From an uncultured Bacteriovoracaceae bacterium (GTDB taxonomy: Bacteria; Bdellovibrionota; Bacteriovoracia; Bacteriovoracales; Bacteriovoracaceae), in assembly GCA_950054155.1 (NCBI GenBank), contig CATLOT010000016.1, forward strand, positions 1 through 64,000: a stretch of 64,000 nucleotides of DNA. Reading direction: 5' to 3'. The notes under the pieces were generated by a model. The model saw only the letters and a list, made by a program, of their open reading frames with translations, did no database searches and had not been told where the DNA came from. A program made the position numbers and the translations under genes. Shown here in pieces: positions 1-64,000 of the stretch. The first letter of the stretch is position 1. Every line of letters begins with the position of its first letter.

Positions 1-254
1 GAGAGAGAAAGACTTCCCTCTTTTACTTCCTCAGCAAGCCCACTTGGGATCACAAGACGATGGTCACAGTCACGATCAATTATCTCTTTTACTTTCTTCT
101 TGGCGTAGCTAAAGTCGTAAACAACGCCCTCCTCATCTGTTTTACCAATAAACTCAACGTGAACCTTAAGAGCATCACCGACAACTCCGCGATGATCATC
201 CAAATAAGCATAATCAAGGACAGTTACATTCTTGTAAAACAGGGAAATTTTCAT
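1..254 (-). CDS. 6-pyruvoyl-tetrahydropterin synthase / QueD-like protein (N-terminal part)
   Basis: Partial gene: 84 codons from an ATG read on the complement, with the rest beyond the left edge. The visible protein has the family's look: an early DDHRG segment, a GVVYDFS strand-turn matching the usual G-hydrophobic-DF motif, and DCDHRLVIP matching the conserved LDH-R-L region. The family converts dihydroneopterin triphosphate to 6-carboxy- or 6-pyruvoyl-tetrahydropterin for queuosine or pterin synthesis. It is divergent from folE2, whose product is the substrate of this family, which supports the call. Which subfamily it is cannot be decided without the C-terminus. Confidence 0.62.
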   Translation of the reverse strand, partial: MKISLFYKNVTVLDYAYLDDHRGVVGDALKVHVEFIGKTDEEGVVYDFSYAKKKVKEIIDRDCDHRLVIPSGLAEEVKEGSLSL

Positions 255-522
255 AGGTCGAGACCTTGTTCAGTGTTGGCCTGTGGCCAAAGTTATAATT
301 CTTAAATTCTGTTTTTATCAAAGCTTTGGCAATGTGTCATCGTTGTATAATAGACAGAATTTGAAATGAGATCTGTAAAGCTTTTGTCTCACATAGTTAT
401 TAACGCAATGTCTACACAATTGATCTTGCCTTTGCCACCTTTACCCAATATAACAGAGCGAGTCCATTAAATACGCCACAAATAAGCCTATTTTTAATAG
501 ACGCAATACGGAGTTGACTATT
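255..522. promoter_or_regulatory. Divergent intergenic region between pterin gene and folE2
   Basis: About 270 bases without a gene. A perfect inverted repeat, TTGGCC-TGT-GGCCAA (276-290), lies just ahead of the minus-strand start and could be an operator or a leader hairpin. On the plus strand a TATAAT box (346-351) is the best -10 candidate, with only a weak -35 (near TTTGGC, 325-330). If used, folE2 would have a leader of roughly 165 bases. No recognised riboswitch was found in that leader. Confidence 0.35.
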
Positions 523-1473
523 ATGTTAAAGCGCACAGAATCAAAGCCCTCAAAAGCTGTAAAAGGTGATCATAAAGATATAATGAATTGCGCCATAAAG
601 GACGATTCTGGCCTCAATGACTTTCAAAAACTCCCTAATAACTACGGTGTTGCTATTCCTCGTGTCGGAATCGAGCGTTTTCGAATTCCGTTAAACTATC
701 GTCACGCAGATGGTTCAGTCATGAATCATGATACTGAAGCTTCTATGTTTGTAAGCCTTAGTGCCGACAAAACCGGTGTTAATATGAGCCGCTTTTGCCA
801 AGTCTTACAAGACGAAGCCGACAAAGCCGCTGTTGATAATAGCTTCTTTGAGAGAGTTTTAAGACGATTTCGCAGTGACCTCAGAGACTACGAAGATGAA
901 CAGCTCATTCCAAATGCCGAGCTTATTTTAAAGTTCCCCTACGCAACAAAGCAAAAATCTCTCAAGAGTGATAACTGGGGATGGCAATACTACCAATGTG
1001 AACTTAAGGGATCTGAAGACTCTCGTGGTGAAATTACCATGGCCTTAACGATCAACTATGAGTACAGCTCGACATGTCCCTGTAGCCTCTCTATGGCCAA
1101 GCAATATGAAGAGGATTACCGCCAAGGTAAGACAACAGAGGGCAATGGTATCGCCACGGCCCACTCTCAACGTTCAAATGCGAAGACAACAATTCTTTAC
1201 AAGCTTAACAACGCTCTCGCCATTGAGGACCTGATAGATCTTCTTAGAGAGGCGCTTCCTACAGAAACTCAAAGTCTCGTAAAGCGACTTGATGAGCAGG
1301 CCTTTGCCATTCTCAATGGCGAAAATCCTATTTTTGTTGAGCACGTTGCAAGAAGACTAAGTCACGCTCTTGACGCAGACAGTCGAATCATTAACTGGAA
1401 TGTTCACATTGAACACTGGGAATCTTTACATAGTCATAATGCCTCTGCTTTCATTCAGAAAGAGAGACAATAG
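523..1473 (+). CDS. folE2: GTP cyclohydrolase FolE2 (type IB)
   Basis: Converts GTP to 7,8-dihydroneopterin triphosphate, the first step to folate and queuosine. The 316-residue protein carries type IB hallmarks: GVNMSRFCQ, the cysteine-rich STCPCS segment holding the metal-binding Cys, and the C-terminal EHWESLHSHNA. Type IB enzymes are unrelated in sequence to FolE and can work with metals other than zinc. The ATG at 523 is preferred because GGAG lies 9 bases upstream. A TTG at 514 in the same frame directly abuts that GGAG and cannot be served by it. Divergent from a PTPS-like gene, so the two probably act in one pathway. Confidence 0.93.
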   Translation: MLKRTESKPSKAVKGDHKDIMNCAIKDDSGLNDFQKLPNNYGVAIPRVGIERFRIPLNYRHADGSVMNHDTEASMFVSLSADKTGVNMSRFCQVLQDEADKAAVDNSFFERVLRRFRSDLRDYEDEQLIPNAELILKFPYATKQKSLKSDNWGWQYYQCELKGSEDSRGEITMALTINYEYSSTCPCSLSMAKQYEEDYRQGKTTEGNGIATAHSQRSNAKTTILYKLNNALAIEDLIDLLREALPTETQSLVKRLDEQAFAILNGENPIFVEHVARRLSHALDADSRIINWNVHIEHWESLHSHNASAFIQKERQ

Positions 1474-1615
1474 CTATAGTTTCAACAACTTAGCCCCTTA
1501 AATCCTCGCATTTCACATGTAAGTATTTTTTATGGCACCTATAAGTAAAGATTAATTGAGTTTTTTGCTTAGGTTTCATACTATCGCCCCTCAGACTAAT
1601 AAGTTGGAGAGAATT

Positions 1616-4600
1616 ATGCGTCTATTTTCAAAATTGATCCCCCTAACCTTCGCCCTTATCTTAGGCTTTGGTTGCTCAGGCAAGAAAGAGTTAACAACGG
1701 AGCCTGTGAAACTTATCAGTGGGGACCTCTTTGCTGATAGACCTCAAAATGTCGAAAGTGTTGTCGTTCTTCTCAAGCTCAACACCCCATCACTCATTGA
1801 ATCGGGACAAGTTGTTGATGGTAAACTCGTTATCAATGAAGACGCCAAGAATGCTCTCCTTCTCGAGCAACAAGAAACGATTGCTAAAGCAAAAGCTGTT
1901 AGTTCTGATATCAAATTAATCTTTAGCTACAAGTTCTCCGTTAATGCCATTGCCCTTGCCGTACCTTACGGACTTTACGAACAAGTCGAAGTACTAGGAA
2001 CAGTAGCACGCGCAGAGAAAGAGACGCGCTTTGAAAGACCTGTACTAAGTGTAGGTCAAAAAGAGGCGACCATTAAAGCTCTTCAAGAAGCGCAGGCCCT
2101 CGCTCAAAAACTAAATGGCAACTTTGCCGTCAATAGTGTGAATCATATCAACGCCGATAAAGTTCATGCTCACGGTATTAAAGGAAAGGGCATCAAAGTT
2201 GGGATCATCGACACTGGTGTTGATTTTACTCATAAGATGCTGGGTGGAAACGGTGACGTCGCTGCCTATAATGAAATGGATAAGGAAAAGAGCACTCCTC
2301 TTTTTCCTAATCAAAAAGTTGTCGGAGGTTATGACTTCGCCGGTACTGACTACTCACCTGGTGCCCTCACTCCTGACTGGAGAATTCCTCGTCCAGATGT
2401 AAACCCCGTTGATGAAGGCGGCCACGGTACCCACGTTGCCGGATCTGTCGCTGGTATTGGTGACGGCATTAACACTTATGATGGTGTTGCACCTGAAGCT
2501 GACCTCTATGCCCTTAAAGTCTTTGGTAACAATGGTGGAACAAGTGACACTGTCGTTATTGCGGCCATGGAATGGGCAATGGACCCTAACCAAGACCTTG
2601 ATCCAAGTGATCGTCTTGATGTTCTCAATCTGTCTCTAGGGGGAGCCTACGGTAAACCTAATATTCTCTACGCCCTAGCTGTGAAGAACCTCGCTAAGGC
2701 CGGGATTATTTCTGTTATTAGTGCTGGAAACTCAGGACCTGTTCCCTATATTACAGGGGCTCCAGGAACTTCAACTGATGCTATCAGTGTTGGTGCTTCA
2801 ATTGATGGCATGCCTAAGAACTGGGAATTTGACGCTACTAAAATCAGCTCATCTTCTTTTGGTGAAATGCTTGAAAAGAGATATACAGCTTCTTTTGCTC
2901 CGGCACCAAGTGATGTGAATATTAAAGGAAGTCTTGTTTATGCGGGCGACGCTGCGACGGACTTCTCTGAAGAAATCATTGAGAAACTTAAAGGTAATGT
3001 TGCACTCATTGATCGCGGTGGTGTTTCCTTTGTTGAAAAAGTAACTCGCGCCCAAAATGCTGGCGCCATCGCAGTCGTAATTGCCAATAATCAACCAGGT
3101 GACCCTATATTCATGGGTGGTGAAGGTGAAACTCAAATTACAGCAGTTATGATTTCTCAAACTCTAGGCTCACTTGCCAAAAAAGAGCTCGCTGCTGGCA
3201 ATGAAGTCAAAGTTGATTTCACCCCTACTGAAAAGGTAAAAACTCCTGAAATTATCGACACCATCACAAGCTTTTCCTCTCAAGGACCAAGAAGTGAAGA
3301 TGGTCTTCTTAAGCCTGAAATTGTAGCCCCTGGCTACCAAATTATTTCAGCTTCCATGGGAAGTGGAGACCAAGGTGTTGCTCTTAACGGGACATCAATG
3401 TCAGCACCTCATATGGCAGGTGTTATGGCCCTTCTAAAGCAGACCTTCCCCAAGCAACCTGCAGAGGTTTTAAAAGGTCTTGTTATGAATAGTGCCTCCA
3501 AAATGACTGACGAGGCGAAGTCGACTTACTCAGTAACACGTCAGGGCGCTGGTCTTGTGGATGTTTATAAGGCCGTAAGCCACAGAGATCTGGTTCTTCC
3601 CCACTCTCTTAGTCTTGGAACTTTCCAACTCGAAGAGATGAAGAAAGTCAGAAAGACTCTTGCTGTCTACAACCTTTCTCCAGAAGAAAAGAGCTACACA
3701 CTTAATTTTGTAAGCACTAATGGAAACTCAAATATTTCCGGTCAAGAAATGTCTTTCACTCTCAAGGGTGGTGAAAGAAGAATGATTGGCTACACCTTAA
3801 GTCTCAATGCCTCAAAAGATGTTCCCGTAGAATTTCACGAGGGTTTTATTGAACTTAAAGTTGAAGACCAACTTGTAAGTTCAGTACCTGTTCTTGGGGT
3901 CTCAAAACGAATTACAAAGATTGAAGCAAAAGAACTTCTTGTTCATTCAACTGCACTTGAAGATAGCTTTGATGCACTTGCTGAGCTGACTCTCGTTAAT
4001 AAGAGTGCGAATAAAGGTCCAGTTGAAATTTTCAACCTTCTTGGCACAGATCAAAGAAAACCTTCTGCAGGCATAAATGGAGATATCCTCTCGCGTTCAT
4101 GTGATATGCAAGGGGTAGGTTACCGCTTTATTCAAAGAGAAGGACGCGAACTTCTCCAAATTGGCATCAAGATCTTTGCACCAGTTAGCCGCTGGCAAGC
4201 CTGTGAAATCTCTGTGAGATTTGATGGAAATGAAGATGGTGAACCTGATCAAGAAGTTGGTGGGCTTCCCGTTAATTATCTTGCTGGTCTCTCTCAGATT
4301 GTTCCTGCTGGTTACTACTCTGCTCTTCTTGATTTTGATAAAGCCGTTGAAATCAGAAGTCAGTATGAACAGAACCTATTCGCTAATAACGGTAGACCAA
4401 CGATTGAACTCACTTATGTTCCTGCTCTTCAGGATGTGCAGTTAATGAAAGTCTATGAGAATTCAAATCTTGCCATCCTTGAAATTGACCCCAACAGAAT
4501 TGGCAAAACAAAGGAAGGTCGAATTCGCCTTAAGGCCACCATCTTTAATGAAGGTGGAGTTGAATACGAAGATAACCTTCAAAATAAGTGGTTTACCATT

Positions 4601-4798
4601 TCACCACAAGAAAGAGAGCAGGCCTTCCGAGGACTACCTGACTCGTTTGAAATGAATCCAGGTCAGTCAATGACTCTTGACCTTACAAAGGGCTTTGGTA
4701 AAGAGGACCTGATGATTGTCGCTCCTTTTAACTTTCAGGTTGGCAATCGCCAAACGACGGTAGGAGCAGGTCTCAATATTGTAAAACCAACATTCTAA
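1616..4798 (+). CDS. Secreted subtilisin-family (S8) serine protease, lipoprotein
   Basis: A 1060-residue predicted lipoprotein: the signal peptide ends in LGFGC, a lipobox. The subtilase domain has all three catalytic motifs: Asp in IIDTGVD (about residue 200), His in GGHGTHVAG and Ser in NGTSMSAPHMAG. A protease-associated (PA) domain is inserted between His and Ser (GNVALIDRGGVSF, then AGAIAVVIAN). The last 400 or so residues look like beta-sandwich repeats. A region of about 170 residues ahead of the Asp may be an I9-like propeptide. The ATG at 1616 follows GGAGA by five bases; a longer frame from 1556 lacks a ribosome site. Probably an exported, membrane-anchored protease active in the envelope or outside the cell. 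Confidence 0.92.
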   Translation: MRLFSKLIPLTFALILGFGCSGKKELTTEPVKLISGDLFADRPQNVESVVVLLKLNTPSLIESGQVVDGKLVINEDAKNALLLEQQETIAKAKAVSSDIKLIFSYKFSVNAIALAVPYGLYEQVEVLGTVARAEKETRFERPVLSVGQKEATIKALQEAQALAQKLNGNFAVNSVNHINADKVHAHGIKGKGIKVGIIDTGVDFTHKMLGGNGDVAAYNEMDKEKSTPLFPNQKVVGGYDFAGTDYSPGALTPDWRIPRPDVNPVDEGGHGTHVAGSVAGIGDGINTYDGVAPEADLYALKVFGNNGGTSDTVVIAAMEWAMDPNQDLDPSDRLDVLNLSLGGAYGKPNILYALAVKNLAKAGIISVISAGNSGPVPYITGAPGTSTDAISVGASIDGMPKNWEFDATKISSSSFGEMLEKRYTASFAPAPSDVNIKGSLVYAGDAATDFSEEIIEKLKGNVALIDRGGVSFVEKVTRAQNAGAIAVVIANNQPGDPIFMGGEGETQITAVMISQTLGSLAKKELAAGNEVKVDFTPTEKVKTPEIIDTITSFSSQGPRSEDGLLKPEIVAPGYQIISASMGSGDQGVALNGTSMSAPHMAGVMALLKQTFPKQPAEVLKGLVMNSASKMTDEAKSTYSVTRQGAGLVDVYKAVSHRDLVLPHSLSLGTFQLEEMKKVRKTLAVYNLSPEEKSYTLNFVSTNGNSNISGQEMSFTLKGGERRMIGYTLSLNASKDVPVEFHEGFIELKVEDQLVSSVPVLGVSKRITKIEAKELLVHSTALEDSFDALAELTLVNKSANKGPVEIFNLLGTDQRKPSAGINGDILSRSCDMQGVGYRFIQREGRELLQIGIKIFAPVSRWQACEISVRFDGNEDGEPDQEVGGLPVNYLAGLSQIVPAGYYSALLDFDKAVEIRSQYEQNLFANNGRPTIELTYVPALQDVQLMKVYENSNLAILEIDPNRIGKTKEGRIRLKATIFNEGGVEYEDNLQNKWFTISPQEREQAFRGLPDSFEMNPGQSMTLDLTKGFGKEDLMIVAPFNFQVGNRQTTVGAGLNIVKPTF

Positions 4799-4805
4799 AA
4801 TTAAC

Positions 4806-4836
4806 GTCCACCTCTTAATCGAGGTGGACAATTTTT
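4806..4836 (+). terminator. Intrinsic terminator after subtilase, overlapping rmuC end
   Basis: Perfect 9-bp stem (GTCCACCTC / GAGGTGGAC) with a six-base loop, followed by AATTTTT. It lies eight bases after the subtilase stop. The left arm and loop hold the convergent rmuC gene's end: the rmuC stop codon sits in the loop and its last codons form the right arm. Confidence 0.8.
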
Positions 4837-5807
4837 CTAAATCGGTCATTAATCTTCTTCTGACTAATATTTAGCTTCTCTACATCTTTCATCACTGTTT
4901 GAAGATGGCGAGCGAGATCATCCCATCTTTCATCGAATCGACCAAAGTCTTCTTCAAGTTTATTAATCTCTAAACGAATCTCTTCCATATGTTCACTTCG
5001 CTCGACATTTCTAAGAACAGCTTGCACCGTAGTTAGGATAGCAAGAAAGGTTGTTGGTGAAGCGATCCACACTCTCTTCTTCGTAGCATAGTCGACGATA
5101 TCGAGATGATGGGCATGAATTTGACTAAAGATCGCTTCTGCTGGCAAAAAGAGAATCGCCTGCTCACTTGTCTCATTGGGAATAATATACTTAGTACTGA
5201 TATCATCAATATGCTTCTTAAGGTTTTTAGAGAACTCTTTGACGGCCGTAGCTCTTAGAGATTCCTCTAACTCTTGATCAACCATCCTCTGATAATTTTC
5301 GAGGGGAAACTTAGCATCGACTGCGAGTAAACCGAGAGGTTCAGGTAGTTTTAGTACAGCGTCAGCAATTCTCTTATTAGAGAGAGTGTACTGAAGATCG
5401 TAGACCTTCCCTTTAGTTTCCCCAAAGACATTACTGAGAATATGAGTGAGTTGGACTTCTCCAAAAATCCCTCGTGTTTTCTTATCCGTCAGAACATTTT
5501 GTAAATGGATGACATTTTCGCTCAATCCTTCCATTTGCTTTTGAGCGGAATCAACAAGGACAAGTCTTTCCATTACTTCACTTAACGTTTTTCGAGACTT
5601 CTCGAGTCCATCTCCTATTCTCTGATCTAAAGAATCCCGTAAGGCCTGAAATTCTTGAGACTGAAAATACTTTTGACGATCCTGATGTTCACCTAGTGTC
5701 TTAAGAAGAACATTCTCAACACCCTGGTCTTGTTTTTGACGAGAACTAAAGAGGACGATCAAAAAAACAAGGTTGAGAAGACTTAGTATAATAAGAGCAA
5801 TTTCCAT
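4815..5807 (-). CDS. rmuC: DNA recombination protein RmuC family
   Basis: 330 residues, shorter than E. coli RmuC (about 475). An N-terminal membrane helix (residues 3-22) is followed by a coiled coil (about 30-110). The conserved core follows: RGIFGEVQL with the ILSNVFG stretch, DAKFPLENY, and ILFLPAEAIF. RmuC proteins have a restriction-endonuclease-like fold and limit inversions at repeats in E. coli; the exact activity is unclear. It lies downstream of the aap transporter genes on the same strand with a 31-base gap, so it may share their transcript. Confidence 0.9.
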   Translation of the reverse strand: MEIALIILSLLNLVFLIVLFSSRQKQDQGVENVLLKTLGEHQDRQKYFQSQEFQALRDSLDQRIGDGLEKSRKTLSEVMERLVLVDSAQKQMEGLSENVIHLQNVLTDKKTRGIFGEVQLTHILSNVFGETKGKVYDLQYTLSNKRIADAVLKLPEPLGLLAVDAKFPLENYQRMVDQELEESLRATAVKEFSKNLKKHIDDISTKYIIPNETSEQAILFLPAEAIFSQIHAHHLDIVDYATKKRVWIASPTTFLAILTTVQAVLRNVERSEHMEEIRLEINKLEEDFGRFDERWDDLARHLQTVMKDVEKLNISQKKINDRFRKIVHLD

Positions 5808-5838
5808 TGCTTTCCTTTAGAGGGTTCCCCCCTCGTCA

Positions 5839-6576
5839 TTAATGAAGAATTTGGGCCAAGAACTCAATACTTCTAGGGTGAGTCGGATTCGAGAAAAAGG
5901 TATGGGGATCAGCTTCTTCGACAATCTGCCCCTCATCCATGAATATAACTTTGTCGGCAACCTGCTTAGCAAAGCCCATCTCATGGGTCACACAAAGCAT
6001 TGTCATCCCCTCCTTGGCAAGATCTACCATAACATCGAGAACCTCCTTGACCATTTCTGGGTCAAGAGCTGATGTTGGTTCATCAAAGAGCATGATTTTG
6101 GGTTTCATACAAAGGCTTCTGGCGATGGCCACGCGCTGCTGTTGACCACCACTAAGTTGACCTGGGTATTTGTGGGCCTGATCAGCAATAGCCACTCTTT
6201 CTAAAAGCTCCATGGCCAACCTCTCGCATTCTTCTTTAGTTTGATTCTTAACCCAGATCGGTGCCAGGGTAAGGTTCTCTAAAATAGTGAGATGAGGAAA
6301 GAGGTTAAAATGTTGAAAAACCATACCAACCTCTTTTCGAATAGATTGGAGGTTCTTGAGATTATTATTGAGAGTAATATCATCAATTGTTATCTGACCA
6401 CTTTGATGCTCTTCAAGGCGATTTAGGCAGCGTATAAGTGTCGATTTCCCACTTCCCGAAGGACCGCAAATGACAATTCTCTCTCCTTCCTTAATCTTAA
6501 GGTTTATATTCTTTAAGACGTGAAAGTCCCCATACCACTTATTGACTTCATCTAAATTAATAATGGTCTTACTCAT
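5839..6576 (-). CDS. aapP: Polar amino acid ABC transporter, ATP-binding protein (AapP/GlnQ type)
   Basis: A 245-residue ATPase of the polar-amino-acid uptake family. Motifs visible: Walker [11 protein letters not shown]-loop [10 protein letters not shown], signature LSGGQQQR, Walker [13 protein letters not shown] and H-loop CVTHEM. The start overlaps the end of the permease gene upstream by four bases (ATGA), indicating translational coupling. With AapM and AapQ it would power import through the inner membrane. Confidence 0.93.
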
Positions 6577-7655
6577 GAGTGAGCTCCAAATGAAAAATCT
6601 TTCTCTAAGCGAGATGCATAACGAGACATTGTGTAACAGAAAATGAAATAAATGAACGCTACAAAGAGATAGGCTTCAACAGAGAAGCCTAACCAAGTCG
6701 CGTCTTTGAGAGAAGTTTTAGTGGTCATCAAGAGGTCACTCAGAGCGATAATGGCCACGAGAGATGTATCCTTAAACATACCGATCGCCGTATTAACGGT
6801 GGGTGGGATCACAATTTTTAGGGCTTGAGGAAGGATAATCATTCTCATTTTTTGAAAGTAGTTAAGACCTAAGGAATCGGCGGCTTCATATTGCCCCTTA
6901 TCCACAGCTGAAAGTCCTGCACGGACAATCTCTGCCATATAGGCAGACATGAACATTATGATTGCAACCTGTGCTCTCAGAAGTTTAGGAAGGTTCCAGC
7001 CATCAGGAAGAAAGAGAGGAAACATAAAGGACGCCATGAAAAGTAAGCTGATCATTGGCACCCCTCTTATTAACTCAATATAGGAGACACATAGACTTCG
7101 CGCAAAAGGGAGGCTGCCTGTTCTTCCTAAAGCAAGGATAATTCCTAGAGGGTAACTAAAGACAAAGCCAATAAAGGAGAGCATTAATGTCAGGGGGAGT
7201 CCTCCCCACTGGCCAATATCGACTCTCTCTAAACCGAGCCCCCCATACATTAGCCAACTACAAAGAGGCACCAGGAGGAGCCACTTATATAATATCTTTT
7301 TGTTCCAACGTTTTGGCTCCCTACTGTAAAAACACATGGCAATAAGAAGGATCATCGCGAGGGTTGGTCTCCACAAGAGCTCTCGAGGAAAGAAGCCAAA
7401 AATAATAAAGAGAAACTTCTCTTTAATAAAAACGAGACAAGCCCCTTCTCCCTGGCGACAAGTTTGGGCTGTACCTTCCCATATCGCATCGAAGACAAGC
7501 CAGTTCATGAGACCACCAAGGGCTTTTACCAGTAGACTGAGTATGACAAGGGAGAGCACAGAACTCTTCACATCCGGAAAGAGATTCTTCTTAAGCCATA
7601 AGGACAAGCCCTCCATAGGAGCGAGGGCCCTCTTTTCAGGATTTTTAATAGGCAT
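6573..7655 (-). CDS. aapM: General L-amino acid ABC transporter permease AapM/BztC type
   Basis: A 360-residue membrane protein with several helices and the permease EAA-type loop ([14 protein letters not shown], then [12 protein letters not shown]). It is longer than GlnP-type permeases (about 220), as expected for the Aap/Bzt branch, where an extra N-terminal segment is present. It starts one base after the AapQ gene ends. AapQ and AapM form the heterodimeric channel in this family. Substrate range is inferred from family only. Confidence 0.88.
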
Positions 7656-7656
7656 C

Positions 7657-8832
7657 CTAATTCGCTCCTCTGGTTATCAGCTGTGTTTTCTTATTGTAGA
7701 AATTCATAAAAAGGGAGGTGCTTAAACTAAAGAAAAGGTAAACCAGCATGATTAAAACAACTGCTTCTATCGCTTGTCCTGTTTGGTTCATTGTCGTATT
7801 GGCAACGCTCACAAAATCAGGATAACCAATTCCAACTGCAAGTGAACTATTTTTAATGAGGTTTAATATCTGGGAAGTCATGGGAGGAATAATCACTCTA
7901 AGACTTTGAGGTAAAATCACAAAGCGAAGCGCCTGTGGTTGACTTAGTCCTAAACTTCTTGCCGCTTCCCACTGACCCTTAGAAACGGATTGGATGCCGG
8001 CTCGAACAATTTCAGCATTAAAGGCGGCAGTGTAAAGCACCAAGCCAAGAACAAGAGCGACAAACTCGGGAGTAATGGTCATGCCCCCGTTGAAATTAAA
8101 GCCTCCAAGTTCAGGCCAATCCACAACAGTAGGAGCTCCCAAAAGAAGCCAAGTCACAAGCGGGATTAAAACAAAGACACCACCCATAATAGGGCCTAAC
8201 TTGTAGGCTATTCCTGTGCGCATTTTCCTGCGTTTATTCCAAAAATGAAGACCTAAACAACCTGCAATTCCAATAAAGAAGGAAGCTTTAACCCAAGGCC
8301 AGGCAATATGTTCAGCAAAAACAGGAAAGACGAGCCCCCGCTGGGAGAGAAAGACATTGGGAAGAGGCTCATAAGCTTCTTTAACGGATGGAAAAATCTC
8401 TGTGAGAATGGCGTACCAAAAGAAGAGCTGGAGGAGTAAAGGAGTATTTCTCATCACCTCAATAAAGACTTGGCTTAATTTAGAGAGAAGCCAATGAGAA
8501 GAAAGCCTCATAATCCCTAGAAATACTCCCAAAATAATGGCAAGAACATTACCGATGAGAGCAACTTTTAAGGTATTAAGAATACCAACCCATAGAGCAA
8601 GCTTGTAAGTATCGTCCGCCCAATAATCAATCATGGACTCTGAGATTTCAAACCCGGCTTCCTGAGTTAAGAAGCCAAAACCACTGGCAATATTTTGTTT
8701 GGCGAGATTACTTTGGGTGTTAATGATCAAAAGAGTAGCAAAAGCTCCTACTGCTAAGAGAAGGAGAGCTTGAAAGAAGATGGCCCTCTTCTTGGGGTCA
8801 TTCCAAAAGGAAGCATTCGAGTGTTTTACCAT
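7657..8832 (-). CDS. aapQ: General L-amino acid ABC transporter permease AapQ/BztB type
   Basis: A 391-residue inner-membrane permease. The EAA loop reads EAARSLGLSQPQALRF followed by VILPQSLRVIIPP. An N-terminal helix and a large periplasmic insertion (about residues 40-90) distinguish AapQ/BztB from short GlnP-type permeases. It is the first gene of the aapQ-aapM-aapP operon. The usual order aapJQMP is broken: the binding-protein gene aapJ is about 5 kb upstream on the same strand. Confidence 0.88.
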   Translation of the reverse strand: MVKHSNASFWNDPKKRAIFFQALLLLAVGAFATLLIINTQSNLAKQNIASGFGFLTQEAGFEISESMIDYWADDTYKLALWVGILNTLKVALIGNVLAIILGVFLGIMRLSSHWLLSKLSQVFIEVMRNTPLLLQLFFWYAILTEIFPSVKEAYEPLPNVFLSQRGLVFPVFAEHIAWPWVKASFFIGIAGCLGLHFWNKRRKMRTGIAYKLGPIMGGVFVLIPLVTWLLLGAPTVVDWPELGGFNFNGGMTITPEFVALVLGLVLYTAAFNAEIVRAGIQSVSKGQWEAARSLGLSQPQALRFVILPQSLRVIIPPMTSQILNLIKNSSLAVGIGYPDFVSVANTTMNQTGQAIEAVVLIMLVYLFFSLSTSLFMNFYNKKTQLITRGAN

Positions 8833-8944
8833 GGGATTAATTGTAAAACTCCCTTATGATCCTGACAACATAACTAATTTCAGAGTATTTAAGTCCACTT
8901 AAATTTTGTGACGAACTTAGAGTGTTTGCTTAGAATAAGAAGCT

Positions 8945-10273
8945 ATGAAAATTTTTAAAATAATATGCCTCATTCTCGTTAACCATCAAGCTGTGCATGC
9001 CTTGGATTTTCAAAAGTGCCAGAAAGTAATTCTTGCCAATAAAAGTCTCGATGACTTTCTTGTCATAGATGAAAAAGGAGAACGAAAGAAGGAGGAGCAA
9101 CTCAATAAGGACATTGAAAAGTTAAAAGCGAACAAGGACTGTCTCGCCCTTATTCGCTACAGTGAACTTGCCGATAATGGTCTTTTGAAAAAGAGAAATC
9201 CTCTCGCTTCTCACATTTTAAAAACTTTCGTCCAGTATCATTCAAAATGGCTTCTACCAGAAGATCTCGACCAGCAACCTCGCTGCCAGGACACCTTTCA
9301 TCGGGACATTTACGATTACGAATCTCCCGCCTATCACCTCACGAGAGCCCTTTTTCAGCCGAGCCGAAAAGCCTCGATGGCCGTGACCTCTTACGCTGAT
9401 CTTCGCGCTCTCACTAAAGGTGAAAACCCTAATCAAAGTGAAGAGAACTCACTTTCCCTTGAAGAAGTCACCGAGCACTTTCAATTTAATGAAGAATATC
9501 AATTTAAGGGACAAGGTGACCTCATTGGTTTCTTATACCAAAAGCGCTATTCCATAAAAGGCAACACTATTCCTCAAGTAGGTCTTGACCCTCAGGATTG
9601 GAAGAATGAGTTCGCGAAAGGTTCTTTCAATATATTTAGCCATCTTGGAGGGGGTCTTATTGGTAACCCTTACTTCATCATAGCGAATGCTCCAAAAGAA
9701 GCTTTTGAAAAAGGACTCAGTCAATCAGATGGGCGAAACAACCTTCCCCGTCGTTTGGCAAAATCCATTATTGAAAACCTCTTATGTCAGCCACTTCTTA
9801 GTCACAATTTAAAAACATTAACTCACCAAAGCACTTGGTATCATCCCCTCACTCAAGAGCAAAAATGTGTTAATTGCCACTCCGTCGTTGATCCTCTCTC
9901 AGCAGGACTTCGTAATGTGACCTTTGTGAAAAGTCATTCTCGCTGCTCAAAAAAATCTCCTCAAGTTCTTATTCCTCGGGTGTTTAAAGGGACTGGCCAA
10001 CAAGAGATATGGCAAGAAAAGAATGAGTCTCCTTTTCATCGTTCCTACCCTATCGGCCATCTTAATGGAAAGAGATTCGTTGGTTTTAATCAACTAGGAA
10101 AGCTCATCTCTGAACAGACTGACTTTTATTCATGTCAGATCAAGAAATACAGCGCTCTCTTTGGCCTAAAAGAGTTGGAACCTGAAAAAGTAACCGCCTT
10201 GGCCAAGCAGTATCAATCTCATCAAAATGGTCTCCTTATGCTTGAAAAATTATTAAAGGAGAGCGCTCAATGA
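8945..10273 (+). CDS. Secreted protein with single CxxCH motif, DUF1588-like
   Basis: 442 residues with a signal peptide (cleavage near VHA-LDF). The C-terminal half contains NLPRRLAKSIIENLLCQPLL and then KCVNCHSVVDPLSAG, where CVNCH is a c-type heme motif. This arrangement resembles the DUF1588/DUF1585 portion of the planctomycete- and myxobacterial-type cytochromes, where a removed leader 'RG...LL' is followed by CxxCH-DP. The resemblance is by eye and distant. A four-base overlap with the next gene and its DUF1501-like content support this reading, since those two families are often neighbours. Other parts of the protein are unrecognised. Confidence 0.5.
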   Translation: MKIFKIICLILVNHQAVHALDFQKCQKVILANKSLDDFLVIDEKGERKKEEQLNKDIEKLKANKDCLALIRYSELADNGLLKKRNPLASHILKTFVQYHSKWLLPEDLDQQPRCQDTFHRDIYDYESPAYHLTRALFQPSRKASMAVTSYADLRALTKGENPNQSEENSLSLEEVTEHFQFNEEYQFKGQGDLIGFLYQKRYSIKGNTIPQVGLDPQDWKNEFAKGSFNIFSHLGGGLIGNPYFIIANAPKEAFEKGLSQSDGRNNLPRRLAKSIIENLLCQPLLSHNLKTLTHQSTWYHPLTQEQKCVNCHSVVDPLSAGLRNVTFVKSHSRCSKKSPQVLIPRVFKGTGQQEIWQEKNESPFHRSYPIGHLNGKRFVGFNQLGKLISEQTDFYSCQIKKYSALFGLKELEPEKVTALAKQYQSHQNGLLMLEKLLKESAQ

Positions 10274-11316
10274 AATCAGCTCTTTGTTTTTTACTTATGG
10301 CGATAGGCCTTAGCTCCTGCCTAACAAAGCCCTATCAAGTATACTGGCTTCACTTAGAGGGCGCTCCACCGCGCTTTCTTTTCGATCAATGGAGCACACC
10401 TCTTACACCTAGTGGCGATAAAGCCTCTTTTGATTTTGAAGGAGAAACCTTATACATCCCGAAGACCTTTTTTCATCAGGAGAAGACCAGCCCAATCCTC
10501 CGTCATATGAATATCATTCGTAGCATTCAAACCAGTAGTCCCCACCTCAAGGAAGCAAGAGAAGAGTGGTTCACACCGCTTAAAGAAGTTGACCTGCCAA
10601 TTACCCTTTCTGCTCAGTCTGAGAAACTTGGTCTTATTTACAAGCGAATGCTTGAAGGATCTATTGGAGGTCTTACCCTTAATGAACCTTCACAAAAGTC
10701 TCTTCATCTCATCAAATCGCGCTGGGCTAAGAAGTCTCCTCACCCCCTCCCCGCCTCTTTACACACTCTCTTTGCTTCGTGGCTAAATTCCTCATCAAAG
10801 GGGATCAACCTGGCGGTAATCAATCATTATCAAGACCTCTTCTTTGAAAATCTAACGCAGTTAGATTCACAAAATAAGGCGCTTATCCTGCGCTTTTATG
10901 AAGACCTCCTTACAGGACTTGAAATTTTTGTCTCCGTGCTTAAGGAGCAAGGGCTTTTTAAGAGAAGTGTTATTTTACTTACATCAGACCGTAATCGGAT
11001 TGTTGTGGAAAATGGGAAAATGGCGCTCACGTGGGAGGGAATCCCTCTCTCTATTATTTCAGGTGCTCTCAAAGGACCTTATGTCCTGGGTAATATCCGA
11101 AGAACGCATCCTAAGTATGAGAAAACCTTTCCTGGAACATGGGGTGTAGGACTTAATGATTGGAATCCAAAAAATGTCCATGATTTCATCATCGATTTAA
11201 AGAGCCCCACAAAGTATATTGATCTCAAAGAAAAGAGAGCCTCTCAAAATCCTTGGTATCATCTTTCACCATTTCAAAACCTTGGCCCTAAACTCAAATG
11301 GGGTCAGCTATTTTAA
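10270..11316 (+). CDS. Lipoprotein, divergent DUF1501/DUF1552-like
   Basis: 348 residues with a lipoprotein signal (GLSSC). No clear family match, but its outline follows DUF1501 proteins, which belong to the alkaline-phosphatase/sulfatase fold: an early HLEGAPPRFLFDQW (compare the GG-P-H-D-hydrophobic-D opening) and a later LKEQGLFKRSVILLTSDRNR (compare the L-E-G-hydrophobic-hydrophobic-DT-hydrophobic-V strand). Metal-binding residues of the active families are not obvious. It is translationally coupled to the CxxCH gene before it and lies 12 bases before an RND exporter gene. Confidence 0.4.
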   Translation: MKSALCFLLMAIGLSSCLTKPYQVYWLHLEGAPPRFLFDQWSTPLTPSGDKASFDFEGETLYIPKTFFHQEKTSPILRHMNIIRSIQTSSPHLKEAREEWFTPLKEVDLPITLSAQSEKLGLIYKRMLEGSIGGLTLNEPSQKSLHLIKSRWAKKSPHPLPASLHTLFASWLNSSSKGINLAVINHYQDLFFENLTQLDSQNKALILRFYEDLLTGLEIFVSVLKEQGLFKRSVILLTSDRNRIVVENGKMALTWEGIPLSIISGALKGPYVLGNIRRTHPKYEKTFPGTWGVGLNDWNPKNVHDFIIDLKSPTKYIDLKEKRASQNPWYHLSPFQNLGPKLKWGQLF

Positions 11317-11328
11317 AAGGGCTACCTT

Positions 11329-13707
11329 ATGACGGCAGATTTTAAAGAGAAATTATCCGAGTACCCCTTAGCGAATAAGTTTGCCAACTTTATCGTTCTC
11401 TCACCCTATAAGGCCCTTAGTGTTTTCATCATCAGTTTTCTTATCCTCCTCCCCGGCATTCTTTCCATTGAAAGTATGTGGTCTCCTCGCGTTTGGTTTG
11501 ACCCAGACCATCAAGAGATTCAAAAGCTCAATCGCTTTGAGCAACAATTTGGAAGTGACACCTTTATTAGTATTGGCATTCACAACCCTAAGGGTATTTT
11601 TGATAAATCCACTCTTAAAACAATCGAAGGCATCACTGAAGAGTTGTGGCTCATTCCCGATGTGACTCGAGTGGAGTCACTTACCAACTACAATATGATT
11701 AGGGCTGAGGGTGATGATATCCTCATTAATCCCTTTTATTCCCCTGATTCGGACTACAATAACGGCGCCCTTGAGAAACTTAAAAAGGAGGCTCTTAATG
11801 ATGATGTTCTTCCCGACTTCTTTATCAGTAAAGACGCCACTTACTCTATTCTCTACGCCTACCTAAAGCCAAGCTTTGACGGTAAAGAGCCTAGTTATAG
11901 TAGAACAGTAGATGAAGCGCGAAGAATTAAGGAAAAATTTGAAAAGGAAGACCTTGAACTTTATCTAATTGGCCCTGCAGCGGGAAATGATGCCTTTAGA
12001 GAAGTAAGTGCTAGTGATAATAAAAGACTCATTCCCTTCATGTTCTTCTTTATTATCCTCATGCTCTTTCTTCAGTTTAGAAGCTTTACTACAATTGCCC
12101 TTGCCATGACTCTCGTGGGTGGTACCGTTGGTGTCACTTTTGGTCTCCTTGGTCATATTGGCATAATCTTTAATAGTCTGCTTGCCGCAATACCAGGGGT
12201 GCTCCTTGCGATTTGTATTGCAGATAGTGTTCATATTTTTACAAGCTACTTCCACTTTAGAAAAATGAATCACTCATCTCAAGATGCGACTCATCTTTCC
12301 CTGGTCAAAAACTTTCAACCGACATTTCTCACAAGTCTTTCTACTGCCATAAGCTTTCTCACTATTACCCACAGTGATATTGCTCCTATTCGAGACCTTG
12401 GTCTCCTCAGTGGTTTTGGAACGATGATGGCCTGGTTCTACACTTACCTTATCCTGGGTCCAGTACTAAGCCTTCTCAGTCCTCTCCTTGATAAATATCC
12501 CCCTAAGAGCTTTGAATTTAACAAGCTCTTTAAGGGAGAGAAAAAGAGATCAAGTTCTATTTTAATGGCAAAGATGATTCACCAGTTTCGCTGGCCAATC
12601 ATCATCACCTTTATTCTCTTAAGTATTTCAAGCGTCATGATAGCCATTCAAAATGAAGTCAACTCTGACCCCATGAAGTATTTTCATGAGTCTGTAGTTA
12701 TAAGAAAAGCCTATGATTTTACCGGCACCAAGCTTGATGGGTTGAGGGGAATTGAACTTGTTGTGGACTCTGGAAGTGCAGAAGGGATCAAAGATCCTAA
12801 GTTCTTAAGAGATCTTGATGCCTATATGAATTGGATGACGAAGGAACCAGAGATTAGCGGAGTGCGCTCAGTTCGTGAAATTATAAAAAAGATGCATCAA
12901 ACCCTCAAAGAAGGAAGAAGTGAGGAATATCGAATTCCTGACTCTAAAGCACAAGTGGGCCAACTCCTCTTTCTCTACACAATGGGGCTTCCCCAAGGAA
13001 TGGATCTTAATAATCAATTCACCCTTGATAACCGCAGATTAAGAATCAAAATTTCTTGGGATATTGAAACATCTAAAGAAAGTGAAGAAAAAACTCAATA
13101 TATCCTCGATAAGGCCAAAGATTTTAATATCAATGTGGAGACGGGTGGTAACGCTCCGATCTACCTTTCCATCAATCAAAAAGTGGTAAGCACCTTCTTC
13201 AGTTCTATGGCCATGGCGCTAGGCTTTGTGAGTTTTCTTCTTCTAATTGTTTATAGAGATCCCTTTATCAGTCTTCTTGCCATGTTCCCCAATGTCATCC
13301 CTATTCTCTTTGGTGGCGCTCTTATGCAACTTCTCGGTAAGCCCATCGACATTGGGACGAGTATTGTAAGTACGGTCTGTCTAGGAATAGCTGTTGATGA
13401 CACGATTCATTTTGTAAGCTCTTACAAGCAATACCGCTCTCATGGAATGAGTCCAATTGATGCCATTACTGAGACATTTCTTGTTACAGGTAAGGCGCTT
13501 GTGGTGACGACAAGTCTTTTGGTGGTTGGATTTGGGGCCTTTATCTTTGCCGACTTTGTCCCCAATAGAAATTTTGGCATGCTCTGTTCAATGATTCTTG
13601 CCTTGGCGCTTCTTACGGACCTCCTCTTTCTCCCGGCCTTGCTGTTAACAATAGACAAAGAGAAAGAGGAAGAAACACTCTCTAGCGGATTGGAGGAGCG
13701 TACATAA
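11329..13707 (+). CDS. RND-superfamily exporter (MMPL family)
   Basis: 792 residues with the duplicated RND layout: one N-terminal helix, a periplasmic loop, six helices, a second loop and a final five or so helices. Both helix-4-type segments keep the acidic residue proposed for proton relay: LLAICIADSVHIF and CLGIAVDDTIHFV. The size fits MMPL/hydrophobe-exporter proteins rather than the roughly 1030-residue AcrB type. It is the last gene of a three-gene operon and ends 26 bases inside the convergent aapJ. Substrate unknown; lipid-like cargo is usual for the family. Confidence 0.85.
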   Translation: MTADFKEKLSEYPLANKFANFIVLSPYKALSVFIISFLILLPGILSIESMWSPRVWFDPDHQEIQKLNRFEQQFGSDTFISIGIHNPKGIFDKSTLKTIEGITEELWLIPDVTRVESLTNYNMIRAEGDDILINPFYSPDSDYNNGALEKLKKEALNDDVLPDFFISKDATYSILYAYLKPSFDGKEPSYSRTVDEARRIKEKFEKEDLELYLIGPAAGNDAFREVSASDNKRLIPFMFFFIILMLFLQFRSFTTIALAMTLVGGTVGVTFGLLGHIGIIFNSLLAAIPGVLLAICIADSVHIFTSYFHFRKMNHSSQDATHLSLVKNFQPTFLTSLSTAISFLTITHSDIAPIRDLGLLSGFGTMMAWFYTYLILGPVLSLLSPLLDKYPPKSFEFNKLFKGEKKRSSSILMAKMIHQFRWPIIITFILLSISSVMIAIQNEVNSDPMKYFHESVVIRKAYDFTGTKLDGLRGIELVVDSGSAEGIKDPKFLRDLDAYMNWMTKEPEISGVRSVREIIKKMHQTLKEGRSEEYRIPDSKAQVGQLLFLYTMGLPQGMDLNNQFTLDNRRLRIKISWDIETSKESEEKTQYILDKAKDFNINVETGGNAPIYLSINQKVVSTFFSSMAMALGFVSFLLLIVYRDPFISLLAMFPNVIPILFGGALMQLLGKPIDIGTSIVSTVCLGIAVDDTIHFVSSYKQYRSHGMSPIDAITETFLVTGKALVVTTSLLVVGFGAFIFADFVPNRNFGMLCSMILALALLTDLLFLPALLLTIDKEKEEETLSSGLEERT

Positions 13708-14689
13708 GACCACCCTTAGTCCAAAGGGCATTCTGACCGCGCTCTAACTTTAAGGGACTCTCTTGACCGATATTACGCTCAAAGACCTCACCATAGTTAC
13801 CTACTAATTTGATGATATTGTAGGCCCACTCTTCTTTTAGACCAAGAGCTGCCCCATTTCCTTCTGTGACACCAAGAAGTCTTTTTACGTTAGGTACCTT
13901 ACTCTTTTTCTTGATCTCATCGACATTCTTTGAAGTAATACCAAACTCTTCAGCACTAATCATGGCAAAGACAGACCACTTCACGATATCAAACCATTGA
14001 TCGTCTCCATGAACGACAGCAGGACTGAGCGGCTCCTTTGAGATACTCTCTTCTAAAATAATATAATCCTCTGGATTCTTCGTTTTAGACCTCTCTGCCA
14101 CAAGCCCAGACTTATCATTAGTAAAAGCATCACAGCGTCCTTTAAAGAAAGCTTGTGTGACCTCATCATTGGATTCAAAAACAACTTGCTTCATCTTGAT
14201 GCGATTTGCTCTAAAGTAATCGGCAAGATTGAGCTCACTTGTCGTTCCTTGTTGAGTACAAATTGTCGCACCATTGAGATCTTTAATTTTTGAAACCTTA
14301 TCTTTCTTTCTAACGAGAAATCCTTGGCCATCATAGAATGTTGTTGGAGCGAAATTAAGTCCAAGAGATGTATCTCTCGTGAGTGTCCATGTCGTTACCC
14401 GGCTGAGGATATCGATTTCCCCCGATTGCAATGCCGTAAAACGGGCTTGCCCAGAAAGAGGAATAAACTTTACTTTTTTGGGATCCCCGAAAACAGCAGC
14501 GGCTACGGCCCGACAAATATCAACCTCAAGTCCAGACCAATTACCTTTAGAGTCAGCTGACGAAAAGCCAACGACACCCATCGTTGTTCCACAATTAAGA
14601 GAACCTCTTTTTTTTACTTTCTCTAAAATACCTGCACCAAAGGACTGAGTACTAAGAAGTATGAATGTGATAAAAAGAATTCCTTTCAT
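13682..14689 (-). CDS. aapJ: General L-amino acid-binding periplasmic protein AapJ
   Basis: 335 residues with signal peptide (cleavage near SFG-AGI). It has the SBP family 3 opening KVKKRGSLNCGTTMGVVGFS, followed by GLEVDICRAVAAAVFGD and IDILSRVTTWTLTRD, a pattern specific to AapJ/BztA. It delivers amino acids to the AapQMP transporter. It sits 15 bases downstream of the FMN reductase gene, so it may be transcribed with that gene instead of with aapQMP. Its 3' end overlaps the convergent RND gene by 26 bases. Confidence 0.92.
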   Translation of the reverse strand: MKGILFITFILLSTQSFGAGILEKVKKRGSLNCGTTMGVVGFSSADSKGNWSGLEVDICRAVAAAVFGDPKKVKFIPLSGQARFTALQSGEIDILSRVTTWTLTRDTSLGLNFAPTTFYDGQGFLVRKKDKVSKIKDLNGATICTQQGTTSELNLADYFRANRIKMKQVVFESNDEVTQAFFKGRCDAFTNDKSGLVAERSKTKNPEDYIILEESISKEPLSPAVVHGDDQWFDIVKWSVFAMISAEEFGITSKNVDEIKKKSKVPNVKRLLGVTEGNGAALGLKEEWAYNIIKLVGNYGEVFERNIGQESPLKLERGQNALWTKGGLMYAPPIR

Positions 14690-14704
14690 TGAGAGTTCCT
14701 CCCC

Positions 14705-15214
14705 TTACGGTAAAACTGCTGAGAGTTTCTTAAGTTGGTTTAAAATTGTTTGCGCTGATTCTGGATTGAGTTCTTTTTGATAGTTAGTGATGATCGCTCT
14801 AGGAAGAACAAGTCCTCCTAAGTGCTCAAGCTGAGATCTCATCGTTTGCGTCACCTTTTGACCACCACCGCCAGAATGTGTTGCAACGACGCAGGGCTTG
14901 TTATTAAAAGAAGCCCGCCAGTCCTCATTACCAGAGCGGCTAATCCAAGCAATAGCATTTGAAACAATGGGAGGAGTACTTCCATTATACTCTGGAGCGA
15001 TGAGGATAATTCCCTTCGCCGCATGGAACTCTCGCGTTAGGGTAAGAGCATTTTCAGGAATCCCCTTTTCCTCGATACTTGGGGTATAAACAGGAAGCTC
15101 ATAATCTTCAAGACAGATTAATTTAGATTCCATTTCTAAGCCACTGGCCGTCTCTTCTAGGCTTTGGGCCAACTTAAGATTATTTCCGCGCGTTGCAGAT
15201 ACAATAAGATGCAT
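14705..15214 (-). CDS. NADPH-dependent FMN reductase family flavoprotein
   Basis: 169 residues of flavodoxin-like fold. Typical marks are the N-terminal ATRGNNLKLAQ phosphate-binding loop, PEYNGSTPPIVSNAIAW (the family's P-EYN-S-P motif) and the GGGGQ loop. Enzymes of this family reduce FMN, quinones or azo compounds with NAD(P)H. Its ribosome site lies within a 21-bp palindrome, and an XRE regulator lies upstream on the same strand. The specific substrate cannot be read from sequence. Confidence 0.85.
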   Translation of the reverse strand: MHLIVSATRGNNLKLAQSLEETASGLEMESKLICLEDYELPVYTPSIEEKGIPENALTLTREFHAAKGIILIAPEYNGSTPPIVSNAIAWISRSGNEDWRASFNNKPCVVATHSGGGGQKVTQTMRSQLEHLGGLVLPRAIITNYQKELNPESAQTILNQLKKLSAVLP

Positions 15215-15225
15215 AACAAAACTCT

Positions 15226-15246
15226 CCTTTTAATTGAATTAAAAGG
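15226..15246 (-). promoter_or_regulatory. 21-bp palindrome covering the FMN reductase ribosome site
   Basis: Perfect inverted repeat with 10-base arms, CCTTTTAATT-G-AATTAAAAGG. Read on the minus strand, its final AAAAGG runs into AGAG and supplies the Shine-Dalgarno sequence about 11 bases before the ATG. It could act as an operator for the adjacent XRE protein, or as an RNA hairpin masking the ribosome site. Confidence 0.55.
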
Positions 15247-15278
15247 ATAAGCGATAGAAAGGATGCTGAAAAGGCTAC

Positions 15279-15575
15279 CTAAGGATTGTCTGGCTTTGTC
15301 TCATCTAAGTGATTAAGAACTGTTTGCTCAAAATCTTTGACCATGGCCTGCACGAGCTCATCTTGAGGAATTAAAAGCACGCGCTGTAAATCGTTAAGGG
15401 CCTTTAAAGGAATGGCGCAAATTCCACGCTCAACGTTTGAGACAAATTGACCATTCTTATAACCAAGCAGATTAGATAGCTCTACTTGGCTAATCTTTCG
15501 GGGGTGCTGTAAACGATACTTCTTTAGAGTTTTGGCAATATTTTCAAATGATCTATTTTTAGCTTTCATATCCAA
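15279..15575 (-). CDS. XRE-family helix-turn-helix regulator
   Basis: 98 residues. The helix-turn-helix is plain: ISQVELSNLLGYKNGQFVSN followed by VERGICAIP (about residues 28-57), the standard XRE pattern. No ligand domain is present; the C-terminal 40 residues are a short helical tail. It lies 64 bases upstream of the FMN reductase gene on the same strand, with a palindrome between them that is a candidate binding site. Confidence 0.85.
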   Translation of the reverse strand: MDMKAKNRSFENIAKTLKKYRLQHPRKISQVELSNLLGYKNGQFVSNVERGICAIPLKALNDLQRVLLIPQDELVQAMVKDFEQTVLNHLDETKPDNP

Positions 15576-15631
15576 AGAGTAATCTTAGGCATAATTTCCA
15601 GCAAGAGCATTCGTTAAGACGAGTAGACTGT

Positions 15632-16702
15632 CTAACTTAAAGTATTATTAAGCCGACGCTTAAGTTCCGCCTTGAATTTAATGTCATGGAACTTTGTTGT
15701 TTGCCCATGAACTTTCTTGGGATCATGGCCTTCCATGAGGTCAAAGAGTTTCCCAAGATGAGAAAGGCTCGCAACTTTTGGGTCCTTTCCAAAAACACCC
15801 GGACCATCGACAAATTGATGCCCTTCACTCTCACTTGGCAGCCAAATGGGAGTTCCCGTCGATAAGCACTCAATAGCATGAGTTGGAAAACCGTGAACTT
15901 GAAAGGAGAGATAACCTCTACAAGCAGCTAAAAGTGGTGCAAGTTCTCCGCTACAGCGCTCACCATAGAAAGTCCCTTCAGGTTCTCTCTCTTTGAGGTT
16001 CGTGAGATGATCGTCAAAACCAACAAACTTATATTTAAGATCTGAAGTTCGTAAGTTTTGAACAAGTAAGCTAGCCTGCTCTTCATCTAAGCTAGAAGCT
16101 TCAATACAAAAGAAGTCTTTTGGAAAAGCTTTCCTTGTTGCCTCAGGAAAAAGAGGAAAGTCTGTTGCTTTAAAATAGGGACTCATAACGGAGACGCGAG
16201 AGTGGCGTTCAGACCAGAACTCTTTTTGCTCCTCATTGAGAACCCAAAGCTCATCCGCTTGGCCCATTTTTTTGATGGCCCAATTTTCCAAGTAACTTCT
16301 AAAAATCTTCTCTCTAAAGTACTTAGGCTTTCTGGCATTAAAGATATTTTCAACAAGGTAAGTGATTTGCTTACTCTTTTCACATTTCTCAATTCCTTGA
16401 GAAAAGCCACTTGAAATATTGATAATAAGATCGAAGGAGCAAGGAATATTAAGATTGCGACAAGCACCAGGAATAAGCATTCCCTTCTTCCAAAACTGAT
16501 CGCCAAAGGGTCTCTCCTCAGTCACCATATTGCTGAGATAGGTCGACTGAATTCTTCTTTGCTCGATTGGTCCTAGAATCTTTCCAGCGTGGTGGATAAT
16601 ACTATAGACCTCAGCCTCATCAAACACTTCGAGGACACTTTCAATAATAGAAATGGTTGGCGTTCTTGCCACGAGGGCATCACAGGTAACTGCTACTTTC
16701 AC
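15632..16702 (-). CDS. Glycosyltransferase (GT4-like)
   Basis: 356 residues. The N-terminus (MKVAVTCDALVARTP) and the middle ITYLVENIFNARKPKYFRE fit a GT-B fold. The C-terminal half has the nucleotide-sugar site pattern of GT4 enzymes: LAACRGYLSFQVHGFPTHAIE, then LSTGTPIWLPS, where an acidic residue after CLSTGTP is usual. The start overlaps the stop of the SDR gene upstream by one base, so a shared role in surface polysaccharide synthesis is likely. Acceptor and sugar unknown. Confidence 0.75.
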   Translation of the reverse strand: MKVAVTCDALVARTPTISIIESVLEVFDEAEVYSIIHHAGKILGPIEQRRIQSTYLSNMVTEERPFGDQFWKKGMLIPGACRNLNIPCSFDLIINISSGFSQGIEKCEKSKQITYLVENIFNARKPKYFREKIFRSYLENWAIKKMGQADELWVLNEEQKEFWSERHSRVSVMSPYFKATDFPLFPEATRKAFPKDFFCIEASSLDEEQASLLVQNLRTSDLKYKFVGFDDHLTNLKEREPEGTFYGERCSGELAPLLAACRGYLSFQVHGFPTHAIECLSTGTPIWLPSESEGHQFVDGPGVFGKDPKVASLSHLGKLFDLMEGHDPKKVHGQTTKFHDIKFKAELKRRLNNTLS

Positions 16703-17676
16703 TATTTTAAACTTTTGAAATATTCAGCGGTCCTTTTTAGACCTTCTTCAAATCCCACCTTAGGCTTAAAATCACTGATTGTCATAAGTTTATGCATATC
16801 AGGACGCCTCTTCTTAGGATCATCTTCTGGCAATGGATGATAAGTGATCTTAGATTCTGAGCCTAGAGTCTTGATTATAAATTCTGCAGCCTCTTTAATC
16901 GTGTACTCATCAGGGTTCCCGCAATTAAAGGGGGTATGAACCTCTGAGAACATAACGTTATGAATGGCATCAACAAGATCTGTTACAAAACAAAAGCTTC
17001 GTGTCTGACTCCCGTCTCCATAGATCGTAATATCTTCGTTATTCATGGCCTGGTTGATGAAGTTAGGAATAACTCGCCCATCATTAGGTCTCATTCTTGG
17101 GCCATAAGTATTAAAGATACGAATGATCCTTGTATCAACATTAAACTGGCGATGGTAAGTCATCGTCAGAGACTCTGCGAATCTCTTTGACTCGTCATAA
17201 GGTGAACGAATACCAATGGGATTAACACTTCCTACATACTCCTCCACTTGAGGGTGAATCTCAGGATCACCATAGACTTCAGAGGTAGAAGCTTCGAGAA
17301 AGCGGGCCTGCTTCTCCTTTGCCAGCTCAAGAAGATGCCAAGTTCCCATAGAATTCACTTTCATAATTTCAAGCGGAATGACCTTAAAATCGATAGGTGA
17401 AGCGGGTGAGGCCAAGGAGAAAATAAAATCAATATCAATTCCTTCAAAATTAGGAAGTCCTTCAGCGACATCACACTCATGAAATTCAAAGTTCTCATAC
17501 TTTGAGAGGAGCTCAATATTAGAGCGAGAACCAGTGATGAAATTATCTAAGCCGATAACTTTAGCACCAAGATTGAGGTAAAACTCAGAAAGTGTTGAGG
17601 GAACAAAGCCCGCAGCACCTGCGACTAGAATAGTTTTTCCTTCTAATGTTTCTGGAAGAATGACTTTTTGAGGCAT
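16702..17676 (-). CDS. NAD-dependent epimerase, UDP-glucuronate decarboxylase (Uxs)-like
   Basis: 324 residues of extended SDR fold. It follows the UDP-xylose synthase pattern: FSLASPASPIDF, STSEVYGDPEIHPQ, SVNPIGIRSPYDESKR (catalytic Tyr and Lys), IFNTYGPRMRPNDGR and GDGSQTRSFCFV. The family oxidises and decarboxylates UDP-glucuronate to UDP-xylose. Two departures stand out: the Rossmann loop reads GAAGFVP where the third Gly is normally present, and SPYDESK stands where Uxs has CYDEGK. Coupled to a glycosyltransferase gene downstream. Confidence 0.8.
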   Translation of the reverse strand: MPQKVILPETLEGKTILVAGAAGFVPSTLSEFYLNLGAKVIGLDNFITGSRSNIELLSKYENFEFHECDVAEGLPNFEGIDIDFIFSLASPASPIDFKVIPLEIMKVNSMGTWHLLELAKEKQARFLEASTSEVYGDPEIHPQVEEYVGSVNPIGIRSPYDESKRFAESLTMTYHRQFNVDTRIIRIFNTYGPRMRPNDGRVIPNFINQAMNNEDITIYGDGSQTRSFCFVTDLVDAIHNVMFSEVHTPFNCGNPDEYTIKEAAEFIIKTLGSESKITYHPLPEDDPKKRRPDMHKLMTISDFKPKVGFEEGLKRTAEYFKSLK

Positions 17677-17684
17677 CTCGACTC

Positions 17685-18566
17685 CTAATACCTTTTAAGT
17701 TGAAGCACTGTACTTCCCACAAGTAAGAGGAATCCTCCGAGAAGCTGTAAAGGTGCAAGTGTTGCTTCTAAGAATATCCAATTTACAGCGATGGCGCAAA
17801 AGGGAAAGAACATTTCTGCTAGAGCACAAAGCCTTGCGCTGAGTCTTTTTAAGCCTAAATAATAAAGCCCCATTCCCATGAAACCAGAGATTAAAACCAT
17901 AAAACTTATTTTAGACCAAGTGCTAAGCTCGGTTATCAATGGGGCTTCCTCACTTAAGACAGCTGGTATCAAAAAGAGCAGCCCAAAGAAAAAGCGTCCT
18001 CCCATGAGCTCAACTTCAGAATAGCCCTGATCACTGAGGCGCTTTCCAAATACAGTACTTGCTCCCCAACCTCCAACAGCGACAAAAGTGAGGAAATAAC
18101 CAAGAAGGGCCTGACCGCCATTAAAGAATTGATTCCATCCTTTTATGACATCCTCATAACTAATAAGGAGTCCCCCAATTAAACAAAGAATGGCCCAACC
18201 AATAAACTCCCTTTTAAGTGGCTCTCCTAAAACTTTATTCGCTAACAAGATCGCAATCAGAGGCTGAAACTTCTGTAATAAAATTACAAGACTGGGATTG
18301 AGAAGACCAAAAGCTTTGGTAAAGGAGAGAGTTGCCAGTGCAGAGCCTAAACCTCCAATAAGAATGAAGCTAATCAGATCCCTCTTTCCAATATTGAGAA
18401 GGCGCTTTTGATGGCGCCATAAGAATGGAAATAAGGCCAGCACCAGGATAAGGTGCTCGGCAAAAACCAGCTTTGTCGCGCTTAGTCCGCCATAAATAAG
18501 GGGATAGCGGATCAGGGTATCTAAGGCCCATAGTAGAGAAGCACTAAAGACAAAGAATAAACCCAT
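17685..18566 (-). CDS. EamA/DMT-family permease
   Basis: 293 residues with about ten hydrophobic helices in two halves, each carrying an EamA-type pattern (the first half with FTKAFGLLNPSLVILLQKFQPL, the second with YYLGLKRLSARLCALAEMFF). Such proteins move metabolites or drugs across the inner membrane; the substrate cannot be read. Its start codon overlaps the trmFO stop (TAATG on the minus strand), giving translational coupling. Confidence 0.85.
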   Translation of the reverse strand: MGLFFVFSASLLWALDTLIRYPLIYGGLSATKLVFAEHLILVLALFPFLWRHQKRLLNIGKRDLISFILIGGLGSALATLSFTKAFGLLNPSLVILLQKFQPLIAILLANKVLGEPLKREFIGWAILCLIGGLLISYEDVIKGWNQFFNGGQALLGYFLTFVAVGGWGASTVFGKRLSDQGYSEVELMGGRFFFGLLFLIPAVLSEEAPLITELSTWSKISFMVLISGFMGMGLYYLGLKRLSARLCALAEMFFPFCAIAVNWIFLEATLAPLQLLGGFLLLVGSTVLQLKRY

Positions 18567-19960
18567 TAAGCCTGATCACCTTGATAAAGTGGCTTTATCT
18601 TAGGAAGAAGCTCATCATAAATGGCGCGGGCCCTTTCACTTGCAAGCTGTTTCTTAAGCCTTTTTCTCCCCTTTCGGTGTCTTCTTTGTTCTTTGGTGAG
18701 AGGTACCGTGGGAAGGAGACCAAAGTTAATATTTGAAGGTGATGGCTTCGTCACGGTCATGACGTAATTAACGAGAGCGCCAATGGCCGTTTCAACGGGC
18801 CATTGAATAGATTCTAAACCATGAATCTTTCTTAGAACTTGTGAGGCTACATAAAGACCAATAGAGGCTGATTCAGTATAGCCCTCTACTCCAGTGATTT
18901 GCCCTGCAAATGAAATATGAGGTAATTCCTTTGAGGAGAGGTCAAAGTTTAAAAGCTTTCTTGAATTGATAAAGGTATTACGATGAACGCTGCCAAGGTG
19001 AAGAAAACTAGCATTTTCAAAACCAGGAATCATTCTAAAAACTCGAATCTGCTCTGGATACTTTAGCCGTGTTTGAAATCCCACGAGATTAAAAGCGCTC
19101 CCTTGAAGGTTTTCTTTTCTCAATTGAACACAGGCATGGGGAATTTCTCCATTAGGAAGTTCAAGTCCAATGGGTTTCATACAGGAAAAGCGAGCGGTTT
19201 CCACTCCCCTTTCGGCCATAATATCGACAGGTAAACAAGACTCAAAGAATTTATAATCTTCAAAATTTTGAGCGGGAACTTTTTCCGCTTGAACCAAGGC
19301 TTCAATAAAGATCTCATACTCCTCCTTATTCATGGGAGCATTGAGATAATCTGCCTCGACTCCTTCCTCCTCTGGCACAGGTTTGTGACGATCTTTATAG
19401 TAGAGCTTAGTGTAATCTAAGCTATCGGCATCGACGACGGGGGCAATGGCATCGTAGAAATAGAAGTCTTCTTTGGCGATACGTTTAACCATCCACTCTT
19501 CTAAAGGTGATGTTGTCAGTGGGCCAGAAGCAATAATAATGTGGGCACAGCCATGCTCTTGTGCCAACTCCTCTGGATTGCTCACTTCATTATAAATAAC
19601 TTCAATATTCTTATTCGCCTCGATAACTTGAGTTATCTGGCGTGAGAACTCTTCACGATCAACAGCGAGGGCATCCCCTGCAGGAACCGCCGTCTTCTCT
19701 CCAATCTCAAGAACCAGAGAGCCAAGACCTCTCATTTCATGCTTTAAAAGTCCGTGCCCACTGTTGGGATCCTTGCTCTTTAACGAATTGGTGCAAACAA
19801 GCTCGGCCATTGTCTCCATTTTCTGAGAGGGATTAGGATTTTTCTTCTTACTTTCACAAAGAACAACTCCCACCCCGTGGCGTGCAAGATAGAGAGCGGC
19901 CTCAGTACCCGCAAGTCCCGCTCCCACGACGAGAACCTTAATTTGACCATTACTGCTCAT
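18566..19960 (-). CDS. trmFO: Methylenetetrahydrofolate-tRNA-(uracil-5-)-methyltransferase TrmFO
   Basis: 464 residues. The FAD-binding opening VVGAGLAGTEAALYLARHGV is followed by the TrmFO-specific AELVCTNSLKS and LLKHEMRGLGSL, and later QLRKENLQGSAFNLVGFQT and the second FAD segment FAGQITGVEGYTESAS. It uses methylene-THF and FADH2 to make m5U54 in the tRNA T-loop, replacing TrmA. Length is typical (about 440-470). Divergent from nadE with about 85 bases between starts. Confidence 0.95.
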   Translation of the reverse strand: MSSNGQIKVLVVGAGLAGTEAALYLARHGVGVVLCESKKKNPNPSQKMETMAELVCTNSLKSKDPNSGHGLLKHEMRGLGSLVLEIGEKTAVPAGDALAVDREEFSRQITQVIEANKNIEVIYNEVSNPEELAQEHGCAHIIIASGPLTTSPLEEWMVKRIAKEDFYFYDAIAPVVDADSLDYTKLYYKDRHKPVPEEEGVEADYLNAPMNKEEYEIFIEALVQAEKVPAQNFEDYKFFESCLPVDIMAERGVETARFSCMKPIGLELPNGEIPHACVQLRKENLQGSAFNLVGFQTRLKYPEQIRVFRMIPGFENASFLHLGSVHRNTFINSRKLLNFDLSSKELPHISFAGQITGVEGYTESASIGLYVASQVLRKIHGLESIQWPVETAIGALVNYVMTVTKPSPSNINFGLLPTVPLTKEQRRHRKGRKRLKKQLASERARAIYDELLPKIKPLYQGDQA

Positions 19961-20045
19961 GGCGTTTTACTCCAATCTGATATATAGTTACAGGCGATAT
20001 AGACTCGAATTTATAAAGTTATTATCTACCCTTAAGGGGCAAAAC

Positions 20046-21788
20046 ATGCAAATCGTCCTTCATCAAACTCAACATCAAATCGGTGACTTTAAGCAAATTT
20101 TTCAGGATTTAAAGCTCGTCATCTCAAATCCTGTTGGCGCCCACCAAGTCTCGCTCTTTCCCGAGCTCTACCTTCTTGGTTACCCCCTTCAGGACCTCGT
20201 TCTTCAAAAAGACTTTATTGAGCGTTATCTTGAAAATTTGAATTCATTTGAAGAGTGGTTAAAGTCCCAAAAAGAAAATTCCAAGCATACTGTCCTCGTG
20301 GGCGGACTCCACTACCAGTTTGACGAAGATGAACTTCCCTTAACAATTGAAAATGTCATTTATGAGTGTGTCCCTGGACAAGGACTTCGTAAACTTTATA
20401 CCAAATGCCTTCTTCCCAACTATGATATTTTTGATGAAGAGAAATACTTCACCCCTGGCTCCAGGGCAGCGGTTATTGAGCGTCATGGTCATCGTATTGG
20501 CCTGCTCATCTGTGAAGATATGTGGTTTAGCTCCACACATGATATCGACCCCATCAAGCTCCTCGATCAGCTCTGTGGGAAAACAGGGGCTATTGATTTA
20601 ATCATTAACCTCAGTGCCTCACCTTACTTTCTCGGAAAAGATGAGAAAAGAGAGCAAAGAGCGAAGGCCTTGGCCCAGCACTTTGGTGCCCCCTTTGCCT
20701 ACGTTAATCGTGTTGGTGGAGAGGATGAAATTCTCTTTGATGGACAGAGCTTTGTCACAAATGGCGAGAAGATATGGAGCGCCAAAAAGTTTGAAGAGGA
20801 TATCCTCACTCTTGAAAAGCCCGACTTTGAAGGAGAGAGAAAAGAGCTTAATCCTAATGAGAGGATTGAAAACAGCTGGGAGTCCCTATTTAAAGCCGAG
20901 CTTCATTTTCAAAAGAAGTCACTTCCCATTCTCACCCCTTGGGGTGAAGAACAATGTGAGGAAGTTATTGAAGCACTCTGCTTTGGGTTGCAAGAGTATG
21001 CTGAAAAATGTGGTTTTAAGAAGTTTCTCGTTGCCCTATCGGGGGGAATTGACTCTGGTCTTGTTCTTTATCTCGCCAAACTCGCCCTCAAGCCGGGTCA
21101 AGAGCTTGAAGCTATTTATATGCCTTCTCAATATTCAAGTTCCCTTAGTACTCAGCTTGCTCAAGAGCTTTGCGACAATTTAGGCATTCCTCTGCGCCAC
21201 TTTCCCATCAAGTTCCTCCACTCGACGATAGGACAAGAGTTCTCTCGTCAAATCAACTCTCCTCTGACAGGCTTAGCCGATGAAAATATCCAAAGCCGCC
21301 TGCGTGGAGCAATCCTCTATGGTCGCTCTAATCAAACAGGAGCTATGGTCATCAATACCTCCAACAAGTCGGAACTTGCAGTGGGATATTCAACACTCTA
21401 TGGAGACTCTGTGGGAGCCGTTAGTCTTCTTGGAGACCTCTACAAAAGCCAGGTTTACGACCTTGCTCGCCACTTAGTAAAAACTCGTGGTGGACTTCCG
21501 ATGGCCTATATTGAGAGACCTCCAAGCGCTGAGCTTCGTGAGAATCAACAGGACTCTCAAAGCTTACCTCCCTATGAAAAACTAGATGCCATACTTGAAG
21601 GCTTACTCTCTTACCGCCTAAGTCAGAAAAAATTGCAAGGTATAGGCTTTAATGGTGATGAAGTCGCAAAAGTCTATGGCCTTTATACGAAAAGCGAGTA
21701 TAAGAGGAATCAGTTTTGTCCCATTATAAAGGTCAAAGCGAAGAGTTTTGGTTTTGGTTATCGCATGCCGATTACTAAAAAGAGTTAG
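20046..21788 (+). CDS. nadE: Glutamine-dependent NAD+ synthetase
   Basis: 580 residues in two domains. Residues 1-270 form a nitrilase-fold glutaminase with catalytic Glu (FPELYLLGYP), Lys (LYTKCLLPNYDIF) and Cys (GLLICEDMW). Residues 290-580 are the synthetase with the ATP pyrophosphatase loop ALSGGIDSGL and TSNKSELAVGYSTLYGD. It amidates deamido-NAD with ammonia from glutamine. The ATG at 20046 is chosen because AAGGGG lies six bases upstream; an earlier ATG at 19959 overlaps the trmFO start and would add 29 unrelated residues. Confidence 0.95.
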   Translation: MQIVLHQTQHQIGDFKQIFQDLKLVISNPVGAHQVSLFPELYLLGYPLQDLVLQKDFIERYLENLNSFEEWLKSQKENSKHTVLVGGLHYQFDEDELPLTIENVIYECVPGQGLRKLYTKCLLPNYDIFDEEKYFTPGSRAAVIERHGHRIGLLICEDMWFSSTHDIDPIKLLDQLCGKTGAIDLIINLSASPYFLGKDEKREQRAKALAQHFGAPFAYVNRVGGEDEILFDGQSFVTNGEKIWSAKKFEEDILTLEKPDFEGERKELNPNERIENSWESLFKAELHFQKKSLPILTPWGEEQCEEVIEALCFGLQEYAEKCGFKKFLVALSGGIDSGLVLYLAKLALKPGQELEAIYMPSQYSSSLSTQLAQELCDNLGIPLRHFPIKFLHSTIGQEFSRQINSPLTGLADENIQSRLRGAILYGRSNQTGAMVINTSNKSELAVGYSTLYGDSVGAVSLLGDLYKSQVYDLARHLVKTRGGLPMAYIERPPSAELRENQQDSQSLPPYEKLDAILEGLLSYRLSQKKLQGIGFNGDEVAKVYGLYTKSEYKRNQFCPIIKVKAKSFGFGYRMPITKKS

Positions 21789-21807
21789 CAAGGAAATGAG
21801 GTAGGAA

Positions 21808-22383
21808 ATGACACAGAAAAATGTTGAAGCAGTTCTTAAACAATGGGGCCAAATGAAAGATGAAATTGAGCAGCTTAATAAGAAAGGCCAAAGTTCACTC
21901 AAAGAAATTCAAAAGCAAGTGGACCAGTTTATTAAATCAGCAGAGAAAGATTTCAAAAATATCGTCGAAAAAGACATCTCTAAAGTGATGAAAACTTTCC
22001 AAAAAGAAAAAAAGTCACTTGAAAAGATGGTTGAAAAGAAAGTGAACGATGAGATCAAAAAAGCGAAGGAATTTCTCAAGGGTCATCAAAAAGAACTTGA
22101 TAAGATTCAAGCTTTCGTTGAGTCCTATGTTCCAAGCCTAAAGAAAGCGACAAAGAAAACGACGAAGAAAGCCGCCAAGAAAACAACAAAGAAAGCCGCC
22201 AAGAAAACAACAAAGAAAGCCGCCAAGAAAACAACAAAGAAAGCTGCTAAAAAGACCACGAAGAAAGTAGCTAAGAAAACAACAAAGAAAGCTGCTAAGA
22301 AAGCAACAAAGAAGGCCGCTAAAAAAACAACCAAGAAAGCGGCTAAGAAAACGACAAAAAAGACGACTAAGAAAAAGGCCTAG
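21808..22383 (+). CDS. Histone H1-like lysine/alanine-rich protein
   Basis: 191 residues in two parts. Residues 1-111 are a charged amphipathic helix or coiled coil (LNKKGQSSLKEIQKQVDQFI and following), reminiscent of phasin-like proteins. Residues 112-191 are almost entirely Lys, Thr and Ala in KKTTKKAA repeats, like the tails of histone H1 and of bacterial H1-like proteins. Such tails bind DNA or other polyanions. The gene follows nadE by 19 bases and has its own terminator. A nucleoid role is likely but inferred from composition alone. Confidence 0.75.
   Translation: MTQKNVEAVLKQWGQMKDEIEQLNKKGQSSLKEIQKQVDQFIKSAEKDFKNIVEKDISKVMKTFQKEKKSLEKMVEKKVNDEIKKAKEFLKGHQKELDKIQAFVESYVPSLKKATKKTTKKAAKKTTKKAAKKTTKKAAKKTTKKAAKKTTKKVAKKTTKKAAKKATKKAAKKTTKKAAKKTTKKTTKKKA
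22141..22380 (+). repeat. Tandem 24-bp repeat inside the H1-like gene
   Basis: Ten or so units of 24 bases, each encoding KKTTKKAA or a close variant (VA, AT or TT at the variable positions). Two consecutive units (22177-22224) are identical at every base; later units differ mainly at third codon positions. This looks like recent slippage or unequal crossover within an older array, and the copy number may vary between strains. Confidence 0.85.
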
Positions 22384-22406
22384 AGTAATCTAGGTTCTTT
22401 TTTTTC
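22379..22406 (+). terminator. Intrinsic terminator of the nadE/H1-like operon
   Basis: Stem CCTAGA / TCTAGG with a GTAA loop, then TTCTTTTTTTT. The gene's TAG stop codon lies in the left arm. The stem is short but the T-run is long. Confidence 0.65.
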
Positions 22407-22494
22407 ACGTAGATTCAATGATTTATGCTTATTTTTAGCTATTGTTGAACAAAAAGCTTTGCCACTTCATTAAAGGGTAACGTACCATAACTAC

Positions 22495-24699
22495 GTGAAA
22501 AAACTAGAAAGAAGGCTCGGGCTCGGTGCCGTAGTATCTATATCTGTATCTGCAATGCTAGGCTCGGGAATCTTTGTCTTGCCAGGCATTGCTGCAACCA
22601 ATACTGGAGCTTCTGTCTGGTTAGCCTATATATTAGCTTCCCTCTCTGTTTTACCCGCAGCTCTTTCAAAGTCAGAATTGGCGACGGCCATGCCAACCTC
22701 TGGTGGGACTTATGTCTACTTAGAGAGAACTTTTGGTCCCCTCGTTGGCACCATTTCCGGTCTTGGTCTTTGGGTCTCCCTTCTTCTTAAAGCGACCTTC
22801 GCCCTCATGGGTTTTGGTGCCTACTTAAAGATTCTCGCCCCTCAGGTTCAACTCGTTCCCACAAGCCTCTCGATTCTCGCCTTTATCTGTATTTTAAATA
22901 TTCTTGGTGTTGGTAAGGTTTCTGGTCTTTTGATGGTTGTTGTTGGTCTCTGTATTGGGTTGCTGAGCGTCATTTCTGGGGCTTCTGTCTTTACTTTTAG
23001 CACTGAATTTATGGATCCCCTCTTCCCCTCAGGGGTCACAGGTCTTGCCAGTGCCACTGCTCTTGTCTTTGTTTCCTATGCCGGGGTTACTAAAGTTGCG
23101 GCTATTGCCGAAGAAATTAAAGAACCTGAGCGAAACCTTCCTCGCGGTATTTTGATCAGTCTCCTTATCGTGACTCTCGTTTATTCTGGGGTAACTTTCC
23201 TTCTCTTTGGAAACCTTCCCTATTCTGAGCTTGCCAATAACTTAAGACCTATCTATTCCCTAGCCCTTCACGTTCAGGGTCCAATCCTCGGCTCTATTAC
23301 AGCAGTTATTGCTGTGATCACGATGAGCTCCATGGCAAATTCCGGTCTCTTGGCCGCTAGTCGCTTTCCCTTTGCCATGGCAAGAGATTCCCTTCTGCCC
23401 TCTCGCCTTGGAAAGCTCAACCGCAAATACCTCACCCCCATTTGGAGTATCGTCATCAGTGCCCTTTTAATGGCCTTCGTCCTCCTTAACCTTGATGTTG
23501 CAAAGATCGCTAAATTTGCTTCTGCCTTCATGCTTCTCATCTATATGGCAGAAAATATCTCCGTTATCGTTCTCAGAGAAGCTCGTGTTCAGTGGTACAA
23601 ACCAAGCTATAAGACGCCACTCTATCCCTTTGTTCAAATTATTGGGATTGCTCTCAATGGAATCCTCTTAAGCTATATGGGCTTCAACCTTATTCTACCG
23701 GCTTTTCTTTCGATCATGATTCCGGGCTTTATCATTTTTGTCCTTTATTCTCGCCGAAAGACCACGCGAAAAGGAGTTCTTGGTATTCGCGGAAAACGCC
23801 AAGACCTCGTAGAAGAAAAACAAGAGGTGATCTCACGCTCACGTCTTGAGGATATTGACCTTTCCATGGATGCCAACGTGGTCGTCGCTCTCTTTGGAAA
23901 AGAGCGAAGTCCCGAGATGCTTATTGAAATGGGAGTTGCCCTAGCTGAGCATAGTAACTGTGAAGTCGCTCACATTACAGAAGTCCCCGAACAAACGGAC
24001 CTTGATGACCTAATGGATGAACCTGCGGAGCTTCGCTCCTTACGGCGCCGAGTCCTCGCTATGGCTGTAGAAAAGAAAGAGCCTATTACTTTTGACCCTA
24101 TCGTTTCTCACGACCTTGCAAGAACCGTCTTTCATATTAGTCAGCGTCTCCATTGCCAATGGCTTCTTATTGAATGGCGCGGTAAAACGGCGGGGGGTTT
24201 TACCATTCATAATCCCATGGGATGGCTCAAGGGTCACCTTCGCTGTAATCTCGGTATTTTTAGAGATGCAGGTGTTCGCTATATTCGTAAAATCGTCTGC
24301 TACACCAAAGGTGACGCTTCTGATGCTATTGTCATTTCAACGGCTGATCATTTCGCCGAAGTGAATAGGGCTGACATTACCCTTCTTCGTGTTTTACCTG
24401 AAGATTGCACTGAAGAAGTTCAACAGCGTACAGAAAGGGACCTTAAAGAAATGGCCAAGGCCTGTGTCAGCAGAACAGGAATTAATGTCATAAAGAGTAA
24501 TGATGAAGTTGATACCGTGATCACTCAAACTGTTGAGTATGACCTCTTTATTTTTGGTGGTAGTCAGCACAGTTTTGTTACTAACCTCTTTGGCTCCGTT
24601 GATGATAAACTTATGGCTAAAGCAGCCTGCTCTGTTATCTCAGTCCAGAGCGCTCCTGAATGCTCTGAAGATGATGTCGTTAAGGACTATTTCAATTAA
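22495..24699 (+). CDS. APC-family amino acid permease with C-terminal Usp domains
   Basis: 734 residues. Residues 1-420 are about twelve membrane helices with the APC opening VSISVSAMLGSGIFVLPG (helix 1 GSGIF motif) and EEIKEPERNLPRGI in the loop after helix 6. Residues 460-720 are soluble and resemble two universal-stress-protein domains (NVVVALFGKERSPEMLIEMG; then DLFIFGGSQHSFVTNLFGSV and CSVISVQ at the end). Such fusions are known and may tie transport to nucleotide or stress sensing. The start is GTG, with AAAGGGTAA rather far upstream. The stop codon coincides with the left end of an IS element. Confidence 0.85.
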   Translation: MKKLERRLGLGAVVSISVSAMLGSGIFVLPGIAATNTGASVWLAYILASLSVLPAALSKSELATAMPTSGGTYVYLERTFGPLVGTISGLGLWVSLLLKATFALMGFGAYLKILAPQVQLVPTSLSILAFICILNILGVGKVSGLLMVVVGLCIGLLSVISGASVFTFSTEFMDPLFPSGVTGLASATALVFVSYAGVTKVAAIAEEIKEPERNLPRGILISLLIVTLVYSGVTFLLFGNLPYSELANNLRPIYSLALHVQGPILGSITAVIAVITMSSMANSGLLAASRFPFAMARDSLLPSRLGKLNRKYLTPIWSIVISALLMAFVLLNLDVAKIAKFASAFMLLIYMAENISVIVLREARVQWYKPSYKTPLYPFVQIIGIALNGILLSYMGFNLILPAFLSIMIPGFIIFVLYSRRKTTRKGVLGIRGKRQDLVEEKQEVISRSRLEDIDLSMDANVVVALFGKERSPEMLIEMGVALAEHSNCEVAHITEVPEQTDLDDLMDEPAELRSLRRRVLAMAVEKKEPITFDPIVSHDLARTVFHISQRLHCQWLLIEWRGKTAGGFTIHNPMGWLKGHLRCNLGIFRDAGVRYIRKIVCYTKGDASDAIVISTADHFAEVNRADITLLRVLPEDCTEEVQQRTERDLKEMAKACVSRTGINVIKSNDEVDTVITQTVEYDLFIFGGSQHSFVTNLFGSVDDKLMAKAACSVISVQSAPECSEDDVVKDYFN

Positions 24700-25711
24700 A
24701 ACTGACCCCCTTAAATGGACCTAGGCCACATTAAAGATCCGAGGTCTCCGAATCCCCTCAATAATCTGATTATGATAAATTGCATAGATCGCCAAAAAAT
24801 CTAACAGTCGATCTATGCGCTTTGTCGTGCACCACGTCCGCCTTGCCATACGCTTAATATTATCGCGAATCATAGCAGCCGTTTGGTTTAAGGAAAACAG
24901 CGGATCAAAGCCCCCTTTTTTCATCTCTCCTTGCCCAACAACAGCAGCTGCTCGTCCCTTGAATTGAAGATGTTCAGCGTCCTTAAAGTGCCTTCTCAAA
25001 ACACCTGGATAATGAGTAGATTCATCTGAAGAGAAACAACATTTTGGATGGGCGACCTGTTCAATTTGTTTAAAAAGAGATTCGAGCACCCTTCTTCTTT
25101 GGCACTTTCTTTTGCCATACTTCTTCACACTAATGTGCGCTAAAGTGCCCTTTGCTGCTATTACACCCACATCAAAGGCTAAAATCTTTCTTGTGTGCTT
25201 CTCAACCGCAAGGGGAATTGTAAGGGGCTTAAGCTTTGTGTGCTCAAAGCTTTCCATCTCATCAAAAACGATCTCACATAAGTTACTTGTCTCCTCTCGC
25301 ATACGCTCAAGATTCTTTCGCGCGCACCTTGCAAAGGGCGCTACTCTTCTTGCAATGGTCTTCTTATTAACACCAATGATCTCAGCGATCGCCCGTTCCG
25401 ATGACCCCTTACTAAAGAGACGAAAAACCGTTTGATTAATGTAGCGTTTTCTTTGGCGGTAATCAAAAGAATGAGTTTGAGTAGAATGCCCTTTATTGCA
25501 TTTCTTACAGTGAAATCGTTGGATTTTCTTTTGGTCTGAGGGGCGGCGATAGATACCTCTTTTAATGAGGTGAGTGCTTGTTTGACAGTGGGGACACATA
25601 GGGGTGCTTCCTTGTTAAGAGAAGCACCATTCTTAGGTGATATGGTCTGGAATTTATTTAAGAAAGCTTGGGTATTGCTCTCTTGAACTCCAACTGAGGG
25701 GGTCAGTTTAA
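24697..25711. mobile_element. Insertion sequence, about 1.0 kb, one transposase
   Basis: Bounded by inverted repeats sharing 13 identical bases, AAACTGACCCCCT (24699-24711 and, inverted, 25697-25709), with weaker similarity extending inward. Between them is a single intact transposase gene. The ends coincide with stop codons of both flanking convergent genes. No target-site duplication is visible, so the element may be old or its flanks were joined by recombination. Confidence 0.8.
24721..25599 (-). CDS. IS transposase with N-terminal zinc ribbon (IS1-like or IS1595-like)
   Basis: 292 residues, intact. An N-terminal zinc ribbon (MCPHC, then HCKKCN) is followed by a helix-turn-helix (SERAIAEIIGVNKKTIARRV) and a DDE-type core: first Asp in IVFDEMESFEHTK, second in CFSSDESTHY, and likely the third acidic residue near the YHNQIIEGI end. 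The zinc ribbon plus HTH plus DDE order is shared by IS1-type (InsA+InsB fused) and IS1595-type proteins; I cannot decide between them by eye. AAGGAAG precedes the ATG. Confidence 0.85.
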   Translation of the reverse strand: MCPHCQTSTHLIKRGIYRRPSDQKKIQRFHCKKCNKGHSTQTHSFDYRQRKRYINQTVFRLFSKGSSERAIAEIIGVNKKTIARRVAPFARCARKNLERMREETSNLCEIVFDEMESFEHTKLKPLTIPLAVEKHTRKILAFDVGVIAAKGTLAHISVKKYGKRKCQRRRVLESLFKQIEQVAHPKCCFSSDESTHYPGVLRRHFKDAEHLQFKGRAAAVVGQGEMKKGGFDPLFSLNQTAAMIRDNIKRMARRTWCTTKRIDRLLDFLAIYAIYHNQIIEGIRRPRIFNVA

Positions 25712-26784
25712 GTGTGGATCTCTTCTAGATAAGGACGCCACTTTCCTTTCCATTGGTTTAAGCTTCCTGAACGAAGAGTTTGGCTTTCCTTATGAACATC
25801 AAGGTGACAGTAACTAAGATGAATATTGGACTCATGAAGTCCTGCATCCATACTAGGGATCTGATTCCATGTTCCCGTGTTAAAGTAATACTTTCCCTCT
25901 GGAAAACGCCGCCATTCCGGAACGTGGGTGTGGCCCATCACAACAGTATGAATATGGCGCTTTCGCCTTAAGATACTCTTCGCCTTCTTCTCGTAGTTGG
26001 GATAGATGGTGACCTGCTTGAGAAGCTTTACGGTAGTTTTAAAATTGCGGTTTTGTTTTGTGTAAAGGTCCTTATTAGTCTCCCACAGATAGCTCAAAAC
26101 AATTTTGACGAGCCTTAGGAAATAAAAGAAGTCATGAAAGAAAAGCCATCTAATATAACTATTTAAGGGGCGGACCTTATCTATGTAGGGGCGCTCTTTT
26201 CGCAAACGAGGAAGAACGTGAATACAAAAAAGGCTTCCCCATGGAAGATTTAAAATCTTTTTTCCTTGTGGCCCTTTAAGAAAGTAATCTTTTTCGGGGA
26301 CAGTATTAATAACTTCATAGCGATGACCGTGCTCGATATACACGCCATTTTCATCGAGTTCATTCACTATCTGAAAACCAGGGCCAAAATGCTGAAGGAA
26401 ATACTCCTTTGCTTCTTCAAATGCCATCGCTGCATCATGGTTACCTATAACATAGGAAATCTTCTTATTTGGTTTTTCAAGAAAGTCTTTCATCGCCCTA
26501 AAAAATCGAGGATGACCTTTTGCAATTGACTCGATGGCCCTGACTGTAAGCTCTCCATCAACGATATGGGTAAATATCCCTTCTGAATCTATTTGTATGA
26601 GATTAAAAATATCCCCATTCAGAACCAAATGAACTTCATCGTGTTCAAACTTACCTTTAGAATAGTAGTCTAAAAACTCAGCAAACTTGGAGTCCTCAAA
26701 GAAATCTTCTAGGATATTAAGTTGTCCACTTTTGAGAAACTTACCTTTTCCTAAATGCAGGTCGGAGAGGATTAAATAATGCAC
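25708..26784 (-). CDS. Calcineurin-like metallophosphoesterase (LpxH-like)
   Basis: 358 residues with all five metal-binding motifs in order: SDLHLG, NGDIFN, GNHD, EHGHRY and GHTHVPEW. The layout resembles UDP-2,3-diacylglucosamine hydrolase (LpxH/LpxG) and related phosphoesterases but the protein is longer, with a basic insertion near residues 190-260 (SYIRWLFFHDFFYFLRL) that could be membrane-associating. Substrate uncertain. Its stop codon lies at the right end of the IS. The gene is one base after the GGDEF gene on the same strand. Confidence 0.8.
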   Translation of the reverse strand: MHYLILSDLHLGKGKFLKSGQLNILEDFFEDSKFAEFLDYYSKGKFEHDEVHLVLNGDIFNLIQIDSEGIFTHIVDGELTVRAIESIAKGHPRFFRAMKDFLEKPNKKISYVIGNHDAAMAFEEAKEYFLQHFGPGFQIVNELDENGVYIEHGHRYEVINTVPEKDYFLKGPQGKKILNLPWGSLFCIHVLPRLRKERPYIDKVRPLNSYIRWLFFHDFFYFLRLVKIVLSYLWETNKDLYTKQNRNFKTTVKLLKQVTIYPNYEKKAKSILRRKRHIHTVVMGHTHVPEWRRFPEGKYYFNTGTWNQIPSMDAGLHESNIHLSYCHLDVHKESQTLRSGSLNQWKGKWRPYLEEIHT

Positions 26785-26785
26785 A

Positions 26786-27796
26786 CTAATCCTGTTTCTT
26801 GGCGCTTAAGAGCTCCCGAGTAAAACAAACCCTTCCCCTTCCACTTTGCTTAGCTTCGTACATCATTTTATCGGCAATATCGAGGATATCGACTCGAGTT
26901 TCAGCATCCTCTGGATAGGTTGCAACGCCAATTGAGACCGTCAAATTAAAGGTTTCCGCTTTTCTTTCCTTTCCTCCGACATCAATTGAGAAAGGAGTTT
27001 CCTTAACGACTTTGAGAACCCTCTCTCCAATGGCATTAGCAGTATCTCCATTGACATCGGGGATAATCATGACGAACTCATCTCCACCGTAACGGTAAAT
27101 GAGATCGGATTCACGTAGAGTATTCTTTAAGAGTTGGCCTAGAGAGGAAAGGAGCTGTGTTCCCACGAGGTGACCGTGTCCATCATTCACACTTTTAAAA
27201 TGATCAATATCAATAAAGAGAATCGTAAAAACCTCTTTAAAGTCTTTATACCTTTCTACTGCCACATCAATATCTTTAAGAAGCTTTCTTTGGTTATAGA
27301 GACCTGTCACATCATCAACATGAACCAGATTTTCAACCTTCTTAAGTTCATCTAAGCGATTCCATCCCTTACTGATACTACAAAGGAATTGGCTTAATAA
27401 TTTCAGTGACTCTTTTTCAATATCCTCTTTAATTTCAAAGAATCCATAGAATTTCTGAGTACTAGTTTCACCACTTTCAAAAAGAAAGAAGGTTCGTTCT
27501 TCTTTTTGGATTATCCCGAGTTCGACTTCTGGCAAAAGAAGACTCTTTAGAAAGCTATCAATTAAACTTTCAGGATAATGTCCTCCGTAGCTTCTCCTAT
27601 TCCAAGAGATTCTGACTAATTCTTTTGCTGATCTCGTTTCATTAAATTCTTTATTAAGGGGAAGAGAGAAAATCATGAAAGGTCCAGTAGACCACTCTTT
27701 CTTTAAAAAGCGCTCTATTTGGCCATGAGTTACCTTCTTCCCTTGGAGGTAATTAAAGGAAGCCATCAGTTTTGCTAATTTATTTAAATCAGCCAC
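26786..27796 (-). CDS. GGDEF-domain diguanylate cyclase
   Basis: 336 residues. The C-terminal 170 residues are a complete GGDEF domain: DDVTGLYNQRKLLKD at its start, FIDIDHFKSVND with the metal-binding Asp, and the active site RYGGDEFVMIIPD. No RxxD inhibitory site is evident just upstream. Residues 1-150 are not a recognised sensor but could be GAF-like. It would make cyclic di-GMP. Its start overlaps the stop of the pseudo-receiver gene by one base. Confidence 0.93.
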   Translation of the reverse strand: MADLNKLAKLMASFNYLQGKKVTHGQIERFLKKEWSTGPFMIFSLPLNKEFNETRSAKELVRISWNRRSYGGHYPESLIDSFLKSLLLPEVELGIIQKEERTFFLFESGETSTQKFYGFFEIKEDIEKESLKLLSQFLCSISKGWNRLDELKKVENLVHVDDVTGLYNQRKLLKDIDVAVERYKDFKEVFTILFIDIDHFKSVNDGHGHLVGTQLLSSLGQLLKNTLRESDLIYRYGGDEFVMIIPDVNGDTANAIGERVLKVVKETPFSIDVGGKERKAETFNLTVSIGVATYPEDAETRVDILDIADKMMYEAKQSGRGRVCFTRELLSAKKQD

Positions 27797-30672
27797 TATT
27801 CCCTATCCTCTTCTAATACTTCAATAGATCCTCTAAGTGTTTTCATGATCCTATCTAGGCGCTCTTCTAATTTCACTTTATCATCTCTTGATTTCTGCTC
27901 ACGAATAACAATATTTTCCATATTAAATTCAAGCTGATCGATCTTTCTCTTAAGATCTAATATTTTCTTATCTCTTGATTGAACCTGAGATTCTGAATCC
28001 ATTTTGGCCAACTCAAGTTGGCTTTCGAGCTCTTTTTCACGCTGTTTAATTTGATTAAAGTCAACTCGTACCTTGCCTTGAAGACGATCAAATTCTTTTT
28101 GAAGAAGTTTTACTCTCTCTTCTGCATAGAGCTTTTTCTCGTCTGTTAAGCGCAAACGATAGCGCATCTCCTCAAGCTCATTGGTATGACGTTTCTTTAG
28201 GATTGATATCTCTATTTTTGCTTCTTCAAGTTCTGCTTTAAGACCTAAATTTTCTGACTCGATGGCCTTTGATTCACGCTTCATTTCTTGAATTTCTTTT
28301 TGAAAGGCCTCTCGCTCTTCTCTTAATTGACGAATTGTCGCTTGAAGCCTTAAGGCCTCCCCTTCATGAAAGCGCGGAGGTATTTTATCTTCCGTAATTT
28401 TAAGGTGCCCTTCATCAGGGGATATAGCCTCTTCTTGTGGTGGCGCATCTTCTTCAGGAGCATTTTTACTTAATGCATTTAAAGACTCATCTAAAATGTC
28501 ATCTTCATCAGCCTCTTCGTCACCCTCTTCATCAAAAAACTGAGTTTCTGGCTCTTCTGATGAATTTTCATCAAAATCAACACTCTCAAATGAATCATCG
28601 AGCTCATCATCTAAGTCAGGGGCAACAAGGTCATCCTCATCCATTAAACCTGTTTCTTCTTGCATTCCAGGTCTAAACTCTCTTGTCGATACCTCTTCAT
28701 CAACCATATCTTCAACATCTTGCTTAATCTCTTGAGTCATGACCATTGTAGGATTGGTTTCTTCTTCAAGATCCCCTTCTAAATCATCTTCAAACTCACC
28801 TGTGAGCTCTTCTTCAGACCCAAACTCAACCGCCTCTTCCTCTAAGTCCGCGTCAAAAGAGTCATCTCCTAAATCAAAATCGTCGCTCTCTTCTGTTTCA
28901 CTCAAATCCATTTCGTCGAGACTTTCACCACTATCGAGGTCAAGTTCGTCATCAGAGGAGAGCTCATCTCCCTCCGCTCCGAAATCGACAGGCTCCTCTT
29001 CAGGAGAAGCTCTTTTAACATCGGCGAGATTAATGGCCTCTGTTTTTTCAAGCTCTTCTTCCTCTTCATCATCAGAAAAACTCAATTCATCAGCATCAAA
29101 TTGCGAGTCACTTGCTACATCCAGTTCCTCAAGATCGTTGGCTTCAGGCAAAAGTGTATCCTCATCATCGAGAGCAGCCTCTAGACCTCCTAGACTTGAG
29201 ACACCTGCGCCCTCGTCATCTTCATCAATGTCATCAATATCTCCGAGGTTAAAGTCTAAACCACCTTCTTCCTCTACACTTAGGTCACTGCTTGGTTCAT
29301 CCTCAGTTGAAAAGGCCAATTCACCTTCATCTTCAACCAGCTCATCATCAAATTCTAAGACATCATCACTTGTATCATCACTCATAAGAGCACCCTCATT
29401 CCCAGTGGGAGTATCTTCTTCATCCATACTGGCGATTAATTCCTCTGGAACTTCAAAATCACCGGTCTCTTCGTCAAACTCAGAAAGCTCTTGTGCACTT
29501 GGAAGCTCTCGATTTTGAGTGAGGTCTTCAAGCTCTCTGGCTATTTGTTCTTCATCTCTCGCCTCTAAAGGCTCTATATCTTCAATAGCATCATCAGAGT
29601 CACTTTCTTCTAATGCATCTGACAAATCAAAGTCGAGACCATCCTCTTCTTGCAGACTTTCGTCATCAGTACCTAGGTCTAACTCTTCTCCCCCAAGATC
29701 ATCATCTCCAAGCACAAGTTCTTCGTCCGTGCTTAAGTCTAACTCATCTGACTCTATTTCTGGGGAGTCATCTTCAATGCTAAAATCTAATTCTCCATCA
29801 CCTAAGTCTTCTTCATTGGCTCCAAGGTCAAGAACATCATCCTCAGAATCGAGTTCAACCTCATCATCTTCATGAGACTCAACACTATCGGGCATAAGAT
29901 TAGCTTCAAGTTCTTCGTCGTCTAAATCTAACGATATTCCACTCCCTCCTACAGAGGGAGACGTTTCTTCTCTTAGATTTATTCTTTCAACACTTTCCCC
30001 AGAATCTTCTGAATAATTGCCTTCTTCTTGAGGGAAAACGCTATTAAATTTCGCTTGAATTTTATCGTTCAATTCTCCTTCATAAGGAGGTCTCTCCCCT
30101 TTTACAGAGTGCATATCAATGAGAGAGCGAACTTCGGTCGATACTTTAAACTCTGAAGGATCAAAGCCTTGTGAATCATCGCCAAGATCATAGTCTTTAT
30201 CATCTTCTTCTAAAAGTTCACTTGAAGAGGGTGCCTTAAAACTTGCCTGTGTTTGGAGATTATTTATTTCGGGAAGAGTCTGACCTTCTTCAAAGATTTC
30301 TTCACTTTCAATAAGATGAGAGACTTTGAGGTCATTGAGGACACTTTTATAAATCGGATAAGTCAAAGGCTTAAGGATATAACCATGAGCACTCGTCTTG
30401 CCCTTTTGATGCTTCTTTAACTCCTTAACGGAGTGTGTGCTCGTTATAACAATTCTGATAATCCATTCATTTTGGTAGATACTTTTATTAAACTTCTCAA
30501 CTTCTTTCTTACCAAGGTCGTAATCAAGAAAGAGAAGACATTCCTCGTCCTCTTCAACATCTTCTAGAAGTTCAACAACTTCTTCTTCACTCTCGGCCAA
30601 ATGGGCTTGAGAACCAATCCTTTCAACTAGTTCTTCTACATCACCATCCTGGCTCAAAAAAATGATCTTCAT
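27796..30672 (-). CDS. Pseudo-receiver / acidic linker / coiled-coil protein
   Basis: 958 residues in three parts. Residues 1-120 look like a response-regulator receiver: the phospho-acceptor strand LLFLDYDLG, TSTHSVKEL and the conserved Lys in YILKPLT; the early acidic pair is weak (LSQDGD). Residues 140-740 are extremely acidic (Asp, Glu and Ser in ELDLG/DELDLS-type repeats) and probably unstructured. Residues 750-958 are a long coiled coil (LRLQATIRQLREEREAFQKE onward). This layout recalls polarity and motility proteins FrzS and AglZ of Myxococcus, but homology is not shown. Coupled to a diguanylate cyclase gene. Confidence 0.75.
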   Translation of the reverse strand: MKIIFLSQDGDVEELVERIGSQAHLAESEEEVVELLEDVEEDEECLLFLDYDLGKKEVEKFNKSIYQNEWIIRIVITSTHSVKELKKHQKGKTSAHGYILKPLTYPIYKSVLNDLKVSHLIESEEIFEEGQTLPEINNLQTQASFKAPSSSELLEEDDKDYDLGDDSQGFDPSEFKVSTEVRSLIDMHSVKGERPPYEGELNDKIQAKFNSVFPQEEGNYSEDSGESVERINLREETSPSVGGSGISLDLDDEELEANLMPDSVESHEDDEVELDSEDDVLDLGANEEDLGDGELDFSIEDDSPEIESDELDLSTDEELVLGDDDLGGEELDLGTDDESLQEEDGLDFDLSDALEESDSDDAIEDIEPLEARDEEQIARELEDLTQNRELPSAQELSEFDEETGDFEVPEELIASMDEEDTPTGNEGALMSDDTSDDVLEFDDELVEDEGELAFSTEDEPSSDLSVEEEGGLDFNLGDIDDIDEDDEGAGVSSLGGLEAALDDEDTLLPEANDLEELDVASDSQFDADELSFSDDEEEEELEKTEAINLADVKRASPEEEPVDFGAEGDELSSDDELDLDSGESLDEMDLSETEESDDFDLGDDSFDADLEEEAVEFGSEEELTGEFEDDLEGDLEEETNPTMVMTQEIKQDVEDMVDEEVSTREFRPGMQEETGLMDEDDLVAPDLDDELDDSFESVDFDENSSEEPETQFFDEEGDEEADEDDILDESLNALSKNAPEEDAPPQEEAISPDEGHLKITEDKIPPRFHEGEALRLQATIRQLREEREAFQKEIQEMKRESKAIESENLGLKAELEEAKIEISILKKRHTNELEEMRYRLRLTDEKKLYAEERVKLLQKEFDRLQGKVRVDFNQIKQREKELESQLELAKMDSESQVQSRDKKILDLKRKIDQLEFNMENIVIREQKSRDDKVKLEERLDRIMKTLRGSIEVLEEDRE

Positions 30673-30829
30673 CCAATGATTCCCTTAAATCTACCTAACT
30701 CTATAATATCAGGCGCAACGCAACCCGCAAATAGCGGAAAATTGCTCTCTTTACAGGGATTTATCCATTGATAGTCCCTAACACCTTGGATTAAAATAGG
30801 TTATAGCGAAAAAGTACAGAAAGGAGCTC

Positions 30830-31972
30830 ATGGATATGAACACTTACCGAGCAAAAGATTCAGTTATATCAAAAATCCTACCTCATATGACAAAGGGGCT
30901 TTTTAGCCTTCTTCTGATCGGTAATATCCTAAGCGCCCACTCTTCTAGCGACTCTGTCATGCCTGCCCCCCTCTTGCACCTAGATGACTATTTTTCTCAT
31001 CATGTAATCGTGGCAGAAAAGTCGACCCATAAACTCTATGTTTTTAAAAATAAAGAAGGCATTCCTAACTTAGTAAAGACCTACCAAATTGCTACAGGAA
31101 AAAAGGCTGGAGACAAGATTTTTCAAGGTGATCATCGAACTCCTGAAGGAGTTTATTACCTAACCGATTTCTTAACTCACCAAGAGCTTCTTAACCGCCA
31201 TGGAAAGCAGGGAGAAATCTATGGTGTGGGTGCCTTTGTTCTCAACTACCCTAACCCCATTGACGACCAAGAGGGCAAAACGGGCGGTGGCATATGGCTG
31301 CATTCAACAAATGATGAAACAAGAATTGAAAAGGGCTTAGACTCTCGTGGCTGCATCGTTGCAGCGAATTCTGACCTTATCGATATCTCTCAGTATATCG
31401 AACTTCATAAGACTCCGATTGTCGTGACTCATGAACTTCTCTTTCTTAGTAACGCTCGCTGGGTTATGAAACGCAACAAAGTCAAATATGCTCTAGAAGG
31501 CTGGATCAATGCCTGGCGTGAAGAAGATATCAATAAATACATTTCCCACTACCATGCGTCTTTTAAGGATCCCAATAAAGGGAATGTTTCCCAGTTTAAA
31601 AACTACAAAAGAGCGGTTTTTGCGGGCCCAGGAAAGCCTGAAATAGAAATTACAGATCTTTCGATAATCCAAAGTGGCGACTATATTCGCGCCACGTTTA
31701 AGCAAAAATACAGTTCAAATACCATTACTGATATGGGACGAAAGACCCTCTACCTCAAGCAAGATGGTTACTATAACTGGAAAATTGTGGCGGAGAAATG
31801 GTCCAAAAACGGTGTGACCTCCGAGACAACTTTAGAGCAACCACAACAGCCTAAGATGGCTTCCTTTGTTCCCTCTCTGCGTTTCTTTGAAACAACAAAT
31901 CCTAAGGCAATTCTTGGAGATAGGCTTCTTTCAAAGCAAACTTCAAGTGTTCAAGAAGAAAGCAATAACTAA
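30830..31972 (+). CDS. L,D-transpeptidase / carboxypeptidase (YkuD) with NTF2-like C-terminal domain, Csd6-like
   Basis: 380 residues with an N-terminal signal or anchor helix (KGLFSLLLIGNIL). The YkuD domain (about 60-210) has the catalytic motif: His in IWLHSTNDE and Cys in DSRGCIV. Residues 220-340 look like an NTF2-like/SnoaL domain (EGWINAWREEDINKYISHYH). The same two-domain order occurs in Helicobacter Csd6, which trims peptidoglycan tetrapeptides and sets cell shape. AAGGAG stands before ATGs at 30830 and 30836; the second has the better spacing. The end overlaps the next start (TAATG). Followed by a membrane protein and bactofilin. Confidence 0.85.
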   Translation: MDMNTYRAKDSVISKILPHMTKGLFSLLLIGNILSAHSSSDSVMPAPLLHLDDYFSHHVIVAEKSTHKLYVFKNKEGIPNLVKTYQIATGKKAGDKIFQGDHRTPEGVYYLTDFLTHQELLNRHGKQGEIYGVGAFVLNYPNPIDDQEGKTGGGIWLHSTNDETRIEKGLDSRGCIVAANSDLIDISQYIELHKTPIVVTHELLFLSNARWVMKRNKVKYALEGWINAWREEDINKYISHYHASFKDPNKGNVSQFKNYKRAVFAGPGKPEIEITDLSIIQSGDYIRATFKQKYSSNTITDMGRKTLYLKQDGYYNWKIVAEKWSKNGVTSETTLEQPQQPKMASFVPSLRFFETTNPKAILGDRLLSKQTSSVQEESNN

Positions 31973-32691
31973 TGGCTGAATCAAACTCTAAGAAACTCTC
32001 CTTCGTTCTGTACGAAGAGAATAATCCACCTCGCTATTACCATATCAACAAAGCCTTTTTGCGCTTTGTAATTTATGGCCTTCCTTCAGCCGCTTTAATA
32101 TGCATTGTTCTCCTAGCAACAGGAGGAGTTTATTTTGAGCAAATCCAAAGACTTGCCCTGAGGAAAGAGCCCGCCATCATTAAAAAGCTGAAAGATGAAA
32201 AAGACCAGCTGATAAAGGCAAATCTTGTTATTCAAAAAGAACGAGATCAACTCGAAAAGAAACTCAGTGAAGGAGTTGATACTTCAAGTGGCCTTGGATT
32301 CTTGGCCCTTTTTAAGCAATCTTCAGGACGAGTTGATAAGAGTACTTCTCCAGAGATGCAACTTGAGGAAATTGAAGTCGTAAAGGGCACTAATAAAGTA
32401 AATCTTGATTTTAAGATTATTAATATGACCAAAGATGACAGCCGCCTAACAGGTTATCTCTTTGTCATCATGCAAATCGCTAATCAAATTGAAGTTTGGC
32501 CAAAAGGTGTTGTCGAAAACGAATCCATGCAAATTGCCTATGGTAATGGTGAATTCTTTGCAACCTCTCGTTTTCGCCCAGTGCGCGCGGCCTTTAACCT
32601 AAAAGAAGGAAATCAAGTTCTCTTTAAGGTCGTTATTTTTAGCCGTACAGGTGATCTTATATTTAAACAACTTATTTCAAAACCATTATAG
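31972..32691 (+). CDS. Single-span membrane protein with coiled coil, bactofilin operon
   Basis: 239 residues. One membrane helix (about 38-60, GLPSAALICIVLLATGGVYF) is followed by a coiled coil (70-103) and a conserved-looking C-terminal domain of about 100 residues that would lie in the periplasm, with beta character (VNLDFKIINMTKDD). I do not recognise the family. It is coupled to the L,D-transpeptidase gene and lies seven bases before bactofilin, so it could link the cytoplasmic bactofilin filament to periplasmic peptidoglycan enzymes. That role is inference. Confidence 0.75.
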   Translation: MAESNSKKLSFVLYEENNPPRYYHINKAFLRFVIYGLPSAALICIVLLATGGVYFEQIQRLALRKEPAIIKKLKDEKDQLIKANLVIQKERDQLEKKLSEGVDTSSGLGFLALFKQSSGRVDKSTSPEMQLEEIEVVKGTNKVNLDFKIINMTKDDSRLTGYLFVIMQIANQIEVWPKGVVENESMQIAYGNGEFFATSRFRPVRAAFNLKEGNQVLFKVVIFSRTGDLIFKQLISKPL

Positions 32692-32698
32692 GTCCTCT

Positions 32699-33067
32699 AT
32701 GTCGCAAATTATTGATTCAATCCCACAAGACTTCACTTTCATTGGCGATGGAACAAGCGTTCAAGGAACCTTTGTCTTTAAAGGTGACACCAAAGTCGCT
32801 GGCCGACTTAAAGGAGAAATCCGTATTGGGGATAATGCTCCCCTTTCAATAGAGCCTACAGGTTCCGTTGAAGGGACTCTTTACTGTAACCATTTAAGTG
32901 TTTTTGGTGACCTCAAAGGAGATGTGCGCTCGACCGGAACAATTACCTTCTTCCCCTCCTCAACCTTTGAAGGTCAGATTCAGGCTAAGAATCTTGTTAT
33001 TCATCCCGGGTCAAATGTCTTCATGGAAGCACAAACTCAAGGTGAATCTGAAGAAACCGCCCAATAG
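32699..33067 (+). CDS. Bactofilin
   Basis: 122 residues forming the bactofilin core: a beta-helix with the repeats typical of DUF583, with conserved GTSVQGTFVFKGDTKVAGRL, LSIEPTGSVEGTLYCNHLSV and GDVRSTGTI. Bactofilins assemble nucleotide-free filaments that position cell-wall enzymes. The ATG at 32699 gives the usual short disordered N-terminus; a longer frame from 32651 overlaps the preceding gene and is not needed. Last gene of the operon with the L,D-transpeptidase. Confidence 0.93.
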   Translation: MSQIIDSIPQDFTFIGDGTSVQGTFVFKGDTKVAGRLKGEIRIGDNAPLSIEPTGSVEGTLYCNHLSVFGDLKGDVRSTGTITFFPSSTFEGQIQAKNLVIHPGSNVFMEAQTQGESEETAQ

Positions 33068-33094
33068 ATTTTTCCTCTCTCCCCTATTTTTAGC

Positions 33095-33135
33095 GACATG
33101 TCTTTTTCAGTTATCCTCTCAAAGGGACATGTCCC
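33095..33135. repeat. Two GACATGTC palindromes
   Basis: GACATGTC occurs at 33095-33102 and again inside the perfect 12-bp palindrome GGGACATGTCCC at 33124-33135, with 29 bases between first positions. They lie in the gap after bactofilin and before a secreted protein gene. A pair of identical palindromes at nearly three helical turns could be a regulator's binding sites. Confidence 0.4.
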
Positions 33136-33253
33136 GAAAAACTAAGCCTTCCTTTCAACGTTTTTGATTAAGGGCTCCCTTCTCCCTACAAGTTTCCCAT
33201 CACAAAATTTAACTCCACCATTTTGGTGAAACTTTTATTGTTTGGAGGAAAAC

Positions 33254-33649
33254 ATGAAAAAACTTATCGTTGCTGCTGCACTTCTTTCGTCTTCTGCTTT
33301 CGCAGGTTCAATTGTTGGTCACATTCACTTTCAAAGCGCTTCTACTTGGGAAAACGCTTACACTTCTAAGAGCCTATGTCTTGATGGAAGCACTTACAGA
33401 GCTACTGTAAACAAGTGTCTTCGTTACGAAAGAAACGGTGGTGAAAGAACTTGTGTACGTCGTGGTAAAGTAGCGATTTCTCAGCCAATGGAATCAACTC
33501 GTCAAAGATGTGCACGTTTTGAAGAAGATGAGTGTGTTGAATATGAGCGAGTTCCCTTAAAGCAAAGCCCTAAGCGAATTTTAGAAATAAAAGATCGCGA
33601 TGGCTCAATAAAGAAGCTCAAAAAGCACGTCATACCAAACTGTAGATAA
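33254..33649 (+). CDS. Small secreted cysteine-containing protein, unknown
   Basis: 131 residues with a clear signal peptide (KKLIVAAALLSSSAFA). The mature protein is basic and has about seven Cys, in pairs such as NKCLRYERNGGERTC and RQRCARFEEDECVEY, suggesting disulfides in the periplasm. No family recognised. The ATG follows GGAGG by five bases and is preferred over an upstream in-frame TTG that lies before the Shine-Dalgarno sequence. Followed by a strong terminator. Confidence 0.75.
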   Translation: MKKLIVAAALLSSSAFAGSIVGHIHFQSASTWENAYTSKSLCLDGSTYRATVNKCLRYERNGGERTCVRRGKVAISQPMESTRQRCARFEEDECVEYERVPLKQSPKRILEIKDRDGSIKKLKKHVIPNCR

Positions 33650-33655
33650 AAAAAA

Positions 33656-33685
33656 AAGCCGCTTATTAAAGCGGCTTCTTTTTTT
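33656..33685. terminator. Bidirectional intrinsic terminator
   Basis: Perfect 9-bp stem AAGCCGCTT / AAGCGGCTT with an ATTA loop, flanked by an A-run on the left and a T-run (CTTTTTTTT) on the right. It can serve both the secreted protein gene and the convergent M16-like gene. Confidence 0.85.
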
Positions 33686-35051
33686 AAAGAAATTTCTTAA
33701 GGGGTAAGATTCTAAGGTCTCCCATTTTCTTAAGCATTGAGCTTAATTTCTTTGGACCCACGATAATAATATCCTGCTCATTCCAAGTGAAGATGTCCTT
33801 AATTTTTTGAGAGACTTCTTCTTTAGAAAATGAGCGCACTCTTTCAGGAAACTTGAAGAGTTCAGAATAGTCGACTCCCTTATGATCAAGATAAGAAAGT
33901 TGCGCGAGATAAGCGCTATTACTCTCAAAGCCAAAAGGATAACTTCCGGCCAGACTACCTTGAGCCCTTAATAGATTAGCATCTTCGATTTTACCAGAAG
34001 CTGCTTTTTCAAGCGTTTCCTTTGTTTTTAAGAGCAGTGTTTCTAAGGACTCGACCTTGGTTGAAGTGCTGACGCCACTTCGTCCATATTGTTTTTGCCC
34101 ACCGGCAAAGGCACCAACCCCATAGGTCAACCCATTTTCAACTCTTAAGACACGCATCAGACGACTCGTGAATCCCCCACCTAGGTAGTGAGCAGACAGA
34201 GACATCAGTTCCTCCTCTTTAATCACTTCTTCATTGAGAAATCGTCCAATTCTTACTTGAGCTTGGTTAGCTCCTTTTAGAGGAATAAGAGTAATGCGAG
34301 GTCTTTTAATTTCAGAAGGTGCTTTATAAGAAACAGCTCTTTGAAACTGCCCTTGTCCTTTCCAGCCACACTCATTAGTAATGACCTTTTCGATATTAAG
34401 AACACTCTTAGGTCCAGTGAGGTAGATCCTCTTCTTCACTTCGTTATTAAAGTAGCTAAGCTTCCCTTTGAGGAGCTTACTATTCCACTTTTTAATGTCG
34501 CTCTTCTTTCCTTCAGCAGGATAGCTATAAGGTGTATTTTGAAGACTGATCTCTCTGAAAGCACGACTTGCGAGAGCTCCCGGATTGCTTTCGATATTAT
34601 CGAGAGAATCAAGGATTCTTTTCTTTTCTTTTTTTAACTCTCTGTCAGGAAAAGTTGCATCTTGAAAGAGGTGACAAATTTTCTTCATCGTGGGAACAAT
34701 GTCTTTAGCAAGACCACTAATATGGTAGGAAGCATATTCATGAGTAACACGACCGCCGTATTCAGCCCCAAAGAATTCAAGGTTGCTTGAAATATCTTGT
34801 CTGCTAAAACGCCTCGTTCCAAGGTCAAGATAACTAAAGGCCGCATCCGTTAGGCCCTTAACTCTCCCCTCACTAAGGGCACCATCAGCAAAGTAAATAT
34901 TGATGTCATATGTGGGGAAACGATCATCCTCAAGGTATATGACATCAAGATTCTGCCACTTAAGTTTTTGAACCTTTCCCGCAGGAAAGCCTTTTGCCTG
35001 AATTTGGCCCGCAAAAAGAAATAGGCCTACAAATAGTAATGTTCTTTTCAT
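33684..35051 (-). CDS. M16-family peptidase-like protein, non-catalytic partner
   Basis: 455 residues with a signal peptide (FVGLFLFAGQIQA). It has the M16 fold but no HxxEH zinc motif: the matching segment reads GRVKGLTDAAFSYLD. It keeps the Arg/Tyr pair of inactive-type subunits (FTSRLMRVLRVENGLTYG). In bacterial two-gene M16B systems, one subunit binds zinc and the other supplies R and Y residues. The active partner lies nine bases upstream on the same strand, so the two probably form a periplasmic heterodimer. Confidence 0.88.
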   Translation of the reverse strand: MKRTLLFVGLFLFAGQIQAKGFPAGKVQKLKWQNLDVIYLEDDRFPTYDINIYFADGALSEGRVKGLTDAAFSYLDLGTRRFSRQDISSNLEFFGAEYGGRVTHEYASYHISGLAKDIVPTMKKICHLFQDATFPDRELKKEKKRILDSLDNIESNPGALASRAFREISLQNTPYSYPAEGKKSDIKKWNSKLLKGKLSYFNNEVKKRIYLTGPKSVLNIEKVITNECGWKGQGQFQRAVSYKAPSEIKRPRITLIPLKGANQAQVRIGRFLNEEVIKEEELMSLSAHYLGGGFTSRLMRVLRVENGLTYGVGAFAGGQKQYGRSGVSTSTKVESLETLLLKTKETLEKAASGKIEDANLLRAQGSLAGSYPFGFESNSAYLAQLSYLDHKGVDYSELFKFPERVRSFSKEEVSQKIKDIFTWNEQDIIIVGPKKLSSMLKKMGDLRILPLKKFL

Positions 35052-35060
35052 ATATTCCTC

Positions 35061-36497
35061 TTATTTCTTTTTAGGGTTCTTATTCCACGATGAGACAAAG
35101 ATATAATTCTTATCACCGACGAGGTCGCGGCAGGACTTCTTTACCTCATCAACAGTTATACTATTATAAATTTCGAGTTCTTTATTATAGTAACTGTAAT
35201 CACCAAAGAAGTTCTCTCTCATACCAAGAAAGTGAGCGACACCTCTATTCGTCTCGATTTCTTTCACATAACCAACGAGGTACTGATTCTTAGTTTTTTG
35301 AAGGGTTCTTTCATTGATGGCACGCTCACACACACGGGCCATTTCATTAAGTAAGGTGCGCTTAGATCTCTCTAGGCTTTTCCCTCTTAAAAGTTCACCA
35401 CTTACCCAAAAAACACCATTATATTTGAGAGTGTAATTATGTGCTCCTACAGAGGTAAAAAGAGGTCTCTTTCCAACAACAAACTTCTGATTAAGGTAGC
35501 TTGACTCCCCTTGGCCAATAATTGAACCTAAGATATCTCGGACAAATCCCTCACGGGTGCCAATCGCATTTCCAGGATAGGCCAGCATAAACATAGGGTT
35601 CTTACTTTGAGGCGAATGAATTTTGATATGACGACCATACTTTGCTCTATGCTTATAAAGTTCATTGTCGTCTCGAGACTTTCTGTAGGTTTGAATCTCT
35701 TGTGACGAGGGGGAAATATCTCCAAACTTATCTTTTACGAGTTCGTAAACATCCTCTGCATTGACTGCACCTGCAACCACGATGATCGCATTATCAGGAG
35801 TGTAGAACTTTTTAAAGTAGCTCATCACTTGATCGCGATTAAGATTAAGAAGGTCTTGTTTTGAGCCGATAACGCTCCCACCATAAGGTGTCCCTTTGAA
35901 GACCTCTTGCATAAGAGTTAAGTATAGCTGGCCTTGAGGACTATTCTCATAGCGCATCTTTCTCTCTTCTAGAACAACCTGACGCTCTTTTTCAAAAGCA
36001 GTGGGTTCAAGGGCTAAATGCTGCATACGATCCGCTTCCATATCAATGATTTTTTCAACCATATTGATATCTTTACTTTCGATAGGAAGACTCTCGTAAT
36101 AAACGGTATTATCAAAGTTGGTGTAAGCATTGGTCATGCCACCGTTGCCCTCAATCATGGAATCAAACATTCTTGGACCGTACTTTTTAGCCCCCTTAAA
36201 CATCATGTGCTCAAGAAAGTGAGTGGCCCCAGTCGTTCCCTCTCCTTCATGACGCCCACCGACATCAAAAAAGGTGTAGTAACTAAAAATAGGAAGCTTT
36301 TGATTCTCGTATACCAAGAGACGCAGACCATTTTTTAAGGTGTACTTCTTAACATCGAGTTGTATTTCTCCCTCTGAGTGAGCCCCTGAAGAAGTATTTG
36401 AAGTTTGAAGCCCCATTTGAGAACAACCCCAAGATGAGAGCAATAAGGCACCGACCAGAGCGGCGCGGCAATAACTTTTCCTTGTCATGACGCACAT
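35061..36497 (-). CDS. M16-family zinc peptidase, lipoprotein
   Basis: 478 residues with lipoprotein signal (LLLSSWGC). Zinc motif HFLEH (TGATHFLEHMMFKG) is present, with the third ligand Glu in QVVLEERKMRYEN about 75 residues on. Typical M16B peptidase, degrading peptides in the periplasm or processing exported proteins. An alternative ATG three codons later gives a slightly shorter signal. Paired with the non-catalytic M16 gene downstream. Confidence 0.92.
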   Translation of the reverse strand: MCVMTRKSYCRAALVGALLLSSWGCSQMGLQTSNTSSGAHSEGEIQLDVKKYTLKNGLRLLVYENQKLPIFSYYTFFDVGGRHEGEGTTGATHFLEHMMFKGAKKYGPRMFDSMIEGNGGMTNAYTNFDNTVYYESLPIESKDINMVEKIIDMEADRMQHLALEPTAFEKERQVVLEERKMRYENSPQGQLYLTLMQEVFKGTPYGGSVIGSKQDLLNLNRDQVMSYFKKFYTPDNAIIVVAGAVNAEDVYELVKDKFGDISPSSQEIQTYRKSRDDNELYKHRAKYGRHIKIHSPQSKNPMFMLAYPGNAIGTREGFVRDILGSIIGQGESSYLNQKFVVGKRPLFTSVGAHNYTLKYNGVFWVSGELLRGKSLERSKRTLLNEMARVCERAINERTLQKTKNQYLVGYVKEIETNRGVAHFLGMRENFFGDYSYYNKELEIYNSITVDEVKKSCRDLVGDKNYIFVSSWNKNPKKK

Positions 36498-36657
36498 AAT
36501 CCTTTGTGAGCGTTTTCAGCAACTTTAATCCCTCCTATGGTACTGATTGGCCGGCGTCGTGGCAACATTACTAATGCATTGCTTTTTTCTTTTTAAAGTG
36601 ACCTAAGTCCACTATTATGCGCATGAATTTAAAAGTGCATATGAAGAGGAGACAACC

Positions 36658-37764
36658 ATGAAAATTGGCGTACCTGGAGAAATTAAGAATAACGAAAACA
36701 GAGTTGGCCTGGTTCCATCTGGAGTTAGACAACTTGTTCAAGATGGACATGAGCTCTATGTTGAAACTAATGCTGGTCAAGGAATTGGCATCGCCGACGA
36801 GGAATATATTCAAGCTGGAGCGACGATCCTTCCCTCACTTGAAGCAGTTTTTGAAACGGCTCAAATGATTGTAAAGGTTAAGGAGCCACAGCCGCGCGAG
36901 ATCGCACTTCTTAAACCTCATCACATTCTTTATACCTACCTTCACCTTGCTGCCGACAAAGAGCTTACAGAAGGTCTAATGAACTCGGGTTCAACGTGTA
37001 TTGCCTACGAGACAATTCAGCTTCCAAACGGTGCTCTTCCCCTTCTCCTTCCTATGTCTGAAGTTGCAGGAAGAATGGCGACACAAATTGGTGCCACTTA
37101 TCTTCAAAAAGATAAGGGTGGAAAAGGCGTTCTCCTTGGTGGTGTTCCGGGGGTTATGAGAGGTAAGGTCACCGTTATTGGCTGTGGTGTCGCTGGAACT
37201 AATGCCATTAAAATGGCCATGGGTCTTGGCGCTGACGTAACGGCAATTGACCTCAATGTACAAAGACTTGCTGAAATGGATGATCTCTTTGATACAAGAA
37301 TCACAACTCTATTCTCTAATACGCAGAATATTGAAAACGCCGTTATCAACTCTGACCTCGTTATTGGAGCGGTTCTCGTTCCAGGTGCGAAGGCGCCAAA
37401 ACTCGTGACAAGAGAGATGATCTCTAAAATGGAGCCAGGTTCAGTTGTTGTTGATATTGCCGTTGATCAGGGTGGTTGTATTGAAACTTGTAAGCCTACG
37501 ACTCACCAAAACCCAACTTTCCTCGTTGATGGGGTTACTCATTATTGTGTCGCCAATATGCCTGGTGCGGTTGCAAGAACATCAACTTACGCCCTCACGA
37601 ATGTTACCCTAAAGTACGCTCGAATGATTGCGAAGCTTGGTGTCGATGAAGCCGCTTCAATTGATCCTGTTTTCCGTCCAGGGATTAATATCTATAAAGG
37701 TGGTCTTGTTTATGAACAAGTCGCTAAAGATCTTGATTTACCCTACACTCCTCTTGCCCTCTAA
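36658..37764 (+). CDS. ald: Alanine dehydrogenase
   Basis: 368 residues, the normal length. Recognised by the opening [20 protein letters not shown], substrate residues in [12 protein letters not shown] (Lys) and YTYLHLAAD (His), the Rossmann loop [12 protein letters not shown] and the signature region [12 protein letters not shown]. Catalyses reversible NAD-dependent deamination of L-alanine to pyruvate and ammonia, allowing growth on alanine. GAGGAGA precedes the ATG. Own terminator downstream; monocistronic. Confidence 0.96.
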
Positions 37765-37798
37765 GAGCAAAGGGAAGCATATTTAATTTCAATGACTT

Positions 37799-37821
37799 GG
37801 CCTCCATCTGGAGGCCTTTTT
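37799..37821 (+). terminator. Intrinsic terminator of ald
   Basis: Perfect 7-bp stem GGCCTCC / GGAGGCC with an ATCT loop and TTTTT immediately after. Confidence 0.88.
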
Positions 37822-37926
37822 CATGGCTCGATGTGTAAAAAATCTAACACGCCTTGTTATTTTTCCTCAATATGATAAAAGTCCTCACACACTTTTTTAA
37901 ACCCTTTACATAAAAGAGAGAAATTC

Positions 37927-38703
37927 ATGAAAACCCTAGCGACCCTCGCCCTCCTTTGCGGTATGGCAACGACCCAAGCTTACGTTGAAGTCCCCACAGA
38001 AACTTCAATGCAAAAAGACCTTCGTGACTACAACAAGGAAAGAATCCATATTGGAACGAAAGAAATCGTCATTACGATCGATGATGGTCCTACCCGCGGT
38101 GTAACCGATAAAATTCTCGATACGCTTAAAAAACATAATGTCCAAGCGACTTTCTTTGTCATCGCTTCAAAAGTTAATAAGAATCGTGACATCTTTCAAA
38201 GAATGCTAGATGAGGGTCATATTGTTGCGAATCACACAATGACTCACGCCAACCTGGCCAATATCAGAGGTCTTTTTAAGACCAAGAAACTTAAAGAAGA
38301 ACTCTTAGGTGCTCATGACGCCATCGAAAGCTATATGGGAAATTCATCAAAGTACTACTTCCGTGCTCCCTATGGAGCCTGGTCTCCAAAAGCGGCTAAG
38401 GTCATTAATAAGTCTGAGCATGGATCAAATTATTTTGGTCCAGTATTTTGGGATATTGGTGGCGATATTGACGGAAGTCTTTTTAAAGTCAAAAAAGCCG
38501 CTGACTGGGCCTGTTGGTCAAAGCGTTGGTCAGTTAATAAATGCTTTAAGGGCTACAAGAATGAGACTGAGCAGAAAAAAGGTGGAGTTGTTCTCTTTCA
38601 TGACCTGAATAAAAAATCGGCTGAGCTCATTGAGAAATATGTGGAAGAGTTTTCCGACCGTCCAGACTATGACTTTGTTTCTTTAGATGAAGTGAAACTA
38701 TAA
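37927..38703 (+). CDS. Secreted polysaccharide deacetylase (NodB/CE4)
   Basis: 258 residues with signal peptide (LATLALLCGMATTQA). CE4 motifs in order: IVITIDDGPTRG (base and metal Asp), NHTMTH (H-x3-H metal ligands), FRAPYGAWSP (Arg/Pro motif), a Trp/Asp region VFWDIGGDIDG and GVVLFHD near the end. Would deacetylate N-acetylated sugars in peptidoglycan or another polysaccharide in the envelope. In predatory relatives such enzymes modify prey walls, but nothing here shows that. Confidence 0.92.
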   Translation: MKTLATLALLCGMATTQAYVEVPTETSMQKDLRDYNKERIHIGTKEIVITIDDGPTRGVTDKILDTLKKHNVQATFFVIASKVNKNRDIFQRMLDEGHIVANHTMTHANLANIRGLFKTKKLKEELLGAHDAIESYMGNSSKYYFRAPYGAWSPKAAKVINKSEHGSNYFGPVFWDIGGDIDGSLFKVKKAADWACWSKRWSVNKCFKGYKNETEQKKGGVVLFHDLNKKSAELIEKYVEEFSDRPDYDFVSLDEVKL

Positions 38704-38710
38704 AATGATT

Positions 38711-38736
38711 ACCCCTGCCCATGGCGGGGGTTTTTA
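38711..38736 (+). terminator. Intrinsic terminator of deacetylase gene
   Basis: Hairpin CCCCTGCC / GGCGGGGG with one internal mismatch and a two-base loop, followed by TTTTTATT. It ends about 16 bases before the fliL start, so fliL needs its own promoter or readthrough. Confidence 0.75.
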
Positions 38737-38751
38737 TTGTATGATGGTTGT

Positions 38752-39222
38752 ATGACTGGAAATAAAACCATTGATACAGTACTTGTCGGATTTTTAACCC
38801 TAGCAACCCTTGGAACACTGGGCGTCTTTGTTTACACAGAAATTGTTTTTAAACGTCCCCTTCCCTCCGATACTGTCGAGCTTAAAAACCTCAAAACAGA
38901 TGCCCAAACTGAAATTGCACCGGAAGTCTATAAGCTTGATAAAATGGTTATCAATCTGAACTCGCAAGGAAGCCGCTTACGCTTTCTCGATGTCGAAATT
39001 CACTTTGTTCCCTTCAAGTCCGAATTTGTTGAAATGCTCGATGGTAAGAAAGTTTACATTCAAGATGCCATCATTGATATCGCCAGCAATATGGCCCCGG
39101 ATGAACTCAATACTGTCGCCGGAAAAGTTCTTCTCGAAGAGAGAATCCGCAGACGAATCAATGACTTCTTTGGTAAAAGCCTTGTAAAAGAAATATTCTT
39201 CTCAAAATTTATCGTTCAGTAA
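38752..39222 (+). CDS. fliL: FliL family flagellar basal-body protein
   Basis: 156 residues: one membrane helix (about 7-29, VLVGFLTLATLGTLGVFVYT), a Pro-rich linker and a periplasmic domain matching FliL (VYKLDKMVINLNSQGSRLRFLDVEIHF... split: YKLDKMVINLN, RFLDVEIHF, RINDFFG). FliL supports stator function. The ATG at 38752 is chosen because the longer frame starts inside the terminator; its Shine-Dalgarno (GATGG) is weak. No other flagellar gene is nearby. A parvulin gene follows by 20 bases. Confidence 0.82.
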   Translation: MTGNKTIDTVLVGFLTLATLGTLGVFVYTEIVFKRPLPSDTVELKNLKTDAQTEIAPEVYKLDKMVINLNSQGSRLRFLDVEIHFVPFKSEFVEMLDGKKVYIQDAIIDIASNMAPDELNTVAGKVLLEERIRRRINDFFGKSLVKEIFFSKFIVQ

Positions 39223-39242
39223 TTTTTAAAGGAAAGAGACTC

Positions 39243-39512
39243 ATGTCAAAAATGCGTGCTAAACACATCCTCGTTGAACATCAATTTGAAGCCGACGACC
39301 TAGTAAGAAAGATCTCTGAGGGTGTGCCCTTTGAGAAACTTGCTCAAGACTTTTCCAACTGCCCATCTGGAAGAGATGGCGGTGATCTTGGTGAGTTTGG
39401 CAAGGGTATGATGGTTAAACCCTTTGAGGAAGCCGTTCTCGCTCTCAAGGAAGGAGAGGTATCAGCTCCTGTTAAGACGCAATTTGGTTACCATCTTATT
39501 TTGCGCTACTAA
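39243..39512 (+). CDS. Parvulin-type peptidyl-prolyl isomerase (PpiC-like)
   Basis: 89 residues, a single stand-alone parvulin domain like E. coli PpiC (93). Hallmarks: RAKHILVE, FEKLAQDFSNCPSGRDGGDLG, FGKGMMVKPFEEA and QFGYHLI. No signal peptide, so cytoplasmic. AAAGGAAAGAG precedes the ATG. Ends 17 bases inside the convergent TolC-family gene. Confidence 0.95.
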   Translation: MSKMRAKHILVEHQFEADDLVRKISEGVPFEKLAQDFSNCPSGRDGGDLGEFGKGMMVKPFEEAVLALKEGEVSAPVKTQFGYHLILRY

Positions 39513-40884
39513 TTAAAGGAAAATCGAGAAGAATCTCGCGGTACTTAGCGACGGTCTCTTGATAGTCTAGAAGAGCTTCAATTCTTTTAAAACGAGCGGC
39601 AAAGGTATTTTGCTCTCTCAGATTGACCACGAAGAAGTCACTGGCTCCGGAGCTAAACTTCTTTCTCTCCCCTTTCTCTAATTCCTCACCGAGAGCAACT
39701 TCCCGCTTCGTATTTTGGATAATGTTTAAAGAAGCTTCTAATTTAGTTCGTAACTGAAGAAGTCTCATTCTTAGTTTATCGCGCATTAGCCTATACTCGT
39801 GATTCAGAACTCTTTGCTTAGCACGCGCAGCAGACCTCTTACCATTAATTAGATTTCTCTCTAAGGGAATATCCATCCCCACGAGGATCTTATGATCAGT
39901 GCCTTGTAGAGTTTTAGAGCCGTCTCCGTAGTCCCTTAAAACTTCATACTTCACTTTTAGGTCGGGTAGCCCTCTTGAGTTGAAAAATTCAACATTTTGC
40001 TTAGCCGTTTCAATCTCCATTTTGAGTGCATTTAAGGTAAAGTTCTTATCCTTTAGCTCATCAAGAGGGAGGTCTTTATTCTTAATGGGCGTATTTTCCA
40101 TATCCTCTAATCCGGGAAGGTTCTTATCGAAGGAGAGAATGGGGTTCCCCTCAGCGTCGCGATAATAGAGAGAAAGGTAGTAGCCTGCCACTGTAAAATA
40201 GGCCTTTGCTTTTTCAACTTTGGTTTTTCTTTTAACGATATATTGCTCATTTTCAACAGCATAAAGTCGTGCAAGGTCGCCCTTTTTAATTCTCTTCACA
40301 AAGGCCACTTGGCGCTTTTGGGCGAGTTGCAAGAGATCCTTTGCCACACGTAGCTTATGACCTGCTGCGACCCAATTCCAATAGGCAATTGAAGCTTCTT
40401 TTTGAAGCTTCATCATCGTCTCTTTATTAAGCCATTCACTTTGGCTGAGGTCTATTTTGCTAATAGCGAGCTTGAGTCTCTTATCATCGATGGAGAAATT
40501 TCTAAGGAGATTGAAACTAAGACCGGCCATGGCCTGACCTTCATCTAACGTAAGGGCATCTCCTTCATAGTCAGGAAAGGAGCCACTTGATTTCTTATAA
40601 CCGGCGTAAACCTTGGCGCCAAAGACAGGCAAAGGTTTTTCTATTTTACCTTTAAATGTTTCTCCAGGGTAATAGCCACCGTTTCGCTTGTAATAACTTA
40701 AATTAACACTACTATCAAAAGCCCCTTCGCTTGCTCGAATATTTTCTCTAGCGGCAATAACTTTTTCAAGAGAGGCCAAGACCTTCGGCGCCTGCTCCCT
40801 CGTCGACCTTAGGACAGACTCCAAGGGAAGTACCTCACCATAACTAGAGGAAATCAAACTTAACAAACAGAAAAATAAACTCAC
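39496..40884 (-). CDS. TolC-family outer membrane protein
   Basis: 462 residues with a signal peptide (FFCLLSLISSSYG). Long amphipathic helices (KLQKEASIAYWNWVAAGHKL; later AARAKQRVLNHEYRLMRDKL) occupy the places of the TolC tunnel helices, repeated twice as in the TolC/OEP fold. Would form the outer-membrane channel for the HlyD/ABC proteins encoded just upstream with four-base overlaps. Confidence 0.85.
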   Translation of the reverse strand: MSLFFCLLSLISSSYGEVLPLESVLRSTREQAPKVLASLEKVIAARENIRASEGAFDSSVNLSYYKRNGGYYPGETFKGKIEKPLPVFGAKVYAGYKKSSGSFPDYEGDALTLDEGQAMAGLSFNLLRNFSIDDKRLKLAISKIDLSQSEWLNKETMMKLQKEASIAYWNWVAAGHKLRVAKDLLQLAQKRQVAFVKRIKKGDLARLYAVENEQYIVKRKTKVEKAKAYFTVAGYYLSLYYRDAEGNPILSFDKNLPGLEDMENTPIKNKDLPLDELKDKNFTLNALKMEIETAKQNVEFFNSRGLPDLKVKYEVLRDYGDGSKTLQGTDHKILVGMDIPLERNLINGKRSAARAKQRVLNHEYRLMRDKLRMRLLQLRTKLEASLNIIQNTKREVALGEELEKGERKKFSSGASDFFVVNLREQNTFAARFKRIEALLDYQETVAKYREILLDFPLISSAK

Positions 40885-41945
40885 TCTTCATCCTTTTTAC
40901 TTTTCTTTTTCTTTTCGGCCTTAGGCAAAGTGAGAGGATTGTTCTCCACAGGAATACTTGGCGGGAAACCGTTGAAGATTCGCCAAAGCTCAAATCCAAG
41001 TTTCACCGTATCAAGAAGAACCCATCCCACAACTCGAGTTCCCTGACGTAAGAAGAGAGTATCTGGCCATGCCTCATCAGTTTCAGGGATTACGAGTACC
41101 CTGAATTTCCCCTTTTTATTAACGGAGGGGTCAACACTGTAAACAACGCCAGCGAAAGTACCGACAGCAACAGCAGGCCACCCACTAAATTGAACGGCGG
41201 GCCACCCCTCAAACTGGAGTCTAACGTGTCGCCCAGGATGAACGAGGGGAAGATCGTTACCATCGACGTAGATTTCAGCAGCAGGCTTTAAGTTCTTAGG
41301 AACAAAAACGGCAAGGGCATCGCCCTCGTTTACAAATACTGCTCCTCCCCCATTGAGAGTGCTGAGAACGGTTCCTTCTCGTTGGGCCTGAACAAGTTGG
41401 CGTTGTTGTCTTGAGTACTTTACTTCAGCCTTTGCCAGTGATGCCGCTGCTGAAGCCTCTTCACTTAGAAGTTTCTTATAGGTAATTTTTGCTTTTTCAA
41501 ACTTTACTCGTGAACTGAGTCCTTGATTAAAGAGTTCTTCCTGACGCCGATAGTTCTTCTCTGCGGTTTCACTCGCAAGTTTTGAAACTTCAAATTTTTG
41601 AATGGCACTATCTCTTTCAATTTGCAGTCGCTCTACAAAATTAGGATCATTATCAACAATCTCAACAATGGGGTCACCTACTTTAACGTAATCCCCATCT
41701 TTAACAAACCACCTTTGGATTCGCCCACTGACAGGTGCATTTACATATTGAACTCGGTCATTGGGATCAATTGCAGTAATCCTTCCCGCTCCTGTACTGG
41801 TCTGTTGCCACGGAGTAATGAGAAGCAATAAACAAATGAAAGAGAAACTCCCCATGAGAAGCTTAGAAAAGCTTTGCTGCCAAGAGCTTACGCCCTCACC
41901 CTTTAAACACTTATACTCTGAGAGGTTCTTGTCATCAAAAATCAT
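40881..41945 (-). CDS. HlyD-type membrane fusion protein
   Basis: 354 residues. One inner-membrane helix (about 32-50, SFSFICLLLLITPW), a lipoyl half-motif (VNAPVSGRIQRWFVKDGDYV), a long coiled-coil hairpin (about 110-195) and a beta-barrel domain (PAAEIYVDGNDLPLVHPGRH). Adapter bridging the inner-membrane ABC protein to the TolC-family channel. Start and stop overlap both neighbours by four bases, so the three proteins are made together. Confidence 0.88.
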   Translation of the reverse strand: MIFDDKNLSEYKCLKGEGVSSWQQSFSKLLMGSFSFICLLLLITPWQQTSTGAGRITAIDPNDRVQYVNAPVSGRIQRWFVKDGDYVKVGDPIVEIVDNDPNFVERLQIERDSAIQKFEVSKLASETAEKNYRRQEELFNQGLSSRVKFEKAKITYKKLLSEEASAAASLAKAEVKYSRQQRQLVQAQREGTVLSTLNGGGAVFVNEGDALAVFVPKNLKPAAEIYVDGNDLPLVHPGRHVRLQFEGWPAVQFSGWPAVAVGTFAGVVYSVDPSVNKKGKFRVLVIPETDEAWPDTLFLRQGTRVVGWVLLDTVKLGFELWRIFNGFPPSIPVENNPLTLPKAEKKKKSKKDEE

Positions 41946-43600
41946 AGTGATCCTCCCTCAATTTTATTTCGGCTAAAAGAGATCGCCTCATCAAATGAGC
42001 TCGATTGAGTTCCAATGCCGGCTGACCACACTAGAACTCCAATTCCCTTATCTTTGAGCGCTGAAAGGACCTTTTCTTGGAGGGCTGTTGGGATTTGATG
42101 GAAGACAGAAGAGATAACGACCCATGAAGGCTTCTTCATAATAGCCCTCGCCAAATCGAGGCGAATAATCTCACCGACACTTAACACCCCGGCCTCAGGC
42201 CACAAGATAGTATCCGTTTTCTCAGGAAGCCTTCCAATCAATTCTGAAAGTCCCACGAGGTCGAGGGCTTCATTGATTTGGGCTTCGCTATAATTTTCAA
42301 TACCCCAGCTCAAATTTTCTTCAACAGAACCTTCGATTATTTTCGGGTTATCAATAATGTAAATTTCATCTCTCCAAGCATAGGGACAGACATTTGTGAT
42401 GTTATATTCCCCAAAGAGAATTCTTCCTCGTCTCGGTTGAACTTCGGCATTGATAAGTTCTAAGAAAGCCCTTTGGGTGGAATCAAAGTCTTCTGTAATG
42501 AGATAGTTCTTTCCGACTTCAAAGACTTGATTATAACTGTAGCGGCTTCCCGCTCTTTCAAAGTGAACATCATCAAAGACGATATTTCCCTCTTTGGGAT
42601 CAAGCTTGATATCACCAGAGGGATTCTCCGTTTGAATTGGAATAAAGTCGGCTAGCTTATCTAGACTTGCATGGACATCGTACACACTCTCAAGATAGTC
42701 ACCGGCCTTAGCAAAACCAGAGAGAATAACGGCAACAACAATCTCAGCCGCCACAAGCTGACCAAGAGTCAGCTGACCTTCCATGACAAGAAAGCCACCG
42801 AGACCAAGAATCAAGGCACTAAGAAAGGCATAGATTCCAAGGAGCATGATGATCTGACGAAAGAGGTACTTAAAATGAATCCCCCTCTTTTCAAGGTAAT
42901 GACTGATCACTCCATCTGTGCGCTTCTTTGCAGCGGCACGACCAGAAAGGGACTTAAAGAGTTTGTTGGTTTGAGTGAGCTGTTCGAGCCAGGCGGCGAC
43001 CTTGTATTTGGCTTTGGATTCTTTGATTGCAGAGTCCATCGCTTTTTGACCAAAGAGGATCCAAACGAGGGCGAGAAGTCCGGCTAAAACAATATCAAAG
43101 GCTAAGAAGTACGGATGATAAAAGGCAAGAAGAAGCATGCCTACAATTGTTTGAAGAACGAGAGCAACCCCTTCAGCAAGAATTTTAGAGACTGCTTTTT
43201 TGACGGCATCAATCTCAAAGAAGCGATTGATAAGGTCTCCGCGGTAAACTTGCTGGAGACTTTCCTCTTTCGCATTCATGATGTGCTGAGAAATCTCCAA
43301 GGTGGCCCTCGCAAAGAAATGGCGCTGGAAGTATTCAATCGCATAATCTTGCAGCCCCCTGAGCATCCCAGAAAAACCAAGAAGGGCGAGAAGAAGTAAA
43401 CTGACAATGATAAGCGGCTGCTTAAGAACTGCGAAAGTGACAGTGTTAACCAGAGCTTGAATTGAGATGGGTATGGCAAGGGAAAGAAGAGAAATAGCGC
43501 AGGCGTAAATAAAGGTGACGATGTAAAAGTTTTTTTCTGGTTTTAGGATCCTTATCCATAGGGCAAATCCCCTAGGCTTCTCATTATCAACACCCCGCAT
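41942..43600 (-). CDS. ABC exporter with degenerate (likely inactive) ATPase domain
   Basis: 552 residues. Residues 1-310 are a normal six-helix ABC exporter domain. Residues 330-540 align with an ABC ATPase (DPKEGNIVFDDVHFERAGSR, RGRILFGEYNI, GSVEENLSWGIENYSE, ARAIMKKPSW), but every catalytic motif is lost: Walker A reads ITEDFDSTQ (no Lys), the Q-loop IIDNP (no Gln), the signature LSVGE, Walker B plus Glu VVISSVF (no Asp or Glu), and the H-loop VLVWSAG (no His). The gene is intact with no frameshift and is coupled to HlyD and TolC genes. Probably a non-hydrolysing scaffold or one that pairs with another ATPase. Confidence 0.85.
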   Translation of the reverse strand: MRGVDNEKPRGFALWIRILKPEKNFYIVTFIYACAISLLSLAIPISIQALVNTVTFAVLKQPLIIVSLLLLALLGFSGMLRGLQDYAIEYFQRHFFARATLEISQHIMNAKEESLQQVYRGDLINRFFEIDAVKKAVSKILAEGVALVLQTIVGMLLLAFYHPYFLAFDIVLAGLLALVWILFGQKAMDSAIKESKAKYKVAAWLEQLTQTNKLFKSLSGRAAAKKRTDGVISHYLEKRGIHFKYLFRQIIMLLGIYAFLSALILGLGGFLVMEGQLTLGQLVAAEIVVAVILSGFAKAGDYLESVYDVHASLDKLADFIPIQTENPSGDIKLDPKEGNIVFDDVHFERAGSRYSYNQVFEVGKNYLITEDFDSTQRAFLELINAEVQPRRGRILFGEYNITNVCPYAWRDEIYIIDNPKIIEGSVEENLSWGIENYSEAQINEALDLVGLSELIGRLPEKTDTILWPEAGVLSVGEIIRLDLARAIMKKPSWVVISSVFHQIPTALQEKVLSALKDKGIGVLVWSAGIGTQSSSFDEAISFSRNKIEGGSL

Positions 43601-43904
43601 AAGGCAAGTTCTCCCTTTCGACTTCTCTAAACTAAAACACTCCTTCTTTTTTAACCTAAATCTCCAGTGTTTTCTACAACTTACTCAAATATCGAAACTA
43701 GACAATTATGCCCAGAAGATGGGGCAAACTTAGCCTATCTCTGCGTGGGAAAGCCTTGAGAAATACTCTCTTAACCTATTGTTTTTAAATAAGTTCTTAA
43801 AGATACGAGCTTTTTTCAGACTCAATTAATCAAGTAAGCCCTTAAAATTAAAATTACTTTGCAAAGTTTTAGGGAGAAAAACCGATTAGGTATGTGAATA
43901 AATT
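43601..43904. promoter_or_regulatory. Divergent intergenic region between ABC operon and Cys-rich lipoprotein
   Basis: About 300 bases that should hold the promoters of both flanking transcripts. A short stem TGCCC / GGGCA lies at about 43708-43727. The AT-rich part near the lipoprotein gene (around 43780-43870) is a likely plus-strand promoter zone, but I cannot name a clear -35/-10 pair. AGGGAG (43871-43876) is about 28 bases before the start and too far to be the ribosome site. Confidence 0.3.
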
Positions 43905-45875
43905 ATGAAAAGAACAAGGTCGTTCCCTCCATTTTTTGTAACCCTCATCATCACGCTCAGCTTGTTGGCGAGTTCGTGCGTTGAAAATGGTGGTTCGGGT
44001 ACGACAAGAAAAGGCATCAGCTCTTCTACGGGAACCACAATTTCTGGTGGTTCGACGACGAGTGGAAATGGAGCTGGCCCCAGCGATGATACCGTCGGAA
44101 ATATTACCGATGAAATCCTAGAAGGTGGCATTGCTGATCTTCGCCACATCGTTGACCCCTTCACGGGAACCTACAAGACGAAAGTAACGATTCCTAAAAA
44201 CTACAAAGGCCTCCTCTATCTCTCAGGACTCAATATTGCTGGTTTAAGTGACAAGCTTGTGAGTGTTCGCTTTCGCTTTGGTCGTGAACGAGAAGAGATT
44301 ATTATTCCCGCTACCATTGGTATCGCTCAAGGGATTACACCTCAGACCAATGTCAGGGTTCTCATTTTAGATCTTGAAGATCAGCCCTTTCAAGACCTTC
44401 GCCTTCCCTATGACCTCTTTGACTACAATGATTATGACACTGATGATGATGGTGTTGAGTTCGGTCCGGGGGATGACCTGTCGGAGCCGACAAATGACCC
44501 GCGTGACTCTGGCCTTTATTGTCGAGGCCTTCTGCTCGAAGACGACCCCACCTTCACCATCAGCACTCTTAATGACAAGTGTGATGCAGCTGGTGAGACA
44601 TGCCTCTATTCTTACGCCAAAATTTTAGACTCTGCCCTCTACTATAACGACAATGGAAACTTTCTGGGCCTCACTCCTTCTGAACCCCAGATTGACCTAA
44701 CCTCCAATGGCTATGCAACAGAAGATCAAAGTGAGCTTTTAAAGAAATGCTTGCCTGACACGAACCACAGAGCAAGTGTGAAGGATGTTCTCCAGGCCCT
44801 CGACTCGACCAACACTACAGTCTTCTACGGCGATCAAACTCTCTATAACGGTTTCACTTACTTTGGCCCTTATAGACCTGCGAATATTAATGAATGGGAG
44901 CTCTCTTTTGAAGCTGCCTTTAGTGATATGAGCGTCGCTGGAACAGAGCCAAGTGGACTCTTTCAAAAAGTACTCAGTTTGAGCCCTACTAACTCTGCGG
45001 CCAATCCCAATGAAAAAGCGAATGGGGGCTTTCAATCCTTCCTCTTTCCAAGAAGTGGACGAATGGACCTACGCTCAAATGTTGAATATATCGGCTTCTC
45101 TGATGTTAGCAATGCTGCTTCGGAAGCGAGAACCATTCGCTCCCTTGTTAGTTCTGGTGAATCTAATCATATGGATGGTTGTAATTTACGTGTCTCAAGT
45201 TTTAAAGCGTCCAATACCACCAGCAATTCTGCTAATGAAAGTATCGCGAGCTGTACTGTTACAGGAACTATTGACCTTATTTATACTGATCGTGATACCA
45301 ATGAAGTCAACACCATCACAACCTCTAGAGATCTTAAGTTACAGATCACTCGGGCCAGTGAAACTGACTTTGAAGGCAATGAAGTTCGCTACTCTGCTCT
45401 GACGAAATGTTCAAACTCCAATGCTTGTGGATCTGACGAGTGTTGTTTTAATGAAAGATGTTGGTCAAATAATCTCGTCAGCCAATGCCTTGAAGATGTC
45501 GCTGAAGAAGGCAACCTCAACACAGGTGAAGTCTGTAATTCAGATTTTCAATGCTCTTCCCTCTGTTGTTCAAGTACTTCTAATACTTGTGCCCCTCACA
45601 ATGCCGATGATGATGTTCTGTGCAGTAAGTCTCCAGGTCAGGCCTGTGTGACTAAAGAGTTTTGCCGTAAAGAAAATATCCCCACCTGCTTTATTGTGAA
45701 GACGGGAACTAATAACCAGGGTCAAACCACCTGTACACGCCGCTGCTACAATGTCCCCACCTTTGGCGACTGTACTGCAGGGACATGTGTACCTCCTCAA
45801 GTGCCAGAAGTTCCGGCTTTTGACCCTGAAAACCCAGATTGTTCCACAGCGATTGACCCTCCAACAAACCTCTAA
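43905..45875 (+). CDS. Large cysteine-rich lipoprotein, unknown
   Basis: 656 residues. Lipoprotein signal ends in LLASSC, then a Gly/Ser/Thr-rich linker (about 25-60). The middle has a DYDTDDDGVEFG acidic stretch that may bind calcium. The C-terminal 170 residues are Cys-rich with spaced pairs: SNACGSDECCFNERC, CNSDFQCSSLCC, GQACVTKEFC and TCTRRC. This spacing resembles small disulfide domains of the Dickkopf type seen in other secreted bacterial proteins. It is probably displayed on the cell surface. Function unknown; a role in contact with other cells is possible but not shown. Confidence 0.7.
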   Translation: MKRTRSFPPFFVTLIITLSLLASSCVENGGSGTTRKGISSSTGTTISGGSTTSGNGAGPSDDTVGNITDEILEGGIADLRHIVDPFTGTYKTKVTIPKNYKGLLYLSGLNIAGLSDKLVSVRFRFGREREEIIIPATIGIAQGITPQTNVRVLILDLEDQPFQDLRLPYDLFDYNDYDTDDDGVEFGPGDDLSEPTNDPRDSGLYCRGLLLEDDPTFTISTLNDKCDAAGETCLYSYAKILDSALYYNDNGNFLGLTPSEPQIDLTSNGYATEDQSELLKKCLPDTNHRASVKDVLQALDSTNTTVFYGDQTLYNGFTYFGPYRPANINEWELSFEAAFSDMSVAGTEPSGLFQKVLSLSPTNSAANPNEKANGGFQSFLFPRSGRMDLRSNVEYIGFSDVSNAASEARTIRSLVSSGESNHMDGCNLRVSSFKASNTTSNSANESIASCTVTGTIDLIYTDRDTNEVNTITTSRDLKLQITRASETDFEGNEVRYSALTKCSNSNACGSDECCFNERCWSNNLVSQCLEDVAEEGNLNTGEVCNSDFQCSSLCCSSTSNTCAPHNADDDVLCSKSPGQACVTKEFCRKENIPTCFIVKTGTNNQGQTTCTRRCYNVPTFGDCTAGTCVPPQVPEVPAFDPENPDCSTAIDPPTNL

Positions 45876-45905
45876 TATCCTGTTTGTAACATTTAAGGAG
45901 AAGTC

Positions 45906-46331
45906 ATGATTCCAGAGCTCGACGATTGCGTCCTCGATCACATTGCTATTGCTGTCAACGATATTGAAACGACAAAGAAAGTTTATGAAGACCTCGGTCT
46001 TACCTTCTCTGATAAAAGAGAAGTGGTTGAAAAGCAGGGTGTGACCACGGCCTTTGCGGCCATTGACCACAATGCTCACATTGAGCTTCTTGAGCCCTTC
46101 GGAGAGACAGGTCCCATCCATAAATATCTCGAAAAGAAGGGACCTGGAATTCACCATATCTGCTTCAAAGTTAAAGATGTCCGCGCGAAGTGCGATGACC
46201 TCAAGGCAAAAGGCTACAAGCTTCTCAATGAAGAGCCCGTGCCTGGTGCCAATAACTGCTTGGTAAACTTTCTTCACCCTAAGGGCTGTGGTGGGGTTTT
46301 AATCGAGGTCTCGCAACATCTAGGAGAATAA
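45906..46331 (+). CDS. mce: Methylmalonyl-CoA epimerase
   Basis: 141 residues of two VOC/glyoxalase folds with the family's metal ligands: LDHIAIAVND (His), HIELLEP (Glu), GIHHICFKV (His) and VLIEVSQ (Glu). Interconverts D- and L-methylmalonyl-CoA in propionate metabolism. Ten bases after an AAGGAG, it starts at ATG. The following gene begins at the base after its stop, so they are probably co-transcribed. Confidence 0.9.
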   Translation: MIPELDDCVLDHIAIAVNDIETTKKVYEDLGLTFSDKREVVEKQGVTTAFAAIDHNAHIELLEPFGETGPIHKYLEKKGPGIHHICFKVKDVRAKCDDLKAKGYKLLNEEPVPGANNCLVNFLHPKGCGGVLIEVSQHLGE

Positions 46332-47081
46332 ATGCAAATGCAATTTCCATCGATGAGTCCATTGAATAAAGGTATTGTCATTACCTTTGTGGCGCTCTTT
46401 CTTCTTGGCTCAATTCTCACTCAGTCAGGTTTTGCCCTCTCTCCCCTTCTTGGACTCTCTGCCCACGCAATAAGCTCGGGTAAGATCTGGACTCTCTTTA
46501 CCTACGCCCTCCTTCCCAGTGGTTTCATGGAGTGCCTCTTTGATGGTCTTATTTTTTGGTTTATTGGAAGTGAACTAGAAATGATGTGGGGACAGCGCCG
46601 CTACGCCTACTTTCTTCTCACTATTGTCTTTGGTGCCGCGCTCTTTTTCCTGGCCTTAAGTTTTCTCTTTTTTTCCCAAAGCTCTGTTTTCGCTTTTCCC
46701 CTTCATGGACCAGCGGGCCTGGCCTCTGCCATGTGTGTGGCCTATGGCATTCTCTTTCCAGAGAGGACGATGTACTTCTTCTTCTTTCCTCTGCAGGCGA
46801 AGTGGTTTGTCATTCTCTTAGTAGGAATGAATCTCTATCATGGCTTTTTTAGTCCCAGTGGTATTTTTGCATGGGCCCAGATCGGCTCTATGATCTCTGG
46901 TACGGCCTGGATGCTCATTGTCAGCAATCCCAACCTCAAATCAGTCATAACCGATAAATTTAACTCTTCCGGACCAGGCGCTCCTCAAAACAAAAAGCGT
47001 AAAAAAAGAAAGGTCAGCCACCTTCATATTGTCGAAGATCCAAATGCTGAAGACGATGAAGAGGGACCTACCTATCACTAG
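46332..47081 (+). CDS. Rhomboid-fold membrane protein lacking catalytic residues
   Basis: 249 residues, six or so helices with rhomboid hallmarks: an N-terminal helix, the WTLFTYALLP and FWFIGSELEMMWG segment in place of the L1 loop (E-hydrophobic-WG), and FPLHGPAGLASA in place of the G-x-S-x serine loop. Here the Ser is replaced (GPAG) and the His of the last helix is Gln (AWAQIGSMISG). So a pseudo-rhomboid without protease activity is likely. A basic tail (KKRKKRKVSH) then an acidic end (EDDEEG) follow. Confidence 0.72.
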   Translation: MQMQFPSMSPLNKGIVITFVALFLLGSILTQSGFALSPLLGLSAHAISSGKIWTLFTYALLPSGFMECLFDGLIFWFIGSELEMMWGQRRYAYFLLTIVFGAALFFLALSFLFFSQSSVFAFPLHGPAGLASAMCVAYGILFPERTMYFFFFPLQAKWFVILLVGMNLYHGFFSPSGIFAWAQIGSMISGTAWMLIVSNPNLKSVITDKFNSSGPGAPQNKKRKKRKVSHLHIVEDPNAEDDEEGPTYH

Positions 47082-47189
47082 ACCCACTGCATAACACCAA
47101 AACAGGCTTCTTTTACCGTCCTGGTAGACAAAGGCTTTCTCAAAGAGTTATAAAGTCCTTTGTTTAACTCATTATTTAGAGGTGATTTC

Positions 47190-47360
47190 ATGCGCTTAGC
47201 TCGTGCTCTTGAAGATAAAAAATACGACGTTCGCCTTCGCGACAAGCTTGTTGCGGACAAGAAACTAGAACACAAAGAAGTTGAATCATACCTTCAAGGT
47301 CTTGAAGACGATCAAACTCGTCAAACAACGACAAGAGAAGCCGAGAATAAAGAAGACTAA
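47190..47360 (+). CDS. Small charged protein, unknown
   Basis: 56 residues (MRLARALEDKKYDVRLRDKL onward), highly charged and probably helical, with no membrane helix. The ATG at 47190 follows AGAGGTG by seven bases, a good ribosome site, so this start is preferred over an upstream in-frame ATG at 47160. It lies six bases before the M24 peptidase gene and is probably translated with it. Family not recognised. Confidence 0.65.
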   Translation: MRLARALEDKKYDVRLRDKLVADKKLEHKEVESYLQGLEDDQTRQTTTREAENKED

Positions 47361-47366
47361 AATCTC

Positions 47367-47999
47367 GTGCATCCTAGCGAGGCAGTAGGTCCAACCTTCA
47401 ATCCTCAAGTTTTATCAAACGCTCGGGACCTTGGTCTTGAGCTTTTGCACGTCTGCTCTCTAAAAGTAGCACAAGGAATGAGTGAAGATCAGCTTCACGC
47501 CATTATCAAAGAAGAAGGCCTAAAGAGAGGAATGTCAAAGTGGTGGCATCCCACTAAAGTCCGTTTTGGCAAAAATACCCGCTGTAGTTTCAAAGAGCCT
47601 TCCGCCAAGGGAATAACAATAGCGCCTGGAGATCTCTTCTTCCTCGATATTGGACCTGTCTTTGATAATCACGAAATTGATCTTGGCCGTACTTTTCGTC
47701 TAGGCGACCAAGACTTTAAAAATCCCGCAGAAGATGTTTTTAATCTTTGTCAGAAAGCATGGCAGGAAAATAAAAGTACAGGGCTTGAGCTCTATGACCT
47801 CGCCAAACAATATGGCTTAGACCTCGGTCTAACATTAAATCCTCAAATGGCAGGCCATCGTCTTGGCGACTTCCCTCATGCTCTTCATCACAGAGGTCCT
47901 CTAGGAGCTCATGACAAGACTCCTCTTAAAGATCGTTGGATTTTAGAGATTCACCTCTTAGATGATGAAGGTGGTTACTTCTTTGAGGACTTACTTTAA
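47367..47999 (+). CDS. M24-family metallopeptidase
   Basis: 210 residues, the size of a lone pita-bread domain, smaller than most Xaa-Pro peptidases. Metal-binding residues are in order: Asp in FFLDIGPV, Asp in HEIDLGRTF, His in GHRLGDFPH, Glu in ILEIHLL and Glu in YFFEDLL. So all five ligands appear present. Start is GTG. Its substrate is unknown; it is not Map, which is encoded separately near 61 kb. Ends nine bases inside the convergent membrane-protein gene. Confidence 0.8.
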   Translation: MHPSEAVGPTFNPQVLSNARDLGLELLHVCSLKVAQGMSEDQLHAIIKEEGLKRGMSKWWHPTKVRFGKNTRCSFKEPSAKGITIAPGDLFFLDIGPVFDNHEIDLGRTFRLGDQDFKNPAEDVFNLCQKAWQENKSTGLELYDLAKQYGLDLGLTLNPQMAGHRLGDFPHALHHRGPLGAHDKTPLKDRWILEIHLLDDEGGYFFEDLL

Positions 48000-48698
48000 G
48001 GCTTCTCTTTTTTCTTTCACAAATCCGTAAACATATTCAAAGAGACAAACCTCTAAAGTGAAGTAGAGAAAATAATTGAGGGGAATAAGAAGCCAGCTCC
48101 AAGAAGATTCCATCTGCCCAGTTAAACCTAAGTGTAAAATCATGGGAAAATAAGTCACCAGAGCGACACTTATAATTATGGCAGCAGTTCTTCCAAAAGA
48201 AGGCCAAAAGAATTCCTTACTTAAACTAAAAACCTTTCCTTTGTAATCCGGAAAAATTACGGCCACCACCGGGCTAAAGTAAAAAATAATCGCGGCTACT
48301 ATCCCAGGAACGACAAGAAGAGTCGCTCCCAAAAGGACGCTTAAAATCCAAAAGATGGTCTGAAGGATATAACCAGGCGTAAGGAGGGCTCCTTCAAAGA
48401 GAAGCTTCCCTACTCCCAATTCAATATCCTGTTTGCGGCAATTGAGCCCATGAAGAAAAAGGATATTGAGAAAGAGAACAATGAGTTCAAAAATAACCTG
48501 GTTTACTTGTGCTTGAGCTTCGTTCATCCCCTGGCGCATTGAAAAGGATATTAGCATCAAGGCACTTGAGCTCACCCAAAAGAAAGCGATAAAGGGAATA
48601 TTATTAACTATTGTGGGAAGACTACGCTTAAAAAGAGAGAGTGGCGTATCCGTTTTAGAAGGATTCAAAGGTCCTCTTCTCCTTATTCTTTCTGACAT
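47991..48698 (-). CDS. Multi-pass membrane protein, unknown
   Basis: About 235 residues with six hydrophobic helices (e.g. IPFIAFFWVSSSALMLISFS, SVALVTYFPMILHLGLTG) and a charged end. No family recognised, though the layout recalls DUF975/glycerophosphodiester-phosphodiesterase-type membrane domains. The frame opens upstream at 48806 but that part overlaps the asparaginase gene. ATG at 48698 overlaps the asparaginase end by 44 bases; a TTG at 48668 has GAGG close upstream and may be the true start. Coupled to asparaginase either way. Confidence 0.6.
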   Translation of the reverse strand: MSERIRRRGPLNPSKTDTPLSLFKRSLPTIVNNIPFIAFFWVSSSALMLISFSMRQGMNEAQAQVNQVIFELIVLFLNILFLHGLNCRKQDIELGVGKLLFEGALLTPGYILQTIFWILSVLLGATLLVVPGIVAAIIFYFSPVVAVIFPDYKGKVFSLSKEFFWPSFGRTAAIIISVALVTYFPMILHLGLTGQMESSWSWLLIPLNYFLYFTLEVCLFEYVYGFVKEKREALK

Positions 48699-49182
48699 GA
48701 GGAAGTTCAAAGATTCTGTTGTGAAAGGAAATATAGACACTGGGTCGCAATAGCCTTGCTGCCAATAAAGCCTCGGTGACATTTTGATTGGCATCACTAT
48801 CTTCAAAGCCCATCGGCTTCATTGCCCCCGTAAAAACGATAGGCGCTTTGAGCTTGTCATTACCCTTTAGTTTCTCAAAAAGAACACTCGCCGTCTTCGC
48901 CATAGTGTCTGTGCCATGGAGAATAACAATGGGAAGCCCCTTTGAAATATGACTCTCCACAGTTTTTGCGATAAGCGTCCGGTCATAATCAGTCATATGA
49001 AGACTATCTTTCGCCATAAGAGAAAAGACGTGAATATGAGTGTAAGGAAGGCGCAGTTTTTTAAGGATTCTTTCCTTAATCTGGCTTTCTCTATTAGCGA
49101 GGGACCCATCAAATTCATCGTAGGATTTTTCAATGGTGCCGCCCGTGGTCATAACGAGGACTTCTGTAGCTTGATCATTCAT
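48655..49182 (-). CDS. Single-domain asparaginase-like protein
   Basis: 175 residues that cover only the N-terminal domain of L-asparaginase (full enzymes have about 330). The two catalytic Thr regions are intact: MTTGGTIEKSYDE and HGTDTMAKTA, followed by VFTGAMKPMG holding the catalytic Lys. The C-terminal domain, which shapes the neighbouring active site in the tetramer, is missing. No frameshifted remainder is visible downstream: a membrane-protein gene follows directly. Short asparaginase-domain proteins exist in other bacteria, so it need not be broken. Confidence 0.82.
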   Translation of the reverse strand: MNDQATEVLVMTTGGTIEKSYDEFDGSLANRESQIKERILKKLRLPYTHIHVFSLMAKDSLHMTDYDRTLIAKTVESHISKGLPIVILHGTDTMAKTASVLFEKLKGNDKLKAPIVFTGAMKPMGFEDSDANQNVTEALLAARLLRPSVYISFHNRIFELPHVRKNKEKRTFESF

Positions 49183-49212
49183 GGCCTAAACATAGCCTAA
49201 AAAGCTGAAATC

Positions 49213-49234
49213 AGAAAGTATTCTGATACTTTCT
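49213..49234. promoter_or_regulatory. Inverted repeat between asparaginase and htpG
   Basis: Perfect 9-bp inverted repeat AGAAAGTAT-TCTG-ATACTTTCT, just upstream of the htpG promoter candidate and 31 bases from the divergent start. It does not match CIRCE (TTAGCACTC). A possible operator. Confidence 0.45.
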
Positions 49235-49247
49235 TTAACCCTTAGGG

Positions 49248-49275
49248 TTGACACCAGTGGTATTGCTCCCATTTT
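49248..49275 (+). promoter_or_regulatory. htpG promoter candidate, heat-shock sigma-32-like
   Basis: TTGACA, 13 bases, then TCCCATTTT. A spacing of 13 with a CCCAT-type -10 fits the heat-shock sigma-32 pattern (CTTGAA ... CCCCAT) better than a housekeeping promoter, for which there is no good TATAAT 17 bases on (ATTTTG). It is 40 bases before the htpG start, appropriate for a chaperone gene. Confidence 0.45.
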
Positions 49276-49311
49276 GAGGAAGAACACACTAATTTTACGG
49301 AGGATCTCTCT

Positions 49312-51213
49312 ATGACAGAACAAAGAAAAGGAACAATTTCCGTTCAGACGGGCGATATTTTTCCCATTATTAAAAAGTGGCTCTACTCAGAGCATGATAT
49401 TTTCCTACGCGAACTCATCAGTAACTCAACTGATGCTATTACTAAACGAGCAACGCTTGGAAGAACTGAAAATGTAGAGATTCCGAAAGGAGATATCAAA
49501 GTCCTCGTAGATAAGCCCAAGAAAACCATCACGATCTCCGATAATGGTGTGGGTATGACAGAGGAAGAAATTGAGAAGTATATCGCTCAATTAGCTTTTT
49601 CTGGTGCAGAAGAATTTGTTCAAAAAATGAAAGATGCTGGCGAGTCGGCAGATATCATCGGTAAGTTTGGTCTTGGCTTTTACAGTGCCTTCATGGTCGC
49701 TGATAAAGTTGATGTGGAATCTCTCTCTTGGCGTGAAGGCTCAAAGCCAGCTAAATGGACCTGTGAAGGTGAAGTCGACTATGTCTTTAGCGAATCTCAA
49801 AAAAGTACCGTAGGCACTGATATTACTCTTCATATTAATGAAGAGAATGCCGATTTTCTTGGAGTCTTTAAAACCCTCGATATTCTTAGAAAGTATTGTG
49901 ACTTCCTTCCCTACGAAATTGAAGTCGTCGACTGTGAAATCAAAAAGGATGACGAAGGTAATATTGAAGAGCAGAAGACTTATAAGGTCAATGAGACTCA
50001 ACCCCTTTGGAAGAGAGATCCCAAAGAAATTAAGGATGAAGAATATATTGATTTCTATAAGAAGCTCTACCCAATGGATCAGGAGCCTCTCTTTTGGCTT
50101 CACCTCAAGGTTGATCATCCCTTTACCCTAGAGGGAATTCTCTACTTCCCAAAAATTAATCCTAAAATGCCATTTAATGAGAAGAATATTCGCCTCTACT
50201 CTAAGCAGGTTTTTGTCAGCGACAATGTGAAGAATATCATTCCCGAATTCCTCTCTCTCCTAAGAGGCGTTATTGATTCAACTGATATTCCTCTTAATGT
50301 TAGCCGCTCTTCCCTTCAGGGAGATCCTAATATTACAAGAATCTCAAATTACGTTGTTAAAAAAGTTGCTGAGGCCTTGAAGAAGCTCTTTAATAATGAC
50401 CGCGAAAAGTTCGAGTCTATTTGGCAAGATACGGGTCTCTTTGTTAAATACGGCTGTGTCTCAGACACTAAATTTGATGAACTCATGAGAGAGCGAATCA
50501 TCTTTAAAAATACGGATAACAAGTACGTTACTCTTCCTGAGTACAAAGATAGCATTCCTGAAAGCTTTAAAGAAAAAATGGGAGATAAGGTTCTCTATTT
50601 TGAAAAGGACAAGGCTGACCATGCGGTGAAAGCTCAGCTTGCTGAAGCAGGTCTTTTTGCCCTTGAAATGGATGAGCATATTGACCCCCATTTCATGCAA
50701 CACGCTGAAATGAAAAGTGTTGGTGAGCTTAAAATCCAGTTTAGCTCCATTGATTCAGAGCTTTCTAACCTTTTAGAGTCTGAGAATACAACAGAGGAAG
50801 ACGTTAAAGTTCAAGACCTCTTTAAAAAGGTTCTCTTAGGTGACAAGAAGGAAGACGATCCAAGCGCAATCGACGTTGAAATTCAAAAGCTAAAAGGAGC
50901 GAAGACTCCAGCTTACTACAAAGTCGATGAGCAAATGAAGCGCTTTCAAAAGATGGCCCAAAGCATGGGTCAGGACAATAACGCCTTCCCTCTAAAGAGA
51001 ACTCTGGTTATCAATCCTAATAATACCCTTATTCAAAACGCTCTTCGCATCCATGAAAAAGGAGAAAATAACACTCTCGTTGAAAGGCTTGTTCACTACG
51101 TGGGAGACCTTGCGTCTATCTCAAGTGAAGGACTTAAGAATGAGGATAAGGAACAATTTGTTGAGCGCTCTCAACAATTAATCCAAGACCTCACAGGACA
51201 ATTAAACGCTTAG
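49312..51213 (+). CDS. htpG: Chaperone HtpG (Hsp90)
   Basis: 633 residues, the usual length. N-terminal GHKL ATPase: IFLRELISNSTDAITKRA (Glu and Asn that bind ATP), ITISDNGVGMTEEEIE and GKFGLGFYSAFMVADKV. Middle and C-terminal domains: GVIDSTDIPLNVSRSSLQGD (catalytic-loop Arg) and a dimerisation end. ATP-driven folding chaperone in the cytoplasm. A heat-shock-like promoter lies upstream. The maf gene starts one base after its stop, so they form an operon. Confidence 0.97.
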   Translation: MTEQRKGTISVQTGDIFPIIKKWLYSEHDIFLRELISNSTDAITKRATLGRTENVEIPKGDIKVLVDKPKKTITISDNGVGMTEEEIEKYIAQLAFSGAEEFVQKMKDAGESADIIGKFGLGFYSAFMVADKVDVESLSWREGSKPAKWTCEGEVDYVFSESQKSTVGTDITLHINEENADFLGVFKTLDILRKYCDFLPYEIEVVDCEIKKDDEGNIEEQKTYKVNETQPLWKRDPKEIKDEEYIDFYKKLYPMDQEPLFWLHLKVDHPFTLEGILYFPKINPKMPFNEKNIRLYSKQVFVSDNVKNIIPEFLSLLRGVIDSTDIPLNVSRSSLQGDPNITRISNYVVKKVAEALKKLFNNDREKFESIWQDTGLFVKYGCVSDTKFDELMRERIIFKNTDNKYVTLPEYKDSIPESFKEKMGDKVLYFEKDKADHAVKAQLAEAGLFALEMDEHIDPHFMQHAEMKSVGELKIQFSSIDSELSNLLESENTTEEDVKVQDLFKKVLLGDKKEDDPSAIDVEIQKLKGAKTPAYYKVDEQMKRFQKMAQSMGQDNNAFPLKRTLVINPNNTLIQNALRIHEKGENNTLVERLVHYVGDLASISSEGLKNEDKEQFVERSQQLIQDLTGQLNA

Positions 51214-51214
51214 A

Positions 51215-51814
51215 ATGAAAAAACTTGTCCTCGCTTCAACATCGCCTTACAGAAGAGCACTTCTTGAGCAGCTGCGACTGCCCTTTGAATGTGCTTCCTC
51301 TGATGTTGACGAGGACATTTTAAAAAAAGAGATCGCCGATCCCCACGAACTCACTCAAGTCCTCGCCAAACAAAAGGCAAAGGTAATTTTTGATTCTTTG
51401 ACGCCTGACGAACAGAGAGAAGTGGTCATTATTGGTGGCGACCAGGTCTCTCTTCACCGAGGAAAAGTACTCGGAAAACCCCACACCAAAGAAAATGCCG
51501 TCAAACAACTTCTTACACTTCAAGGTGATGAGCACCAGCTAATCAGTGCAACTTGCGTCTATACCCGTGATGAAGTTTATGAGTGGAGCGAAACCACGAC
51601 GATGAAAATGCGACCGCTTTCAAAAGAGCAGGTCCAAAACTACGTTGAAAAGGACCTTCCGCTCGACTGTGCGGGCTCATACAAAATAGAATCTCTTGGA
51701 ATAAATCTTTTTGATGCTATTACCTGTCCAGATTACACTGCTATCATTGGTCTACCTCTTATTAGACTCTCCTCATATCTAAGGAAAGTTGGATTAGACC
51801 CTCTTAATAACTAG
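51215..51814 (+). CDS. maf: Maf-family nucleotide pyrophosphatase
   Basis: 199 residues. Hallmarks: VLASTSPYRRALLEQL at the N-terminus, SSDVDEDILKKE, GGDQVSLHRGKVLGKP and the C-terminal CAGSYKIESLG. Maf enzymes hydrolyse modified or canonical nucleoside triphosphates (m7GTP or dTTP/UTP by subfamily), a house-cleaning role. The first codon overlaps the intercistronic base after htpG. Ends with no terminator before the endonuclease gene. Confidence 0.92.
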   Translation: MKKLVLASTSPYRRALLEQLRLPFECASSDVDEDILKKEIADPHELTQVLAKQKAKVIFDSLTPDEQREVVIIGGDQVSLHRGKVLGKPHTKENAVKQLLTLQGDEHQLISATCVYTRDEVYEWSETTTMKMRPLSKEQVQNYVEKDLPLDCAGSYKIESLGINLFDAITCPDYTAIIGLPLIRLSSYLRKVGLDPLNN

Positions 51815-51909
51815 AAACATCTCTGCAACCTTTCTCTTTTAATATCGTTTTTAAAGGTCTAACCTTTTAAAGAGTTAAATTTTCAAATCTCTGCCAAGGA
51901 TGGACAGGA

Positions 51910-52665
51910 ATGAAGTCTCTATTTATTACCTTTTTAGGTTTATACCTAGGATTAAGTGCTAATCTCTTCGCGGGCTTAAGTAAGCTTCCCTACTATCCGC
52001 CATCCCTAGATCATCTTAAAAACACTGAACTCAAAGAAGAATTACAAAAAGCTATTCTTCAAAAGAAAGTTCTTAGTTATAAGCAAGCGCGACGTGAGCT
52101 CTTTGGAGCGATTTACATAGAGAAAGATTCAAGCGGTTACTACGTTGAGGATACTTACTGTGAAGAGCGCTATGACTCAAAAAGTGGTGTGGGCCCAGGA
52201 AGAATCCCTAATCACACCATTTTAAACTGTGAGCACACATGGCCACAGAGTCGCTTTAATCACTCTCAAAGTTCTTCTGCTCAAAAGAGTGACCTTCACC
52301 ACCTCTTTCCCGTTAACTCAGTGGCCAACAGCACCCGCGGTAATATCCCCTTTGGTGAAGTAAATGGTGACTATGTTCGAAACTGCCAAGCTTCTTCACG
52401 AGGAAGTGATACGGCCGATGGTGGTGAATCCTTTGAGCCTAGTAAATATCACAAAGGAAATGTCGCCCGTGCCCTTTTCTACTTTGCCCTACGCTATAAG
52501 CTTGATATCGACCCCACTGAAGAGGCCCATCTAAGAGCTTGGCATCGTCTTGATCCTGTTGACCAAAAAGAGATTGAGCGGCACGAAATGATTTATCAGA
52601 TTCAAGGCAATAGAAATCCTTTTATTGATGATGAAACCCTCATTGATCGAATCGACAATATCTAA
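51910..52665 (+). CDS. Secreted endonuclease I (EndA/NucM family)
   Basis: 251 residues with signal peptide (ITFLGLYLGLSANLFA). It has the NucM active-site region: CEHTWPQSRF (His base), then SDLHHLFPVNSVANSTRGN (metal-binding residues). Mg-dependent periplasmic or secreted nuclease that cuts DNA and RNA without sequence preference. In a predatory bacterium it could digest prey DNA, but this is speculation. Ninety-five bases after maf, probably with its own promoter; the AI-2E transporter gene follows by 11 bases. Confidence 0.93.
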   Translation: MKSLFITFLGLYLGLSANLFAGLSKLPYYPPSLDHLKNTELKEELQKAILQKKVLSYKQARRELFGAIYIEKDSSGYYVEDTYCEERYDSKSGVGPGRIPNHTILNCEHTWPQSRFNHSQSSSAQKSDLHHLFPVNSVANSTRGNIPFGEVNGDYVRNCQASSRGSDTADGGESFEPSKYHKGNVARALFYFALRYKLDIDPTEEAHLRAWHRLDPVDQKEIERHEMIYQIQGNRNPFIDDETLIDRIDNI

Positions 52666-52676
52666 AAGGAAAATAC

Positions 52677-53750
52677 ATGTCTCAACAAGGCAGTGATCGT
52701 CTTAATCTCAGAGTATTCTCTGTTGCATTTCTCATTATCATTCTTGTCAACCTCTATCTCTTTCAAGGGATGTACCACGCCTTAATTTTTGCCTCGATTC
52801 TTGCTGGTACTTTTTATCCTCTCTACCGCTCTATTAAAGAGAAGCTGAAAACTAATCCTGAGATAAGTGCTTCCCTTACGACTTTCATTATCTGTATCTC
52901 TATTGTTATTCCGCTTATATTCATTATCTTTCAAGTTTCCAAAGAAACTGTCAGCCTCTATGAAAATGTTAAGGCCGGCATGGACTTTGAAAAGATTCGT
53001 TATTTTCTTTTTGAGGATGGCCCAGTGGCCAACTTTATTAACCGATTAGCAGATAGTTTTGGTGTAGAAGTTGACCTCCCCTCACTCTATGGAAACCTCC
53101 TCACAAAGGCCCAAAGCTATGGAGGAAAAGTATTTGGAACCATCAACACATGGCTTTCAGACACTCTTAGCTTTATTTTTAGCTTTATCATCATGCTTCT
53201 GGCAACTTTCACTCTCTTTGTTGAAGGCGAAAGGCTCAAGATTTTTGCCTTTAAATTGAGTCCCTTACCAGATGATCAGGAGCAGATGATTCTAGAAAAG
53301 TTTTCTCAAATGAATTACGTCACTCTTGTCTGTAATGGCATTGGTGGTCTTATTCAGGGAATCCTTGCGGGTATTGCCATGTGGGCCTGTGGATTTAGTA
53401 GTATCTTTCTCTGGTCTACAGTTATGGTCATACTTGCTTTTATCCCGCTTCTTGGTATTTCCATCATCACCATTCCTGCAACGATCTATCTCTTTGCTCA
53501 AGGTCACAGTTTAAGTGCTTCTCTCTTTCTTATTTTTACGATGACAATGGCCCTCGTCGTAGAAAATTGGTTCAAGCCAAAATTTATGGGAAAAAGAATA
53601 AAAGTGAATTCTCTTCTCGTGCTCTTTTACATCATTGCTGGGATGGGAACCTTTGGGATGGCAGGCATATTCTATGGACCACTCCTTTGTATTATTTTCT
53701 TAACAATGGTTGATATCTTCCAAGAATATTACCTTCCGAAAATTCTTTAA
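52677..53750 (+). CDS. AI-2E family transporter (PerM-like)
   Basis: 357 residues with about eight helices. The family pattern is visible: a first helix pair (FLIIILVNLYLFQGMYHALI), a cytoplasmic/periplasmic loop, then LLATFTLFVEGERL and the C-terminal hairpin with FIPLLGISIITIPATIYLF, KPKFMGKRIKVNSLLVLF and GPLLCIIFLTMVD. Members export AI-2, ions or are uncharacterised; function here unknown. Confidence 0.88.
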   Translation: MSQQGSDRLNLRVFSVAFLIIILVNLYLFQGMYHALIFASILAGTFYPLYRSIKEKLKTNPEISASLTTFIICISIVIPLIFIIFQVSKETVSLYENVKAGMDFEKIRYFLFEDGPVANFINRLADSFGVEVDLPSLYGNLLTKAQSYGGKVFGTINTWLSDTLSFIFSFIIMLLATFTLFVEGERLKIFAFKLSPLPDDQEQMILEKFSQMNYVTLVCNGIGGLIQGILAGIAMWACGFSSIFLWSTVMVILAFIPLLGISIITIPATIYLFAQGHSLSASLFLIFTMTMALVVENWFKPKFMGKRIKVNSLLVLFYIIAGMGTFGMAGIFYGPLLCIIFLTMVDIFQEYYLPKIL

Positions 53751-53762
53751 ATCTCAGTGGCC

Positions 53763-54362
53763 CTAAAAGACCACACTTACACCCGCACTAAGGCTTGAGA
53801 GTTCTAACTCATTACTTGTATCCTCGAGGTCACCGATACCGTAACTATACTTAATATAGGGTGCTACCCCCTCGGTAGTATTGTAAGAAACCTTGGCTTC
53901 AGCATTGATGAGGAAATAGTTTTGATCCTCACTATTTTCAAAATATTCAAGCCCACCAACATGAGCACCAAGCCCAAGGCTCGGCATCAAGTAACCATTA
54001 CCAAGTACCGTGGGATAGATAATTCTTTGGGTAAGACCAATCATTTTATTATCTACATTAACAATTTCTTCATCAGCATCTGTTAGCTTTATCCCTAAAG
54101 CTGACTGAGTGAGAAACCCATTAGGCAATTTATAAGAGTTAGCCACTTCTACACTTACCCCTTGAGAGTTAATATCTTCTACTGGTGTATTTTCAATGTC
54201 GATAGTATCAGTGGTGTAGCCAATACTCGCAGAAAGATCACGCGTCCATTCAGGAAGATTGAGTCTTTCACTAATACTTTGAGCAAGAATAGAGTGAGAG
54301 CTAAAAGCAACAAGGGTCGCAAGTAGAACTTTTGTATTACCAGTTGTTGTCTTGTATTTCAT
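53763..54362 (-). CDS. Outer-membrane beta-barrel-like protein, unknown
   Basis: 199 residues with signal peptide (LATLVAFSSHSILA). The mature chain is made of alternating beta strands (LSASIGYTTDTID, GVSVEVANSYKLPNGFLTQS, LSSLSAGVSVVF at the end, where a final Phe is typical of outer-membrane insertion). Probably an eight-stranded barrel. Ends 12 bases past the convergent AI-2E gene. Confidence 0.7.
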   Translation of the reverse strand: MKYKTTTGNTKVLLATLVAFSSHSILAQSISERLNLPEWTRDLSASIGYTTDTIDIENTPVEDINSQGVSVEVANSYKLPNGFLTQSALGIKLTDADEEIVNVDNKMIGLTQRIIYPTVLGNGYLMPSLGLGAHVGGLEYFENSEDQNYFLINAEAKVSYNTTEGVAPYIKYSYGIGDLEDTSNELELSSLSAGVSVVF

Positions 54363-54418
54363 TAAGCCTCCTTTTAACTTAAAATAGGTTAAGATCAGTA
54401 TCGTAAAAAGAGGTTTTT

Positions 54419-54461
54419 AAGACTTCTCAAAAGGTTTTAGAAGTCTTGTAGTTTTCTACAA
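54419..54461 (+). ncRNA. Two stem-loops ahead of the ABM gene
   Basis: AAGACTTCT / AGAAGTCTT, a perfect 9-bp stem with an 11-base loop, is followed directly by TTGTAG-TTTT-CTACAA. No T-run follows on the plus strand, so these are not terminators there. They sit 20-60 bases before the start and are most likely a structured leader. Sequence does not match a known riboswitch that I recognise. Confidence 0.4.
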
Positions 54462-54482
54462 GTTAAAAAAAAGGGTGATTTT

Positions 54483-54794
54483 ATGGCCGTCATTGATCAA
54501 TACCGTGGGATCCTCACAGTCCTTATCGAAATAGAAGTAGTCGAGTCAACAATTGAAGAGACCCTTCAAAATCTAAAGGACTTCACTCTTAGTTTCGTCA
54601 AACTACAACCTGGATTCATAAGCGCCAATCTTCACAGGAGTGAGGACGATACAAAGATAATCAACTATGCTCAATGGAAGAACAAAGAGGACTTTGAAAG
54701 ATTCCTCTCGCTTGAAGAAACTCAACAAAAGATGAAAGAATTGAAAATTATAAAAACTAATATCACACTGATGAAGGTGGCCCTCGCCACTTAA
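54483..54794 (+). CDS. Antibiotic-biosynthesis-monooxygenase (ABM) domain protein
   Basis: 103 residues, a single ferredoxin-like ABM domain: ILTVLIEIEVVESTIEETLQ, LQPGFISANLHRSED and NYAQWKNKEDFERF, which carries the typical Y-x-W. The family includes heme-degrading and quinol monooxygenases. Function cannot be specified. AAGGGTGATTTT precedes the start. Confidence 0.82.
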   Translation: MAVIDQYRGILTVLIEIEVVESTIEETLQNLKDFTLSFVKLQPGFISANLHRSEDDTKIINYAQWKNKEDFERFLSLEETQQKMKELKIIKTNITLMKVALAT

Positions 54795-54795
54795 T

Positions 54796-55551
54796 CTAGT
54801 AAAGAAGTCCTAGACTAACTCCAATATCAAGCTGTCTTTTCTCAACCTGGCTCTGGGGTAATTCAATTTTTCCACTTGCCCCAAAGAGGTGAAGGAGTAA
54901 ATTTCCCCTTTGGTATTGAGTTCCAAATGATATTCCACTCCCGTCAACTGAGTGCTCTATTTTAGTTTTTATTCCCTTTTCAAAATTAAGAGCGTAACGA
55001 CCGTCATCTCGAAAAACACCAACGTAAACCAGAAGAGGAGCTAAGATTCGATAGCCAAGCATTAAATCAAAGACGCCATAACCAGACTCAATAATATAAG
55101 TTCTCTCGGCTAATCTCCTATCAACAAGCTCCTCGCGACTGACTTTACCTGCACCAATATTGAGCCCATAACCTGCTCGTAGTGCGAGGGAGAAGTTTCC
55201 TTGAGCCGCAGAAGAGGTCGGCGCTCCTAGAAATTGAATTTTGAGTGAGGTGAGAAAGCTTTGCTGAGGTCCCCATGACGCTTCAATATCCATAAAATCG
55301 GTAAGGCCAAAGGCATTTATTGCATTGACTACAGCTGACGAGCTCAATGTAGGATGAGAGTCGACAACCACAGCTCCAATATTAGTACTTGGCTGCATAC
55401 GCGTCGCCTTAGAGACTGCAATATCAAAGCGATTATTCCCTCCCCCAGCGACTTCCGGAGTTCTCACTCGAGTAAGGAGATACTTCTGTTGAGTTGAGCA
55501 TGAGAAGAGGAATAAAAGACAGCATAGGCATGCCCACGAGTTCACTTTCAT
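54796..55551 (-). CDS. Outer-membrane-type lipoprotein, unknown
   Basis: 251 residues. Lipoprotein signal (CLLFLFSCS). The rest looks beta-rich with strands such as SLALRAGYGLNIGAG, GVFDLMLGYRILAPLLVYVGV and LDIGVSLGLLY at the end, suggesting a barrel-like or lipocalin-like outer-membrane protein. The ATG at 55551 follows GAAGAG. The frame stays open upstream to 55692, but that stretch crosses an intrinsic terminator and has no signal sequence, so it is not coding. Confidence 0.7.
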   Translation of the reverse strand: MKVNSWACLCCLLFLFSCSTQQKYLLTRVRTPEVAGGGNNRFDIAVSKATRMQPSTNIGAVVVDSHPTLSSSAVVNAINAFGLTDFMDIEASWGPQQSFLTSLKIQFLGAPTSSAAQGNFSLALRAGYGLNIGAGKVSREELVDRRLAERTYIIESGYGVFDLMLGYRILAPLLVYVGVFRDDGRYALNFEKGIKTKIEHSVDGSGISFGTQYQRGNLLLHLFGASGKIELPQSQVEKRQLDIGVSLGLLY

Positions 55552-55578
55552 CTCTTCATTATAGGGGAAAATAAAAAA

Positions 55579-55602
55579 GGGCTCCCGAAGGAGCCCTCTT
55601 TT
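55579..55602 (-). terminator. Intrinsic terminator of the dksA-like gene
   Basis: On the minus strand: GGGCTCC-TTCG-GGAGCCC, a perfect 7-bp stem with a stable TTCG tetraloop, then TTTTTTATTTT. It separates the dksA-like gene from the lipoprotein gene. A T-rich stretch on the other side (TCTTTTT) means it could also work in the other direction. Confidence 0.88.
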
Positions 55603-55699
55603 TCCTGCTTCTGACGATCTTTGAGGAGAGAATACGTCAGTTTTTTTATCATCCTTGATTATTAGTCCTTCATCCTTGAAAAACAAAATCAATTTCTTC

Positions 55700-56179
55700 T
55701 TAGTGAGTTTGAACTCCAGTTAAGCCTTTTTTATTATCACCACTATTATCTGTAAACTGAAGTGAGATTACATTTGAGTTTGATGACTTAAGACCGAGTC
55801 CGTGAGTATGGCTTCTTTTTTGGTATATTATATGTTGCTCACTACTTTCTTGCTCTTCTTTACAATTAATACAAAGAGTAGCTGTAGGTCGCGCCATTAA
55901 ACGAGGTAATGAAATATCAGCATCACACTCTTCACAGCATCCAAAGGTTCCATTCTCTATTTTCTCAAGAGCGACAGAAACCTTCTTGAGAAAGAATCCT
56001 TGTCTTCCCTGAAGCTTAAGCTCAAGGTGCTGATCACGGTCTCCCAACGCTTGGTCAACAAGATCTCCCCCTTCCCTAATACGAAGAGCTTCACTTAAGA
56101 CTTCACGATCTTCAAGACCAGAATCAGTAAGAATGTTTTGGAATAGTTCTTTAAAGTGATTGAGTGTGGCCTGCTTCAT
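55700..56179 (-). CDS. DksA-family RNA polymerase-binding protein
   Basis: 159 residues. The DksA features are present: an N-terminal coiled coil, the tip motif DLVDQA (D-x2-D-x-A) and a zinc finger CEEC-x17-CINC in the right order and spacing. The family acts in the RNA polymerase secondary channel with ppGpp to control stress, ribosomal and amino-acid genes. A C-terminal tail of about 40 residues (HIIYQKRSHTHGLGLKSSNS) extends beyond the finger and is unlike E. coli DksA. Upstream lies a sigma-54-type promoter and a structured leader. Confidence 0.85.
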   Translation of the reverse strand: MKQATLNHFKELFQNILTDSGLEDREVLSEALRIREGGDLVDQALGDRDQHLELKLQGRQGFFLKKVSVALEKIENGTFGCCEECDADISLPRLMARPTATLCINCKEEQESSEQHIIYQKRSHTHGLGLKSSNSNVISLQFTDNSGDNKKGLTGVQTH

Positions 56180-56230
56180 AACATTATCTCCTATGCTTTG
56201 ATTGATCAGTGGTTCTCTTCTCCAAAAAGA

Positions 56231-56269
56231 CTAAGCATCCTGCTTAGGGGACCGTCCTGGTCCGCTTAG
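56231..56269 (-). ncRNA. Leader with two AGGA-loop hairpins (possible CsrA sites / short RNA)
   Basis: On the minus strand: CTAAGC, then GGACC-AGGAC-GGTCC, two C, then CTAAGC-AGGAT-GCTTAG and TCTTTTT. Each hairpin shows AGGA in a five-base loop, like CsrA/RsmA sites (A-N-GGA-N loops). The second hairpin followed by U-run may end transcription. The first CTAAGC can pair with the same GCTTAG as an alternative fold. It starts at the predicted 5' end of the sigma-54 transcript, about 50-90 bases before the dksA-like start. Confidence 0.5.
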
Positions 56270-56283
56270 ATACCCCTATACAA

Positions 56284-56300
56284 AGCAACACTTGTGCCAA
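56284..56300 (-). promoter_or_regulatory. Sigma-54 promoter of the dksA-like gene
   Basis: On the minus strand: TTGGCAC-AAGTG-TTGCT. The GG and GC dinucleotides are separated by exactly 10 bases, and the match to TGGCAC-N5-TTGC is complete. Predicted start of transcription is near 56273-56276, a run of G. Only sites with this spacing work with sigma-54, and an activator protein would be needed. Confidence 0.75.
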
Positions 56301-56410
56301 AAATAAAACCTAATGATTTCAAGCACTTCAATAAATTTTAGGTGAAGACATTTTGACATTTGAGACAAATTGCAACCGGCGCAGTGACCCCAATGACAGA
56401 AAAAGAAACT

Positions 56411-57280
56411 TTATTCAGGCTTAGCCTTTCCCTCGCAAATACTAATCCCCTCACTAAAAAGCTCTTCTAGAAAAGTTCCTGGAGTCATCATCGGATAGAG
56501 ATCAATTTCTGAAAGGTCCCAAATTTCGGCGCCTTTAGGATAGGATAGTTTTAAGTCTCTTTGCCAAAGAAAGGGCATTTTTACAAAGATCTTCCTCTTT
56601 CCATTTGGGCCCTCTTTTTTAAGCTTCTTCCGCTCCACGAGATTATGAATTCCGAGGTGATTAAAAAAATTTACAAGACCATATTCAGGGAAAGAGAAAG
56701 TCACTCTCTTTTTATTACAAACTCTCGCCATTTCCTCTTCGAGAGCATAAACCTTTTGGGCATTTGAAAAGCCTCTAGGAACACGGTCAAAGTGAACCTC
56801 AAAGAAACGTGTGAGAAAACCAGCAAGTGATTCGTAAACAGTCATAATCGCCATCGGAAAGAGAAAGAATGCATTAAAGTCACTTTCAGGATGAGAGGCA
56901 TTGGCAATAAAGGGAGCTGATGTTGGTGCTAAAGTCTTTGGTCTTGAATAGATAAGATTCATACCAGGATTGAGAGGGACAAAATACACTCTTTGAGGAT
57001 ACTTATAAAAGAAAAGCTCTATTTCACTATTTTGCTTCTTGGAATAACTGTATGAGCTGATTAGAATAACATCAAAAGAGCCAATATCTTCTGGCAGACG
57101 GTCTCTAACCTTTCCCTCGTAATAGAGCACCACTTTATGATTTTCCCTGGGGATCAGTTGCTTGGCCATGGCACAAAGAAAAGGGCCATGACAATAAAAC
57201 TTTATAGGCTTAGAAAAACTCTCTTCTTTTGAAAAGCCTGATGTCATAAGAATAGTCAATATGAGAGAGAGAAAAATCAT
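56411..57280 (-). CDS. Secreted protein, unknown
   Basis: 289 residues with a signal peptide (MIFLSLILTILMTSGFS). The mature part has alternating strands and helices (VVLYYEGKVRDRL, FDVILISSYSYSKK) as in periplasmic binding proteins, and three Cys (YCHGPFLCAM; ARVC) that might be disulfide-bonded. No family recognised. It is a single gene upstream (in transcription order downstream of hldD) with a 45-base gap, so possibly in the hldD operon. Confidence 0.6.
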   Translation of the reverse strand: MIFLSLILTILMTSGFSKEESFSKPIKFYCHGPFLCAMAKQLIPRENHKVVLYYEGKVRDRLPEDIGSFDVILISSYSYSKKQNSEIELFFYKYPQRVYFVPLNPGMNLIYSRPKTLAPTSAPFIANASHPESDFNAFFLFPMAIMTVYESLAGFLTRFFEVHFDRVPRGFSNAQKVYALEEEMARVCNKKRVTFSFPEYGLVNFFNHLGIHNLVERKKLKKEGPNGKRKIFVKMPFLWQRDLKLSYPKGAEIWDLSEIDLYPMMTPGTFLEELFSEGISICEGKAKPE

Positions 57281-57324
57281 TAATTTATCTTAAGCTGACT
57301 CTCTCTTTTCACCTAATAAAATAA

Positions 57325-58299
57325 TCAGTGGTACTCATTATTAGTCATCAAATATTGAGTAACGTAATCATTCACGGCCTCTTCTAAAGAGGTAAATTGA
57401 AACTCGGGAAAGACCTTCTTAAACTTACTCATCTCAGCTTGGGTGTAGTATTGATATTGATTGCGAATACTCTCAGGCATATCAATAAATTCTATATTCT
57501 CATTTTTCCCCATTGCTTTAAAGGTCGCGCGCATGAGATCGAGAAAACTTCTACACTGACCAGTGCCCATATTGTAGATCCCTGAGGAACCTGGCACCTT
57601 TTGGTCCATCAGCATAATCATGCCTCTCACGACGTCTTTGACGTAAACAAAGTCGCGAAGCTGCTCCCCATCTTTAAAGTCATCACGATGGGATTTAAAG
57701 AGTTTGACCTTGCCCGTGTCGTTGATTTGTCCATAGGCCTTATGAACGAGACTTCTCATATCACCTTTATGGTACTCATTAGGTCCAAAGACATTAAAGA
57801 ACTTAATTCCATACCAATAGTCTGGCTTACTTTCACGACGAAGAATCCACTGATCGACAACTTGCTTTGAGTAGCCGTAACCATTAAGGGGGCGATAGTG
57901 ATCAATTTTGTCATGGTCGTCACTATAACCTAACTCACCATCACCGTAAGTCGCGGCAGAGGAGGCATAGGCAATCGGGATATTGCGTGAAGTTGCGATA
58001 TTGTAGAGGTTCTGACTGTACTCAACATTATTGACCCACAGGTAATCCATATTTCTTTCAGTCGTCGCAGAACAAGCACCCATATGATAGATACTGTCAA
58101 TTTGATCCCAAAGATCATCTTCCAGCTCAAAGAGTTCATCGGCATGGATATAGGTAATAAACTTTAAAGAGCGCAGGTTCTTCCATTTATCATCACTCTC
58201 GAGTCGATCCACAATAAGGATGTCTTCACGACCTAAATTATTAAGTTCTTTAACAAGAACGCTACCGATAAAGCCCGCGCCACCAGTTACTAAAATCAT
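57325..58299 (-). CDS. hldD: ADP-L-glycero-D-manno-heptose-6-epimerase
   Basis: 324 residues, the usual length. Hallmarks: Rossmann loop VTGGAGFIGSVLV, YHMGACSATTERN, the catalytic Tyr/Lys in NGYGYSKQ, FFNVFGPNEYHKGDM and HRDDFKDGEQLRDFVYVKDV. Makes the activated heptose for the LPS inner core, so this organism has heptose-containing LPS. Its start overlaps the preceding gene's stop by four bases. Confidence 0.96.
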   Translation of the reverse strand: MILVTGGAGFIGSVLVKELNNLGREDILIVDRLESDDKWKNLRSLKFITYIHADELFELEDDLWDQIDSIYHMGACSATTERNMDYLWVNNVEYSQNLYNIATSRNIPIAYASSAATYGDGELGYSDDHDKIDHYRPLNGYGYSKQVVDQWILRRESKPDYWYGIKFFNVFGPNEYHKGDMRSLVHKAYGQINDTGKVKLFKSHRDDFKDGEQLRDFVYVKDVVRGMIMLMDQKVPGSSGIYNMGTGQCRSFLDLMRATFKAMGKNENIEFIDMPESIRNQYQYYTQAEMSKFKKVFPEFQFTSLEEAVNDYVTQYLMTNNEYH

Positions 58300-58766
58300 A
58301 CTTCTTTCCTTTTAAGTGCTGTCCCAAAGAGGGTCAGAAGGACGAGAATCTTAAGGCCATCCGTCTTACGAAAGAGGCCATGATAGAAGAGGTGCTTTTC
58401 TTCTAAGACTCGATACTCCTCACTTCCCTCCATGACATTATATTTCTTTTTATTCACATCGATAATTTGGGGGGTCATATGAAATGTATAAACCAGGACA
58501 AGAATAAGAAGTCCCGAAATGGTGCTGAAAAAAGTTTTCTTAAACTTAATATCCTCTTTAAAGAAAAAACCACAGAGACCAAGAAGAAGTGCGAGTACAA
58601 TTTCGATTTTGTTAAAAGTATGAAAGAAGATCATCCCCAAAGTTCCTGCATCTTGGCGGGAAGCAAGGGTTCTAAAAACCGTGGGAACGGCAAAGAAATC
58701 TAAGAAGCAAGTCAGGCCCAACCACAGACCCAGAATGAAGAGATAAATTTTAAATGAATTTTTCAT
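58296..58766 (-). CDS. DUF4149/TMEM205-like membrane protein
   Basis: 156 residues, four helices (IYLFILGLWLGLTCFLDFFA; GTLGMIFFHTFNKIEIVLAL; FSTISGLLILVLVYTFH; LKILVLLTLFGTAL). The FFAVPTVFRTL-type first loop resembles DUF4149. The ATG at 58766 starts directly with a membrane helix; a longer frame to 58823 overlaps tatC and lacks support. Function unknown. Seven bases after tatC and coupled to hldD. Confidence 0.65.
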   Translation of the reverse strand: MKNSFKIYLFILGLWLGLTCFLDFFAVPTVFRTLASRQDAGTLGMIFFHTFNKIEIVLALLLGLCGFFFKEDIKFKKTFFSTISGLLILVLVYTFHMTPQIIDVNKKKYNVMEGSEEYRVLEEKHLFYHGLFRKTDGLKILVLLTLFGTALKRKEV

Positions 58767-58773
58767 AACAAAC

Positions 58774-59523
58774 CTATTTATGTTGGCGTGCAAGATAGGG
58801 ATGAACAATCGCTGCGACGGCAATAATACCTATTTCAAAGAGGGCCACTAAGGGAAACCAAAGGGCGAGCATTGTGTAGGGATCAGGTGGAGTCATCATG
58901 GCCGAGAGGACGGCAAAGCCAACATAGACATAGCGGCGCATATTGCGAAGCGAGTACTTAGTGACGAGTCCCATAAAGCCAAGAATCAAAAGAAGATTCG
59001 GCAGTTGAAATACAATTCCTAGAAAGACTAAGACTTTACTGGCGAGCACCAGGTAATCTTTTAAGCTAATCGTGGCCTCAACTTCACTCACCCCAAAACT
59101 CATCAGCGTCTCAAAGGTTAGCGGAAAGACGAGGAAGTATCCAAAAGACACACCTAAGAGAAAGAAGATAAAACCAACCCCGATGAAGGGACGAACTGCT
59201 TTAATTTCATGCTCATGCAATCCAGGTTTAACAAACTTCCACACTTGAAAGAACCACAACGGAGAACTCACAATAATTGAACTCCAAAAGGCGACTTGAA
59301 GTTGGCTGATGACTTTATCGAGGAGCCCAAGGTAAACAATTTTTCCCAGCTCCTTGCCAGACTCATCTGTCGCAAGAGCACTTCGAAGGGGTTGAAGGAG
59401 AACCTCTGCGATATATTCCCCATAGCCATAACAAACAAAGAAAGAGAGCCCAAGGATAGCAACAACCTTAATAAGGGTGTCACGAAGTTCTTCTAAATGT
59501 TCTGTAAGAGTCATTTCTTTCAC
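58774..59523 (-). CDS. tatC: Sec-independent protein translocase TatC
   Basis: 249 residues with six helices and the N-terminal motif TLTEHLEELRDTL, which contains the key Glu for signal-peptide recognition. Later conserved segments include PLWFFQVWKFVKPGLHEHE and VFQLPNLLLILGF. Core receptor for folded proteins with twin-arginine signals. No tatA or tatB is in this window. Confidence 0.95.
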   Translation of the reverse strand: MKEMTLTEHLEELRDTLIKVVAILGLSFFVCYGYGEYIAEVLLQPLRSALATDESGKELGKIVYLGLLDKVISQLQVAFWSSIIVSSPLWFFQVWKFVKPGLHEHEIKAVRPFIGVGFIFFLLGVSFGYFLVFPLTFETLMSFGVSEVEATISLKDYLVLASKVLVFLGIVFQLPNLLLILGFMGLVTKYSLRNMRRYVYVGFAVLSAMMTPPDPYTMLALWFPLVALFEIGIIAVAAIVHPYLARQHK

Positions 59524-59565
59524 TGGAGTCTTTACCTCTTAAGCTTGTTACCGTACGCTCATTAT

Positions 59566-60183
59566 ATGACAATTCTTTTAAAGTTGACAGTTTTGCTGGG
59601 GATGGTTTTTTCGCTTCACAATCCGGCCTTTGCTGAAAGAAAAGCCTCTCAAGTTAACCCGCTGATGGCATGCCTGGGAAATGAAGAGCTCAACCTCCAT
59701 CGTGCTCGCTCCATGGGCCCCGCCTATTTTCTTAATCAGCACTTTATTAAAGAGCTAAGCACTCTCTATGGACTAAGCTTAAAAAAGAAGGTCCTTGACG
59801 AAGTGTGCCAGTCACGAGAGTTCAGTCCCTCCGTTAACCTCCTCCGTGTCCTACTCCTTCGTGGCACTAAAGCTTTTGAACTCAAAAAATTTAATGAAGA
59901 TGGTCCTCAGGCCTTGGCAAAGAGTAGTTTAGAAAACTTCTTAGACACATTGCCACAAGTCTTCTATGCCTATCTTGCTCGTCTTCAGGCCTTAGCTCCG
60001 ACAGCGGGATGCCTGGAAAAAGAAATTCCTGAGATAGCCTATTTTATGGAGCGTAGCAAATACCTCGAAGATATTATGGGTGCAGACACTCTCCTTCAAA
60101 ACCCCAAGAAAATTGAAGCTGTCTTTAAGGGTCTTAAGAACTTTGATGCTGTTTTAAAAAGATGTAAGCCCAAAAAGAAGTAG
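59566..60183 (+). CDS. Secreted protein, unknown
   Basis: 205 residues with a signal peptide (TILLKLTVLLGMVFSLHNPAFA). Mature part is helical with four Cys (MACLGNEEL, LDEVCQSREF, TAGCLEKE, LKRCKPKKK), perhaps in disulfides. No family recognised. The ATG at 59566 begins the signal peptide; the longer frame from 59497 overlaps tatC's start and adds no sense. Convergent with the BFD-type gene, three bases apart. Confidence 0.65.
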   Translation: MTILLKLTVLLGMVFSLHNPAFAERKASQVNPLMACLGNEELNLHRARSMGPAYFLNQHFIKELSTLYGLSLKKKVLDEVCQSREFSPSVNLLRVLLLRGTKAFELKKFNEDGPQALAKSSLENFLDTLPQVFYAYLARLQALAPTAGCLEKEIPEIAYFMERSKYLEDIMGADTLLQNPKKIEAVFKGLKNFDAVLKRCKPKKK

Positions 60184-60186
60184 CTC

Positions 60187-60957
60187 TTAATAGCTTAAGA
60201 AGACAATCTCAAGCCCTGGACCAAGGGTTTTATCACACACTTTCTTAAGTCTTTCTTTAAGCTCAGCCCTTTGCTCAGACCCAAGGCTTTTTTCAACCGA
60301 AACGAGAACACTCCCAGGACGAGTTCCGCCGAGCTTAAGAACACCATATTCATTATTTTCACCTTGAAACTGTCGTAACAACGTATGAAATTCTGAAGCA
60401 AGAGTTTGAGGATCAAGCTTCTCCCATAAACTCTGATCGTTAACGGGCTCTTTCGATTCTATAGGATGAGGAATTAAAGGCGCCAATTCTTCTTTAAGAT
60501 CTTCTTTACAAGTCCCACAGCCGATTCCTGCTTGAAGATGATCCCCGAGATCCCGCAGAGAATGAAGTACAACTCCACTTCCGACAAGTTCATGGATATC
60601 TTCTTTATAGACACCAAAGCATCGGCAAAGAAGATTGAGAGGATCTCTGCCCTTGAGTTTTGCCCAAGGAATAAAGCTCTCCTGAATCTCCACGACAAAA
60701 CGTCTATAAAGCATCAATGCGATAGGAAAACGCTCTCCTTTCAAAGAGGGTAAAGTTCCGTAAGGTAGTCCTGTCATCTCTTGAGCAAGCGAAGAGAGTT
60801 GAGAGGCCACCCAATCCTCACCTTCCCATTCATAGTAGAGACCTAAGACCTGCTCTTTCTTTCCGGTATCAAGATAGAAGTGACCCTTCCCCTTACCGAA
60901 AGTAAAGCTTGTGTCGTAACGATAAATTGAGGGTTTTTCCCGGTGGAAGTGATCCAT
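60187..60957 (-). CDS. BFD-type [2Fe-2S] protein, possibly NifU-like
   Basis: 256 residues. The centre (about 108-155) has the BFD four-Cys site: NLLCRCFGVYKEDI and GIGCGTCKEDL, which binds a [2Fe-2S] cluster in ferredoxin-like partners and in NifU. The N-terminal 100 residues recall the NifU/IscU scaffold in layout but lack its Cys. The C-terminal domain (EYGVLKLGGTRPGSVLVSV) resembles a NifU tail without its CxxC. So it may be a degenerate NifU-like protein. One base ahead of map in the same operon. Confidence 0.6.
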   Translation of the reverse strand: MDHFHREKPSIYRYDTSFTFGKGKGHFYLDTGKKEQVLGLYYEWEGEDWVASQLSSLAQEMTGLPYGTLPSLKGERFPIALMLYRRFVVEIQESFIPWAKLKGRDPLNLLCRCFGVYKEDIHELVGSGVVLHSLRDLGDHLQAGIGCGTCKEDLKEELAPLIPHPIESKEPVNDQSLWEKLDPQTLASEFHTLLRQFQGENNEYGVLKLGGTRPGSVLVSVEKSLGSEQRAELKERLKKVCDKTLGPGLEIVFLSY

Positions 60958-61737
60958 CTAGCTTAAAGAAAATTCCTTAGGCTCATCAGGTCTCAGAGTT
61001 AAAATCTCGTGACCATCATCCGTCACCAAGATCGTATGCTCAAATTGGGCACTCGCTTTTCCGTCTTTAGTCAGAACAGTCCAGCCGTCTTTTAATAATT
61101 TGCAGTGGCGTGTGCCAAGGTTGATCATGGGCTCAATAGTAAAAGTCATCCCAGGCTTTACTTCAGCACCAGTACCTTTCTTGCCCACGTGAACGACCTG
61201 TGGTTCTTCATGAAATTCACGACCAATCCCGTGACCACAGTATTCTTCGACAACGCTATAGCCATGGTCATGAGCAATCTCTTGGATAATGGCCCCAATA
61301 TCACCAATATGGGAGCCAGGGCGAACGGTGTTGATCCCTGCTCTCATGCATTGATAAGTCACATCTACCAACTTCCTAAGCTCATCTGAGACATTTCCAA
61401 CAAAGAAAGTTTTATTGGTATCCCCATGGAACTTATTTAAATAAGTCGTCACATCAATATTGAGAATGTCTCCGTCCTTTAAGACGTCTTTCTTACTAGG
61501 AATCCCATGGCAGATCACTTCATTAAGAGACGTGCATACTGACTTGGGAAAGCCATTGTAGTTTAAAGGGGACGGATAAGCGCCATGCTCAAGAATATAG
61601 TCATGACAAATCTGATTGAGCTCTTCAGTGCTCACACCAGGCTTAATAAATTGTTCAATGTGAACAAGAGTATCACGGGCTAGAGCAGCCGTTTCTCTCA
61701 TTAGACCAATTTCTCTCTTTGATTTTATAGAAATCAT
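60958..61737 (-). CDS. map: Methionine aminopeptidase, type I
   Basis: 259 residues. Five metal ligands in order: Asp in LNIDVTTYL, Asp in GDTNKTFFVG, His in YCGHGIGREFHEEP, Glu in TFTIEPMINLG and Glu in AQFEHTILVT. Substrate His in NYNGFPKSVCTS region. Removes N-terminal Met from nascent proteins in the cytoplasm. Normal type-I length with no N-terminal extension. Confidence 0.97.
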   Translation of the reverse strand: MISIKSKREIGLMRETAALARDTLVHIEQFIKPGVSTEELNQICHDYILEHGAYPSPLNYNGFPKSVCTSLNEVICHGIPSKKDVLKDGDILNIDVTTYLNKFHGDTNKTFFVGNVSDELRKLVDVTYQCMRAGINTVRPGSHIGDIGAIIQEIAHDHGYSVVEEYCGHGIGREFHEEPQVVHVGKKGTGAEVKPGMTFTIEPMINLGTRHCKLLKDGWTVLTKDGKASAQFEHTILVTDDGHEILTLRPDEPKEFSLS

Positions 61738-61853
61738 ATTTTCTCACTCATAAGTATTGCGCAATGTGTATAGAAGTAAGATAGCGACCTTTTCCTGTCA
61801 AGGGTAAATCATTAGAATGAGACATAAAAGAGCACCTCTGTTAGCCTACCTAT

Positions 61854-62843
61854 ATGATCATAAACACACTGATAAGGCTTGACGCCAGTCCCTACCAAAA
61901 AAGCCCCTTTTTCCTTCAAGAAAAGGCCATGGCCCGCAAACTGGGCCTAAACTATCTCTACTGTGACTTTAGAAATAGAGGACTCTCCTGGCCCTTACCA
62001 GATGAATACCAGGGACCTTTCGCCCTTATTAGCAACCCCCATACTCCCTGCCAAAAGGTTCCAAAGGAGCTTCTTAATGAATGCGCCCTGTGGCTCCATC
62101 CCAATTCGGGCTATGACAACCTAGATGCCGCCTGGGTAAATGAGCAAAGCTTCCCTATCGTCGTTGGCCAGTCCATTCGCGCCCAAGGTGTGAGTGAGTA
62201 TATTCTAGGCCATCTCTTTTCTCACTTTGCCCGCCATAATCACCAAAGCGAGTGGTCAAAAGAGAGAACATGGGAGCGCACTTTATTGGCGAATAAGAAG
62301 GTGACGATTCTCGGAAAGGGCCATGTTGGCAAGTTGGTTGGCTCAGTTCTTTCCCCCCTTTGTGGTGTCACATACTATGACCCCTATATAAAAGGTGATG
62401 ATATTTATAAGGGACAGCTTAAAGACCTTCTCTCTCAGACCGATGTCCTCATTCTCTGTGCCAGTCTTAATAAGAACAATATTAAAATGCTTAATAAAGA
62501 CAACCTCCCCCTTCTTCCTAATGATGCCCTGATTATCAATAGTGCCCGGGGTGAACTTATCAACCAGAGTGATCTTCTTAAGTTTTTAAAAGAGAGGCCA
62601 AAAGCTTTTGCTTATTTGGACGTTTTTGAAAATGAGCCCTTTCAAAGTAAGGACTTTAAGGGGATCTCCAATATTCATTGCACGAGCCATATTGCTGGCG
62701 TCACCCACGACCTTGAAGAGCGGCTCCTTCACTTTGAAGAAAATGTTCTGAACCGTTTTCTTAATGATCCCTCAGATGCTTTTCAGTATAATTTTAAGCA
62801 CTCCCTTCTTCATAATCGCCTCATTGGAGAGGAGCTTATTTAA
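61854..62843 (+). CDS. D-isomer-specific 2-hydroxyacid dehydrogenase family protein
   Basis: 329 residues. The NAD-binding core shows VTILGKGHVGKLV, DVLILCASLNKNN and the catalytic triad in order: Arg (NSARGELI), Glu (DVFENEPF) and His (TSHIAG). The N-terminal catalytic half is diverged. Such enzymes reduce 2-oxoacids, or act as phosphoglycerate dehydrogenase; the substrate is unknown. It is followed within eight bases by a ureohydrolase gene, so they probably form an operon. Confidence 0.85.
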   Translation: MIINTLIRLDASPYQKSPFFLQEKAMARKLGLNYLYCDFRNRGLSWPLPDEYQGPFALISNPHTPCQKVPKELLNECALWLHPNSGYDNLDAAWVNEQSFPIVVGQSIRAQGVSEYILGHLFSHFARHNHQSEWSKERTWERTLLANKKVTILGKGHVGKLVGSVLSPLCGVTYYDPYIKGDDIYKGQLKDLLSQTDVLILCASLNKNNIKMLNKDNLPLLPNDALIINSARGELINQSDLLKFLKERPKAFAYLDVFENEPFQSKDFKGISNIHCTSHIAGVTHDLEERLLHFEENVLNRFLNDPSDAFQYNFKHSLLHNRLIGEELI

Positions 62844-62851
62844 GGACTCTT

Positions 62852-63955
62852 ATGACCGTTTCGAAAAATATGATCACCCCCCTTCTTTGCCCTCCAGGAA
62901 ATGGCGTCTTCACAGTCAACACCGCAAAAGAGCGCAAAGAACAACTTCACCAGCTTCTCTACCAAACGACCAAAGAAAACGAGATCAAGGAAAAATGGCT
63001 TCACTCTATTGAGAATCTTGAAAACGCAAAGGGAGCGATTCTAGGGATATGCTCTGACTGTGGCGGCGGTATTCAGCGCGGAGCAAATTGGGGACCTCTC
63101 TTTTTACGCCAATCCTTTTACCAGGCCACTCCCTCATTAAATGATGTTATCGACATTGGTGATATTCGTGTTATTCCTCACCTTCTGCATGACAAGTACC
63201 TTAACGAAGAAACAATTGCGAACTGTAAAACGGCACTCTATGGCGATGATAAAGTGCCTTTTAGTGTAAGCCCTCTCAGCATGACAGAAGAGGTCTTAAA
63301 AAAAGTTTACGAGATTAATCCCAAAATCAAGATCCTTTCCTTGGGAGGGGATCACTCAGTCAGCTACCCAACGACTAAGACTTACTTAAAGCATAAAAAA
63401 GAACAAGGTATTAAGGTAGCCCTTATTCACTTTGATGCTCACACTGACCTTTTAACCCAAAGACTTGGGATTGATCTGTGTTTTGGTTCTTGGTGCACCC
63501 ATATTCTTGAAGACCTCCCAAGCGCAGATCACCTCATTCAAATTGGCATCCGCTCAAGCGGTCAGGAGCGTGGGCACTGGGAGTCAACATTTGGTGTCCA
63601 ACAGATCTGGAACCAAGAAGTTTTTGATCAGGGACCCGTTAAGGTTGCTCAAAAAATACTCGCCTTTCTCGAGCAAAAAGAAGTAGATGAGTTGTATATT
63701 AGCTTTGATATTGATGCTCTCGATATCAGTCAGGCCGGGGCAACTGGAACTCCAGAGACCGATGGTCTCAGCTGTGATGATTGCCTTATCTTGATGGAAC
63801 TCTTGTGTGAGAAGTATCCTCTCACGGGTGCAGACCTTATGGAAGTCGCCCCCTTTGTCTCCACTGGCGCGGGCCTAAATCCTGAACCCGAAACAACTCT
63901 CTTAAGTGCGCAATCCATTCTCACTTTCTTTCAGGAGAATATGTGGCCGTCGTAA
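62852..63955 (+). CDS. Ureohydrolase (arginase/agmatinase family)
   Basis: 367 residues, longer than typical arginase (about 300) by an N-terminal part of some 70 residues. The manganese motifs are in order: GGDHSVSYP, FDAHTDL and SFDIDALDIS. Members hydrolyse arginine, agmatine, guanidinobutyrate or formiminoglutamate to urea or formamide and an amine. Substrate cannot be chosen. It overlaps the next gene's start by 13 bases. Confidence 0.9.
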   Translation: MTVSKNMITPLLCPPGNGVFTVNTAKERKEQLHQLLYQTTKENEIKEKWLHSIENLENAKGAILGICSDCGGGIQRGANWGPLFLRQSFYQATPSLNDVIDIGDIRVIPHLLHDKYLNEETIANCKTALYGDDKVPFSVSPLSMTEEVLKKVYEINPKIKILSLGGDHSVSYPTTKTYLKHKKEQGIKVALIHFDAHTDLLTQRLGIDLCFGSWCTHILEDLPSADHLIQIGIRSSGQERGHWESTFGVQQIWNQEVFDQGPVKVAQKILAFLEQKEVDELYISFDIDALDISQAGATGTPETDGLSCDDCLILMELLCEKYPLTGADLMEVAPFVSTGAGLNPEPETTLLSAQSILTFFQENMWPS

Positions 63956-64000
63956 ACTTCCCTCCAGTTGAAACTGCTGATGAAAATGGACTTCTCGCCC
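63943..64000 (+). CDS. aat: Leucyl/phenylalanyl-tRNA-protein transferase, N-terminus (partial)
   Basis: Starts at a GTG six bases after AGGAG, inside the ureohydrolase's last codons. Only 19 codons are visible: VNFPPVETADENGLLA matches the opening of Aat proteins (F-P-P-V-E-A-x-x-x-GLLA), which transfer Leu or Phe to N-terminal Arg/Lys for the N-end rule. Short evidence, so the call is provisional. Confidence 0.6.
   Translation, partial: MAVVNFPPVETADENGLLA

Follow-up and report, generated by a model that had tools for sequence, protein, structure and literature searches.

Sigma-54-type promoter and CsrA-type hairpin leader of a dksA-like gene in the Bacteriovoracaceae

How is a dksA-like gene controlled when a sigma-54 promoter sequence and hairpins with CsrA-type loops stand one after the other in front of it? 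The locus lies in a window of 64,000 nt (the whole stretch of DNA analysed) from an uncultured member of the Bacteriovoracaceae, a predatory, marine family with many genera available for comparison. The genome of the window comprises 3.52 Mb in 61 contigs. On the minus strand, a gap of 231 nt separates a gene for a 289-aa protein (57280-56411) from a DksA/TraR-family gene (56179-55700). The 289-aa protein has no match in Pfam or NCBIfam, and is preceded at 57325-58299 on the same strand by an ADP-glyceromanno-heptose 6-epimerase (TIGR02197, above cut-off). The features of the locus, read along the minus strand, are:

56362 to 56376, unstranded: candidate site for an activator of the enhancer-binding type, GTTGCAATTTGTCTC, a palindrome of the form GGNCA-AWT-TGNCC, in-sample here
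56345 to 56359, unstranded: second candidate activator site ATGTCAAAATGTCTT, same palindromic motif, 8.6 bits
56285 to 56299, minus strand: sigma-54 (RpoN) promoter sequence TGGCACAAGTGTTGC, TGGCAC-AAGTG-TTGC, by consensus match, with transcription start predicted near 56274
56180 to 56274, minus strand: 5' leader, predicted length about 95 nt, placed by means of the upstream sigma-54 element and the ATG
56249 to 56263, minus strand: hairpin 1, GGACC-AGGAC-GGTCC, with a CsrA-type loop, from the sequence and the genus alignment
56231 to 56247, minus strand: hairpin 2, CTAAGC-AGGAT-GCTTAG, with a CsrA-type loop, from the sequence and the genus alignment
56224 to 56230, minus strand: T-run TCTTTTT after hairpin 2, weakly terminator-like by terminator scoring, present in the window genome only
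56188 to 56192, minus strand: Shine-Dalgarno AGGAG, a possible additional CsrA contact, from the sequence
55700 to 56179, minus strand: DksA/TraR-family gene, 159 aa, with a C4 zinc finger and a DLVDQA tip motif, by PF01258
55578 to 55597, unstranded: terminator GGGCTCC-TTCG-GGAGCCC with T-runs, 3' of the dksA-like gene, from the sequence and terminator scoring

The dksA-like gene is probably monocistronic, since a likely terminator stands at 55597-55578. The preliminary description called it a DksA gene. The family assignment holds (PF01258, 6e-12, 45.8 bits against a gathering score of 24.9), but the protein stays below the cut-off for the DksA equivalog TIGR02420, with 84.6 bits against 115.5. 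Its tip, DLVDQA (D39, D42, A44), is DxxDxA-like. On this domain evidence, the window protein is DksA-like, a member of the DksA/TraR zinc-finger family. The public near relatives of the protein, found with a six-row protein alignment as query, are MAGs labelled Bacteriovoracaceae, Halobacteriovoraceae and Halobacteriovorax; a DNA-level search with a 131-nt region gave one good relative. The orthologous loci compared below were gathered through the dksA-like protein, within the same family. DksA paralogues whose N-terminal part is longer lack the promoter and the multiple hairpins, and several of them lie downstream of an MglA-like GTPase gene. In front of the start of a second DksA paralogue (L123, on contig C8 of the window genome; also L124) there is one AGGAA hairpin, TGCTCAGGAAGAGCG, and no sigma-54 site.

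The promoter letters TGGCAC-N5-TTGC had been read correctly, and such sites are in excess in this genome, where TGGCAYN5TTGC has 27 matches and a reversed-pattern control has 4. The gene rpoN is found in the genome of the window and in 74 of the 79 genomes searched. With one mismatch allowed, a sigma-54-like site lies 61-185 nt upstream of the start codon in 32 of 34 dksA-like orthologues, the start codons being script-chosen and a few possibly misplaced; in the other two, no site was found under this rule. Many of the genomic matches lie 10-60 nt before ORFs, a large share of them signal-peptide-like, and have no GGA hairpins. Among the 26 other exact matches in the window genome, a comparable leader is found only before the gene for a 78-aa small protein on contig C23, and the remaining exact matches look like chance matches inside genes or unrelated sites.

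Upstream of the sigma-54 site, the dksA loci carry the palindrome GGNCA-AWT-TGNCC, usually in two or three copies, for which positions around -76 and -59 relative to the site are frequent. The motif was learned on these loci by an odd-width motif search, and their scores are therefore in-sample. Out of sample, scores above 10 bits occur upstream of most other sigma-54 RNAs of the class described below (L126, L136, L137, L134, L102, L104 and others); the ordinary sigma-54 sites of the window genome, used as a control, have 5 such matches in 4000 nt, and some of these controls are possibly true targets. The palindrome stands in tandem at 56345-56390 of the window and upstream of other loci, as a candidate site for an enhancer-binding protein. 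Judged from the sequence, its role as an activator site is suggestive.

Downstream of the predicted start, the leaders are rich in hairpins with GGA in the loop. Counting GGA in a loop of 4-7 nt closed by at least four Watson-Crick pairs, 32 orthologous leaders (3429 nt) hold 68 such hairpins, or 1.98 per 100 nt, against 8.2 +/- 2.8 in dinucleotide shuffles of the leaders (maximum 17, 300 shuffles) and 13 in 7705 nt, or 0.17 per 100 nt, of control upstream regions. The controls were 67 other upstream regions from the same loci and from other sigma-54 loci of the window genome. A looser hairpin rule gave 69 against 21.5, and the stricter rule with genomic controls was used instead. GGA is the commonest trinucleotide in the leader hairpin loops (40, against 1 for its reverse complement), and A precedes it in 55 of the 68 hairpins. 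Two leaders contain ACAAGGAUGU, the exact core (ACARGGAUGU) of the published CsrA SELEX consensus RUACARGGAUGU, where 0.015 would be expected. At least one GGA hairpin is present in 31 of 32 leaders, so that a sigma-54 site with hairpins before the dksA-like ORF is conserved in 31 of 32 loci, and the remaining leader has no simple GGA hairpin. In 12 of the 32 leaders, the Shine-Dalgarno GGA is predicted to sit in the loop of a small hairpin; the Shine-Dalgarno hairpin of the window is weak. The orthologue L121, which belongs to a different family of the same phylum, also has a sigma-54 site and a hairpin, CCCAGGATGGG, which was recognised by eye and missed by the script.

In the window, the AGGAC and AGGAT stem-loops of the preliminary description are confirmed, with hairpin 1 beginning 11 nt downstream of the predicted start (about 56274). 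An alignment of five species of the genus, including that of the window, has 94% of pair cells formed, against at most 54% in slid-partner controls, and 4 of 11 pairs are altered on both sides. The AGGA loop of hairpin 1 is invariant in all five same-genus orthologues, and its stem shows an A-U to G-C compensatory change. The stem of hairpin 2 is kept and covaries, with three pairs changed on both sides, and GGA is missing from its loop in two of the five. A competition of two CTAAGC copies for one GCTTAG had also been proposed and is rejected here: the upstream copy is real but occurs in the window genome only, with no counterpart in the same-genus orthologues, and the alternative pairing is less stable than the standard fold (-11.7 against -14.0 kcal/mol).

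Both rpoN and csrA, named in the preliminary description as genes to look for, are present in the genome, the latter in the order flgL-csrA-fliW. The encoded CsrA retains L4, R6 and R44, which serve RNA binding, and the FliW-contact residue N55, the mark of a CsrA that FliW binds (PMC13407953). RpoN and CsrA domains occur in the window genome and in most relatives, and FliW in 64 of 79 genomes. The csrA leader (L064:1133-1440, minus strand; contig C1 of the window genome near 63707) carries AATCAGGAAGGTTCAGGAATCC, and autoregulation is possible. A search of open-access full text found primary papers neither on Bdellovibrio CsrA nor on a small RNA of Halobacteriovorax.

Promoter, loops and conservation support a leader that controls the dksA-like gene, which is the best-fitting of the options first put forward. 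We consider it probable that the leader is transcribed from sigma-54, bound by CsrA and repressive for its own mRNA, possibly with CsrA titration in addition. A candidate enhancer-binding protein at the upstream palindromes would activate the RpoN holoenzyme, and the dksA-like gene would be transcribed from about 56274. The leader of about 95 nt would fold so that two hairpins expose A-GGA loops, and a CsrA dimer on hairpin 1 would bridge to either the second hairpin or the Shine-Dalgarno, excluding ribosomes. The GGA-to-GGA spacings in the window, 17 nt from hairpin 1 to hairpin 2 and 49 nt from hairpin 2 to the Shine-Dalgarno, fall inside the published CsrA bridging range of 10-63 nt (PMC7652899). 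Removal of CsrA, for example by the FliW encoded beside it, would let the DksA-like protein be made. The sign could also be the opposite, with CsrA activating or protecting the mRNA. The leader may also compete with weaker targets for CsrA, an effect that would be greatest where relatives have at least four hairpins; titration is a plausible added role for the leader, and its ORF-less relatives may have it as their main role. Because a conserved sigma-54 leader of a dksA-like gene has CsrA-signature loops, sigma-54, CsrA and DksA-like control, three global systems, very probably converge on one short RNA.

The dksA-like leader belongs to a wider class of sigma-54 RNAs with several GGA motifs. 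Two of these have no ORF: L136:1501-1800 (genome G008), with 6 GGA and the genes on either side directed towards it, and L126:1501-1700 (G016), with 3 GGA and a strong terminator downstream. In both, the GGA motifs are mostly in loops and the RNA ends near strong terminators, and their sequences make them candidate standalone CsrA sponges. Sigma-54 multi-GGA RNAs are also found at L130, L140 and L129 in relatives; within the genus of the window, L132, L102 and L104 are such leaders and lead into a gene for a small secreted protein. In relatives, the class also includes RNAs in front of ORFs of 43-82 aa. In G013, the dksA-like unit is immediately preceded by a 52-aa ORF with a sigma-54 multi-GGA leader (L029:880-1300). 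The window genome itself has a second sigma-54 leader (L086/L100, contig C23:37426-37062, minus strand), which has 7 GGA motifs and precedes the 78-aa protein; this protein is signal-peptide-like, its gene is convergent with another DksA-family gene, and the leader is kept in four or five congeners.

These RNAs bear on a different reading of the dksA-like leader, in which it is mainly a CsrA sponge like CsrB or RsmZ and the ORF is a passenger or a second function. The ORF-less RNAs and those before tiny ORFs are of like build, the upstream dyad is common to the dksA loci and several such RNAs, and some relatives have four or five hairpins before their dksA-like gene, all of which fits a sponge. 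However, the window has only two strong sites and most congeners one or two, too few for an effective sponge if the leader is not highly abundant. Downstream, the dksA-like ORF is kept throughout the loci, which were themselves found through that ORF, and Rfam at gathering score gives no match of any kind in the window, neither CsrB nor PrrB_RsmZ, with L102 and L126 having sub-threshold matches only. We regard a predominant sponge function as rather unlikely.

It is improbable that the partner of the GGA hairpins is some other RNA-binding protein, or an RNase, and not CsrA. The hairpins do persist in G061 (estimated 100% complete, 310 contigs), where neither csrA nor fliW was found, but one assembly gap could explain both absences because the two genes are adjacent; the loop and stem context fits the CsrA SELEX consensus, and nearly all other genomes with the hairpins have CsrA. 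Also improbable is an independent, CsrA-titrating RNA of about 50 nt that ends at the T-run, as the preliminary description had suggested: hairpin 2 with TCTTTTT scores as terminator-like (4 such sites in the region against 2.9 +/- 1.7 in shuffles), but its stem has only 3 G-C pairs (-6.0 kcal/mol), the dksA-like gene downstream has no other recognised promoter on the same strand, and the short RNA is unsupported because the T-run, real in the window, is absent in 4 of 4 same-genus orthologues while the promoter-hairpin-ORF order is kept.

The preferred reading, a CsrA-bound, repressing leader of the dksA-like gene, has partial counterparts elsewhere. In E. coli, CsrA represses the dksA mRNA (Edwards et al. 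2011, cited in PMC7652899), and in the window a member of the DksA family would likewise be controlled by CsrA at the post-transcriptional level. Unlike E. coli dksA, for which the statements in PMC7652899 mention neither, the gene here has a sigma-54 promoter sequence and a conserved multi-hairpin leader; its CsrA is of the FliW-bound type, and the phylum is different. The flaA leader of Campylobacter jejuni is translationally repressed by CsrA and is also a CsrA titrator (PMC4894983). It is similar in being short, in having two hairpins with ANGGA loops and in acting with a FliW-type CsrA, but it precedes a flagellin gene and its hairpin 2 covers the ribosome-binding site (PMC4894983), whereas in the window leader the Shine-Dalgarno would be a third, weaker site, and sigma-54 and a DksA-like regulator are involved. 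CsrB/CsrC and RsmX/Y/Z of the Gammaproteobacteria share the repeated A(N)GGA hairpin loops, but are noncoding and have many sites, while the window leader has two or three before a conserved ORF. CrcZ of Pseudomonas is under sigma-54 control, as the window leader would be. In both RNAs the site for a global RNA-binding protein is repeated, but CrcZ is noncoding and binds Hfq via A-rich sites in place of the CsrA-type GGA loops (PMC4063720, PMC8871633). The coupling to sigma-54 and the spread through a FliW-CsrA lineage appear to be new.

Tentatively, the Bacteriovoracaceae may have a sigma-54 regulon in which one enhancer-binding protein activates several multi-hairpin RNAs that jointly titrate the FliW-type CsrA; the dksA-like leader, the leaders of tiny secreted proteins and the ORF-less RNAs are possible members. 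Descriptions of RNA antagonists of CsrA come mainly from the Gammaproteobacteria, and FliW is regarded as the antagonist elsewhere (PMC4894983, PMC13407953). If the regulon exists, it would be an RNA-based CsrA antagonist system in a lineage where just the protein antagonist FliW is expected, and conserved sigma-54-driven CsrA-type RNAs in this predatory lineage would show that both controls can coexist. At the locus, a sigma factor that depends on activators would be linked with CsrA and with a DksA-like regulator of RNA polymerase, possibly at a switch between life phases.
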